Below the pieces are notes generated by a model. The model did not search any database and was not told where the DNA came from. It was given only the letters and a program-made list of their open reading frames with translations. Shown one piece after another: positions 1 to 64,000 of a DNA stretch of 64,000 bases (its first letter is position 1; every line of letters begins with the position of its first letter). Both the position numbers and the translations under genes were made by a program. This DNA comes from Sipunculus nudus. Its lineage: Eukaryota > Annelida > Sipuncula > Golfingiida > Sipunculidae. Location: NCBI GenBank assembly GCA_026874595.1, contig CM049318.1, positions 34,493,956-34,557,955 of the forward strand. Reading direction: 5' to 3'.

Positions 1-1649
1 GATCACCATAAAGAACAATAAAAATCTGGAATCTGCTAATACCATAAGATATAAATAAAACACATCAGTGCCTCTTTGCCTGGTAATCTCTGCGGTTGCT
101 TGCTGTCAAAACATGAGACCAATAAAACTGTAGTTATACTATGCACAAGCAATGTTCCATTATTTAATATTATAAAAAAATAGATAATTTAACGTGACTT
201 GGTTATTCCCAGAAATGGCAGATCATCTTTCCATAGCTGGCAGCAAAATGCTCAAAATGGCCAAATGATCAATTTGTGAAATAACCCCAAGTATTAGCTT
301 TTTAAACCTGGCTGTTTGGCCTCATTAGGAGCAACTGGCTGTGTCATTGCTGGGTTGCCAGGCCGGGCTGCGGTAAGGACCTTCTGCAAATTAACTGGAT
401 GCAAATCGTTGACAAGATTGCCAAGGACAGGAGGCGGCTGGGTGACAGGCCATCATTTATGCATGAGCATCACTTAGCCAGAGAGGATGAGGAAAGTAGC
501 TGGGTGATGCTGCCGATGTGCCAATAATGGATAGTTACAAATGACTTATTTTGGAAGATGGCCACATAGATGGGAAGGTCACTTCACAGGACAAGAAACT
601 TGATTGCCATTAAGAGGGATCTGTTGGGATCTTGCCATGTTTCTGGCCAGTATTGCTGATTGGTGCTTCAACACAACTTAGTTGTAATTTGGACTGTTTC
701 TTGCATAACAATTGCCAGCATGGTATGACATTTAGTTAAAACTAGAGAGCACCCAGTAGATAGCATGTACCTCCACCAAGACTTGTAGAACAGGAAGCAC
801 TCAGCAAAGAGCAGATAATCTGACTCTTTGCAGACAGATAGGCAGGCTCCGGCATGTAGTATTTTTGGATGGATGTTGTCTTAGATCGGCTGGAGAATTC
901 ACTCATTGCCTGTGGCGTGGAATGTATGGTGCACTGGTTTGCCCCTCGGCATCCTACAGGACTTGGGTGGCAAAATAAAATTATCCCTGTCTTATAAAAT
1001 TTCCCTCAAACTTTACTCCCACATAGTTAAATGATACACTGATCTTTTCTCTGTATAGTTGCAGAAGCAGTGCCTAGGGAAGGGTTCCCAGGCCCCTCCA
1101 ACTAGAGTGATGGCCAGACCCTTTAAAATTTGTTTGCATTTTGCAGGCAGACAAGAGATCCAGTACCCAATTGCAATTATACACGTGATGGGCAAGAGTG
1201 CTCTCTCCCAAGGCTGACAGACCAGAGAACACTGTAGATAGCACATGCAATCTCCGTGACTTACAATTTAGATACCTGTTGGTAGAAAGCATGTATCTTT
1301 CCCAAGACTTACACACTAGAGAACACCCAGTAGATGGCATGGATGTGGGACAAAAGCCCCCCTTTGGAAAAAGACCCCCCCCCCCCCCTTAAAAAGCCCC
1401 CAGGGACAAAAGCCCCTCTACCTTAATGATAAAGAGAACAAAAGCCCCCAAACAAATTTATTCAGAGGAACCCCACAATCACAACCACCTTAGGGACTGA
1501 CCAAAAAGGTCATAATTTTGGGGTGGTTGTATTTGTGAAATTCTAATTAAGTTACCTGAGTGATATATTCAGGACCAATACAGATGGTCATATTTTTGGG
1601 GTGGTGGTAATTATTGGGTGGTCACAAAGCGGGATTCCACTATAAATAT

Positions 1650-1650
1650 A

Positions 1651-1689
<39 letters not shown>
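1650..1689. repeat. (ATT)n microsatellite
   Basis: About 13 uninterrupted ATT units. Confidence 0.95.
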
Positions 1690-3430
1690 GGTGTTTTATA
1701 CAGTTAATGGTTATTCATCAATTTACTGTACAGTGCATTTAAAGGATTTTTCTTAAGTACAACTAGTGTATAGGAGTTGACCTTAAAAGTGATATTACTC
1801 AATTAAAATTGTAAAGAAATGACCTTGAAGTCATAACTTGTTAACATATTTAATAAGATTTAATTTTGAAGGTTTACTGTACACAAACTGTAAAATTAAA
1901 ATGTGTATGTTTTAAAATCAATTTTGTAGATTTTAAATGTTCTTTTGTCCAAATTTAAATTCAAAGAATATTAACTTATTATATCTTATTATATTCAGAA
2001 TAACCGTGCAGTCTCTACAAATATCTTGTGTAATATAAGGAAATATGGCTTATCATTAACTGTAGCCAATAGCTTCAAGATTAGCATACTGCAAAATGGG
2101 ATTTTTGTGGAGGCTGAATAAAAATATTCAGTGTATGTTTTACTGAGTACTGGGCACTTTTAGATTATCATGCTGATATAAATATTAAAAAAAACCCCAC
2201 CAGAATAGGGTAGCCTTGTTACTAGAGCTGTTAGACCTTTGCGTGTAACACAAGGTGTTGAAGTCTGTGTTGGCATGGCGCTCTTTTTAAGCATATTTCC
2301 GTGACAATTACTGAGTGGTCTCTCGAGGGCTCCCAGGGATGAATGACTGGCACTGTTTCACTGTTTCTTTTGTTCGTTAATTAGTAAACGATCTTCTGCA
2401 GGATATTGTGAGGTTTCCATGTTATTAACTTTCAGTACAAGGGCTCAGAGGAGTGTATGATAATAAACGATTTGTTCGAGTGTGTGAGGAGCTCCCCCAG
2501 GGTTCTGATCGCACAGATCATGCTTTGTGTCATTCTTGTTTTAACTCCACTGACTATCAATCTAAGATTTTTTTCCCCAGTAATGCAAACATGATTATTG
2601 TTCATCTGTTCATTTATTTTCATAATGACTGGAAACATTTACTGGCAACAAATAATTATTTCTTCCTCTTTCCACTGTTACTTTTCAAAATATCTTTTTG
2701 CTTGGTGTGCATATTTGAGCAATAGGAATTATTCCCATTCATCTGTATTCTGCTGCATATATTCTTGATCGCGTGGTTTTTTTTTTCTTTTTTTTTTATT
2801 TCAATGATTAGTGACCTTTTTTTAGTAGAAAGATTTTTGGCTTCTTTTCATCTCCTTCCTATCAATATTGCTGTCAGCTTATAGTGATGACTTGTCATTG
2901 GTTGAAGTAGTTCCTGCTCATCATTTCGTTCTACTCTTTGATACGTGATTCTTGTGTCTTTGTATCTCTTTTTTCTTCATATATTTCAGTGACCAGGTGC
3001 CTCTTTTGACTTGTATTAAAATATTTTGTATTACTCATTTCCTCTGGTGTCTTTCTTTAACACTCCTGTTTCATTATCGGTCATTTGTTGAGCCATAGAA
3101 TAGATTCTCAGCCATCCTTTCAATAAATTCTTTAAAATTTTAAAACAATTTTCCCACAAAAAGACAACATTTTGTTGAAGTTATCCTAGGTATGACCCAA
3201 GTATCTTGACCTGAGGATTGTGTTTAATTCTTGACATCAAGTCACACTTTGCTAACCTTAGCCCTGCCTGGGCTTTAGTATTTGCGTTTACTAATAAAAT
3301 GCTTAAAATAAAACGTGATTCCATGTATCGATAGACTTAACTCAGTGCCAGCTCTTATCACTAAAGCCCTGTTAAGTCTGTATGGTGAATCCCTGATATT
3401 TGCATATTAAGGTGTCACAAGGCTCTTTGA

Positions 3431-3778
3431 GGACCTAACAGTTCCCCGGTATTTGCATATCAGGCCATCACGCCTCATGTGAGTGGCATCTTTGCTATGA
3501 GAACACCAACAGCGGTCCCACAGCTCGACCCGCTTGGTAACATTTGCACTGAAATCATGTATTCAGGTATTCCACACATGGACCTTCGTGTCCTATAATA
3601 TATCTCTGCTGAACAAATATTACGGTCCATGGGCCAAATGAAAGTGCATATTGTAGACACTATCAAACAATTTTGTAACGACAGGTCCAGTAAAATTCCC
3701 TCTGCCGAGATGAGAGCAGCTGGCAGCATTTGTCTGAACCCGTGCATTAACTGTCAAATTGCGACTCGTGAATCTTGA
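3431..3778 (+). pseudogene. Decayed protein-like reading frame, unidentified
   Basis: 116 in-frame codons from just after TGA (3428-3430) to TGA (3776-3778) with a single internal TAA (3596-3598). The region is less AT-rich than its surroundings and its translation has a balanced, globular composition: QAITPHVSGIFAMRTPTAVP, QLDPLGNICTEIMYSGIPH before the stop; ISAEQILRSMGQMKVHIVDT, EMRAAGSICLNPCINC after it. I do not recognise the family. It could be a retrocopy or transposon remnant, or chance; the opposite strand is also open for 90 codons. Confidence 0.25.
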
Positions 3779-4156
3779 TAGTTCCAGTCAGCCGGTACAT
3801 TTTGACTGTGCTCGTTGTGTGTGCACCTGAATATCTTGCGCTGATTGGCTAAGCCAGAGTTTGTTAGGCCTACTGTCAAGAGTGGTGGTCCGATAAACGT
3901 TAACACTGAGGCTGAGGGTTATAGTGTTTTAAAGTCTCGCCGAACTCAACATAAAGGACAGCCTTAAAAAATATTAGGAGAAATTAAATGGGAATATTTG
4001 TAGCAATTGGAAGCCCAGAATAGACAATGATTGAATGAACCATGTTGGTTTTGAAAAAGATTCTAGGAAAGACCACTGCTGACGTCACTGGTAAAGACCT
4101 TAGTCCAGTGAAGAGGTGAGGTGTGGTGCTGATCATCCGGGAACCGGCCAAGATAA

Positions 4157-4324
4157 CCAGTCCATGAAATAAGAGGGTCAGATATAAAATAATAGTGGTA
4201 AATTAGTTATACGAGTTGCCGCAAGATGGCGGCAACGATAACGATACTAAGTGCGATACAATGCGGGAACATTTGATTTTTCTGTCAGAAACAACAATTA
4301 AGTCATAACTATTTCATGGACTGG
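4157..4324. mobile_element. Short inverted-repeat element (possible MITE)
   Basis: Arms CCAGTCCATGAAATA at 4157-4171 and its exact reverse complement at 4310-4324 enclose 138 bases. The interior holds a 22-base palindrome around GCAAGATGGCGGC. No clear target duplication seen. Confidence 0.4.
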
Positions 4325-4344
4325 GCCAGTCGAGCATTAACTTT

Positions 4345-4990
4345 GCCAAGGAGGCTATGTTCTCACCCATGTCTATTTGTTAGTTTGTTTGTCTGTTAGC
4401 TGGATTAAAGAAGACCACTGCACCAATTTACCAAATGTTTGTAGAGCATTTGGATATGGCCCAGCTTTGTAAAAAAAAAAACACATTATATATTGCTGTT
4501 GGGCCAGATAAATTTGTGGATCCAGCAGGATGTGTTCCCATTCAAATTTTAAAAATATTAATTTTTGCCAAATTTAAATAATAATCAAAGCATCAATGCA
4601 GCATCAAGACTAGATATGCAGTTAAAGTCTACATACCCCTGTCGGATCTAATGTAACTGTCCTGTGTTCTGCTACAGAATGTCATGTTTGACCATTGGGG
4701 GTCACAGGTGTACTAGATAAAAGAGGCCCTAATGCCAGTGAATACCTCTGATACTCACCAGGACAAAGAAATCACCCTGAGTCACAATATTTTATAAATG
4801 TTTGAATTAAAAATTTATTTTTGTGATCCAGATCACCTTCAACATTTGATAAATTGATCTTAGGGTGTTTTCTTTGTTCTTCTTAAAAAAATCATCAAAA
4901 TCTGTTTAAAACTTTTTTTCATAAAAGTTGCTAACAGACAAACAAATGGGCCAACCAGGGGGAACTATAATTAATATTTCTCTCCTGATG
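4345..4990. repeat. Pair of inverted copies of a dispersed 'GCCAAGGAGG' repeat
   Basis: The + copy (about 4345-4590) opens with TTTGCCAAGGAGGCTATG, TTTGTTTGTCTGTTAGC, GGATCCAG. A second copy in opposite orientation (about 4730-4960) carries GCTAACAGACAAACAAATGG and GATCCAGATCACC. The same family occurs at 10393-10672. This is a dispersed repeat that I know from many marine invertebrate genomes. Confidence 0.6.
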
Positions 4991-5519
4991 ATCCCTGAGG
5001 GGACATTATTCTAAAATTGCCTCTTCATTCCTAAACTCCTAGGTAACCTTTAGTATTTATCATAATTATCTTGCAAGTTAATGTGAACATTCAGTTTATA
5101 ATTGAAACAAACATCATAAATATTTATCTCTGTCCATATTCCAGTCTATTAAGGACACCTTAAGTCAGAGGCTACACTACAAAATACTGTGAAATATAAA
5201 TTTTTACTGTAATTAGATTAAGCTGTGTTATTTGATCCATTGTACAAAGTAAAGCACTTTGCATTTTGCCCTAATGAAGAACTTCACTTAGTTCTAGGAG
5301 TTTGCAGTCTCTCGATGACATGCTTGAAAGCAGTAAATACACCAGTTAGTCACAAAAACTGAAAGTGTATATGGTTTTCATTTATAAATTTTGTATAGTT
5401 TAATTACTGTGCCTCCATTAAGACTTGTCTTATGTTTTAATTATTAAATCTTATATGTCTTGAAGCTCTGATGACTCTACTGAAAATCAATTTTTTGCAC
5501 ATTTCACAGAAAAGACAAC

Positions 5520-5945
5520 TGGCTTTGGTCTAGGAGTAAAGCACTAGACTCAGAGCTGGGAGGTCATGAGTTCAAATCTCAGTCAAAGAGCACTGAGAAT
5601 TTCAGGATTATGTGCAACCCAGGTGTGCACTTTGCAGGCTTACTGGGAAGGCCATGATCCTCGGCAGTTAATCACTCCTAAGACAAGGGCAACTTTTGGG
5701 GGTTCCTCAGTGTTATAATTAACCAAGCAGTGAGCTTGATTACACAACCAAGACCAACAGGTGCAGTTGACACAGGGTTTGGGTGACACCAGGGTATAAA
5801 ATAAAATGACAGGAAGCAAGCGCTACTACCCATTCACCTGTTCTGAAACACTTAAAGGAACTCTTCAGTTGTACATACATACTTAGGTTAAGACTAAGAC
5901 AAGTCAGTATAAAACATTTGAGGTGGTAACCTCCTCCAAAACAAT
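5520..5945 (+). mobile_element. tRNA-derived SINE
   Basis: The head has tRNA-like A and B boxes (TGGTCTAGGAGTAAAGCAC; GAGTTCAAATCTC); the body has AGGGCTCC-like and CACAGGG motifs; the 3' end is a hairpin GAGGTGGTAACCTCCTCC. The copy at 44011-44430 shares the order head, 'GGGTTCCTCAGTGTTAT', and 'GGTGGCTACC' tail. Confidence 0.65.
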
Positions 5946-7247
5946 TAGAAAATGAAAAAAATAATCTTACAGTTGATGATCAGATAAGCAAAAAACCTGT
6001 TAAAGGGTAGATTCATGGCCTGTAGGTGGCGCCTTCTATTGAATGGGGATGAAGAAAAACATATGATTAGAATGATATATTGTTAGTAAGTCCTTTAGGC
6101 TTCAAGTTTAATATGCATGGGGCTAGGATTTACTCAGAACGCATAAGCAAGCTGTTGTTTAAACATCAGAACAAATCAATGAGTTCTACAAAGAGTTCAC
6201 TAATGTGCATGTCAGGTCTGGTCACGGTGGGTTGGAACCGGGGGCCAGTCTGCTCCAAAGTCCCTCACCTTAACCACTAGGATATGTCTGAAAACTTTAC
6301 GAATTTAAGCAATGTCTCATGAGTTTAAAGTTTAAAATTAGTAAATTTATTTGTGGTAATAGATTTAAATATCAGACCATTATCAGTTGAAGTGGCTGCT
6401 GAATCTAAATTAGTGTAATTACAGCTTGAAGTAGATTCAGGAGCACACATTAAATTAATTAAATTACAAAACAAATGCTTTCAAGGAAATCAAGTGTTAA
6501 ATGTGCATGACTTGGGATAATCATGGAAGATGCCTCTATCTCTTTTACTGGAAAGCCAATCATCTATTTCAGTTTAATTACTTTGTTATGAATTTGCTTG
6601 AACTGAATGCCACACACCAAGTTAAAGAAAACATGAAGTCATTTTATTTAAAGATAATATATTAGAAAGATAATCATTCAAACATCATATATTCTTTGAG
6701 GTCCTAATATTATTTCAGGTTGAAGAAAAAAAGTCAGGAGACTATTCTAATTTAATTTGATTATTTAATAAAACCATACCCATTTATGGATGTGATTCTT
6801 GAAATATGTATGACAAGACATAATTATGAGCAACTAGGCTCTTTGGACTGTTTAAATTTGCCTCATGTGAAAACTGAATACATATATTTAGATTAAATGA
6901 CTTTGTTTTGAATCTATTATCTCGAATATGCCATGCCAGCTGTGTGGAATCATAATCAGTTTAATTAAAGATAAATATATGAGGATTTCAGATAAACATT
7001 AAGACATTTATTATTAATTAAGGCTCTGAGAGTACTTGGCTATTAGAACTTGCAGCTGGAAATAACTCGGGGAGCACATTTTAAATTGGATAAATTACAA
7101 AACCATATGCACTTTTTTTAAAAATGTTTAAAATGTGCTCGTGTAGGACAGTTATGCTCAAACTCAGCTCTTAAGACTGTGTCATATTTGGCTTTAGTGA
7201 ATTTATATGTTTATATTTAGATTTAATCACTTTAGTTTAGATTTAGC

Positions 7248-7248
<1 letters not shown>

Positions 7249-7331
<83 letters not shown>
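7249..7331. repeat. (AT)n microsatellite
   Basis: About 40 AT dinucleotides with one G interruption near 7320. Confidence 0.97.
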
Positions 7332-8300
7332 CCTGTATGAGGTCAGAGTAAAAGTGGATTTAGTTTAATTAAAGATAAAATCTTAGCAAGATAAACATCA
7401 TTCAGACATCAGATGTTCATTTTGATTTTTATGTTACTTAATGAAAGGGGACCACAGTATACATGTAGGTACATGAGCTTCAGTATTGTTTGGTTCAGTT
7501 TGTATAGAAAAGAACCTTCAATCAGGTCTGTATTTATAGAAGCAAAATTCATCATGTAATTATAAAAAGTTAAAAGACCAAACGGAAATGAGAAGGTTAT
7601 TTTGGTTATTATAGAGGGGGCAGAACTCCTCTGAAATGTTAATTACTGATTATTATACCTTGCATGATAATGCCTAATCATGGCCTGCAGGTATTGACAA
7701 AAACTTGTTTATCAGAACTTCTGTCATTCTCATAATATTAAACTTGTCAGATGTAATGTTAAAAATGAACCTTTTATTTATGAGAAACTATATTTCATTA
7801 TGAATGGTTTTATATGTTTTGCAGCATTGGATTTAATATATTATAAGGATAAATTGATTACTATACCTCTGTCAGGTGTTTACCTCTGCCAAAGCAAAAC
7901 AGATCTCCTAGATCTGCCAATATATCTGGATCTGCAGCAAAATTTGGTAAAAATGCAATATAAAGAGACCTGCCCAATAGCTTCTTGAGGGACGGTCAGC
8001 AGCCCTTATTTTTGGCCCAATGGAGGGGTGACACAAAGGATTGATGCCAGGGAGGGTGTTTTGAAAAAAAATAAGCTGGCCTCTGTGGTCAGCCATGGAA
8101 CGATTTTGATGGCCCAAGTATCAGCAGTCTCCAGGCACATTCTGAGGGCAGCCACCCCCTAATGTTTTATCAGCCAGGACATGGGCAATGTCACCCTTGT
8201 GGTTCATGCATGGAATTTTAAGACAGGCGAGAAAAAATTGCCCGTTCCACAAAACCTTATTGAGTGGGTGTTCCTCTGGCTGTCTTTTCTATCTGTTGTC

Positions 8301-8347
8301 TGTCTGTCTGTCTCTCTGTCACTCTTTCTCTTTTTCTCCTCTCTCCA

Positions 8348-8424
<77 letters not shown>

Positions 8425-8425
8425 A
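8301..8425. repeat. Compound (CT)n-(AT)n microsatellite
   Basis: A CT-rich tract of about 85 bases passes directly into (AT)n, about 180 bases upstream of exon 1. Confidence 0.95.
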
Positions 8426-8605
8426 ATATATATTTAATGTTTCATATCTATTCACTCTTTAATCAAATATTTGTAGATTCAGTTAGATTTTAATAAGCAT
8501 GCAAGTTGCTGTTGTGTTATTAATTTTGATCACTTGATATTTGTATATCATCTTAATTTGTTTGTGACAATTATCTGATGCAGTCTTTATATTCTGTCTT
8601 TACAG

Positions 8606-8772
8606 ATGTAAGAACATACATTACCGCACAGCGCTGCCAGATACCAGCGTTATTATCTGTTTCCACAATGAGGCTTGGACGGTACTTCTCCGCACGGTCT
8701 ACAGCGTGTTGGACCGGTCACCCCCTCATCTCATCAAAGAAATCATCCTCGTCGATGATTTTTCGGACTTTG
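8606..8772 (+). CDS. GALNT: GALNT exon 1 of window: start of GT-A catalytic domain
   Basis: Bounded by a TTTACAG acceptor and a GTAGGT donor; 167 bases, entering with the third base of a codon and leaving after one base. It encodes CKNIHYRT, then the [11 protein letters not shown] block (first beta strand and nucleotide-binding region of GALNTs), [13 protein letters not shown] and [17 protein letters not shown] and ILVDD are near-invariant in the family. The codon before the CK is split with an upstream exon that I could not find in 1-8605. Confidence 0.93.
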
Positions 8773-8813
8773 GTAGGTTTACTGAAGATGAAATAAAATG
8801 TTTACAATATATG

Positions 8814-8992
8814 CAATAAAACCTGTCTGAAAGACCACCTTTCTAATAAGACCACCTGTCTATTAAGACCATTCCTTGAGGGAACCAAAAGCATTGACAT
8901 CGGTTATAATTGACCTGTCTAATAAGACCACCTGTGAATTAAGACCACTTTTTGCCAGTCCCATGGGTGGTCTTGTTACACAGGTTTCACTG
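8814..8992. mobile_element. TA-flanked MITE, copy 1 (pogo/Tc1-like ends)
   Basis: Ends CAATAAAACCTGT and ACAGGTTTCACTG followed by TA, with the interior 'gaccacctgtctattaagacc' motif repeated. The left end is mutated compared with the other copies (CAGTGAAACCTGT). Confidence 0.6.
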
Positions 8993-10392
8993 TATATGTT
9001 ATATATACACAAATCTTGTTTGTTTTAGATGATGAATAAACCAGACAGTATTAGGGCTGAAGGAGTACTTGAGTAATTAAACCTGGTAGATATGTTCCAA
9101 GTACATAAGTCCAAATTTTGGATATTTGTGCAAGCTTTCAGTCAGTCCATATCTGTTAACTGCCATACTACTTTAAACCTCTGCTGGTCAATTAATACAT
9201 GATATGTAGCTTATTTCAAAGGGAATCAAATTTATGAGTTTATATGCTTTTAAATGGAGTGCATTTCAACTCTTCATATTTGTTTCTTCATTTGGAGAAA
9301 ATTAAACCATCACATCAAATTTATACATAATTTACATCATTAAACAGATTTCCATATAGCTTTATAGTATTTCCTTGGCAATGATTACTTGATTCAGAGT
9401 TTGGTAATGCCTATCAAAAACTCAAGTAAAAAATTTGATACCCATTTCAACCCTAGACGTAATGTCAGTCTTCAAGACTTAACTGATTGACTGCCTGTTT
9501 GTAGACCATGACAGACATATGTTCCTCCCTTAAATTGATATTTAGATAAGTTGATTTAATTTGTCATTGTGACAGACTCAACTCAGATGACTTCCTGGTT
9601 CCAGGAACCAGTCAAAGATGCACAGTACAGAATGGTTCGTTAATCAGGTGGGGTATCCGTGAGGCACATGTTTCTTTGTCAGGAATCGACATCACAGTAT
9701 ATCAAATGTCAGATGAAGTTTCCCTGTGCAGCTTCCCAGACTTATACTTTCTTAATTGTCTACTGTTGCTGCATAGTGTGTGTGGGCAGGGAATTTTGTG
9801 ATATTCACTAAAAGGAAAATTACCTTGAAAATAAAACCTCCTTGAATAATATGCCTGATCTACACAGGAAAACAGTCCTTTATACTAAAGCATCATTGGC
9901 ATCTCATGTGAAATCCATAAAAGTTGAAAGACTGATATTAGAAAAAAATAACATGTCAGCCGGAAAACAATGATTGATAATAGAAATAATATCAAATCTT
10001 TTGTCTTATCTGCCAAAAATTAAAAAGATTTTCCATTTGTCAGGTTTTCCATGTTTTCTTAGGGTTTTGTAAAATTTATGACATTTTGCATGCAAATTGA
10101 ATTATTATAAATAACAATGGATATACTCTGTGTAGTTTACTGTAAGAAAAATCCAGATAATGGTACCTTTGCACAACACTGAAAAATTTAAAATCACGAA
10201 GATTTATACCCATGATTATGAAGACAACCACAGTGCAATGAATGGAGTCATCCATCTCTCTGTTCATCCATCCATCCATGAACTTTTCATTATAACATGA
10301 AACCTCAAGACCAGTATATCAGATTTGATTATCAGAACAGATGTATCTTTTGAGTCTCCTTGATTGGTCCGGTTTCTGTCATTATGTGAGGA

Positions 10393-10672
10393 TTACTACC
10401 TCCGCCAAAGAGGTTATGCTTTTGCTTTTGTTGATTTGTTTGTCTGTCAGCAACATTACAAAAAAAAGTTATTTATGGATTTTGATGAAATTTTCAGTAT
10501 AGCTTGGCAGTAATACAAGAAACAAAAAATTATATTCAGGGGTTGAACAGGATGGCCACCTGGATCCAGGAATATTTTTTAATGAAATATGCTGCATTTC
10601 TTACAATGGCATATGGGGGTTATGAGCTGACTTGGCAGAGGTCTGTGCTTTCTGAGTGCTTTTCTAGTTTTT
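10393..10672 (+). repeat. Dispersed 'CCTCCGCCAAAGAGG' repeat
   Basis: Opens TACCTCCGCCAAAGAGGTT, has TTGATTTGTTTGTCTGTCAG and GGATTTTGATGAAATTTT, and closes TTGGCAGAGGTCTGTGCTTT with GAGTGCTTTTCTAG. A fuller copy of the family seen at 4345-4990. Confidence 0.7.
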
Positions 10673-10944
10673 CTTAATTTTTCCAACAAAATTTCAAAGT
10701 TAGACTTCAAATGTTCATCCTCACCAAACTGACAGTACTAAATTCAAACTTAAGATTATCATTTCTTGTAAATCTTATATATTCAGAATACTTTCATAGT
10801 CTGCAGATGAAGGGTTCTGTAATAATTTTGTAATTCAGGGTGTACCTCTAGTGTTAAAAAAAATCCATCCATTGTTATTTGAAGAAAAACATTACACATG
10901 GTTCCTAATATATTGTATCATGATATTTTAAATCAGGGGTAGGA

Positions 10945-11215
10945 CATAGTCTTGTTAACTTTTTTGACTTCGAGCTGAAGGTCCCTGGTTCGAACCCCGC
11001 CGGTGCCTCAATGGGATAATGGTGAAAACTTGTTGAACCTCAGAGATCTGCTCTAATGTCTTAACGATAGGTTATGGCTTGGGAATAATTCCTAACCTCG
11101 TCCAAATAAAACTTGAAATCCAGAAGGCTTACTAATAACATATCATCCTTCATCCTCATTCAATAGACAGTGCCACCAACAGGCCATGGACCTATCCTTA
11201 ATATAAAAAAGAAAT
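10945..11215 (+). mobile_element. tRNA-derived SINE, second family
   Basis: B box GGTTCGAACCC is perfect (about 10988-10998). The body ends CAGTGCCACCAACAGGCCAT, GGACCTATCCTTAATATAAA and an A-rich tail. A tail fragment of the same family lies at about 38595-38665. Confidence 0.65.
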
Positions 11216-13038
11216 GAAAAAAAAATTAAATTTTAAAGTGACACTAACTTTTTATTGCATCATATTTGTACACAGCACCAGCATTTTGAATTGTCATATA
11301 AGGGTTGTCTCCAAACTGCCAGGTAAGGTCATGTGACACCTGTTGTTGTGATAAGGATATGACTGTTTGATATTGCAGCAATGTATACCAAGAAGACAGG
11401 TAAATGATTACAATGATAAGGGGTACCCTACCTCAGGTTGAGTGTTGTTGTACAGATGGCTTGTTCATTTTAATATCATTTCTGTTTTGATATAAATCTG
11501 TGTTGTATCTGTGTGGGTTTCAGAGGTGCTTCAGATGTATTTAATGTGTTTTGAATTGTAAGCATTGTATCACATAATCATTGCCTTTTACATATTACTT
11601 ACACAGTTGTTCATAATACATTCATTTTAACTCATTCCACCTGTCCACTGCTTGCAAATGCTGGCTTTGCTGCATATGGCCACAACGGCACTGATGCAGG
11701 GATATTCCAACTAATGAGAGTGAGGTTTCTTGAATACTGCACAGCTTCTTCTAATTCCTTGGCATTGGCTGTTAATAACATAAGTTGTTGGTGCAAAACG
11801 ACAGCCACCATGGATTCCCAACTGCCTCAGCAGATCAAGTTGGAGTCTTATAAATTGCACTATGCTTGCAGGAAAGAATGATATAAACTCTGAAAATACA
11901 GACTAATATTAGTATGATCGGCCCCTGTCCAGAACAACACTTTTATAAGTATGAAGTATGATCTGATTTATATGTTAGAAAAAAATCTGTTAATGTAACC
12001 ATAATTACCGGTAACATAGACATAGGCTACTCTTACTTGTTTGACAAATATTACTTTTGTAAAACAAAATTTAATAGGTTCATATGGAATTTATGAATTC
12101 ACATCTTATTTTCTTTGTGGAATATTTTTTTTTTCAAATTGAAATATGGTAAAAACGAAATTGTTCCATTTCAGTAATTTGCATGTTGTTCAGAGATTAT
12201 ATTGCAGGAGAAAATGTTAATGGATTATATTTATTAATGTCTGCAAAAGGTAGTTCACATCTGTTGTCCTGTGTTATCATATATGTTATTAAGTTTCTCA
12301 TTCAGCTCCACTTGTTTATGTAACATTTGTTTCTTTATCAATATCCCCTGTAATACCTTGGGTATTGGCCATTAACTATTCCTGCTACTCTCCATTGTGT
12401 TATTGCTTTAAATGTGGGTTTTATGCAAATCCTCCTTTTGCTAGAAATCCTTGATGACACGGCAAATAGAGGTTTAAGGTAAAAAAAAACAAAACATCCC
12501 AGTTCTAGGTGACAGTAGCAGAATCCCAGTTGGTTGTGATCCTGCCATCAATAAAACTTAAAATTTTTGTTTATTCTCACAAAATATGACAGCAATATTT
12601 ATCCCCAATTTTTTGTCATAAAAATATTATTAGTTTATTAAAAAAAAATTTGTCTGAGACCCCTTCCCACCATAAGGGTGCTCTCGCCACCTAAGAGTGA
12701 ATATAAACTCAGGTGATAGTTAAATAAGTAGGATCTGACATATTAGACCCAAATTAACCAGGCTCAAATGTCCCAAGGAGACAGAATGTAAAGATATAGA
12801 AATTTAAAATTGATGACACTATCATACTGTAAACCAAGAATCTGCAAACCCATAACCTTTGCCCAGGTCATTGATCTTTTTTTTTAATAAGCAGAGCATA
12901 CATAAGAGTGTTCTCTTGTTTATTTGAAACAAGCTTTTTCAGCATGTATAGATGTTGTGTAATGTGTTAATGTATTTGTTGGCATGTTGAATGAATTATT
13001 GAGTAAAATTATAAAATCATGTGCACAATCTCTTGCAG

Positions 13039-13203
13039 ATCACCTGAAAACCAAGTTAGAGGAATATGTAGAACAGCTTGGTAAGGTGCGAGTGGTACGC
13101 ACCAAAAAACGAGAGGGATTGATTCGAGCACGTCTTCTGGGAGCATCTGTCGCGAAAGGAGCTGTGCTCACTTATCTTGACTCCCACTGTGAATGCACAG
13201 AAG
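13039..13203 (+). CDS. GALNT: GALNT exon 2: GT-A domain with DxH metal-binding motif
   Basis: 165 bases between TCTTGCAG and GTCAGA. The joined frame starts [19 protein letters not shown], continues [13 protein letters not shown] and ends [15 protein letters not shown] (13179-13187) is the family's DxH motif that holds Mn2+ and UDP-GalNAc; the following CEC is also typical. The exon leaves one base (g), so the next exon must supply two bases to make the Gly of GWLEP. All three exon 3 cassettes do so. The donor GTCAGA is weak. Confidence 0.95.
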
Positions 13204-13794
13204 GTCAGAATTTTAATAATTAATATCCATATTCCGTAAATTATTGTTTTCCACTCAGCATAAGCGTGTTTGTCATGCAATAATTGGGTAATGATCTGTT
13301 TGTGTCATGTTAAGCCTTAGAAATCCAATGATTAGCTTGTAATTATGAAATATTGAATTAGTTGGGTATTTTAATTGACTTCAGATGTCCTGTGCACATA
13401 TCAAATGTGCTTTTGAGATAATTAGTCTTTTTCACTTAGCTTAAGGACTAAAGTTTTTCATATGGAATTCGAAATTAATGGTGTGTGTCTCTATTGTTCT
13501 TAAGACTTTATATTACATGCAGTAATATCTATTTATTATCTATTGTTGACTTGTCTTTACAGCTATCATATTTCACATCCAGTGATTTATATTTTGTGCT
13601 TTTCTTATGAATGCCTTAATGAAATTTAAATATATTTAAATGATCTCTGTTTCAGGACATTGTTTTCTAAGGACGACAGGATTCAGGATTTTTAATACAA
13701 CAGCAAAATAATGTTTTAATTTCAATCCATGGTTTATGTATGAAGGGATACATGTTGTTTACATAATAATGTGTTTTGCCTCAGTTTCAGGAGC

Positions 13795-13985
13795 CTGGAT
13801 TTGAATCTGTATTATTTTCCTGCATTTGTTACTCGAATTCCGCCATTATATAAAATGAGAGGAAGCACTTACTGCCCTGTCGCATAGTCCAAAACAGGAT
13901 GGAAATCCAAAGATATACACATACTCATTTAAGCCAGCATTAAAAAGTGGAGGCGGTGCCCTCCAACAAAAAAAAATAATTATTA
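13795..13985 (+). mobile_element. SINE fragment (3' half)
   Basis: Shares the tail of the 5520 and 44011 SINEs: 'gaggaagcacttactgccctgtcgc', 'AGTCCAAAACAGGATGG' and an AAAAGTGGAGG hairpin end followed by poly-A. Confidence 0.5.
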
Positions 13986-16143
13986 AAAAATAATAAATAC
14001 TCTGATACAGACATGAAGGTGTGCCTCTTTTATCCCATTCCTCTACCTGGTTGCCATGGCTTCATCTTTGTCTTCTTGCAGATTAATTGATTCTTCAGTG
14101 GTAAAATTTAAATTATCACTATGGCAATTAATGTTATTGGAATTTCCTAGATGTACACCACTTTTTTATATCTTTTTAAAAGTTTAAAAAACCATTGATG
14201 CAAGAAGCAATAAACTCTACTGAAAGTGCTACTGTTATGAAAATTTTCACATATTTTTTCACTTAATGGTAAGTTACAAAAGTTGTTTAATATTCCATAT
14301 TGTCAGAGTGATCATACTGATCTGTTTTTGTCACATATTGGACAGATATATGAGTATTTCTTAATTATTACCAAAACTCGATGGGCAAATCCATGGGCTG
14401 TAATTACTGTCAGTATACTGGTTTTGTATTTTCACCTTAAAATCCTTCTGAAAGTTTTAGATTTAAAAATGTAAAGGAATTAAAAATTGAGAAATTCTTC
14501 AGTCTGTTCAGATTTGCGGCCCAAAATATTTTATATCAATTATCAGGGCTGTTTTATGCTGTGCTGTATTCTGAATTTCTCTGTCCTTAAATATTACTAA
14601 TGTCCATACCTGATGAAGACTTCAAACGATGCTATGTGTCCCAGTGGGCCTGGAGTAATCTGTGCAAAGCTGTAAACATGTTATTGGTGATGTTCTAATT
14701 TTTCAACTGACAGAGTAACCTTTGAAGAGCATGGGAATAATCAAATAGAAAAACATTGGATTTTTTTTTTTATTTTCAAGTTGTGAAACTCTTAATGTGT
14801 TTTACCCTTAGGGAATGCCATGGACTTATACAGTACAGGTCATCAGGTCCCATCTTTAACTGATAATGTTATATATGGTAACTTCAATTTTATATGGTTG
14901 TTACCTCCTTCTTTTTGAGAGTTTTAAATTTGTGATATCTATGAAAAGAAAATTATTGTAAAAATTGAACCATCACAAATTAGAGGCCACATCATCAAAG
15001 TCAAAAGGTGGATATTATAAATAATAACAGTTCTTGTGTTGCACCCGTCAATAAAATATTGCTATTATAAATGATATACAATCTTTCAAATTAATTGGCA
15101 GTGATAATCAAATATATTTGACTTGTTCGATGTTCACTTGGTTCCCTGTCCAATTGTTATGATTTTGCGCAAATATCATTTAAAATAAGTAATTAATGGA
15201 ATAATGGATATATACTGTGTGTAGGTTATTTTATGTTGACTTTGGGGAAATGGAACCAGCACCACAACAGTGAGAGAGTGAAAATTGCAAAATTTTAACC
15301 TTGGCATTATGAAGCTAACCATTGTATATCATTTACCTTGATTCTGTGGGATTGATAGTTCATAGCTCCATGCTGACATGGTCAGAATTATTGACTTGTA
15401 TCCTGCCTCACACCTGGATGTCTATCTAACAGTGACTACAAATCAATCTAAGACATCTGTTATATCCTGCACTGTTTATCAAACGTTGATTTTAGAATAA
15501 CAACAGCAGGCAAAGCAGATTCAGGGTCAATGGATCTGATGATATACAAGTCGTAAATCCACTTTAAAATGTTCAGATGCAACTTATTTATATGACACCA
15601 GATGGGACTTAGTATTTTTTTAGATGCTTGGAGAAGACTGTCATTGATTGGACAGACTGAAATTGCACTTCTGGTTTCCTGTTCGTAACTATATTTTCAA
15701 TGATTACATGAAGATAAATCCCTGCCGTTAGACCAAATAGGGTCATCCACGAAGTATTCTAGGTTAAGCTTTGATGAAGTTACTCCTCTTTATATTTTTT
15801 GGCAGTAATATACCTATCATCAAAAAAGTATAAATATTTGGTACTTTACCTGACCATTTTCATCACATATTAGTCAATACCTCTGTGAGTTTAGTGCCTA
15901 AATATACAAAGTCTACTCTCCCTCGTTAACCTTCCTGGTCCTCAGCACAACAAATAAAATTATAATTTGGGTGCTGAATATAAATTGGGGAATTATACAG
16001 CTGTGCTTGTGATCATCGATCTGTTCAAATATTTCATATTTTCAGGGAATCAAAACCATTGCTTCTGTTTTCCAGCATTCTGATTGGTCAGGGTGCCTCA
16101 TGCATAATTCATAAGATGGCCTAAGGATTTGTTCATAGAATCA

Positions 16144-16396
16144 GTCTTAATGATCATGATGGTGGTTATGATGATTGTTGTTCAAATGATGATTACAACA
16201 ACAGATTTGATGATGGTAATGATATTGATGATGATAGTGTTTTGTGATAATTGTGATGATGATGATGATTTTACTGTTGACCATGATGTTGGTGATGATA
16301 ATGATGATAGATTTGACAATAATGATGTTGATGACAGTGTTTTTATGATGATAATGATTACATTTTAGTGATGATGATGATGATGATGTTGATGGT
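16144..16396. repeat. Degenerate (GAT)n microsatellite abutting exon 3A
   Basis: About 250 bases dominated by GAT/ATG triplets, with pure runs at 16255-16270 and 16370-16386. It ends about 28 bases before the exon 3A acceptor AG. Both strands give long open frames (Asp/Met or His/Asn rich) that are artefacts. Confidence 0.9.
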
Positions 16397-16424
16397 GGTA
16401 TTATGCTGCTGACTCTACTTTTAG

Positions 16425-16638
16425 GCTGGTTGGAGCCTCTGTTAGACCGGATAGCAGAGAATAAATCCAACGTGGTCACTCCAGTGATCGATGTGATTGA
16501 TGATGAAACTTTACGGTACCAGTTTGGTACCGCCAAAACTGTCAGTGTGGGTGGATTTGATTGGAATATGCAGTTTAACTGGCATGCAATCCCAGAGAGA
16601 GAACGTTTGAGACGTGGCTATGATGTCGCTCCGGTCAG
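16425..16638 (+). CDS. GALNT: GALNT alternative exon 3A (catalytic cassette, canonical type)
   Basis: 214 bases, acceptor CTACTTTTAG, donor GTAAAC. Encodes GWLEPLLDRIAENKSNVV then TPVIDVIDD, GGFDWNMQFNW, PERERLRR and APVR. In GALNTs this block follows DxH, lines the active-site cleft and carries the F-x-W-x3-F-x-W signature seen here. Its tail (R-R-G, A-P-V-R) looks most like ordinary GALNT1-type enzymes, so I take 3A as the ancestral form. It has Thr where 3B and 3C have Cys in the VVCP block. By hand count about 31 of 70 residues match 3B, with no gaps. A GAT microsatellite ends about 25 bases upstream of the acceptor. Confidence 0.94.
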
Positions 16639-19600
16639 GTAAACATAAGTCACCAATGAAATTAATCTCGTGTTGTCTGACATTACAAACTTTCACACTA
16701 ACCAGGGGGCCACAAGAGGTCTGTCATAAACCTCATACTTTTCAGTACCCAATATTTCATTTGAATAGGAAGCTCAGTTCAGAAACATTTTTCAAGGAAA
16801 CCTTTATGTTTATATTCATAATATGTTGGGATACTAAAATTTTCAAATTCATCTTTATTATTAATTTTCCATTTCTCAGTTTGCATCAGATTTTAATTCA
16901 CTTTTCCCATCTTTGGTAATTGATAAAAGATTTGAACATTTCAACTACTGATATCTTGTTGGGATAAACTGACTCCTTGCACCAAAACACCTGCTGACAC
17001 AGGTTACTCAGTGTAGCTGACACAGCCATGTCTGTTTTTCACTCGTTTGTTTCTTTACTTTTGTTTCTTTTTGTTCTTCACATGCTCCTACTTTTGTCTC
17101 ACATTCACACGTTTTTGAAGGACCTTGCTTTCACTGTATGTAGTCATATGTTGAGCGACTCTTACAATTGAAAGAACAAACAACTATTACAGTACATTGA
17201 AAAATGGAACCGTACAATATAACTGCAAAATTGAAAAACGTTGAAGTAAACTGTAATTGCAAGAATTAAAAATGTTACGGTTGTAGTGTAAAGTTTTGGT
17301 AGAACAATGACTGTAAAAGTTAAAATATGACTGCAAGACAGAATATTAACAGCAAAAATGTGATGGTAAAGCTGCGCAGTAGAAATTTTATTCATGAGTA
17401 AACAGTATAACAGATAATGTTAATTTTTTGTGAAGCAAAAATTTTTTTCAAATTTGTTATATTTACATATTTGAGTTTTTTTACAAAATTCCTTTGAGTT
17501 ATAATTTTTTGTGTATATATACAGACACACACACACACCACAAAGCAAGTTGTAATTCTTTGTGTATGTATGCTGTAAAAGCACACACAACATAGCAAGC
17601 ATATATACTGAAGCCTGTTATTAATTGAAAAAAAATCCTACATTTAAATTAATCTCCTACCTGTGACATTGATTTAAAATCCAAATAAATTTTGCATAGC
17701 TTCTGTATGTTAAGTATGAACTACAATAAATATGTTAAAAAAAGCATTCCATAAATGTTAAGCAGCCGTTACAATAGCACACAATTACAAAAATAAACTA
17801 TACATGTAACATACAGTTTATTGTATTGTTTTTATAACAGATACAGAACCAACATTTAAATGTTATCTATGACAAATAAATCAAGCAACCATATGACAAT
17901 TTTTACCACAGAATCTGTTACAAAGTTATTTTATATAATGACATTCATAATAAAATCTAGTACTTCAATACAAGTAAGCAAAGAGTTAATGCTCTGATTG
18001 CATAAATATAGTTACAGTGGCACCTAACTCTGTGTCACATGGAATATATTCACTAAAAGGTCAGTATACATGATTAATTTCAAAATACTCAACTACAGTA
18101 TTTGAGGTAATTAAGTTGTTGCTTTAGAGTCATGAATGGTGATGTATGAATTTTACAGCAGATTTGAAGGAAAAGTCAAGGTCAATTATAAGTTGCCTAT
18201 AGGTCATTCAGTTAAAAGTCTTGAAAATTTAGAATGAAAGTGTCTTACTGAAAAGGAATGGTGTACAGTATATTCCTAATATATTTGCTATAAACTTTAT
18301 ATGATTTAGTTTTAATTAAAGTATTTAAATCAGCATCATAATCAGGAAGGTCAAGGTCATATAGTGTATGTAGCAGATGGGCACATAGGATGATCTTAGG
18401 TATGTTATTGCCTTGAATGTTTGTTCCATTTAAGCACATTGCACAAGATTATTTCAGGCATGGTTCCCTGATAGAAGGTTGGTGCAAGGTCTAATATGGT
18501 TTTAATTAATAATTGTTTATGGTACTTGGTTTTAATATTAACACTTTGCATGTGAGACACGCAACACCACTACATTATTTTGCAACAAGGCCATTAATGG
18601 TATCTATCCCTCAACATCACACATTCTCGTTTTATCTGTACTTCTGCATCAATGACTCAGATCTGTCAAATCCTAATTAATAAGGTAATGGGTGTTAATG
18701 AAGTGGTTGCATGTAATTTGACTCTGGATTCATTAGGCATGCACGCTTTATAGAATATGGATAAGAAATTTTTCGCAGCCTGTCTGCATATGACTACTAA
18801 ATTACTAAACAGAGATATATATTTTTCATAACATCAGGGATCTGTGTCACAGGATTGTGTAAAAATTAATTCTGATTTAAATGGATGCACTGCTAACATG
18901 TTCTGTATACAGACTTTGGAGGCCAAAATTCAGAATGTTGTTTGAGCCAAGAAGAGTATATAACTGTAAATTAAAGCTCTCTTTTTAAGAAAAAATACAG
19001 TTATTAAATAAACAATTAATTTTGGTACATATTTATACATAAAAAAAATTAATTTTGGGTATATTTATAAAAAAAGCTATTCACTCTCATATGTAACCTC
19101 TGTAAAGATAACTTTGTTTATGCATGATAGCAGAAGTTTACTTTTGCCAAGCTAAAACCAAAACACTTTGGAAGATTGGGAGGAGATTTTATCTTCATTA
19201 CCATAGTATCCATTGGAGTTGTCTTTTTTCTACTTGTCATATTAGGTATACATAAAATACTTGGTTCTTTCATGGAAATATAAAAAATGTGCAAAGATTT
19301 CATTCTGAAACCTTTTCCTTACGCCTGTTCACAATAGATATAAACTTACCACTGTCACAATCAGTTGTGTGAAAAAAAAAACAGCCTTTTGCATTACTAA
19401 AATCAACAGTAAAAAAATAATTTATTTGTGGTTCATGACAAGTTTATCTTTTTTTCATGACTGCCAGGGTTTGAGCATGTAAAATAATATTGTACATTCG
19501 GCTTAATTATCTTGTTATGGTAAACAGACAAACAATACACAGAAGCAAAAAAATATGTAAAACAGGTGAAAAGGAGACAATGAGCCTCTAAGGCAGGGTG

Positions 19601-19656
19601 GTTCCTCTATGAAACTTTTGTATTAAGCCAAAATGAATAGATAGTTGAAGATAATA

Positions 19657-19817
19657 CAGTGGGACCTGTCTGAAAGACCACCTGTCTATTAAGACCACCT
19701 TTGCATGAACTGAAATCATTCACATTAGTTATAACAGGCCTATCAAGTAAGACCACCTGCCTATTAAGACCACTTTTAGCCAGCCCCACAGGTGGTCTTA
19801 TAACACAGGTTTCACTG
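19657..19817. mobile_element. TA-flanked MITE, copy 2
   Basis: 161 bases, CAGTGGGACCTGTCTGAAAG to ACAGGTTTCACTG, flanked by TA on both sides. The best-preserved long copy of the family; the interior carries 'tattaagaccacc' repeats and a GGTGGTCTTA close to the right end. Confidence 0.75.
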
Positions 19818-20729
19818 TACACTAGATGTCAAGTGACTAATTACCTTTAAAAATTATTCAAACTTCAAAATCCTTGCTTATCAAGTGAATGGCTTGTACA
19901 TTTGTACATCCAGTCAGAAATGGTTAAGAAAATGTTGTCACAGTGGGTATAGGCCATGTTTTATTCTTACCCAGCCAGTATATACTCAGTCAATGTTCTC
20001 TGTTTTATTTTCTTATCTGCACAGGTTGGTTAAATTGGAATAAATTATGCCAGTTAGGGAAAAGGAGCTGTAAACATGAAGCATGTGTATTTTGTCTCTG
20101 ATGGATTTATATTTATTACATCACATACCAGTTGGGGACCTCATGACCTTTGTTGTTTCTGGGCTTGAACACATGACCAATGACATCATATATCATGAAT
20201 TATGCATGAGATTATCTCCCAGCGTGTATAACAATATAAACAGTATGGAAATTTGATATTTCTGAAAACAGAATAGATGCCTCTGTCAAGAATTGCTGAG
20301 GCATTTTATTCAGCATAATTCGTCAAGATCTGAAATAATTTGTCTTTATTTTGTCTGATTGGTCAGATAACTTCATGCATAATGCATGAGATTGGTCACT
20401 GAATCAAGGCCTGTAACAATGAGGACTTTGATATTACTTAGATGTAATCCCTTTCTCTCTTTGTGTCTGACGACTCTTGAGTTGTGCATCATGCATGTTA
20501 CACTGGATGCACCGTGTGGTTCCCATTTCAGGTGGTGGTTTGTTGCATGGAGTTGGCCTAATGAGAATCAGTCCCCAATATCATTTTAATGGCTTTATTT
20601 CTGATTAACCTAGAGTTAAGGTGACTTGTGTTTAGGTGTGTACAGATTCTGTGCTTGGTGTATATAATGCTCCTCGTGCAGTAGTTAAAGACTGCAGTCA
20701 TCCCAGACATTGTTTCATGTAACCACTGC

Positions 20730-20999
20730 TTGGTATGGCAAGGTTCTCTGGGCAGGAACACCAGGGTACGCACAGAGCAAGAATTTTTTTCATTACACCG
20801 GGACACAAGCTCTCATTGGTTTGAATCTTGGCCCAATGCGAGAACAGATTTTTATCAGACCAACGAGAGAGTGTGTCACAATGTTTAAAATTTTGGCTGG
20901 ATATCATGCAATATCATGCACACTTTCAGTGGTCTGATTACAATTCTTTGCTCTTTGCGCTTCCTAGTGTTCCTGCCCAGAGTACCTTGCCATACCAAT
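20730..20999. mobile_element. Foldback/MITE element with about 65-bp arms
   Basis: TTGGTATGGCAAGGTTCTCT followed by GGGCAGGAACACCAGG on the left is mirrored on the right by CCTAGTGTTCCTGCCCAGAG and TACCTTGCCATACCAA. The first 30 bases differ at one position and similarity continues inward through CGCA.AGAGCA.GAATT. The transcript could form a long hairpin. The superfamily is unclear. Confidence 0.7.
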
Positions 21000-21433
21000 C
21001 AAAGATTACACAAAACAAATTCTAGGATTACAACAGTGTATAACAGCTACATGAGGAGTGTAGGTGTATATATAATTATGACTTTGTCTTAGTTCTTTTT
21101 CATCTCTATAGGTTTGGCTGCTTCAAACCGGCAAACAGACTGACACAATAGTGATGTTCATATCCAGTGTCTCAACTTACACTACTTTCCTATTTTTATC
21201 ATAAAACTGCCATTTATAAAGATGGGATGATTTACATTTGGCCTAACATTTCACCTTGGACCTCCTTAACAGAATATTGCCCCCCAACCTTTAGTTTATT
21301 AGTTACTATCTTACATAGATTTAAACACTTTTATTAACAAATGTGTTCTTTAACCATTTGGCCATACACTTTCCAGTTTGCAAGCTTTAAATTGTTAATC
21401 AAGGGTTACTTTCACAGTTTGATTTACCAAGTT

Positions 21434-21590
21434 AACATGATTGTGTCAAGGCCCAGATCCCAATCTGGACCAATCAAAAATTGGTCCAGACCAAATCCCA
21501 ATTGGGATTTTAACTGGACCAAATTTCAATTGGGAATTGGTCCAGACCAGATCCTATAATTGGGATTCAGTCTGGCCTATATCCCAGTCA
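21434..21590. repeat. Palindrome-rich repeat cluster 1 (TCCCAATTGGGA type)
   Basis: Repeated 'ggtccagaccaaatccc' units joined by palindromes such as ATCCCAATTGGGAT (21495-21508). Related to cluster 2, half a kilobase downstream. Confidence 0.75.
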
Positions 21591-22100
21591 GTTAATAATA
21601 AAGAGAATGACTTCCTGTCTAATCAGTTTAAGATGATGGCTGCTCATACCCCTGATCTAGCTCATATCTGTATCTACTTGCTGATTTCTTATCCACAGGG
21701 CTCTTTTGAATGATCAAATCAATGTTAAATTATATATTATATAAATTTTTTTTTGTTTATTTAGATACAGAATTTAATTATTTTGATTCATACATACATG
21801 ATACAAGTAGGTAATACAAACCAAAAGAAGTTTTATTCATCATATTTTCAATTTTGACAAAGGTTAAGATGTGCAACAAAATCAGTAGTATTCTTTTATT
21901 CCATTAAATATCAGGTGTCAGTCCTACTAATATTTACATGTTCAACTAGCTCTGTGTATTTGAAGTTCGAAATGGCATAAATAAAATTTATGAATTACAA
22001 AATTAGATTTAAGTTTATGAGAAGTTGAACTAAGATGAGTTAATTTTCCTCAGTTTAATCAGAAGTATGTGCAGTAGGCTTTATTTTGTATTATGTCAAC

Positions 22101-22385
22101 TCCCAGGCTGAATCAGGATGTGGGCTGGACCAGATCCTGATCAGGATTTGAACTGGTTAGAATCCTGATCAGGTTTTGGTTTGGACCAATCAGGAATTGG
22201 TCAGCCTATCCTAAACTCGATAGGGATCTGGTCAAATCCTGATCGGGATTCAATCCGGCCTAAACCCTGATCAGGATCTGGTCCAGCCCAAATCCTGAAT
22301 CTCTGGGTTTAGGCAAGACTGAATCCCAATCAGGATTTGGGCTGGACCAGATCCCAATTGGTCAAGCTTAGGATCTGAGAATCGA
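22101..22385. repeat. Palindrome-rich repeat cluster 2 (TCCTGATCAGGA type)
   Basis: At least five variants of ATCCTGATCAGGAT (one perfect at 22134-22147) alternating with CTGGACCAGATC-like spacers in both orientations. The unit is about 30 bp and degenerate. Confidence 0.75.
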
Positions 22386-22593
22386 CACTTGCATCTTAGG
22401 GTGAGTTACAGTGTTTTGCATTGAAATTATTGTATGCTTGAATCCATCAGCCAGCTTAAATACCATAGATACACTTGTGATGTAATAATGGTTACCATAA
22501 TCACTTGGATTTTGACACAAGTCCAAAATATGACTAAGTCATCTTATTGCAACAAACTCCTTTAACCCTCCACTCCATAAAAGTCAACAGTAA

Positions 22594-22892
22594 GGCCAAA
22601 AAATAAAAAAGGTATGGTTCTCAGGCACCTCCCACATCAATTTTAACCCCTTGCATCAAAAATTTTTATTTTGATTTCATCTTTCAAGAAGATAAAATAA
22701 TACAATTTTAAAATGATTTTCTTTGTTATGTAGTGCTTTTACCTGTTTAGCAAAATAAAAACTGTAATTTTCATGCTTTTCCCTGATCATATGTCATTTT
22801 TATTGAAACAAACAAAAAAGGGTAAAAAATAAATATCGCCTGCCCACACTGATTTCTGAAAAAAAGTGCCTGAGAACCATACTTTTTTTGCC
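22594..22892. mobile_element. Harbinger-like MITE, copy 1
   Basis: Terminal inverted repeats GGCCAAAAAATAAAAAAGGT / TATGGTTCTCAGGCAC, with the complementary end GTGCCTGAGAACCATA then TTTTTTGCC. Flanked by direct TAA (22591-22593, 22893-22895). A 3-bp TAA/TTA duplication and GGCC ends fit PIF/Harbinger. Confidence 0.75.
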
Positions 22893-23084
22893 TAATATGT
22901 TCTGATTCATTAATCTCATCCCATCTTTATAAATGTCAGTTCCGTCAAGGATTGAAGAATAATGTTCCCAATTGGATTGATTTAATAATAGTGGTAACTT
23001 TACCTGTGCTTTATGAAGACTTTCATGGTACTGACCATGAAAGCTTCCAACATAAAAGATGTAGCTGTGTACCTTTATTGGATA

Positions 23085-23712
23085 CAGTTGTCCCTGGTTT
23101 GACAGACCCCAAGATCAAATTATAACTTACTGGTAATGACCATCTTTCTCTACACAAATGGTCCTACAGTTAAAATATTCCTTTCAAGATCAAGCAACCA
23201 CCTGACAAACATGACCACCAACTACCAATTATCATAATTTTATTTGCTTTATAAGACCCTTTTCAAAGGTTATTGACTACTGCATTGTGCATAAGTAGGT
23301 GATAATTTGGTGATAATGGCATTTGTTTGGATTGTTTGTGAATGCAGTTGGCAGTAGGAAACCAGCCATAATTGAAATGACTTTGAAACTCCCAAGCAAC
23401 TGACATGGATGGTCACCTTACACTTGGTGTTGAAAAATAGTTTGAAGTACTTAGATACACGGTGATCTTTATTTTAAAGTTTTAATTTTGGATATTAAAG
23501 AAAGATGGAAATGTATGTACTCGATAATTTGGTAAGTTCTCAGAATATCTTTCACTCAATGCCATCTTGAGTAGTTTTCAGACTCGGGTGGCAGCTAACA
23601 AGATATAAATGAGAACCAATTTTGCATCCATTTTTTTTATCAAACAGCAACCTAATGTTACCAAATATATTTCTTTGGTAGACAGGTTGGTCTCTCAAAG
23701 CAGGGACAACTG
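23085..23712. mobile_element. 628-bp TIR element, TA-flanked
   Basis: Left end CAGTTGTCCCTGGTTTGACA / GACC, right end GGTCTCTCAAAGCAGGGACA / ACTG; about 25 bases with two mismatches. TA on both sides. The CAGT start and TA duplication fit the Tc1/mariner/pogo superfamily; no transposase is visible inside. Confidence 0.7.
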
Positions 23713-23879
23713 TACTTGAATTACATTCATTAACACAGTTAGAGATTAGTTATGTAGATTAAAGCTAAGGCTAGGTCAAGATGACATTCAGTCAGCCTAG
23801 GTACCTAGATCTCTTTCCATGGTTTGTTAACCCTTACTGTCTTTGAGATAACCAGAGATTCAATGAATTTTCTGAATCT

Positions 23880-24300
23880 GACTATAACTATTTTTCCATT
23901 GGATCATTTTGCCTGAGTTTTGGCAAAATCCACTCATGTTTAATGAGGTTGGAAATCACCAGGCTTCCTACTGATAACAGTGATAATTACAAGGAATTAT
24001 AAACTTTAATGAAACATAAAAAATATTAACTATGATGATATCTTGTCTGAGCTCAATTCTTTTAAGAAATCATGCATATGTGATAAGGTCAGAGGTCACC
24101 AGACTTTGGTGTTGCCATGATAACTTGCCTGAAATTTTCTGGATTTCCATGAAACTCCCTTAAAAATTATAAATATCAATCTTAAATTCCTTGTTTTAAA
24201 ATCATTACACATCAGCACATTTTATGAGGTCAAAGGTCACAATTCTTACAATGAGCATAATATTGCAGTGCTCCTGTTCACACCTGAAGAACTGATGACA
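23880..24300. repeat. Three-unit 140-bp tandem repeat with AGGTCA-type motifs
   Basis: Units are aligned on AGGTTGGAAATCA (23946), AGGTCAGAGGTCA (24086) and AGGTCAAAGGTCA (24227), each preceded by 'catgtttaatg'-like and followed by 'caccag'-like sequence. The third is a perfect DR1 hormone-receptor consensus. Confidence 0.6.
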
Positions 24301-24885
24301 GTTCATTACTTTGACCTGCATGGTTTTCCTTTCTGTGGACAGGTACAGCAAATGTCACCAATGAAATAAAAATTTGCTTATTTCATCAGTGTATTCTTAA
24401 AATAAGACAGATTGGTTGTGCAGTGACTATTTATGCTTTGCAGTGGCGACTTCTGAATTCCCCCTGATTATGTGACATGCAGAATAATGATAAAAATTAC
24501 AGTAAGTGGACACTTGTCATCACTATAATCCTTCTAGCTCAAAATGCTACCTGACCAGTGTAAAAGAAAAAGTATAGCCCTTCTTGAAATAGACCTTAGC
24601 TTGATTTAGGCATTTATGGTTGAATTGTAGTGGTCCAATTGATCTCTCATCCATTATTAAGGCTTTATAAGCCTCTTGAGCCTTTGGATTATACATTTTG
24701 TTTTCTTATTCATTTTGTCATCTGTCTTTTGTGCATCAAGGCTATATATATATATTCCATTTAAAGGTTTTTTTTCTGTGGACCTTGTACTTACAGGGTA
24801 GATTATTATTATGACTTTTTGGTTTCATTTGTGTAACGTTATTTGTATTGTTTCCATTCTTTGTCTTTTTCAGCCTTTATCTGTC

Positions 24886-25152
24886 ACATTTGATTAACAT
24901 GCAGTGTTTGATTGACAGGTCACATTTTAGAGGAAACTAATTGAAAAACCACACTTGGTTGCCATATCTTTTTTGACAGGAGGCATTTGATTGACAGAAC
25001 ACATTTGATTGAAAGGACATTTGATTAACTATTAGTATTGACATTTGAATGACAGTTGATGGTTGATTTGTGCATCAAAGCCCATATAACACTTGTGTCT
25101 CACATTAAGATATCAGGCCACGTTTGATTGACAGGTCATATTTGATTGACAG
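24886..25152 (+). promoter_or_regulatory. TTTGATTGACAG array forming the exon 3B acceptor region
   Basis: About nine variants of (CA)TTTGATTGACAG lie in 267 bases, the last being the exon 3B acceptor itself. Copies ending in AG lie at 24918, 24979, 24997, 25054 and 25134. The nearest is 18 bases before the true AG and its use would add an in-frame TGA. There is almost no pyrimidine tract. A role in regulating exon 3B is inference. Confidence 0.55.
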
Positions 25153-25366
25153 GTTGGCTGGAGCCATTGTTGGACAGAATTGCCCAAAACAGAAAGCATG
25201 TTGTTTGTCCTCAGATTGATATCATAGATGCCACAAACTTCAGGTTCAGACTGCATGCTCCCAAAAAGCCAATTGTTGGTATCTTTACTTGGAACATGGC
25301 TTTTGATTGGAAGATTCTCAAAGCCAAGGAACGAGCTTTACTACCAAACAATACATTCCCACTAAG
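25153..25366 (+). CDS. GALNT: GALNT alternative exon 3B (catalytic cassette)
   Basis: 214 bases, exactly the length of 3A, with the same phases (two bases complete the Gly codon; ends AG). Encodes GWLEPLLDRIAQNRKHVV, CPQIDIID, VGIFTWNMAFDWK and a divergent tail ending TFPLR. The F-x-W-x3-F-x-W frame is kept but the GG before it is GI, and the middle (about residues 30-42) is unlike 3A. The reading frame is intact, which argues for purifying selection rather than decay. The acceptor lies in an array of TTTGATTGACAG copies with almost no pyrimidine tract; donor GTAGAA. Best explained as a mutually exclusive alternative to 3A and 3C. Confidence 0.93.
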
Positions 25367-25609
25367 GTAGAATGTTTAATATCAGCATGGGGGCAGCATG
25401 GGATAAATTATTAGGGACATTGAAGACAGCACTCTCATGGAAAAGAAATGAAGAAAATTTAAAAGGCACTGGGGACTTTTGTTTTTATTGCTAGCGGTTA
25501 AAGTGTGTTTAAGTTCTGCCTTAGCTGACTTAGCTGGTAAATTGAGTGGTATACCTTTCATCATTAACCACAGGTTGACAATCAGTTTTCATTTGGCACA
25601 TGTTGCTTT

Positions 25610-27060
25610 TTTAGCTCAGCTGACTATAAGTCATCTGAGCTATAGTCGTGGTCCATTGTCCGTCGTCCGTCCGTCTGTCCGTCCGTCAGTCCGTCCGTCC
25701 GTCCGTCCGTAGATGTGGCACGTTTTGAAACCGTAAGACCTAGGAATCCAAAATTCAGCATAATGTTAGATGTCCCCAAGATCTCCTACCAAGCTGAAAA
25801 CTGGGTCTTTGCGACTTCATTCCTTTGAGAAATTAAGGAAAAACCTCAGTTTTTTATTAAAAACCTATTTTCACACTTCAGGACTGCCTAATATCAAAAC
25901 CACTCATCTGTTTTTCCTCATATTTCCTATAAATAATCCTCTATATAATTCCTAGGTACATGCCAGAAATTAGGTCTGTATTATATAATTTAAAAAAGTT
26001 ATGGGCCCAAACATAATGCATTTTGTAAATAATCAGGAAAGAAATTTTATCACTTAACACAAAACTTGTTAAAGCTAAGCACTTTTTTTCCAGTAATATT
26101 ACTTTTATTAATCAAAATTAAATTGTATACCCAAAATTAGATCAAAATCTTTTAAATTTTTTAAAATATTGGCAAAAATAAAAAATTGGTACCTTAAATT
26201 TTGCCCAACTTTGATCATTTTTTGCTGTAACTGCTGTGGATTTAATTTTCACAGCATGTTTTTGTTAGCATTTCAACTGTTAACACCAAAAATTTGAAAC
26301 CAGGTGATCAAAAACTGTAGATTTTATACAAGTTTTCAAGCACCATGTCACATATTGCTAGTGTTATGCAGTTTGCTAGAGCTCAGCTCCCGAGCTTCAG
26401 CTCTAAGTTCCTTAAATTTGGCATACAGTTAGATTTCTCCAAAATCCCCTACCATGCCAAGAATTTGGTCACTAGGACTTAATTCCTTCGAGATATCAAT
26501 GAAAAACTTCATTTTTCCATTAAAAACTCATTGTTACACTTAAAGACTGCCTAATATCAAAACCACTGATCTGACTTTGATCATATATAATATACATATT
26601 TTTCTATACATTCACTATGCACATGCCAGAAATGATGTCAGTATTGTGTATTTTTTTCAAGTTATGGGCCCAAACATAATGCACTTTGTAAAAAATCAAG
26701 AAATATATTTACTCCCTTAACAAGGGCATTGCTGAAGCTAGAGATTTTATTGTCAGGGATGTAACATTATTTAATCAAGATTCAATTGAATACCCAAAAT
26801 TAGTTCTGAATTTTTCAAATTTTATAAGTTATTAGTATAAATATAAAATTAGTACCTTAAATTTTGCCCAACTGTGACCATGGCACGTTTGTTTCCTGAG
26901 AGCACTGTTGATATAATTTTCATATCATGCACACATAAGGATTTCAGCTTTTTAGTTTAGAAAGCTGAAAGAAATTGGCCAAATATTGTAGCTTTTATTA
27001 ATGTTTTTTATGAGACCCTGTCAGACTTTGGCTCTCTCCAGCCCCTCTTGAGTCACCTGT
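25610..27060 (+). repeat. CCGT-headed dispersed element with internal tandem duplication
   Basis: It begins TTAGCTCAGCTGACTATAAG with a (CCGT)n run (25656-25710). Two diverged units then follow (about 25735-26390 and 26395-27010), both containing 'gactgcctaatatcaaaaccact', 'ACATGCCAGAAAT', 'GTTATGGGCCCAAACATAAT' and 'ACCTTAAATTTTGCCCAACT'. A repeat type common in bivalve genomes. Confidence 0.65.
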
Positions 27061-28349
27061 ATGTTGACCTTGTTGACCTTTCATCAAATTATGCATGCTT
27101 GAGGCGAGAATCCAGGCAGCTTATGGCCAGCCACAGTTGATCCAGGTGTCCAACCCAATTCATCTAGTAGTTTTATCTAACAACATAACAATAAACAATA
27201 AATTCATAAATTTTTCTTGGTTTTTAATAACAAATTAAAGAAAAATAGAAAAGGAATTTGTTAGTTTATAATAACAGGAAATTAACTTGCAGTTACTGAT
27301 GATATAAGAATCTTGTATTGATGGGTAGAATGTCACATATTCCAAATAACACCATGCAGTCACCTATGGCATTTTTCAGTTCATTTTTAATGATAAAGAA
27401 GTAAATCATATTATTCATTACTAATCATTAGGGATTATATGAAGGAAATTAATGATAGACAAAGATGCAGTTGATAATATTAATCTAGATTCCTACTGTG
27501 TCTAGTGTGTACATTGATGTGAAATTAGTCCAAAATGAATTTTTTACAGTTATTTTTTAATATAAATAAAAGCCATAAAACCAGGTACTTATGATCATTA
27601 TTGAAATGTGTGAATTTTGTATATTCTGGATTCTCAAAATCATTGTTTGGTGAAAACTGAATAAATACCAGACATGGTGCAAATACTTTGTAATTGTATT
27701 TAAATACGAATATGATTATGTACTCCATTATAAAATTGCTTGCATAAAGAATGGGAATTCAGGTAAAAATGAAAGTATATGAATACTCTTGCAAATACTT
27801 TCAAAATGTATTCATGAATGCATTCATGAATATATTCTTTAATATTATTTTAATAATCATATCAGTTATATTTCATTTTAAAAAATCATATGATTCTCTT
27901 ATTATTTTTAATAAAAATTATATTTGGGACAATATTTGTAATTTTTTTAATAAATAGTTAAACTCTTATATTATATGTTCTGCTTATAAGTTATATGGCC
28001 AAGTCAAAATCTGTGTGACAATAGCACTCCATTTGTTAATAAAATAAATGAAATCAATCCTCTTCCCTGTCTCCAAAGATACTATCAAAATCATACATAC
28101 AACTCATAATACAGCTTATATTTATTACCACACAAATGTGCCTCATTTCTAAAAAATATTTTTTTATCATATTTAACAGCTGAGCGTCGTGACCCATAGG
28201 TCCCTTGTTCCCCCTTGCAGTCCATCTGTAAACTGGGTGCGTTTGAAATAAGAAAGTAAAACTATCGTTTTTGAGGAAACTTTTCACAAGACTTCTTGCT
28301 GGAAGTTCAGGTATGAATGATTTTGTAATATTTGTTTGACCAGCTGGAC

Positions 28350-28560
28350 AGTCAAGTAGTAACAAGCTTGGCTTTCTCCACTGGTGACCTGGGTTCTATT
28401 CCCGGTATGACTGTGACATTGGGTTATATTGGCCTAGCCAGGTTTGGTAGTTTTGTGCTCTCGGATTCTCTACCCCTATAGACTACTGAATGCCAGCATC
28501 TGAGCCATGGAGAATGCCTCTTACAACTATATGTATGATCCATGTTAAATAAATTAAGTT
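28350..28560 (+). mobile_element. tRNA-derived SINE, third type
   Basis: B-box-like CTGGGTTCTATTCCCGG near 28389, then TGCTCTCGGATTCTCTACCC and a terminal AAATAAATTAAG. Confidence 0.5.
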
Positions 28561-29269
28561 TTAAAAATTGGAAGCATATTTTATTCATTTTGCATCATAG
28601 CTACATTCATTTATGGGCCAGTGGTTTCATCTTAGCTTCTTTAGATGGAAATGTTTTCTTTGGTGAACCAGTAAAATGTTAAAACTCTGTTACAGTAGAC
28701 CAGTGATCCAACTAGAAATTTATCACAGGTCTTAATTTTAGAATTAAGTTTTGAAAAATAGGAGATATGGCTGTTTTAGTTGGTACATTTATTGCATAGA
28801 GATTTTAGACCAAATACACATTTCATTTTACTTTTGAAGTTGCATGAGATGAAGTTTCACTTTTCCTGTTTCAGACCAAGTCAGTTTTCAGTGTACCTGA
28901 AATTTGGTTTAAGGTCTTGGATTTTAAAATTAATTAAATTGTTCTGTCTGGGCACACTGCTAGTTTTATATGAATGTTCAAGTAAAGGGAATAAGTGAAG
29001 TGATGCTCTCTGAATCCTTGAAAGGATGGGTTTGATATGCACAGCTGCACAGAACATCATTCAGGAAAACTGAGCACCCTGGGCCAAGGGCCACCATTTT
29101 TCTCATGGAAGAATCCTTCATCAGTCTTTACAGCATTTACTAACAGTTTTCAGATGGCCAGTGCCTGTGGATACAATAACAACCTTCTGCGTAGCAGGCA
29201 TGGAGGAATTTTTACTGACTTAAAGGATTTTTCTTTTATTCTTATTTTTTGTTTCCTCTAATTCCACAG

Positions 29270-29471
29270 GTTGGCTGGAGCCATTGCTGGAAAGGATAGC
29301 AAAGAATCGCAGCATTGTAGTGTGCCCTCAAATTGATATTCTAAAGGATGAGAATTTTGAATATGTCAAACACGGCAGAATAAAGGGCATATTTGACTGG
29401 GGGATGGTTTTTAGATGGAAATCTCTCACTAACCAAGAACTAGCTGTCAGAAAAAACTGGGAGCCAATCAG
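29270..29471 (+). CDS. GALNT: GALNT alternative exon 3C (catalytic cassette)
   Basis: 202 bases (four codons fewer than 3A and 3B, frame preserved) with the same entry and exit phases. Encodes GWLEPLLERIAKNRSIVV, CPQIDILKDENFEY, GIFDWGMVFRWK and a tail ending NWEPIR. Over the first 30 residues it matches 3B at about 21 positions and 3A at about 18, so 3B and 3C are probably the younger pair. Its acceptor has the strongest pyrimidine tract of the three (TTTTTTGTTTCCTCTAATTC before CACAG), so 3C may be the default choice; donor GTACAG. Confidence 0.93.
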
Positions 29472-30363
29472 GTACAGATCTGAGCTAGCCTCCAGGCAGA
29501 TTCAAAACTAACCTCCATGCAGTGCTGTTGTTACAGGCGGAGATGCCATGGGGTCATGTTTGTACATTTGGAATTTATCTGTTTTTGCTGATTATTTCAA
29601 AACTATCTTCTTGGGATCAAAATATGTACTTTTGTGTTTATTTCAATAGATTTTATAAGAGAATAAAAATTTTATTTTTAAAGGCACTTACAAAATTTGA
29701 ATTTATGGACAGTTACATATAATATGATTTAAGTGATATCCTACTAAGCCCAAGAAACCTGGTGTTTACATTGGCTGACAGTATAACTTCTCTATAGAAG
29801 CTTTTATCATAATAGAAACATTTGTATGTAACATAATGCAGTTTTCATATTTGCAGCATATTTGCAAAAGCTTAAGTTTTTTACATTCATTTGAAAAAGA
29901 AGAACAATTTTATATTGTACTAGTTATAGACTGAACATTTATTTTGAAATATTTAATATATTCAAAATTTTAAGTATTGCCATGTAAATATTGGAGTACC
30001 TGTCCACTATTTGCAGATTGCTATTAGAAATTAATATAAAAATTGGTAAAATAAAAGTAGTTTCATCATTGGGATAGTCAGTCCACCTGTGTAGACAGCA
30101 CTGCTGGTAGGTTGACAGCTATATAGGCTGTTTACTGTTGTGGACACCGTCTACTTTCTGTCTCTGAAGGCCTGATATAGCGCTCTCTGTCTCTGCCTAT
30201 GTCACTTTGAACCACACAAGTTTTCTGTGTTAGGCATGATTCTGAACTCTGCACCAATTACCTCTCAGTGTTCTTGGCGATGTTCACTAGTTGTTCTGAT
30301 TGTGTGTTTCAAACCCTTAATAAACCTCAAATATACATTCTAAGGAATTCAAGCCTCCATCAT

Positions 30364-30409
30364 GGGGGGGGGGGGGGGGGGCGGGGGGGGGGGGGGGGGG
30401 GGGGGGGGG
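30364..30409. repeat. Poly-G tract
   Basis: 46 bases of G with a single C at 30382; a strong potential G-quadruplex site about 0.9 kb after exon 3C. Length may be affected by sequencing. Confidence 0.9.
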
Positions 30410-31458
30410 AGAGGTCTGTATTGTTGGATGCTTTCAAAATCATGGTTATGTTCACTTATTGGACTAATATTCCCAGGTTCATTTGTACAGGAGTGAATGT
30501 ACAATTGTGAATATTCCTTGATGTCATATTTCCAAATTCCAAAATCCTAGATCAACCCCATTATTGGATATTTATCAGAAAAGTACATGGAAATAAAATA
30601 TGTGATAAAATGTGTGAAGCCTGCATGACTGTGGTATAACATAAGAAATACCAAATACCACTGGAGGGTGTCCGTCTTCTGCTAATGCATAGCGCCATAC
30701 CATTGCTTCAGGGAGCTTCTGGTGTACCAGATTTATTTTGTTATAATATTGATATCACAGATGCTTCCATTAGATAGGAACCTGAATTCTGTAGTTATGA
30801 ATTACCTATTAATCATGTGGGTTACTGGTACATTACAATCAATCTTGAGCTACCGCCTTGCTTGTATGTGCCGAGTCAGCAATTATTAATTAGATTCAGA
30901 TGATTATGACATATACATCAGTAGAAAAATAGATTTAGGATGGTTATTATGGCATTGCCTGAAGCTTCATTCACATCAGCTGCAAATTGTTAATTTAAGG
31001 TTTTATATATGTTTTATAATGAAACCAGCATTGAAGAAAATTAGATTTGTTATCACCAATGAATATTTATATTTACAAGCATGAAGGTACCATTAGTTTG
31101 TGATTAGTCTTTGGTATCTGGTTGCTTTTATTGGAATCATGTAATTCACTTTAATTAAAGAAGTAAATTAGGCCATTAATATTAATTTTAATTAATGGGG
31201 CACTCGGTTACAAGACCCAAGTCTCATTTTTCTACACTCTATCATCTTATCGTGTTCTATTGCATGTTCTCCCTGACATATGTATATTTCAGATGCTTAT
31301 GTTACCTTGTCTATATGCTGCTAATATGTCTGTAAATTTTTTTTTCAATCCTATTATTATAAAAGGTGTTCCAGTCTTTAGGCAAAACAAACAGTGCAAA
31401 GTAGCTAGTGGAGGGTTGTCAAATGATGGCTTTGTTTGTTTTGAGAAAATTATGTATA

Positions 31459-31552
31459 CAGTGAAATCTTACCAGATGACCACTCGGCTATTGTGACCAC
31501 CCCTCTTACATGAACACTTCAGCTGGTCCCACATGTTAGCCAGATATCACTG
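31459..31552. mobile_element. TA-flanked MITE, copy 3 (94 bp)
   Basis: CAGTGAAATCTTACCAGATG to GCCAGATATCACTG with TA on both sides; interior 'gaccacccctcttacatg'. Confidence 0.65.
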
Positions 31553-31599
31553 TACACCACAAAATATACAATGTACTACAATCCATAGCCAGATAAAGA

Positions 31600-32290
31600 A
31601 GACAGATAAAAAAGTACACACAGAAAAAAAGAATAAAATTATGAATCTGAAACATGAGGAAACTTAAAAAGATTTAAAAACCCAGAAAAGAGAGAGCTGT
31701 GCAATACATAAAAGGATTATTGATCTTGGCTGGATTGAGATTACAGAAAACTGAACAAAATACTCAGACAAAGGAAACTGAATAAAACAGGCATACAGAG
31801 AAAATGAATGAAAGAAAGCTGGACTAAATCAGCAAGAGAAGTGCATCATACAAACCTGAATCTGAACAACACAAAGTGAGACATACAAAACAGCAAACAC
31901 AACCTACAGAAAAAGGGAAACAAAATAAAGGTACAAATCAAAGAAAACAAGAGAAACAAGAACAAAACAAAGGCAGACAAAAGAAACTAAACTGTAGTAT
32001 AAAGCCAGACAAAATGAAACTGCAAAGTGTAATCAAGCAAAAGAAAACTGAACACAGTCTGACAAAAGAAGGGGAAAAAAAAACATGAACAAAGGGAGCT
32101 GAACAAAAAGTTTGACAAAGAAAACTGAACAAAAGAAATCAGAACACAGAAAATAAAACAAAGTAAACAAGACAAAGAACACTGAACAAAAACAAAGCTG
32201 GACAAAAGGAAATTGGACAGAATGAATCTGAAAATAACAAAACCATGATATCTCAAAACTGAGAAGAAGATAAATGAACAAACAGATCTG
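31600..32290. repeat. A-rich, C/T-poor degenerate minisatellite
   Basis: About 700 bases built of drifting 'gaaactgaacaaaag' and 'ctggacaaaag' units (for example 31748, 31780, 32045, 32100, 32125, 32180). Open frames on both strands (Lys/Gln-rich and Phe/Cys/Ser-rich) are by-products of composition. Confidence 0.7.
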
Positions 32291-34247
32291 GACAAGCTAA
32301 GGTGATGCAGTATTAGGACCAGAAAAATCACTCGGAATGAATAAGATAACTTTATAGGCACTGCCAATCAGAATGTCAGTTTGGTCTGGCACATGTGCCA
32401 TAATATAAACTGTTTATTGTCTGTTCTACAAAGGGATACCTACTGAAATGTGGCAATATTCTTATAAGCTGAAAGATCAGTTTAAAAAAGAAGTTGCATT
32501 CAAGAAATGAAGCACATGCCTAATTGACTAGAATCAAGTAATTGAAAAACTGGTATGTTGCAAAGAGGTAAAGAAACTGTTAAAGGTTGATGCCTTAAAT
32601 GTTTGGTGTCATAAATATTCTAAAAATGCAACTGTTAAAGTAGGTTTGGGTACACATGAATGGGCAATACCGTCTCACCTAGTCAAAGTATTTAGGTTTG
32701 ATATATAAATTCATCATCTCATATTTGGTCTATATTACTACCTCTTTCACTGCGCTCCTCTCTTTAGCTATGATATGATTGCCAGATTTTGATGGGCACC
32801 CCTTTGTTTGACAGACTTTATAATTATCTGAATAATGCACCATCAGATTTCTGCATTTACTTTATGTTCTGTGTGCTTGTGCATTCCACTCTTCTTTAAT
32901 GTCACTATCTCACACATCTTACTCTTTGTACTTCTGTTGCTTTTTTGATATTTGATTTTGTACAGCAAAATGCACTCATGAATATTCATATATATATTCA
33001 TTGGTTTGCATTTAATCCTAAGTATATCATGAGTTTCATTTATCAAACCACAGTTGTTTTTTGTTTATTGTGGATAAAAATGACTCTGACTCCACAGTAA
33101 AGATGCCTTTTTTCTCAGTCCAGAGGTATATTCTTAATGTATGTATATATATATATATGTATGTATGTATTATTTTTGTATATTATTTATTTTTTTCCAC
33201 ATGAACTACATCATTACTTATGCATGCACATACATCACAACATAAAATCAGTTATTCACGGGACACACTGTTTATGACCAAATTCTTTTGATTTAATGTA
33301 GATTCCATTAACCATTATTTGTCACCAAAGAGTTCATGTGAACAATATAAGTTAATGTGCAGCATGAGAACTGATAATTTTAAAATGTTTCTTAATTAAT
33401 TAAACTATTGATGTGTCTAAAACTATCCAGTGATACACCGCCTTACATATTACACAACAGTAACCCTATATGACCTGTGTCAGCAAAAATGATGTCATTG
33501 TTCCCACAGGGTGCACTCAGGGTTTTAAGTTAATTGCAGATATTTCATCCAAACATTAACCACAGTTATTGACTAACAGAAGTCAGTTTTGTCATACATG
33601 TATTGACCATCAGATCTCGCATTTCAGCTTATTCTTGGTAAAGTTACCCATAATTAAATTACCTGTATGTAATGTTAGTAATTTGGTGAAATGTTTTAGC
33701 TGTTAAAATCATTTGTACTTTTATTTGTATATTTATACAGAGGAATGTAGAGTGAATGTCTATTCCGGATTGAAATCAATGTATTTATATGCACTAAAAG
33801 TGCAGGGTCACTGTCCTGTGCATCTCTCTTCAACATATGTTTAATATTGAATAAACTGTAGTGCTAATATATCAGGATGTTCTTAAAAAGCATTTAGGTT
33901 ATTATCAAGAGCCTTTTTTTGTAGTGTTGGTTATAGATTTTGACCAGATGTTAAAAAAAAAACAGGCTAAAATTTTGGGCCATGAGTATGAGAGCAGCTG
34001 ATAATACAAGATCATAAAAAACTGACTTTACCTAAAATGAAGTAAAAAGGCTTGCTTTTATGTTCATTGAGTGTTCTTAAGATGGTTTTTTACTTTAAAT
34101 TGTGTAAAAGACTTTATTTAAGTGAGATTGTATTTAATTTTTATCAATAAGCAGGTATTATAACAGTGTTTGATGATTTTCTTATTCTAAGTCACCTTCT
34201 TTGGCTCTGCAGGTATTATTTCAATGCTTGTCAATTTCTTATTCCAG

Positions 34248-34365
34248 GTCACCCACTATGGCTGGTGGTTTGTTCTCCATCAGCAGAGAATACTTTGAAT
34301 ACCTCGGGACATACGACCCAGGGATGGATATCTGGGGTGGAGAAAATCTTGAGCTCTCATTTAGG
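34248..34365 (+). CDS. GALNT: GALNT exon 4: MAGGLFSI and WGGEN segment
   Basis: 118 bases, acceptor TTCTTATTCCAG, donor GTATGG. One base completes the Arg begun by any exon 3 cassette. Then [46 protein letters not shown] and DIWGGEN(L/I)E(L/I)SFR form the Gal/GalNAc-transferase motif that contacts donor and acceptor sugars. Ends on a complete codon. Confidence 0.96.
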
Positions 34366-35299
34366 GTATGGTATTGTTTGAAGCTTAATAACAGTAATGT
34401 TAAATTTGATTTCACCATCAGTCCCTACTCTCTCACTGTACTGTCTTTAACTCATCTTATATCATCTGGTTCCTCTTGGAAATGAATACTTGTGCTTATC
34501 AGGCTCGAATTAGTCTCCGCCTTATGTCACATAGCCAGTCCTTAACTAAAAGGTTATTTTTACCTGACTTCAGAAAGAGGTTAAATAATTACCCTAGGGG
34601 TCACACTACTGGTGAACCAGGTGGGGGTAATTATTATTCAAACCCTCTTTCCATCCCGGATGAGCCCCCATTTTATCATGTGGACAGACCCTAAACATAA
34701 AGTCATTTTAATCATTGGGAAATAGAGTAGGGATATTCCTTGATTTGAATCCAAATTTGTGGCAAACTAGTTCAGTGTTCCAACTACTTTACCAAACGTC
34801 AATGGCAGGACAGGTCAGCCTTTTTCTGTACCTGTAACACATAACAAATACTACACATAGCACATATTGCTATGCATGTCTTTTTTGTTGAACATTATTT
34901 AAATCAATCACTATCCAGCTCAGATATTCCTATTTTAATTTGATAAAATTGGAATTATCTTTTAATAGATATGTGATACATAGATTTATAACAAAATTTA
35001 GATTAATTATATGATTAATATATTTGTTATATTAAATTGTATCATATTTTATTACATAATATAAAGCTAGCAAATTAGCCTATAATTTTTTTTGCAAATT
35101 ATATTATTTTTTTTAACAAATTAGAATGTTTTATCAACATAGAACATTTTAGTATATATTGTGTTAAAATATCATATGAAATGGTAGAGTATATTACATC
35201 TTAAGTTATTTTATGGATGCCTTGGTTCCATTGCTGTTATGTGTATCATTCGGCATCAATTTTTGTTTCACTATAAGAATGGATTTTTTTCCATTTCAG

Positions 35300-35485
35300 A
35301 TATGGATGTGTGGAGGCACATTAGAGATTATACCATGTTCTCATGTGGGGCATATATTTAGAAAAAGGAGTCCATATTCGTGGAAGACGGGGGTGAACGT
35401 TGTGAAGAAAAATTCTGTGCGAGTAGCTGAAGTGTGGATGGATGATTATAAAAATTATTATTATGAACGTTTTAACCATGAATTA
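35300..35485 (+). CDS. GALNT: GALNT exon 5: SHVGH metal-site His and flexible-loop region
   Basis: 186 bases, phase 0 on both sides, acceptor TTCCATTTCAG, donor GTAAGT. Encodes [20 protein letters not shown], then [19 protein letters not shown] and [18 protein letters not shown]. The last His of SHVGH (35351-35353) is the third metal ligand in this family; the RK.SPY.. segment corresponds to the mobile loop that closes over UDP-GalNAc. Confidence 0.96.
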
Positions 35486-36169
35486 GTAAGTGTACTTCTG
35501 CATATGTTGTGGGTCATTTATGTGCAATATTTTATATCATCAAGTCTGTAATCTGTTTTCGTTACCTCAGTAACAGTAAAACATGCCTGTGGTTTTGTAG
35601 TGTTTTACTTGTACAATCTAAAAATGTACAGCTAAAAGTTTTTTCTTTTACAAAATGAGTAATGGTAATTTGCCTCCAATAGTTGAAGATGAAACTCTCC
35701 GGCAGTGAATGAAGCATTTGGTTTATCTGAATGATACTTTAAAAACATTCAAGATATCAACTAGAATCAATGTGCTGAAACTATGGTCATACCATGTCTA
35801 CATAACCTGTCTAAAACCTTTGTTGTCACACTAAATGTTTGTCATCTTAGAATTTACTAATAATTTATTACTTTTGTTAATGATGTAATTTGAGTGTTTT
35901 AATCTTAAACAACCTTTTAATCTCAAACCACCATCTTAGACAGGGAACACATTATAGGATCCTTTTCACATTATCAAAGTAATATAGAAATGAAAAAGGC
36001 AACTTGTCGATGTTGTAATTTTACTCAACCTTGCATTTAGCATAATAACATTGATTAAATTAAGTAAAGTAATATCTGCTACAACTTCAAGGTGTTACTA
36101 GTATATAGTAAAATTTTATGTAAATGTGCAAGAAAAACTCACATTTATGCATACTTGATGTTGTTTCAG

Positions 36170-36298
36170 GGTGATTATGGTGATGTATCTGCAAGAAAAC
36201 AGTTACGGAAACGATTAAAGTGTAAATCATTTAAGTGGTACATATCAAATGTTTATCCTGATTTATTTATACCGGGGGATGCCTTAGCATCAGGGGAG
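36170..36298 (+). CDS. GALNT: GALNT exon 6: end of catalytic domain and linker
   Basis: 129 bases (43 codons), phase 0, acceptor TTGTTTCAG, donor GTAAGT. Encodes [40 protein letters not shown] and SGE. The YGD.S.R..LR..L.CK.F.WYL.N.YP pattern is the standard end of the GALNT catalytic domain before the lectin domain. The next exon (7A or 7B) starts VRN, giving the usual GE-(V/I)RN junction. Confidence 0.96.
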
Positions 36299-36677
36299 GT
36301 AAGTCAACTTTATATTTACTGTATTAAAGGCACCTATTCACCTGAATTAATTGTAGAGTTTATATGATTCCTGGCTACATATTGATGAAGTGTAGTTTAT
36401 TCCCACTAAGGAAGTTTTCCGTAACACTGCTGTGATGGCAGCATGAGGTTGTGTATCTACAAGCTGTTTGTAAACATTGTACATATGCCCATGTTGACAA
36501 ATACAAAAATCATGTGACCTGTGGTCAGTAATCCTTCAATAATTCATGTATTGATAAAATGTGTTTAATGTGTACATGTTTTCATGAATATTAAGTTTGA
36601 CTTACATTAACTCTGTAATTTTGCAGGATTTGTTCTCTTTAAATATGCTATAATTTTTAGTAATTTTCAACTTTTAG

Positions 36678-36788
36678 GTCAGGAATAAGCATCTTCCAAA
36701 ATGCCTGGATAGTCCAGTGGACAAGCTTTCAGTGAAAGCCAACAGCCCTATCAATATTTGGCCCTGTCATAACATGGGTGGCAACCAG
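36678..36788 (+). CDS. GALNT: GALNT alternative exon 7A: lectin alpha repeat, version A
   Basis: 111 bases (37 codons), phase 0 at both ends, acceptor TTCAACTTTTAG, donor GTACTG. Encodes VRNKHLPKCLDSPVDKLS, then NIWPCHNMGGNQ; joined to exon 8 it completes the QYW of the ricin-type QxW motif. CLD and CHN.GGNQ are the carbohydrate-pocket signature of the alpha repeat. Its homologue 7B lies 4.2 kb downstream with identical phases, so the two look like alternatives. Confidence 0.9.
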
Positions 36789-37201
36789 GTACTGCTAGGG
36801 CTACCTGCCGGGCAAAAAGTGTACTAACCACATCCTCTCCATTGTTTCATAGGTCACACTGGGGCTGGTTAAAGTCATTGTTGATGCTGTTAACTCATGT
36901 TACAGAGTGTGGGTTAGAAGAACGCAGTCCTAAAAAATACGAACCTCTCTTTTGGAAAAAAAAAAATATATAGAACTTGCTGTTGAAATTCTCAAGCTTT
37001 CATTGCAAAATATTTGTGTCTTCGTTTCAGAGTAAGAAATTAATAATTATGACCAATGTTATCAGGACCCATCTTTCCATATTTAGATCACTTTTGTCAT
37101 TCTGTTGTTGTACAGCCTTTACTGTCATGTTTATGCCATACACATCTGATACATTCCAAACATGAAATTTCTTACAAAAATACTAAAAAAAAGTTTGGTA
37201 A

Positions 37202-37537
37202 GGCCAAAATAAAAAAAAGGTATGGTTCTCAGGCACTTTTTTTCAGAAATCAGTGCGGGCGAGCGTTTTTTTTATTTTTAATTTTTTGGTATGTTTCGAT
37301 ATAAATGTCAAATAATAAGGAAAAAACATGATTATAACAGATTTATTTTGCTAAACACGTAAAAGCACCACATTACAAAGGAAATTGTATGATTTTATCT
37401 TCTTGAAAGAAATGTCCGAGCGGCTGCAGCTCCAAATTGGTAAGTTTCTATTGAAAATCAAAATAAAAATGTTTGATGCGGGGGTTTAAAATTGATGCGG
37501 GCAGTGCCTGAGAACCATACCTTTTTTTTTTTTGGCC
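37202..37537. mobile_element. Harbinger-like MITE, copy 2 (inverted relative to copy 1)
   Basis: Same ends as the element at 22594-22892 (GGCCAAAATAAAAAAAAGGT; TATGGTTCTCAGGCAC), flanked by TAA at 37199-37201 and 37538-37540. The interior matches copy 1 in reverse complement (for example 'atgattttatcttcttgaaag'). Confidence 0.75.
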
Positions 37538-38213
37538 TAAACTGTTTATGTTGACCACATGGCACCAGAGAGAGGTTATGATAAACATCTTCTAAGCCAC
37601 ACCACTTGTTAGCACTTGATATTGTACACATATAATATGCAGAGCCTGGAAATTGCTACCTGAAACATTGATTTTTCTCAAGCCATTCAAATTAAAAGTA
37701 ATTTTGTATTAATTGATACCTATCATGATTGTGTATATGTATAGTGCAAATTTGGTGGAGAAAATTATTAAACTGCTTTTGTTGTTAAATGAAAAAGATA
37801 CTATACAGACATACCATTTTACCAACCTGTGGTTTAAGACCATTTAGTCAAAATTCAAAAATAATTAAAGCTATTACTTAGAAATTATGTCCTTGCAGTT
37901 TGTTTCAAAATTAATTGAGGTCCTTGAGGCCATCCTAGAAAAAAATAAATGCCAGACAAAGTAAAATTGTATGGGCAGTTAATTTTGTAATTCTTCACAC
38001 TATCAAATGTTGTGCAAAAATAAAAATCAGTATTTCATACTGAAAGTATTTTATTCTGGTTTATCTTGTGGATTTTCTTTACTATAGACAATTCCAGGTT
38101 CTGCATGCTTCACGTTTTAGTCTGTGTTGCTGGTGTCATATGTAAGTCATCACCATGTGATTAACATATACTTTACTCTCCTGAGCTGTAACTTTACATT
38201 CATCTAATGTGAT

Positions 38214-38590
38214 AGGTTAAGCTAACACACTGAATGGTTAAAGGTACAGAGAACAGACTGGATTTTATCATTCCTTCACCAAGCTGTCAGTGCATGTTTT
38301 ATCTATCATCTTTAATATAAGTTACCAGTGAGTACTTTTGATTCGACGATTATAAAAGACAAAATGATGACATCTGTATCTAACTATGCGGGGTTAAGCT
38401 AACCTTTGGAATGGATAAAGGTACATAGAACAGACGGGATGTTACCGTCTTCTCAGTAAGCTGTCAGTGCCTGTGTTATTTATCCATAATATTTAATTTA
38501 ATAATTTAATATGCACCCTCTTTACTTTAAGTGATCATTGGGTATTTTTGACATGATTATTATAATAGGCAAAATGATAAAATCTCAATT
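38214..38590. repeat. Two-unit tandem repeat, about 180 bp
   Basis: Both units contain GGTTAAGCTAAC, AAAGGTACA, GAACAGAC, AAGCTGTCAGTGC and 'gattataa.ag.caaaatgat'. Confidence 0.65.
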
Positions 38591-38734
38591 GAACCTCAAT
38601 CAGTAGACAGTGTCACCAACAATACATGGACCTGTCATCTAAATATATTAAATAAATAAATAAAGCATGACAACACAGACTCTGGGATTCAATAAGGCTC
38701 CACTGATCCTGAGCATAGAGAGGCCAGAATGGTT

Positions 38735-39800
38735 TAAGGATTTATATGATCATGTGGTTGAGCACATGACTCAAAGCAAGAAGATGTTAGTTTGAATATC
38801 AACCAAGGTAATGAGATATGTCATGGTCAGCAATGGGACACACCTAAGGGCTTAAATACAGGTGCAGTAGTCACTGGGCCTGGTTATCACCAGTATATAC
38901 AATGAGTACGCTCCCCAGGCAGCGGAAATCTTGTGCTTCTAAAGAAGCTACTGATTTTCCCGCTGCCTGCTCTGACCCTTTATGATGCACTTAAACACCA
39001 GGTGGTGCACATGGGTCTGTCTGCTGAAAGACTGCTGATGTGATGAGCAGCCAACCAAATGCAAGTCAACAAACACTCAACAGGCATCAGGCTCCGCCCA
39101 GAAACCACGTCTGGGGCAATACTCTATGAGCCTGTTGCCTGTTCAAATGGTCACTGGGGCGATGAGCTGTCATTCAAAACGAAATGAACAACATTGGCTT
39201 CGTGTATTCCTCCCTTGGCTGTTAAACTATTTTGTCTTCCAGCACAGGGTCTCATCAGATGCTGCCCTCTGGTGTAGAGATTCAGGATATAAGGTCATAA
39301 CAAACAGTACTTATGATATAGGTAGTTGGCCTATGGGTAAAGCGCTGTGTAAAGAGCGTAATACAATGAGATGTAGCATGTGTTACTGCTTGGTCACATA
39401 ATCTGAAACCATATTGGATTCTGCAGATATAAATATTTAGTTAAGATTTCATGGTATGGTGGTATGTTCCAGTAATGGGGACGAATACACACCTAGGGGG
39501 TTGCAGGATATACAGTGAGATGAAGCTTGTGCTACTAACTGTTCAGATAATGTAAAACCGAAATGGAATTCTGCAGATATACATATTAAGTTAAGATAGC
39601 ATGGTATGGTGCTATGTCCCAGCAATGTGGACAAATACACCCCTAGGGTCTGTAGGTGCAGCAGTCACCGGGCCTGGTTACCACCAGGATATACAATGAG
39701 ATTTACAACTACCCGGTCACCTAGTCTGAAACCAGAATGGAATTCTGCAGATTTACATATTAAGTTAAGATAGCATTTAAAAAATGGGGGTGGTTACCCC
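38735..39800. repeat. Composite, internally duplicated SINE region
   Basis: A degenerate SINE head at about 38755-38815 is followed by three copies (about 39405, 39550, 39735) of a tail segment reading 'attctgcagatatacatatt' then 'aagttaagatagcat', ending in TGGGGGTGGTTACCCCCA. It looks like tandem duplication of the 3' half of the 5520/44011 SINE family. Confidence 0.55.
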
Positions 39801-41019
39801 CAACAACAACAAAATTGAAAAAAATCCTAGAGAGGTTATAGGAGCTATCTCGTGATTAAAAATAAGGAAACTTGGTTAGAAACCTTTTTCAAACAATAGA
39901 AATATTTTGCAGAACCCTTTTGTGTAGATATTAAAAGATTAATGTAAAATACTCATTGTTGATGACTTTGAACCAGAAAACAAGTATAGAGGAAAGTGAG
40001 GTGGTAAAATAAAATAAGATTGAATTATATTTGTTAAAAATTATGAAAGCTTATTTAAATTCTATGTTAACTTGTCATCCTTTATTTGATTAATATTATA
40101 ATATATAACAAAATCCAAATTGTATCCTAATATATTGAAAACTTAGTACTTTAGCTGAATCAATTTTGTATCATGTGCAAACCCCCTGCCCCCAAAAAAA
40201 TAAATAAAAAAAATAAAATTGCTGACCTTTTGAATGTAAATGGGGAAAACAACTAAGAGCTATTGAATCTCCAGATGCCAATCATGTAATTGTTTTTATG
40301 CTGAGTGGAGCACCAGACAGCCTGAAATTTGAACTGAATGTATCCGTTATCGTTCACCATTTTTGTGCAAGTTCTTTACCTTCAGCTATGGGGACCAGGT
40401 GCATTAACCAACCACTGACATCTGTGCTCAATTTGAACTCCTCACCACAGCTCTAGGCTGACTCAAATGTATCCAGGGGCCCAGAATATGTATCAGATTC
40501 ATGTATATACAGCGCCAGGCATTTGGCATTGAACTGTTGATGTTAATGGGTGCAATGAGTAGCTTTAAATTCTACCCTCCCAAAGATATGCTGTGCTCTC
40601 TCTATAAAAATTCTGTATAAATTTTCTGTATAAAAAAAAACTCTATGTTTTCAAAAATGTCTTGTTGAAACTATGAATTATACTAATGGAATCCATTATT
40701 GTTGGCACTCTGAGTATAAGCATTACTCATATCCTGGCAAAATAAATGATAAGTAAAGGTTTAAGTGTCAATTTTGTATTCCCATATACATTATCAATTA
40801 AGGATTTTTGGCTGGTCATTTGATAATGAATTATCTTTTTCTCCTCACAGTTTACATTCGCTTAACATTTAAGTTTTCTTTTGCAGAACTAGCAAATATT
40901 GCTCTGTGCCCGATACATTCAAAGTCAGACTATAAGTTCAAGGAGAGGAGTTCCGAGTGATCTGTTCTTGTGTCTGTCTGTTTGTGTGTCTCACTCGTCT
41001 GATTAACCCTGTGTTACAG

Positions 41020-41124
41020 GTTCGCAACTCAGCTGCTTCGCAGTGCCTTGATAGTTCTGTAGAGAACAATGCCATGAGTAAACCTATAAAAATGTGGCCT
41101 TGTCATAACCAAGGGGGCAACCAG
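41020..41124 (+). CDS. GALNT: GALNT alternative exon 7B: lectin alpha repeat, version B
   Basis: 105 bases (35 codons), phase 0 at both ends, acceptor CCTGTGTTACAG, donor GTATTA. Encodes VRNSAASQCLDSSVENNAMS, then IKMWPCHNQGGNQ. It shares VRN, CLDS and WPCHN.GGNQ with 7A but differs in the middle loop (acidic/Asn-rich against Lys-rich). Both exons are multiples of three, so joint inclusion would keep frame and duplicate the repeat; mutually exclusive use is inferred from homology. A GGT run and CA repeats lie just downstream of its donor. Confidence 0.9.
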
Positions 41125-41139
41125 GTATTACTAAACAAC

Positions 41140-41194
41140 GGTGGTGGTGGTGGTGGTGACCAACACACACATACACACACCCTCACACACACAT
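41140..41194 (+). promoter_or_regulatory. GGT and CA repeats after the exon 7B donor
   Basis: A run of six GGT (41140-41158) starts 15 bases after the exon 7B end, followed directly by CA-rich sequence (41161-41194). CA repeats are known hnRNP L binding sites that modulate splicing; a role here is inference. Confidence 0.5.
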
Positions 41195-41226
41195 GGCCAT
41201 CTCAGGGACCAGCTTGTATACTTGTA

Positions 41227-41367
41227 CAGTAAAACCTCACTTGACGACCACCTCTGTTTAGTGACCACTTCAAAATAATGACCACTTTTTTCTTGGTCTC
41301 CATGCTGTTTTATTTTTTTGCTATTTATATAAGGTCCCATTGGTGGTGGTAATTTGGAGGTTTACTG
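41227..41367. mobile_element. TA-flanked MITE, copy 4
   Basis: 141 bases, CAGTAAAACCTCACTTGACG to GGAGGTTTACTG, TA on both sides; interior 'gaccacttc' motifs. Confidence 0.65.
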
Positions 41368-41984
41368 TATCTGGATGTACAGCAGAAATGTGTAGTTGTA
41401 CCTTTCAGTTGATCTGAAAGTTTAATTAATTTAAGAAAATTGAAAAAGAAATATGTTCTTATCTGTATAATTTACAGCAGAACCTAGATTTTCTATATCT
41501 CTTGTTCATCTAAATTCTAGTTTATTTGTTAAGTCAAAACCAGCAACCAAATATTCCTTCTTTCAGTTAAATTGTTAACTGTATCTCTTAGGAGGTTCAT
41601 ATATCTGATAAAAAATAAGTTAATTGTCTGATTGCAAAGAATTCCAGCAATGAAATGTCCAGTGACTCTATTGGAAAATATGTTTTATCTTATTATCAAT
41701 TTATTTGCTATCTTGGAATATGTAATGTTATCCATGTTGTAATGTAATAGCATATATGCATATGTGATAGCTGATTCCTTGTGTATCTGGATGAGTTTAT
41801 TGTCCTCTGAGAAATTCAGATAAACAAGGGTGTACTGTATTAAAGATACAATTGAATCACAGTGCATAATACTGTTTGAAGTTTGGAGTAAGTGTAGCAC
41901 TGAGTAGCATGAAATACCCATGACAAATGATTTCTCATTAAAATTAAGCCAGTGTTTGAGCTGAAATAAAATATAAAATTGTAT

Positions 41985-43030
41985 CGCCAGACATAGTCTG
42001 GAGATACTATGGTTTAGGCACGGTTGCGCCGCCGCCGCCGCAGAGATTTCTTTTGGACACAATAACTCAAAAAATATTTCAAGGATCTTTTTCAAACTTG
42101 ACACATTTATAGATATAGGTGAGAGGACGAAGCCTATTTAAAATGGGGTCATGACCTCAACTAGGAGAGTGACCTTGACCTTGAATAGATCCATTTTTGG
42201 GGAAAATCACACAAATTCTTAAATATCTCAAGAAATCTTTCATGGATTTATCCAAAAATCAAGTTGGACAAAGATCTTGGATAGTGATGTCATGTACCGG
42301 AAACTGGTGGTGCCACCTAGTGTCCTTTTCTTGTTTTTGTGCTGTTTAATACCCCCATCATAGCCACTTGACAGTACTTTTAGCATCACAAGTCAAAAAC
42401 TGATTGACAGATTTCTTTAATATTATGCATGTACATAGGTATGGGTTATGGGATGATGTATATTAAAATTGGGGTCATGACCTTTCCTTTGAGAGTGGCT
42501 TTGACCTTGAATATTACCATATATGGTGAAAATCACATAAAATCATGAATATCTTAAAAAGGGATGCATGGATTGGTCCAAAAATCAAGTTGACGGAAGA
42601 TCTTGGATAGTTTTGTCTTATGCAGAAGATAGGTGGCGCCACCTGTTGTCCTTTTTTTGTTTTGTTGCGCCTTTGAATACCCCATCATTGCCACTTGACA
42701 GTATATACTGTGAGCATTATAAGTCAAACAGTAATGGACAGATTTCTTTCATGTTATGCATGTATATAGATATGGTTTATGGAATGAGGTATATTTCATT
42801 TTAAATTTAATTTTAAAATTTAATTTAATTTAAATTATTTTTTTTGAAATTTAATTTTTTTTTTCAAATGTTGGATATTTTGGAATGCAGTTTATTGATT
42901 TGGGGTCATGACCGTGACTATGAGAGTGACCTTGACCTTGAACATTCCCATATTTGGTGAAAAACATAAAAACATAAAACCTCATTTGTCTGGCGATACT
43001 ATGGCACCAGCGGTGCCAAGAAATGTCTAG
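41985..43030. repeat. TIR-bounded element with three internal units
   Basis: Begins GTATCGCCAGACATAGTCTG; ends in TGTCTGGCGATACTATGGCA, giving inverted GTATCGCCAGACA ends. Units at about 42145, 42472 and 42900 share GGGGTCATGACC, GTGACCTTGACCTTGAA and ATATTTGGTGAAAA; the first two also share 'aaaaatcaagttg' and GGTGGCGCCACCT. An AT-rich insert (42795-42880) separates units 2 and 3. Confidence 0.6.
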
Positions 43031-43825
43031 TTATATATATGTTACAACATCCTTCAGAACAAGTCAGTGATCTGAGGTGGCCAAGTGTTAGAGTTTTAAG
43101 TATAGGGTGCTGTAAAACTGCCATATAGTTATTTTAAAATAAACCCTGGTTGACAACCAGAGCCATGTGGTGTGAATTCATGGAATCAGATATCCTGAAG
43201 GGAGATTTTACAATTAAAAATTACATTGTTATAACTTACAAGAGAGATTGAGGATTCTTAATGTGTCATCAAGAAATCATAGTCTCTTGTTTGCGGCTCA
43301 AACAGCAGATGGTGCTGGTAGTCAACTGAGGTACCTTTTACTGTAAAAATATGGCATTAAAGTACCCCTCTGATTTATATATGTATGTATATATTTCAAT
43401 GTATTATGTACTTTAGTAATATAACATGAAGTATTTATATAGAAAAAAAAAGAAAAATAAACATGACATGTATTAAATTTTTAAGTCTAATCTTTTTTAT
43501 TCACAATCAGATAAATCATATTAATTAACAAAGTATGATGTACAGTACTGAAGAAAACCATAGTTTTGCAAAATATTAATTCATGTTAGATTTACAAAAA
43601 AAGGAGAAAATATTAACAATATAACTAAAAAAATGTGGTTATAAAATTCTATTAGCATAATGATTTTCAGTATTAATTTTCCACTTAAATAAACAGCCCT
43701 GTATATATTAAAGCTATTTCACATATATTTATCCCTTAATTAAACATAAAAGCAGAATTTGATATTGTCAACTGCAAACCAGTGATTGTATTTTATAATC
43801 TTATGTTTAATGTTGTATTTTGTAG

Positions 43826-43951
43826 TATTGGATGCTCAGCAAAAGTGGTGAGATCCGCCGTGATGAGGGGTGCATGGACTACGCGGGTCAATTTGTTATG
43901 ATTTACCCTTGTCACGGCATGAAGGGTAACCAAGAGTGGTTATATGAAGAT
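43826..43951 (+). CDS. GALNT: GALNT exon 8: lectin beta repeat
   Basis: 126 bases (42 codons), phase 0, acceptor TTGTAG, donor GTAAGT. Encodes YWMLSKSGEIRRDEGCMDYA, then GQFVMIYPCHGMKGNQEWLY and ED. The first two residues finish the alpha QxW. CMD replaces the usual CLD; CHG.KGNQEW is the beta repeat's QxW. Confidence 0.96.
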
Positions 43952-44010
43952 GTAAGTAACGATGCAGTCACACCTCAAACTCTCATGTTTATATAGAAAC
44001 TATTAACCAG

Positions 44011-44430
44011 CTTCTGTGGTCTTTTGGTTGGGTACAGGACTCAAAGCTGCGAAGTTTTGAGTTCAAATCTCAGTTATGGAGGGGTGAAATTTTTCAGTTG
44101 GCTCCCACCCAGGGTGAGTTCTGTGCAGGTTTAATGATCAGGCAGTGCCCCGCAGCTGTGTATCACTCACAAACTAGTGGATCTTTAGGGCTCCTCAGTG
44201 TTATGACCCAGCAATTGGGTAATTACACACTTAGGAACCACAGGGGCGCTAGACACCAGGCCTGGTTGACAACATAATACAAAATAACATGATAGGAATC
44301 GAGCAATACTGCCCTGTCATGTAGTCCCAAACTAAAATGGAACTTTGCAGATGTACTTACCAAGATTAGGAATTAGATAAGACAGGATAAAAATGGAGGT
44401 GGCTACCCCCACCATAAAATCTTTAAAAAA
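44011..44430 (+). mobile_element. tRNA-derived SINE inserted in a minisatellite
   Basis: Head GTGGTCTTTTGGTTGGGTAC with B-box-like GAGTTCAAATCTC, body 'GGGCTCCTCAGTGTTATGAC', tail GGAGGTGGCTACCCCCACC plus A-rich end. Both sides carry TAGAAACT, either a target duplication or part of the surrounding repeat. Confidence 0.65.
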
Positions 44431-44550
44431 AGTAGAAACTGTCATGTTCTTATTGAAATTGTCTCATTTATATAGAAACTATCCCCTTTATACAGAAACT
44501 GTAATCTATATATAGAAACTAGAAACTCTCATTTGTATATAGAATCGGTG
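44425..44550. repeat. TATATAGAAACT minisatellite
   Basis: About six variants of TATATAGAAACT, with one more on the other side of the SINE (43990-44005). Confidence 0.75.
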
Positions 44551-44918
44551 GTAAAATCATATTCGATGATTAAATGATAAAAAATGACTGATGATCGATT
44601 ATTAATAAATTATTTTATGTACCATCTATATTACCATGAAGTATGCTGTGTAGATTTATATTTAAAATATTGACAGAGTAAATTCAGTCTAACCTGTACA
44701 TCACGCTGAAATGTCAAGGTAATGGACAGGTGGTTGACACTTATTCATTGTACATGGTAAAGTTTTAATGCTATTTGCTGTTTTGTGCCCAGTCTTTAAA
44801 ATTATCTGAAGTCACAGTATTACTATTTTATTCACTCTTTCAATATAGTTTTATCTCCCATCATTACACAAGTGACATGCATATGATATCACATATATTT
44901 TTACCTCTGTTTACGCAG

Positions 44919-45074
44919 AATAACACCATCCGTCATAGAGTTAGCAACTTGTGTATGGAGTTATCGGCGGACGGACAGAAGTTAGAAATGAAAACATGCA
45001 CGGGAAGCTCCCGCCAGCTGTGGCAGTGGAAGAGGAAAACGCCCGACGTACATAGAGACCAGATGCTCAGATAA
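44919..45074 (+). CDS. GALNT: GALNT exon 9: lectin gamma repeat and stop
   Basis: 156 bases including TAA at 45072-45074; acceptor CTCTGTTTACGCAG. Encodes NNTIRHRVSNLCMELSADGQ, KLEMKTCTGSSRQLWQWKRK, then TPDVHRDQMLR. CME and C.GS.RQLW form the gamma repeat. The short basic C-terminal tail after the QLW is not a conserved element that I know. Confidence 0.96.
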   Translation, partial: NNTIRHRVSNLCMELSADGQKLEMKTCTGSSRQLWQWKRKTPDVHRDQMLR

Positions 45075-46360
45075 CATAGGCAGTTAATTAGTTACAGTTA
45101 AAAAGAGCTTAGGCCAAAAGAATTCAAGTTTTGTTTCCAGTCAGGATAAAAAAGCTGTCTGTATGTTTCCACTTTTTCCCAATGATATGATCAAACATGC
45201 ATTATTGACATCTCTGTATTTTAAAAGTCTTTGAAATCTTATTGAAACAATGGAAAATACTTGGGTATATTGGGTCTTAAAACTTTATTTTATACCTCAG
45301 TATATAAAAATATTGCTACATGTTAGCACTTGGCCCATGCTACCTTGCTAAACTACTATAGTAGCTTGCAGCTGCAACAGGTGAAGAGTACCTTATTTTA
45401 GCCCTATTAAAGGACCTACATATTTGTAGTTTCTGAAGTATCATGTAATAGCAGGAAACCGTCGTATTGTTCTTTTTTATCACACTTTCACAAGAATTGG
45501 ATATTTTAGGGGTCAGACTTTTCACACATTTAATCAAATACTTTTATTGTCTGTTTAACTGATTTATTCTGGTTATGGTTTTTATAGGAAATTTGTGCCA
45601 TTTGAGGATATTTCCAGGATAACCCCAACAAAGATACTTTTTTTACATCAGCCGCTTACTAGAGGGCTCTGCTAGGCAATGTTGGTACTACCGAAAATAA
45701 TCATAATCACAATTTATTAAATTAACCTATTTCCAAGTGATCTATTAAGTTATTCCCAAAATTTCTGGGTAGTTTTAATTCCCAGTCATACTCAATACTG
45801 TATTCCAGTGATAGTTGAAAAAATATTTTTTACAACTCTTACTGGAATAACTTGACTCTGAACAAAACATGAACCTCTTGGACTGGACTGAATTCAGTGG
45901 TGTTGTCATTGTGGTGAAGGTGATGGGATGATGAACATGTTGGTGACTGCTGGGTAAAACTGAAAGGCAACTAATTATTAAATAATGATTTTAATGACAG
46001 GATAACCTGTTTTGTATGTAAATTTTCATAGTAAAAATATATGTATATATGGATTAAAAATATTTAGCACTAAGATTGGTGCTGCAATTAAAGGTTTTAT
46101 TCTGTTAATTTGTTTACTGTAGCACAGGGGAGAATTAAGTTGAGGGATATAGTTGGGGCGGGTGGGACAGGGGTAGGGGGTTAATTATTAATGGTGTACA
46201 TGAGTTTCTTTTTCTTTTTGCACCATGTTGCACCAGTGTTATAATTAGCCGTGTGATATGTTTAATATTTGTTTGGTGAATTTTATTACGTGAAACGCTT
46301 TATTTTTATATATATATCATGATCAAGACATTGTTAAAATAAAGCAATATGCTTAAATTG
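45075..46360 (+). other. GALNT: Probable GALNT 3' UTR
   Basis: AT-rich sequence after the GALNT stop with no further reading frame in keeping with the gene. The first AATAAA I find downstream is at 46338-46343, giving a UTR of about 1.3 kb. A TG/T-rich stretch follows the hexamer. The end point is inference. Confidence 0.55.
46338..46343 (+). terminator. GALNT: Candidate polyadenylation signal AATAAA (GALNT)
   Basis: Canonical hexamer 1.26 kb after the GALNT stop, the first on the + strand in the expected 3' UTR. Confidence 0.45.
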
Positions 46361-47255
46361 TAAGTGATACCATGACATGTTACAGTTGATAACAGTTCTC
46401 GTGTCTAGGCTCTGCTAGCTGACTCAGTCCACTAAGCTGTACAGTACACCTCAGTTTGTGTACCGGAAGTGTCTTCAGTTCCTCTGTTACGCTGTAGATT
46501 GATTAGGTATATTTTGAACAAGATTCGAAGATATAAAATATTATTCAGCAACCACAGGTATAGCTGTGGTCTTCTAGTCAGCCACAGTATAATTTCAATA
46601 TATTTTAATATTAAAATTGTTGTTTTAGACTGACTGGTGCTAATGACAGCAAAGGCAGAAAATCTGACTTAGATTTGCACAGCCCAAACACTCAATACAA
46701 ATTTTGTAACAAACACACAATCACAGCTCAGGTCAAAGTTCACAGAAATTTCTCATTTCCTATCTATAAGCCTACTGTACCTGATATGCGATTTTGTGAT
46801 TTGCAAAAATATGTACTTTTGACGTAAAGTCACAAAATTTATGAATGAATCTTATCAGCACAAAAACTTTTGTACATTTATCATTTCTGTGGACTAAGCA
46901 GGGCTAAGATCCACTTTTTGACCTATTTGTTCAGGATAATTTTAGTTCTTAGCATAGATTTTTTCAGCTAGTGTTTTGAGCCATGAGTCCAGTCCCTAGG
47001 ACTGCTGTGATATAGGTTTGGATTTGGGGAGTTTTTATTTTTGTTAATTAATTACCATTATCTTGCTTTCACTTAAGAATAAGTAAACCAGTATGAAAGA
47101 TTTCTAGCCACATTAGAGCAACTATGACGCCTGCACAAAAATTGTTCATATTTATATGTAATTAACATTTAAGGACAGTCATAATATCTTTTAATGGGGG
47201 AAGAGATTCTGAAAGAACAGGTGGTATTTATATATATATATATATATATACATAC

Positions 47256-47290
<35 letters not shown>

Positions 47291-47321
47291 CATACATATA
47301 TATAAATATATATATATATAT

Positions 47322-47388
<67 letters not shown>

Positions 47389-48137
47389 GTGAAATTTCTT
47401 GTGATCAAAAGCCCCATGTATCAATGAGGCAATGTCATAAAAGGGAATTGCGTTGGTTCAGAATAATGGGACTGGTAATCCTAGAATTACATACTGTTTT
47501 AACATTGCTTTGAAAATACATGGGTTCCCCATAAGCCTTCCCTTATGCTCTAACCTAACATATTCCAGTATATGCCCTCTCTGTTGTACAGTGGGTTGAA
47601 TTTTATAATAGGGATTGGTAGTCCTATTAAATTTCACTAAATTACAGTGTACAAATGTATGATATAAAATTGCAATGATGGCCTTGCTTTATTTGTGGTG
47701 AACTTGAACAAACTCGGAGCATTGAAATAATCCAGGATTACAATACAAAGCTTACTTCTGTTGGAATTTCAAAGCATGTTTGCACAAATCTGTAAGTGAG
47801 TTTATGTAGTCTTTGTGCTTACTTACTTTAACTTTTTGCTTATAAATGACATGATCATCATTGAGGCCTATATTTCTCTTAAAAGCCGTCTCTTATTTTA
47901 GTTTACTCAAGTCTTTATTAATCTCATGTTATGCTGTGGTTATGGGGCACTTTTACTTCAGGCACAGAAACCTAGGTGTGGAGGGGACAGGGACTTCCCC
48001 TTGTGTATACTTGGAGATTTGAAATTAATTTGGAATTAATTTGAAAATAAAACATTGCCTATTAGAAACAAGGTGCGTATTCATCCCTTTCTCACTTCAC
48101 TTCATTATGAATGCTTTATGTGCACAGTTACATATAT

Positions 48138-48169
<32 letters not shown>

Positions 48170-50284
48170 TCTTTACCTTACCCATTCAACACTTTTGGTT
48201 ATAGCTGGGATAGAGGTTAACCCCCCAGTGAAATTAGGAATTTATATCCAAGATAATTTTCACCAGGCATTACATTTGACTCATTTTGTGTTTGTGTTTA
48301 ACTGCTGATTTGTAACTGAAGCCTTAACTGCCTTGTGTATGAAAGGCTTATTTTATGTCCAGTTTTAACATCTCATTAGCAAATCCAGAATGGCACTGCA
48401 TATATATGATATGGGGGGGGGGGCAAGTCTGAATATTTATTTATTGCAGATTTGTTTATTGTGTAAAATACCTTCATGCCTATGGTGTTGGCATTTAACT
48501 AAAGAAACACAAAATAAGTATTAATATGACACATTTCTACCCAAAGTACTTATTTGTTATTCACTTAATTATTTTTCTTCCCCCCCCCCCCCCCCCCCAA
48601 CCAAAAAAAAAAAATTTTACCACGTTTTTTTGCACTCAAACTGATGATCTATAAAAATAACATATGATCAGGTTGATGTTGATGAAATCTTGCACTTTAT
48701 ATACTCAAGGAAAATGTTATGTGTGTAATTGATCCTCATATTGGATCAACAATCAGTGTAGCTCATCCTTAAAAGGATCTAGACAGGATCAGAGATACTG
48801 CGCATCTTATCATCATATTATGTGTAGTTTATGGTATTGTACTTAAATTAGCAGAAGCAAGGATATGAAAATGGATAGACACAGGATTCACTTATGACCA
48901 GAGATGTTGTTTATATACGTGTAAATTGTGAAACAGGACAATTTTGCAGCAAACATATGTCTACAGATTTATTGGGAGAATGATTCACAAAGTTTCACTT
49001 ACACTGCATCCGTTACCTCTGGGATTTATGGTGATCACCGAATATCAAGCAGTGTAAACGACTTGCAACCTTTTGTACCCAGTTAACAGAATAAAAGTCC
49101 CAGTGACCGTATGTCTAGATTGACATAGTAACCAAACATGAACTGAATTATTATTTACTTTTCATGTCACATTTGCTCAAATTTATTTGACACTTAAAAT
49201 TATTATTTTCACGAGTAAAATCTTGGTTTCATTATTTCCTCTCTGGATGTAGTCATTGCTGCAGATAATTTATTAAAGGGACATAATCAGGAGCAATTTT
49301 ATGCCTATTCTGTCACACACTCAGTTCAGTTTTGCTTTATACAAAAGTTTCCCAAGCAAAACCATCCCAGCACACAGTCTCAGTATGTTGCATACGGCTG
49401 TTTAAAACCTTGTTATGGCTCTGCGTGAGACCATGTGACCATGCGGTGTTACAGCCAGCAGGAACATGTATTACATTTTTTGTGATTAGGCCCCTTTAAA
49501 TGATCTGCCTTACCTTTATTAAGAATTCCATCACAAGGGTTTTACTTGAATAGTTTGAGATCATTTTAATGGCAAAAGATAGGATTCTGAAAATCTGTTT
49601 TTTTGTTTGCTGCTGCAATTCCTTGTTTCACAGTTTTTTTAAAGCTGGTCAGTTGTTTAAATGCAGTACTTTTACACCATCACAGGATTGCTTTTTGATT
49701 TGTATTGTTTATAAGCTTTGTATATTCATCACAGAAAGTTTGTTACATAATAGCAGAATTATAATTTATTTCAAATTTAAAAGGGATGTAATGAAATCTT
49801 GAATCTTATATATGTATGATTAAGATGTGTAGTTTGGGGGAGAAAATATGGGTCATTGATATGTAAATGTATATTTTTAGGGAACATGAGAAAATTTTGA
49901 TTAACATTGTGATAGGATGAATGGAATTCACACAGAAAAAAAATGCCCTATATTTTTGGGTGTATGAATCTGTCCATTTGTGTGTGTGATACGTACGTAA
50001 CCCTGCTCAAGTGTTAAATCACTACCCACAGAGGACCCACAAACCAGAGTGCCTTACAAGGTCACTGTGAGTGGACGTAGTTGTACTGTTTAGTGAAATG
50101 TAGGATGTCTAAGAATAAAATATCTTCTATAACTTTTTTGTCTTGTCTTTTTTATCGGTATATATAATGAATGCTTATTAATCAGTATTATAATTTTGCA
50201 TATTACTGGTTCTGCAAGAACGTTGATATATATATGCCTAATATAGCAGGATATTGAAAGTAAGGCAAAATACACCAAAAACCC
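46361..50284. other. Intergenic region between GALNT and CDK5, first part
   Basis: No gene recognised. Holds (TA)n with CATACATA interruptions (47228-47385), (TA)n (48129-48170), poly-G (48412-48424) and poly-C (48580-48598). Confidence 0.7.
47228..47385. repeat. (TA)n microsatellite with CATACATA interruptions
   Basis: About 158 bases with regularly spaced CATACATA at 47250, 47290 and 47324, suggesting slippage of a larger unit. Confidence 0.95.
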
Positions 50285-50765
50285 TCTGTATTGTGAGCAC
50301 CTCCTTGAATTGTACATCAGTCTATGTTTGGACCTCCATTATGTGTACCTCTGCCCCACCCCCCCACCCCAATATTATGGGCACCTGTTACATGCTTCTC
50401 TATTATGAGCCCATTTCCTTTATGGTCACCTGTCTGTCATATGTCCCTCTGTTATAGATACCTTTATATTACGGACAGCTCTGATATATGCACCACTCTA
50501 TTACGTACCTCTCTGGTATGTGTTTCCCTCTATTATTTGCACCCATGACCCCTCTCTATTACAGCTCTGGTATATGTACTCTTCTGTGATGGGAACCTAT
50601 TCTGTCCACCTTTTTATTGTGAACTTTTATTGTGGACATCTCTATGATGGGCCACAAGCACCTCTCTCTGTTGTGTATGCATTTCTTTATTATGGACGCG
50701 GCTAATATGGACATCTCTATAGGCCCCTCTGTTCTGGATACATCTCTACTAGGGACATTACAGAC
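50285..50765. repeat. Degenerate minisatellite with about 17-bp period
   Basis: Roughly 28 drifted units of 'tattatgggcacctctc' type (for example 50361, 50399, 50418, 50453, 50468, 50501). Several frames stay open as a by-product. Confidence 0.65.
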
Positions 50766-51277
50766 ATGAGGTGGTCCTGTGAGTAGAAAGTTTTGAGGTC
50801 TGTATCTTCTATATTGGCACTTCTGTATTCTTAGCAAAGATGCATGTCCCATCAGTTTCTATATATTAGAGGTTCCTCTGCAGGCCTGTATTCCTTATGT
50901 TAAACTTAATGCAACAACTTAGTACACATCCATCTAAGACAAGACATTATGGTATGGACAGCAGCCATCAGTCCATGAACTTTTCCATGTTGCCGTGATA
51001 ACAAGAATTTGTTGATTTTCACTATAACTGGGTTTTCCTTTTAACCAATAGATTATCTTGCTGGAGTTTGATTAAAATTTCATGTTAAAGGTCAATAGGT
51101 ATTGCCATGAAAACTTAACACAAAGATGATGGCGTTGGATTAAACTCAACAGATATACAAACCAATGTTCTATGTACCCAGAGTTAAATTTTCATCAAAT
51201 CCATGCATGTTTAATGAGGTCACACGACCGAGGACAGACACATATGCACCTTTGCAGTGCTTTATCAGTATTTTTTT

Positions 51278-52325
51278 ATGCCCCCGCCACAGAGTGCCGG
51301 GGCATATAGTTTTACCCATGTCCCTCATTCCGTCCTGCCGTCATTCCGAAATCAAACAGTTGTACAGACTTTTTTTTCGCAATGCCTGCAGATATTGGCC
51401 TGATTTTCGGTGTGTGGGCAGATAATGACCAGTTACAGATCGAGTTCGCGTTTCGTCCCAGTTGACCTACTTTTGACCGTTTTACGGCTCCTAAACTTAG
51501 AAACTTCATGAAAATAGAAATTTTCATGACAAATACACATGTACGGACTTTTTTTCGCAATGCCTGCAGATATTGGCCTGATTTTTGGTGTGTAGGCAGA
51601 TTATGACCAGTTACAGATCAAGTTTGCGTTTCGTCCCAGTTGACCTACTTTTGACTGTTTTACGGCTCCTAAACTTAGAAACTTCATGGAAAATAGAAAT
51701 TTTCATGACAAATACACATGTACGGACTTTTTTTTGCAATGCCTGCAGATATTGGCCTGATTTTTGGTGTGTAGGCAGATTATGACCAGTTACAGATCAA
51801 GTTTGCGTTTCGTTCCAGTTGACCTACTTTTGACCATTTTACGGCTCTTGAACATAGAAAATTTCATGAAAAATATGAACTTGCATAACAAATACATACG
51901 TACAAACTTTTTTTCCTCAATGCCTGCAGATACTGGCCTGATTTTTGGTGTGTTGCTTGATAATCACCCGTTACAGATCAAGTTTGCATTTTGCCCTTGT
52001 TGATTTTTTATGTGTGGGCAGATAATGACAGTTACAGATCGAGTTCACATTTCGTCCCGGTTGACCTACTTTTGATTGTTTTACAGCTCCTAAACATAGA
52101 AAATTTCATGGAAATTTTTATGGAAAATGCACATGTATGGATTTTTTTTCACAATGCCTGCAGATACTGGCCTGATTTTTGGTGTGTTGCTTGATAATCA
52201 CCCGTTACAGATCAAGTTTGCATTTTGCCTTTGTTGACCTACTTTTGTCTATACGACACCTCCTGAACTTAAACAATTTTTCAAAATTTAACAAATGTTT
52301 CTCATTTGCCCCAGGCGGGGGCATT
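51278..52325. mobile_element. TIR element with internal 182-bp tandem array
   Basis: Begins ATGCCCCCGCC (51279) and ends GGCGGGGGCAT (52314-52324). Inside, units of about 182 bases recur (51370, 51551, 51733, 51915, then a partial unit, then 52150), each with AATGCCTGCAGATA, TTGGCCTGATTTTTGGTGTG, CAGTTACAGATC and GTTGACCTACTTTTGA. Confidence 0.7.
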
Positions 52326-53099
52326 TGTGTCGTTCGGGGGTACGGACCCTGCCCTTTTTGAGTCACAGCAACCTTTTTTTTAAGGGGCCCGATTCAGACC
52401 ACTTTTTAATGCCTCCCCTTTTTTGATTTGTGGAACTTTTTAAGGGTTTTTCATATGTACTGAAGGCTTTGACCCACCCTTTTCCTAAATCCTTGATTTG
52501 CTCTTGAGGTGAAATGGTTCAAAAGGAATAGTTTTAGAATTCAAAAAAAGAGGGAAAATAAAAATTGTTATTGTAAACCATGCACCAGAATAACAATTAT
52601 CACAGAAGCTGTAAAAATAAAATACCCTGGAGACCAGTCTTATATCTCAAATCACCGTCTTCTCCTGTAGCTGGTCTTAAGTGCTGACCTTTTAGTCATA
52701 CCGTAAGACTAATTGAACTGATGCACTTTTTTTGGACAGGCCATTTTGTCCGTTTGTAGGAAGTGTTCTTGTAATCTGCACGGCTGCTTGTGCCACACGA
52801 TATCTCCCTAAAGGTCGTGGAGCTCCGCTTACTGCATGGCAGGTGTATTTGTCTCATCACTTATAAGTTCTGCTAAAGCTTAATTTTTCTGGATGTTTTC
52901 ATTCCGACTTGAATTTTTTTACATGTTACATAGTATTTTGAAAATTGTTGTGCATATTAAGTTCAAAAATATAAATATTGTCCTCACCTAAAAATTTGTT
53001 TTCTATTTTGTAGGAATTATTTTTGTTTTCCATAAAAAAACACAATTTATAAAAACAAGTGACCCGTGGGTCATGACGCTCAGCTGATTGACATGTTGA
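52326..53099. other. Spacer between tandem arrays
   Basis: No gene or clear repeat structure seen, apart from the GACCCGTGGGTCATGACGCT motif near its right end. Confidence 0.6.
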
Positions 53100-55015
53100 C
53101 AATATTTCCTAGCACAAGCAACTAATTAAGATAATGTAGGTGGCATCATCGCTCATGCATATTAGCTTAAGTTCATCAAGACCCCATTGGCACACCAAAT
53201 AAGATGACCATCCAACCGGCCTTACCTGAGGAATCTGGCAATTGTGTGTATTTTGCATTATTTCTTGGGTGCTCAAACATACCCCAAAACTCTAGAATAT
53301 AGGTCACAGTGACCCAATTTCAGTTTTCTAGGGAGAACTTTTGAGAAACTCTCAGGATGTCAAGTAAGAAGATTCTGGGTCCAAGGTTATGATTTGTGCC
53401 TTACTTTTGTATCAAATTTTCAATTATTCTAGGGGGTGCTTATAAGCCCCATAGCTGGGAGAATATGGGTAACAGAAACCTAATTTCAGGTTTCCAAGGA
53501 TATTTTTCACCAACCTCCCTTGATGTCAAGTAAGATTCTAGGACCAACGGTTACAATTTGTGCCCTGTTAACAGAAGATCACATCTTTAAAGGTCTCAAG
53601 AATAGAAGAAAAAATCTGTAAAAAAAAATCCAGATGGCGCCACCAGTCTGCAGGAACTAATGAAACACTCCATGATCAATATGCATGCAAAGAATCATTG
53701 TGATCAATGCATTAGTTCTGATAATCGAGCTTTTGTATCAAATTCTGCATTATTTTGTGGGGTACTTAGGAGCACCAAAACTTGGGAGAATATGGGTAAC
53801 AGAGACCTAATTTCTGGTTTCCAAGGAGACTTTTCATGGGCCTCCCTGCATGTCAAGATACAAGTTTCCAGGTCCAGTCATTACAATTTGTGCCCTGTTA
53901 ACAGATGACCACCTCTTTAAAGGTCTCAAAAACAGAGAAAAAAATTTAAAAAAAATAGAAAAAATACAGGTGGAGGTACCAGTCTGCATAAACTGATGAA
54001 ACAATCCATGACCAATATCCATGGAAAAAAATCTTGGTGATCAATGCATTAGTAATTCAGATAGTTGAGCTTTTGTATCAAATTTTCCGTTATTGGGGGG
54101 GGGGGGGGGGGGAGGGTGTTTCTGAACCCCATAGTATGGGTGACAGAGACCTTAATTAAGATTTCAAAGGAAGCTTTTTCATGGGCCTCCCTTCACGTCA
54201 AGATACAAGATTCTAGGTTCATTCATTACGATTTGTGCCCTGTTAACAGATGAGCACATCTTTAAAGGTCTCAAAAATAGAGAAAAAAAATAGTAAAAAA
54301 ATCGAAAAAAAAACAAGTGGCACCACCAGTCTGTAGAAACTGGTGAAAGATTCCATAACCAATATCCATGCAAAGAATCATGGTGATCAATGCATTAGCT
54401 GTTCAGAAACCTGAGGTTTTGTATCAAATTTTTAATTATTTTAATTGAGGGGTAGTTACAAGCCCTATAACTCAGAGGATATGGGTAACAGAGAACAAAT
54501 TTTAATTTGGAAACTTTTTCATGGGTTTCCCTGCATGTTGAGACACAAGATTTAAGGTTCAGTCCAGTTATTACGATTTGTGCCCTGTTAACAGATGAGC
54601 ACATCTTTAAAGGTCTCAAAAATAGAGAAAAAAAATAGTAAAAAAATTGAAAAAAACAAGTGGCACCACCAGTCTGTAGAAACTGGTGAAAGATTCCATA
54701 ACCAATATCCATGCAAAGAATCATGGTGATCAATGCATTAGCTGTTCAGAAACCTGAGGTTTTGTATCAAATTTTTAATTCTTTTAATTGAGGGGTAGTT
54801 ACAAGCCCTATAACTCAGAGGATATGGGTAACAGAGAACAAATTTTAATTTGATGACTTTTTCATGGGTTTCCCTGCATGTTGAGACACAAGATTTAAGG
54901 TTCAGTCCTGTCATTATGATTTGTGCCCTGTTAACATATGATCACATCTTTAAAGGTCTCATTTATAAAGAAAATAAATCGTAAATAGGGACCCATGGGT
55001 CTTGACGCTCAGCTG
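53100..55015. repeat. 340-bp tandem array, block 1 (five units)
   Basis: Units marked by 'gtttccaaggagacttttcatgg', 'ATTTGTGCCCTGTTAACAGA' and 'AAAGGTCTCAAAAATAGAG' at about 325-345 bp spacing. It is framed by GACCCGTGGGTCATGACGCT (53063) and GACCCATGGGTCTTGACGCT (54991). The units starting near 54300 and 54640 are almost identical, a recent duplication. Confidence 0.8.
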
Positions 55016-55029
55016 TATTTGTCTATTAG

Positions 55030-55990
55030 GATATTTTTAAAGAAATTTTTATAAATGACAGTCCTGTGACCTTTACCAATGACCTTGTGACCAAAAAATC
55101 TGAGAACTTATTATCCCTGAACTTGCAGCATTTAGATTATTGTAACATTCTTCTAAAAAATGTGGGTCCAGTGACCTTGACCTCTGACCAGGTAACCTAA
55201 AAAACTTCAGATTTCTTCCATTTTGGGCAAGTAAGCCATGTGTGAAAGATGGAATGTTTGGGATGATAAGTTCGATTTACATTGCATCCACAATCATTTT
55301 AAAGATATGGCTCCTGTGACCTTCACCTTTGACCTCTGGACCCTGAAAATCAAAATGTGTTTTACTTAAGTGGTGGGTCGATCATTAATAAATCAAGTTT
55401 GAAGCCAATCTGTCTAGCCAAAGCAGAATTATCATCCATGAACTAGTTTGTGAATGGATTGGCCCTGTGACCTTGACCATTGACCCTATGACCCCAAATC
55501 GAAAAGTTCTTCCCCTATTGGCAGGTGAGTAATATCTTGAAGATGGAAGGTTTGTGATGAAAAGTTTGGCTTGAAATGCATACACATTCCTTTTAAAGAA
55601 ATGGGTCCTGTGACCTTTATCTGGGACCTTTGGACCCTAAAATCGACACGATTCTTACTTTAGTGGTGAACCATATATAAGTTAAGTTTGAAACCAATAT
55701 GTCAGATTAAACTGGAGTTATCATCTAGAAACTAATTTGTGAAAAGACGGCCCCTGTGACTTGACCTTTGACCTTGTGACCCCAAATTCATTTATGCTCT
55801 CCCTATACTGGCAAGTCAGCTAAATGTGAAAGATGGAAAGTTTGGGATGAAAAGCTTGGCTTAAAATGCAGCCATAATCTTTTTAAATAAGTGAGTCTTG
55901 TGACCTTGACTTTTGACCTCATGACCCTAATATCATACAGGTTCTTTCTTTAGTGGTGGGCCATGTGGAAGTCATGGCTGAAATCCATGT
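55030..55990. repeat. 145-bp tandem array with GTGACCTTGACC core
   Basis: Seven cores at about 55068, 55157, 55315, 55466, 55607, 55754 and 55898. A perfect reverse DR1 (TGACCTTTGACCT) lies at 55762-55774. Each unit also carries 'gatggaa.gtttg.gatgaaaa' and 'tgaa.cca.t.tgt' segments. Confidence 0.75.
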
Positions 55991-56179
55991 CATTCCAACC
56001 TGGAGTTCTCATCTGGTAACAAATTTGTGTGGATGGACAGATGGACAGACAGACATACTGATGAACAAATAGTCAGACAGGGTGATTATTATAAGGCATC
56101 CACTTGTGATCAATAAACACACCAGGTTTTGGGACACTAGATGGAATCATAGCTGAGAAACTGACATAATGTTGTCATT

Positions 56180-57240
56180 TTATAGTAAAAACAATAGAAA
56201 AATATTCGTAAAAATAAGAAAAAATACGGGTGGCGCCACCACTTTTTGGGAACTGACAAAACTAATCATGGTAAATATTAAAGGTAAGATTCATGACAAT
56301 CCATGCATTAATTATCAAGATAATGGAGGTTTTGTATCAAATTTCTTATTATTCTTATTATCATAGCTTGGAGGATATAGGTTGCAGAGACATATTTTCA
56401 GGTTTCCAAGGAGATTTTTTATAGACCTCCCTAGATATTTAGTTTTAGGCTTCTAGGGTCAGCGGTTACAATTTGTGCCCTGCTAACAGACGGCTGGACG
56501 GACCATGGACAAAGTGCCATACCTATACCTCAGTTGACTTATAGTCAGCGGAGCTTAAAATTAAAACAATACAGGTGGCGCCACCAGTCTGCAGAAACTG
56601 ATGAAACACTCCTTGGTCAATATCAATGCAAAGAATCATGGTGATTAATGCATTAGTTATTCAGATACCTGAGCTTACGTATCAAATTTTCCATTATTCT
56701 GGGGGGGCACTTTGAAGCCCAATAGCTCAGGGGTTTTGGGTAAAAGAGACCTAATTTCAGGTTTCCATGGAGACTTTTCATGGAACTCCCTGGATGTCAA
56801 GTGAGAAGATATTAGGTCCAGTGGTTACGATTTTATGCCCTGTTAACAAATGACCACATCTTTTAAGGTCTCAAAAATAGAGAAAAAAATTTATATAAAA
56901 TCGAAAAAATACAGGTGGCACCACCAGTCTGCAGAAACTGATGAAACACTCCATGATCAATATCCATGCAAAGAAACATGGTGATCAATGTATTAGTTAT
57001 TCAGATACTTGAGCTTTTGTATCAAATTTTCCACTATTCTGGGAAGTACTTCCGAGCCCAATAGCTCGGTGGATATGGGTAACAGAGACTTAATTTCAGG
57101 TTTCCAAGAAGATTTTTCATGGACCTCCCTGGATGTCAAGTAAGAAGATTCTAGGTACAGTGGTTATGATTTGTGCCCTGTTAATGGACAGACAGATGGA
57201 CGACAGACAAAGAGTGATCGCTTTTGCTCAGACATCTTTC
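56180..57240. repeat. 340-bp tandem array, block 2 (three units)
   Basis: Same unit as block 1 (GGTGGCGCCACCAGTCTGCA, GTTTCCAAGGAGA, ATTTGTGCCCTG), ending in a 'gacagacagatggac' stretch and AAGCTGAG. Confidence 0.8.
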
Positions 57241-58891
57241 GGTAAGCTGAGTTAAAAATGGATTTGGCAGGGATTTGAATGGATATACTTTTACATTCAG
57301 TGCTGGTTTCATACAGCTTTACAGCCAAAAGTTCAGGCTGGCACAGTCATCAACTGAGGTGACAAATATCAATATTATAGACTTAATCAACATCTTTATT
57401 CACATGTTAAATCACATACTTACAACTTAGATTACAATACCAATAATAAACAAATAAGCACATTTAGCACATCTTGTTTTAATTTTCATGATAAACAAAT
57501 CTGTACACACATAAAATAAAAAGTACATTTGTGCATGGGTAAAAAAAAACATGTCAGGGGAAAACACAATTGGGGACCTGAATTCTCTTAAATACATATA
57601 ACCATACACTCAGACTGAAGTGTCTTCATGAACAAACAAACATATTATGCAAATTACACCTTTGGATGCAGGGTTCGACATTGATGCTTGCTAGCCTTCC
57701 AAGGCAAATAAAAATTCAATGTGGCTGAGTAAATGGGTGAGAAACCCCCCCCCTTTCTTCCTCTTGCAACTGATTTTATTTTAAAGCCATGCCAAAAATC
57801 ACTTGTCAATAACAATTAAATACAAGGACAATGCATTTAATCAAGACCATGTGTATGACATCTTACCAGAAACTGTGTATCTATACCTGAATTTGTTTTC
57901 TTTTATTGTGCCTTTAGTTTGTTAGAATGAATACAAATTAATTGACAAGACTACTTGTTTTCCTGTGAGAACCAGTGAATTTTTGGCTTCACTGGTCCTC
58001 TGGCCAAGTACTACTTTTCTGCTAATGTCAATCCCTGGCATGTCATTACCTCCATCAACATTCACTCAAATGGATTGCTGACCAGCAAGCATAGTTGTAG
58101 GTAAAAGTAAGGGTATACCATTTTAGTGTACACAGGTTGCAAATCACCACAGTGTAACAGTTGCAAGCTGTACCTCTCTGTAACTCCAAACTGTTCATAC
58201 AGTACCATACATTTAATATGAAGCCCCTTGATAAGTGTGAAACTTGTGGCAGCACATATTCAAGAGGCAGTCTTGTGCACACAACTTTTTATATATTATG
58301 TTTGATTCATCTATTACACTAATCTGTTGACACGATAACTTGTGCAGACCTTCTATTTATGATCCATGTCCACAATAAAGCTTGAACCTAGCTGGCTCAA
58401 AACTAATAAAAGCTACTGAGTGTTATATTATGTCTGAATTATTCTCTTCATTCAACATGGTTATTATGCTGACTTTATAAATTTAAAGTCAAAAATTTTA
58501 ACAAACATTTAAGTCTTTCAGGCTGTATATCCAACAATTACACATAATTTCTTTATCAACTAACTGAGTTCACAACTGTCCAATAATTATGGTAGTGATA
58601 ATTACATGATACTGTATGAAAAAAGAGGAATCGGTAAAAGTGCAGTATAGGTGACCTGCGGAAAACTGGTGTTGCTCATGCTTAATTTTTCCATTGAAAC
58701 AAGTTCGATTTTGTCTTATTTTTATGTGAATCTTATTTATGTGTGCATGCTGATTTAATCAACAATGAGGCTCCATGCGGGAGCAAGAAAAAAAAATAAG
58801 GACAGACCATCAGTAAGGAAGCAAGTTTGGACAGGTCACCCGAACTGCACTTTTACTGATGAATCATGCTTCAGCAAGTGGTTTTATGATA

Positions 58892-59113
58892 CAGTAAAGC
58901 CTTGTTTAAATGACTACAGCAAACAGTGATGCATTAGCAATACAGTACAGTATACAGGAAAGTATACATATTTAAATAAGTCAATTCCAGTAGCAGTGAA
59001 CCAACTTTTCTATGTATTCATGCTTAATTACATTCTTGTCAGTTTGGCCTAAGAAGTAATCTTTGGGGCCAATGTGCTTATTACTGGTTTGATTGTCTGG
59101 CCAAGTTTCACTG
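58892..59113. mobile_element. TA-flanked MITE, diverged copy
   Basis: CAGTAAAGCCTTGTTTAAAT to GGCCAAGTTTCACTG followed by TA; ends only partly complementary, left TA mutated. Confidence 0.4.
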
Positions 59114-60726
59114 TACAAGTATTTATATTAACGGCATCTGAGTTTATATCCCAGCTATCATAATTTTTAATAAATATATAAATGTATAAAAGCTTAACCT
59201 ACTAGGACTCTCACTGTACTGGGTTTTTATATTTAAATGTAAAAATCTTCTAACAGATTCAATGGAACAGGGAAACCTGTAATGACAGGGACCTATCTTT
59301 TATGTACACCACACTATTACAGCCAATTGAAATGGTCGTGAATTCCTAACCTCTCTAATGTGGGCATATGTCTCTTTCAGGCAAAGCCCAGGTCCTTAAG
59401 AAGTCAGTTACAAGGGATGTTTCAGTGGGTGGGCACTAGTTAAGTTGTTTTGTAAATTTTGCAGAGGAGTGATATTGCAAATTCTGAAACCTAAACTCTA
59501 ATCCTGCCTTTTACCTATTGAAACTAAATATCTAAATTACGTAATGAAAAGATATTTCTTCCTGATCCTATATCTAATCCATGTTTTCCATTAAGGTTAA
59601 CATATATGAACACATGTTAACCTGTCCACTGTCATTGATTATTATATTTATTATAATCCTCTGAACTGTAAATAAACAATAACCGTGTTCATACTTCATA
59701 GTATTTTGATAGAATACCCACAATGCCTTCACTTTAAACTTGGCAAAACAGTTAGTGTCTGTTGTTCAGTATGTACACATTATCTCATAAAAGGTCTATA
59801 TGAAATATTTTACATACAAATCATATACATGATCCATGAGAAGCCAAACCACCACTGTTTATGGCTATAATATAGTGTATGAATAAACAGTCATTTATAC
59901 ACATGTACATTACAGAAGCACTGTTACGTAGTACTTTGAGATCATGTTCTGAGCTGATGCTGATTTATGCAGGAGAAACTCATCAGCCACATCATAAAGA
60001 TCTCACACGCTGGCTCCACCTATTGATGGCTTTGGAACTACAGTCTCAGAAACAGCTCTGACAGTAGCTGATCAGTTCAATGTAGTTTTCATTAAACACA
60101 GTCACATTATAGCTGATTACTCCAATGTAGTTCTCATTAAAGGCAGCCACAATAATGATTATCTGTAATTAGTGAATTTTGTCTTAAAAAAGTACATGAA
60201 CAATAATCAAGTACGTGCCAAGTAACAGTAATATTTAAAATTAATATTCCTTCCCAAAAAAAAGATGGCAGGGTGATGAATCACAAGTACAGGTGACACT
60301 ACTTGCCATCTAAAATAAAGCTTAAAGGTTTAACCAAAGGCTGTACAGCAGTGTGGGAGTAAATGGTAGTTTGAAACATACCATTAGAGTGAGTAAAGCT
60401 GATGGATTTAAATTCTAGGCTCTGATTCAATTTCTAAATTCTATCTTAATGTGATATTGAGAGGAGATAAAAATTGTAATTTTTGTACAAACTATTGCAC
60501 TTCTCATGACTTTTGTTCATAAAAATATGTTTTCAACTCCCACCAATGTTTCTCTTGTATAAAATGCATGGGCAATGACACAAAGACATGCAAGCAGACA
60601 CGAGACTTGCATTGATCAGCAGTGGCGCCTTCTGATGGCATACGCCTCGCATGTCTCTTGCTTGTTATTCTGGCAATGGTCTATTTTCATGGATCTGTCA
60701 ACAGAGATGGCTTCTAAAATAATATA

Positions 60727-60786
60727 CAGTGAAACCTGTGTTATGAGACCACCTATAAATGTGGTCTCATACGACAGGTTCCACTG
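60727..60786. mobile_element. TA-flanked MITE, 60-bp minimal copy
   Basis: CAGTGAAACCTGTGTTATGA / GACCACC, then GGTCTCATACGACAGGTTCC / ACTG with TA on both sides: nearly pure inverted repeats with almost no interior. Confidence 0.75.
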
Positions 60787-61040
60787 TATATCTATAGTTC
60801 TTGCTTCTGAATGGTTCAGATATAAAAGTTACTAAATGAGCTTTGTTCTTCATTTACCATTAAAAAATTAATAAACTTTTCAGCAGCGCCAGCTTGAGAA
60901 AAATCTATGGTAATGGACCATAACCAAAATCCCTGCATTAAACATGCTTTTGACAAGACCAGTGGTCTGTGACTGAGCACGTGATGTGACTGAGTGACAG
61001 CTTAAGTCTCCGCTGAAGGTTTCCATGGTAACACATCTTA

Positions 61041-61139
61041 TCAAGCCATCTTTACCGCAGGACTCAGGTCACTGAAGTATAGATGTGCCATGCCTTCCTC
61101 TGCTGTTATCCGTCTACTTGGATTACACACAATCAGATT
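61041..61139 (-). CDS. CDK5: CDK5-like kinase, last coding exon
   Basis: On the - strand, acceptor TTTGTTACAG, 33 codons including TGA at 61041-61043. Translation: NLIVCNPSRRITAEEGMAHL then YFSDLSPAVKMA. It follows the previous exon in phase 0 and matches the CDK5 C-terminus (NLL.CNP..RI.AEEAL.HPYFSDF). Oddities: the near-invariant HPYF is HLYF, AEEA is AEEG, and the tail is a few residues longer and different from the usual short FCPP end. The gene has introns, so it is not a processed pseudogene. It is convergent with GALNT. Confidence 0.88.
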   Translation of the reverse strand, partial: NLIVCNPSRRITAEEGMAHLYFSDLSPAVKMA

Positions 61140-61908
61140 CTGTAACAAATAAATGTTTATACAATGTTTATAAACAATGATATGTTATTTGCATCAGAAC
61201 ACCTTGTGTCATAACCTCTCACATTGACAATTTATAGTTTCAGGATGTCTGTGTTACTCAATAGGGAACAGTGATGTTAAAATGTAAAGACACAACCCTA
61301 GTGTTGTAACACTAAAACAAAACTGGATAGCATTCAAGAAAGTGTATACTCTTTTGAATGATATCAAAGTCATATCCAAAAGCTAATAAATCATTCATTT
61401 ATTGTGAACATAAGCCAAGAAACAATAGCTTTACAATATACTGTTTCCTTATATGTAATTCCTAAACCGAATGCCAGCTGTGGTCAGGTACTTTGTGGCG
61501 GGGAAACAAGTCCAAATAGAAAAAAATTATCTTAATTTATCTTAAAGTACATCTCAATCTTGATTGCCAAACAATATTTTCTCTTCCATCTCAATGATCA
61601 TGGCACATCACTTAAATGGATCTTCAATTTTATACAAACTACACCTTGTACAAAGAAAAAAGAGAGACTACAGGAAAAACATACATGTAGGTTTTATAAC
61701 ACTGGTACAATTTCATTTGCAAAGTCAAACATATAACCAATTGTAAGAAACTGGTCTTCACATCTAGAATACAAACAAGTTACTATTTTGGTTGGATATT
61801 CAAACATAATAGTCCTGACCAGCAGCAAGGTTTGTCCTTTCTTGACCCCTGGTGTTCAGACAATGTACTATTACAACTGAACCTAAAAAAGCAAAGTATA
61901 GGACTTAC

Positions 61909-61989
61909 CAACATCAAGTCTCGTCCCTTTGCATTTAACTTTGGTACAATCTGCTGCCAATTTGTGTTTGGGTGATACACAGGAAATAC
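61909..61989 (-). CDS. CDK5: CDK5-like kinase, penultimate coding exon
   Basis: On the - strand, an acceptor TTTGTCAG precedes 81 bases (27 codons, phase 0 both ends) and a GTAAGT donor follows. Translation: VFPVYHPNTNWQQIVPKLNA then KGRDLML. In CDK5 the matching stretch of the C-lobe runs from the PYP motif through VVPKLNATGRDLL, with an exon boundary just before the NLL. The VPKLNA-GRDL wording is specific to CDK5 among CDKs that I recall. CDK5 is a proline-directed Ser/Thr kinase activated by p35/p39. Earlier exons (N-lobe, catalytic HRD/DFG) are beyond the right edge. Confidence 0.88.
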
Positions 61990-62159
61990 CTGACAAACAG
62001 AGATGATACTGTATGATAGATGTGATGAGATGAATAAAGGTTTTATTAGAACAGTTCTCTCAAAACTGTACCTTTCTTTTGCCTGTTACATGTTTGTTAC
62101 TTGTTATCTATCTTTAGATTATGCTATTCTATTAGCTCTTGATGCTAATTAAAGCTGAA

Positions 62160-64000
62160 CCCTATAACTAACTATAACTATATTTATTTCGTATAGCGCT
62201 ATTTTTACACGTATGTTTCAAGTGCGCTTTACAACTAAAACATCATACTTAAAAATAGAACCACATATTTACTAAATTATCAATGACACTAAAAAGCTAA
62301 AAAAGTTATATCGGTAAAAAAATAAAAATATTTAGGTATAGTATTTTCTAAAAAGGTAAGTTTTAACGTCCTTCTTAAATTGTTCAATACGTGATACTGC
62401 TTTCAGTTCTTCTGGAATGCTATTCCATAGCTCTGGACCACAAACACTGAAAGATCGCGAAGCAAAAGTTTTCCGTTTTGTAGGGGGTACTACGAGCCTT
62501 CTTACACCCCTGTCAGATCTAAGCCTTAATCTGCCTTGTTTCTGTACCTCTATCAATTTCTTAAGGTAATCTGGTGCAGTTCCTTCTAAGCATTTGAAGA
62601 CAACGGTCAAGACTTTATGTTCTATGCGAGCACGAATAGGTAACCAGTGTAATGCCTTGCGAGCTTCCGTTGCACTTTCGTATTTTTCCTTGTTTAATAC
62701 TAATTTTGCTGCAATGTTTTGCACACGTTGTAGCTATTTAATTGATCTTTCTGGTAAACCAAATAAAATTCCATTGCAATAGTCAAGGTGAGACATGACT
62801 AGTCCCCAAACTAATGTGTGGGTTGCTTCCATCGTGAGTATGGATCTGATCTGCTTAATTCTATGAATATTATGCATTGCAGTTCTACATTTCAATGAAA
62901 TGTGATGTTTGAAATTTAGCTGCTTGTCCAGCCAAGCTCCCAAGTATTTAATATTATCTGAAAGTTCAACGTGTTCTCCGTTTACATTTAACTGAGATGA
63001 TGTGCATTTTGACAACTGTCCATTGTTACCAAACATAATGAATTCTGTCTTGGAATTATTCATTTTCAGTCTGTTTGAGTCCATCCACGTTTTAATGTCT
63101 TTCGCACAAGTTTCCAGTTTTCGGATGGTGGCGTTCTCTGCTTGACAATTGTTAGCACTGAATGAACACTTAATTGCATGGTCATCTGCATATCCATGAA
63201 GTTGGATGTCTCCTGGAATAACTTCCTGTAATGTACTGGCATACGCCAGATAAAGGATTGGCCCTGCACAGCTTCCTTGAGGAACTGTAAAAGTTAGGTC
63301 CATATTCCTTGAAAACTTATCACCTATTTTCACTTTACATGATCTGGGTCTTAGGTAACTGTCAAACCATTCCAGAACTTTTCCATTTATACCGAATTTA
63401 TTGTATAGCACTTCTAATAAAATTGAGTGATCAACCGTGTCAAAAGCGGCTGACAAATCTATTGCCATCATTGCTGTAATTTCCTGACGTTCCATCGCCC
63501 ATAATATGTCGTTAGTCAGTTTGATTAGTGCAGTTTCACACGAGTAATTAGCTCTGTATGCTGACTGATAATCTGGCATTAATTCTTGACTCTTAGTATG
63601 TTGATTAAATTCAGACAAGGCTGCTTTCTCGAGTACTTTTGATAAAAATGGTAAATTACTCACAGGTCTGTAATTTGAAGATATTAATTCAAGACCAGTT
63701 TTTTTCAGAAGGGGACATACTATAGCCTCCTTCCAACTTCTAGGAAATCTCCCTTCAACCAGTGAAATGTTAATAATGTCTGTTATTTTTCCTATCACTG
63801 CTGGAAGCATTTTCTTCAGAAGAATAGTTGGCAGTGCCTCTGTTTCACAGCTCTTACTTGGCAAACTATTGATTATGGCTGTAACATCTCTCTGAGACAG
63901 AGGCCTGAAATTATTTAAAGATTTTACATCTTTTCTTCTAGGCTGATAATGTGAAAATTTGTCCAGACTTGATCTTATTTTGTTTATTTTACTCAGGAAA
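62160..64000 (-). mobile_element. CR1/L2-like non-LTR retrotransposon, truncated by window edge
   Basis: The element reads on the - strand: reverse transcriptase (62332 to the right edge), a short 3' UTR with the 'GTAAAGCGC ... GCGCTATA' tail typical of CR1/L2 elements (about 62195-62235 on the + strand), and a terminal short tandem repeat of TATAGTTA type (62164-62185). It lies upstream of the CDK5 exon at 61909-61989, so it most likely sits in a CDK5 intron in sense orientation. The 5' part (endonuclease) is outside the window. Confidence 0.85.
62332..64000 (-). pseudogene. Reverse transcriptase ORF of the LINE, interrupted by one nonsense codon
   Basis: Open in one frame from the right edge to 62332 apart from TAG at 62734-62736. 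RT blocks in order: LPSKSCETEALPT, SNYRPVSNLPFLSKVLEK, AIDLSAAFDTVDHSILL, VPQGSCAGPILY, HGYADD (catalytic Asp pair), NRLKMNNSKTEFIMF and KYLGAWLDKQLNFKHHI, then the C-terminal domain LQRVQNIAAKLVL through ALHWLPIRARI to WNSIPEELK. The stop falls just before LQRVQN, where relatives have a sense codon. The copy looks young but probably cannot make full-length RT. The region left of the stop (62332-62733) is still open for 130 codons. Confidence 0.85.

Follow-up and report, generated by a model that had tools for sequence, protein, structure and literature searches.

The window, a 64,000-nt stretch of Sipunculus DNA, carries a polypeptide GalNAc-transferase gene of family GT27, which encodes a GT-A catalytic domain with the DxH motif and then a ricin-type lectin domain (Table 1). 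Polypeptide GalNAc-transferases start sugar chains on proteins; they are many and related, their preferences overlap, and they determine the Ser and Thr residues that receive O-GalNAc. Each of the three spliced proteins tested gave profile matches to PF00535 (E 2.8e-36 to 1.8e-37) and PF00652 (E 1.8e-26 to 3.3e-27), and these glycosyltransferase and ricin-lectin families together cover the length of each protein. Taken singly, exons 3A, 3B and 3C scored 14.8, 17.7 and 19.8 bits against PF00535, under its cut-off of 23.3, whereas the spliced proteins lie far above it. In a comparison confined to the PDB, where the spliced 3C form matched 17 distinct sequences, the highest score went to Drosophila PGANT9 (544 bits, versus 456 for GalNAc-T1), which makes it the nearest solved enzyme. 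Judged by its sequence, the locus is thus a PGANT9-type polypeptide GalNAc-transferase gene. An earlier, sequence-only reading of this DNA had called the gene GALNT1-class; the family assignment stands, and the class is loose because PGANT9 is the nearest solved enzyme and a distinct GALNT1 orthologue is present at another place in the same genome.

Table 1. Exons of the PGANT9-type gene and the repeat array at exon 3B, in window positions unless a contig is named
Feature	Position	Strand	Remarks
Stem exon (FNQYASDMMSLHRTLPDVRDPE)	~G000:C13:34490247-34490400		3.6 kb upstream of window
Exon 1 of window, start of GT-A catalytic domain	8606..8772	+	
Exon 2, end ...LDSHCECTE + G, DxH motif	13039..13203	+	
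Alternative exon 3A, 214 nt, most PGANT9-like copy	16425..16638	+	63% to PGANT9 segment over 71 residues
TTTGATTGACAG array, six spaced copies (4 exact, 2 with one mismatch)	24907..25152	+	
Alternative exon 3B, 214 nt	25153..25366	+	46% to PGANT9 over 61
Alternative exon 3C, 202 nt	29270..29471	+	48% to PGANT9 over 60
Exon 4 (SPTMAGGLF...)	34248..34365	+	
Exon 5, flexible loop of the catalytic domain and the helices after it, unduplicated in this gene	35300..35485	+	
Exon 6, catalytic domain end and linker	36170..36298	+	
Alternative lectin-alpha exon a1, 111 nt, phase 0/0	36678..36788	+	
Alternative lectin-alpha exon a2, 105 nt, phase 0/0	41020..41124	+	
Lectin-beta exon	43826..43951	+	
Lectin-gamma exon including stop codon	44919..45074	+	

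The sequence-only reading had proposed three tandem versions of one exon, 3A, 3B and 3C, at the positions and with the lengths of Table 1, and our analysis bears this out. The three have open frames, intact splice borders of the ordinary GT-AG kind, the motif F-x-W-x3-F-x-W, a common entry phase (two bases finish a Gly) and a common exit phase, an AG that the first G of exon 4 completes to Arg in each case. Exons 3A and 3B do align without gaps, at 32/71 identical residues where a hand count had given about 31/70, and identity is 37/67 aligned codons for 3B-3C and 32/65 for 3A-3C. Searching the window by tblastn with each copy recovered both others with E values no higher than 2.6e-15, and since the next match for any of the three queries had an E of 0.79 or worse, no fourth copy was seen in the window. 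By homology, then, 3A, 3B and 3C are intact, same-phase copies of the segment that follows DxH. A tree of these short segments joins 3B to 3C (97/92), with 9 of 12 inner branches open and the placement relative to 3A unsettled; 3A would be the form that resembles PGANT9, with 3B and 3C probably derived.

Among the genome matches listed for 3A, 3B and 3C (at least 17, 14 and 15, respectively), the triplet is the only such cluster, and neither retrocopies nor further clusters were recognised. Two matches on contig C5 (8.620 and 8.655 Mb, 34 kb apart) look like separate genes because the reading frame of each runs on from a DAHTE of its own, and two matches on C8 make up a single segment between them. 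Apart from itself, 3A finds its best match in the genome in a paralogue, L002, at 63.4 bits, narrowly above 3B (61.7). Relatives were found neither in viral_contigs nor in phages. Among markers of lineage, the haemocyanin beta-sandwich family gave no match in a search run with no positive control, COX1 matches lay on contigs of bacterial appearance, and globin exons gave no guidance.

The segment had also been described as part of the active site. It does border the peptide groove (PMC4432651); the metal-binding centre lies elsewhere, and because DxH sits in exon 2, exon 3 is better described as the acceptor-groove segment. Five of the eight acceptor-groove residues named for GalNAc-T2 (PMC4432651) fall within it, numbered from chain 4d0t. 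The proline-pocket aromatics F280 and W282 (GalNAc-T2 numbering) are kept in 3A, 3B and 3C, while positions 255/270/284 read V/S/A in 3A, I/I/I in 3B and I/I/S in 3C, and the net charge is -2, +6 and +3, respectively; 12 other GALNT segments span -6 to +4, a range that includes 3C. Each isoform would therefore keep F280 and W282 while altering neighbouring groove positions and surface charge, and from these alterations we infer that preference for acceptor peptides should differ from isoform to isoform. On the charge reading, 3B would be predicted to favour acidic acceptors more than 3A does, and 3C to do so less strongly than 3B. An unlikely alternative is that 3B, 3C or both are real alternative exons whose swap alters stability, partner binding or activity rather than acceptor choice. 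Both copies carry an Ile before F-x-W (GIF, versus GGF, GNF or GAF in the other GALNT segments compared) and a Gln before Ile-Asp, changes that could affect folding or activity; a weak or inactive isoform that regulates the active enzyme would be one example. However, all three copies keep both aromatics, and what changes are groove positions and surface charge. In GalNAc-T2, W282A nearly abolishes activity (PMC4432651).

That 3B and 3C are decaying exon copies with little or no use is very improbable. When 3A was allowed to drift neutrally to the divergence of 3A and 3B, the frame stayed open in 2.9% of 20,000 simulations (11.3% at half that divergence), and the simulated proteins kept a mean of 17.1 identical residues and never more than 27, fewer than the 32 observed. 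Differences are in excess at third codon positions for 3B-3C (40/85, p=0.006) and 3A-3C (39/88, p=0.021) and marginally so for 3A-3B (42/101, p=0.051). Decay is consistent with the long end branch of 3B in the tree (1.11 versus a median of 0.54) and with its poor acceptor, which lies inside a short repeat array. The acceptor tract of 3B is the weakest of 12 exons, with 9/20 pyrimidines versus 12-16 elsewhere, as is also expected of a regulated exon. The repeat TTTGATTGACAG occurs 8 times in the window against 0.96 expected, a count reached in 0/100 shuffles, and the last copy of the array is the 3B acceptor itself. Against decay stand the open frames, the intact borders, the 3B-3C third-position excess and the family residues kept, the last being partly circular as a result on 17 residues that were chosen as common to 3A and 3B.

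The length of each exon-3 copy is 1 mod 3, so that mRNAs with none, two or three copies shift frame into an early stop and only those with one of the three encode the full enzyme. Such frame breakage is a frequent, though not a universal, trait of mutually exclusive tandem exons. Three of the eight possible inclusion patterns are accordingly open, each with exactly one copy, and the other five stop early. Crossing these with four lectin states gives full proteins in 12/32 combinations, again each with exactly one exon 3; in the other 20/32 the stop falls 419-1127 nt upstream of the last junction. The tandem exon-3 cassette is probably mutually exclusive: the spliceosome would pick one copy per transcript, and nonsense-mediated decay would remove wrong choices. 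That the extra copies are mainly poison exons, with two-copy inclusion lowering expression through nonsense-mediated decay, is hardly credible, for although inclusion of two or three copies always brings in an early stop, 3B and 3C keep a protein-like sequence that poison exons do not need; poison-exon and isoform effects could coexist.

As to how the mutually exclusive choice is made, we set aside steric hindrance and U2/U12 incompatibility on account of the 3.9-8.5 kb between the alternative exons, whose introns are kilobases long, and of their ordinary GT-AG borders; splice-site strength together with trans-acting regulators seems likelier. A docking/selector scan of 13204-34247 returned 22 inverted pairs, and no intron pairing by which the choice could be enforced emerged convincingly there. 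Exact 13-mer pairs more than 2 kb apart numbered 22, against a mean of 11.3 and a maximum of 19 in 30 shuffles, a small surplus for which mobile elements could account. A scan of seven splicing-factor patterns around five exons noted a pair of GCATG motifs in the 250 nt that follow 3B, against 0.29 expected before any correction for multiple looks.

The same gene contains a second tandem pair, the lectin-alpha exons a1 and a2, which the sequence-only reading did not include and which corresponds in place to the exon-8 switch of fly pgant9. This pair lacks the frame protection of exon 3, as inclusion of neither or both leaves the frame intact. In Drosophila, PGANT9A and PGANT9B are splice variants of lectin-alpha exon 8 with charge-dependent specificity and net charges of +6 and -4 (PMC6115407); a1 and a2 carry +3 and +1, without a reversal of charge. 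The two Sipunculus exons share 19 identical residues, and either shares 13-15 with fly 8A or 8B; being closer to each other than to the fly exons, they may have arisen independently of them. The pair would let the lectin half of the enzyme vary separately, so that this gene could encode as many as six proteins (3 x 2).

Isoforms of C. elegans gly-5 differ in the catalytic domain, and this gene is a possible precedent at the exon-3 site and the main threat to the novelty of that site. Together with GALNT13 and Pgant5, gly-5 is listed among tandem duplicated exon substitution events, the paper leaving the exons unspecified (PMC9741552), so that it shares gene family and event class with the Sipunculus gene. 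The fly genes each resemble part of the present arrangement. Like pgant9, the Sipunculus gene has a tandem pair at the lectin-alpha position; unlike it, the two fly cDNAs differ in the lectin-alpha region only, and no alternative exon 3 is described in the accessible text (PMC6115407). Like pgant5, whose PGANT5A and PGANT5B carry alternative versions of residues 398-457, the catalytic flexible loop with helix I-II, that alter specificity toward charged mucin peptides (PMC12776162), it has alternative exons within the catalytic domain; unlike in pgant5, these are not loop exons, since the GalNAc-T1 loop residue A349 (PMC12776162) maps to the exon-5 segment. A duplicated gating-loop exon of the pgant5 type does not occur in the PGANT9-type gene, where exon 5 is single, whereas the GALNT1 orthologue in this genome has two tandem gating-loop exons at the fly pgant5 position. 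Outside the family, a duplicate of exon 10 of Crassostrea virginica AOX, described as the first such mollusc case, alters residues around key sites of the enzyme when swapped (PMC5589949); that gene too has a duplicated exon in an enzyme, but the enzyme is unrelated, the copies are two and the exon is the last. The literature searched, with subscription journals mostly outside its coverage, contained no account of alternative exons for the present GALNT segment.

Taken as a whole, we consider it likely that this is a PGANT9-type gene with a mutually exclusive three-exon groove cassette, isoforms that differ in acceptor preference and a lectin half that varies separately. With the catalytic machinery constant and one groove wall of 68-72 residues swapped, such a gene would be a natural chimera experiment, in which three isoforms differing in one exon would reveal the groove residues and charges that set acceptor choice and the lectin pair would separate lectin effects from groove effects. 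Exon 3 would also be a third exon position beside the two known in flies, and the triplet supports the view that tandem exon duplication tends to recur in this family (PMC9741552). We advance more tentatively, as a conjunction that may or may not hold in full, that one gene makes six enzymes from two independent cassettes, that exon 3 is a new, third swap site for a specificity module, and that GALNTs are modular through repeated exon duplication. If so, groove (exon 3), gating loop (exon 5) and lectin-alpha have each been duplicated within the family in one genome, the gating loop in the GALNT1 orthologue and perhaps also in a GALNT7/10-like gene, and GALNTs would be modular enzymes diversified by exon duplication alongside gene duplication.

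The polypeptide GalNAc-transferase gene has 12 exons delimited by homology and splice borders within the window (C13:34493956-34557955 of a 1.43-Gb assembly), with a stem exon upstream of these, 3.6 kb before the window start; the solved protein nearest to its spliced 3C form is Drosophila PGANT9 (544 bits, versus 456 bits for GalNAc-T1). The alternative exon-3 copies 3A, 3B and 3C all code for one segment, bounded by DSHCECTE (exon 2) and SPTMAGGLF (exon 4), and a re-read of exons and borders bore out the coordinates, lengths and phases that the sequence-only reading had assigned to them in proposing three mutually exclusive active-site exons. We infer that they are mutually exclusive, and the strongest sequence evidence for this is a frame rule: all three lengths equal 1 modulo 3, and among 32 simulated mRNAs (eight exon-3 patterns by four lectin states) the 12 that gave a full protein all carried exactly one exon 3. 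The other 20 met a stop 419-1127 nt upstream of the last exon junction, a distance at which nonsense-mediated decay would be expected. Inverted and 13-mer pair scans brought out no convincing intron pairing able to enforce the choice.

Features of the GalNAc-transferase gene, its surroundings and related loci
Feature	Position	Strand	Remark
GalNAc-transferase gene	8606-45074	+	homology and splice borders
Exon 3A	16425-16638		exon-3 copy
Degenerate TTTGATTGACAG array	24907-25152		six copies in 246 bases; the last is the 3B acceptor
Exon 3B	25153-25366		exon-3 copy
Exon 3C	29270-29471		exon-3 copy
Lectin-alpha exon a1	36678-36788	+	second tandem cassette
Lectin-alpha exon a2	41020-41124	+	second tandem cassette
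133-codon open frame	62332-62733	-	by eye, resembles end of LINE-type reverse transcriptase
GALNT1 orthologue gating-loop exons (L150, L151)	C13:25475374-25475556 and 25470992-25471174		at 25.47 Mb
Tandem partial gating-loop exons (L152, L153)	C10:18497060-18497167 and 18491457-18491561		5.6 kb apart

Within the window, tblastn with each copy recovered both others (E <= 2.6e-15) and no fourth, and residue identity stands at 32/71 for 3A-3B, 37/67 for 3B-3C and 32/65 for 3A-3C. When 3A was mutated neutrally to the 3A-3B divergence in 20,000 runs, the open frame survived in 2.9% (11.3% at half the divergence), and simulated identity averaged 17.1 with a maximum of 27, against an actual 32. Seventeen chosen residues were retained together in none of the 20,000 runs, a partly circular result given that they were picked as common to 3A and 3B, and one to which we give no weight. 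The differences fall preferentially on third codon positions in the 3B-3C (p=0.006) and 3A-3C (p=0.021) comparisons, and marginally so in 3A-3B (p=0.051).

The copies probably arose by tandem duplication within the gene, a second duplication giving 3B and 3C, a history that we draw from position, borders and genome match scores rather than from a resolved tree. Across the genome, 3B has its best non-self matches in 3C (63.5 bits) and 3A (62.6), the next reaching 34.4; for 3C they are 3B (63.2) and 3A (50.6), then 44.0; 3A matches a same-chromosome paralogue (63.4) slightly above 3B (61.7). None of the best-scoring genome candidates holds another exon-3-like cluster, the remaining matches lying elsewhere in the genome. 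A 15-row segment tree groups 3B with 3C (97/92) and, drawn at midpoint, sets them apart from 3A, with nine of 12 inner branches open. Likeness to PGANT9 is highest in 3A (63% over 71 residues; 46% over 61 in 3B, 48% over 60 in 3C).

The 3B acceptor has the poorest pyrimidine tract of the 12 exons (9/20; others 12-16), that of 3C being the richest (16/20). Every unit of the TTTGATTGACAG array ends in CAG, such that units could compete as splice acceptors; by eye, splicing at the preceding copy's AG would introduce a stop. Two GCATG motifs lie shortly downstream of 3B. Acceptor, array and GCATG motifs are leads, suggesting that 3B needs help for inclusion.

In structures of GalNAc-T2, eight residues make the hydrophobic contacts with bound peptide (Val255, Leu270, Phe280, Trp282, Tyr284, Phe361, His365 and Phe377), and Trp282Ala or Phe361Ala almost abolishes activity, according to PMC4432651. 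Five of the eight (255, 270, 280, 282, 284) map to exon 3, with numbering verified on chain 4d0t and the copies placed by ungapped I-D-V and G-x-F-x-W-x3-F-x-W registers. Positions 280/282 are F/W in all three copies; 255/270/284 read V/S/A in 3A, I/I/I in 3B and I/I/S in 3C. Position 273 is Ile in 3B and 3C and Gly in the other compared segments, except for Asn in T3 and Ala in T10. Net charge is -2 in 3A, +6 in 3B and +3 in 3C; 12 other GALNT segments span -6 to +4, and 3B is therefore the most basic of 15, with 3C inside the range. In flies, a swapped loop directs preference, through its charge, towards mucins of opposite charge (PMC6115407, PMC12776162). By analogy, we predict a shift in preference, relative to 3A, towards more acidic acceptors in 3B and, less strongly, in 3C.

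Elsewhere in the genome, the GALNT1 orthologue carries a tandem pair of catalytic flexible-loop (gating-loop) exons separated by 4.2 kb, at the site where Drosophila pgant5A/B are alternatively spliced. Both are open and share the same phase, with AG/GT borders, and over 61 residues they match human GalNAc-T1 at 80% and 59% identity. The partial pair on C10, identified and judged AG/GT bordered by eye, lies near a GALNT7/10-like exon (L017) and may mark a third GALNT gene in which an exon is swapped. Five GALNT-like segments on C5 carry DAHTE in place of DSHCE (8.62, 8.65, 44.09, 75.71 and 79.05 Mb; L010-L013, L016), with open frames of 281-335 codons around four and 85 codons for L011; they look like a separate group of GALNT-like genes poor in introns. 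The assembly also holds bacterial-looking contigs, either symbionts or contaminants (C60, C61, C62, C66, C72, C74, C75, C89 and C123; loci L042-L044, L051). Nine cytochrome oxidase subunit I genes with near-identical scores are spread over eight such contigs, at 57-58% identity to the best named bacterial matches and amid 37-38% GC in the three genes read; C123 has a 52% GC stretch with a different kind of oxidase operon.

Exon swapping is known in the GALNT family: tandem exons are swapped at lectin-alpha in fly pgant9 (PMC6115407) and at the catalytic loop in fly pgant5 (PMC12776162), and GALNT13, Pgant5 and gly-5 are grouped as tandem exon swap genes with positions not stated (PMC9741552). 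In the literature covered, mostly outside subscription journals, we found no report of an alternative exon at the acceptor-groove segment, nor of a three-copy or two-cassette GALNT gene; the groove site thus may be new, with gly-5 a possible precedent. The lectin-alpha exons a1 and a2 occupy the position of fly exon 8A/8B, but whereas the pgant9 pair flips net charge (+6/-4), a1 and a2 do not (+3/+1). They share 19 identical residues (codon differences 11/7/20), have no frame protection in the simulated mRNAs and are closer to each other than to either fly exon; given this mutual likeness, without charge reversal or frame protection, the pair may have arisen independently of the fly one. If both cassettes were freely used, one gene would yield six proteins.
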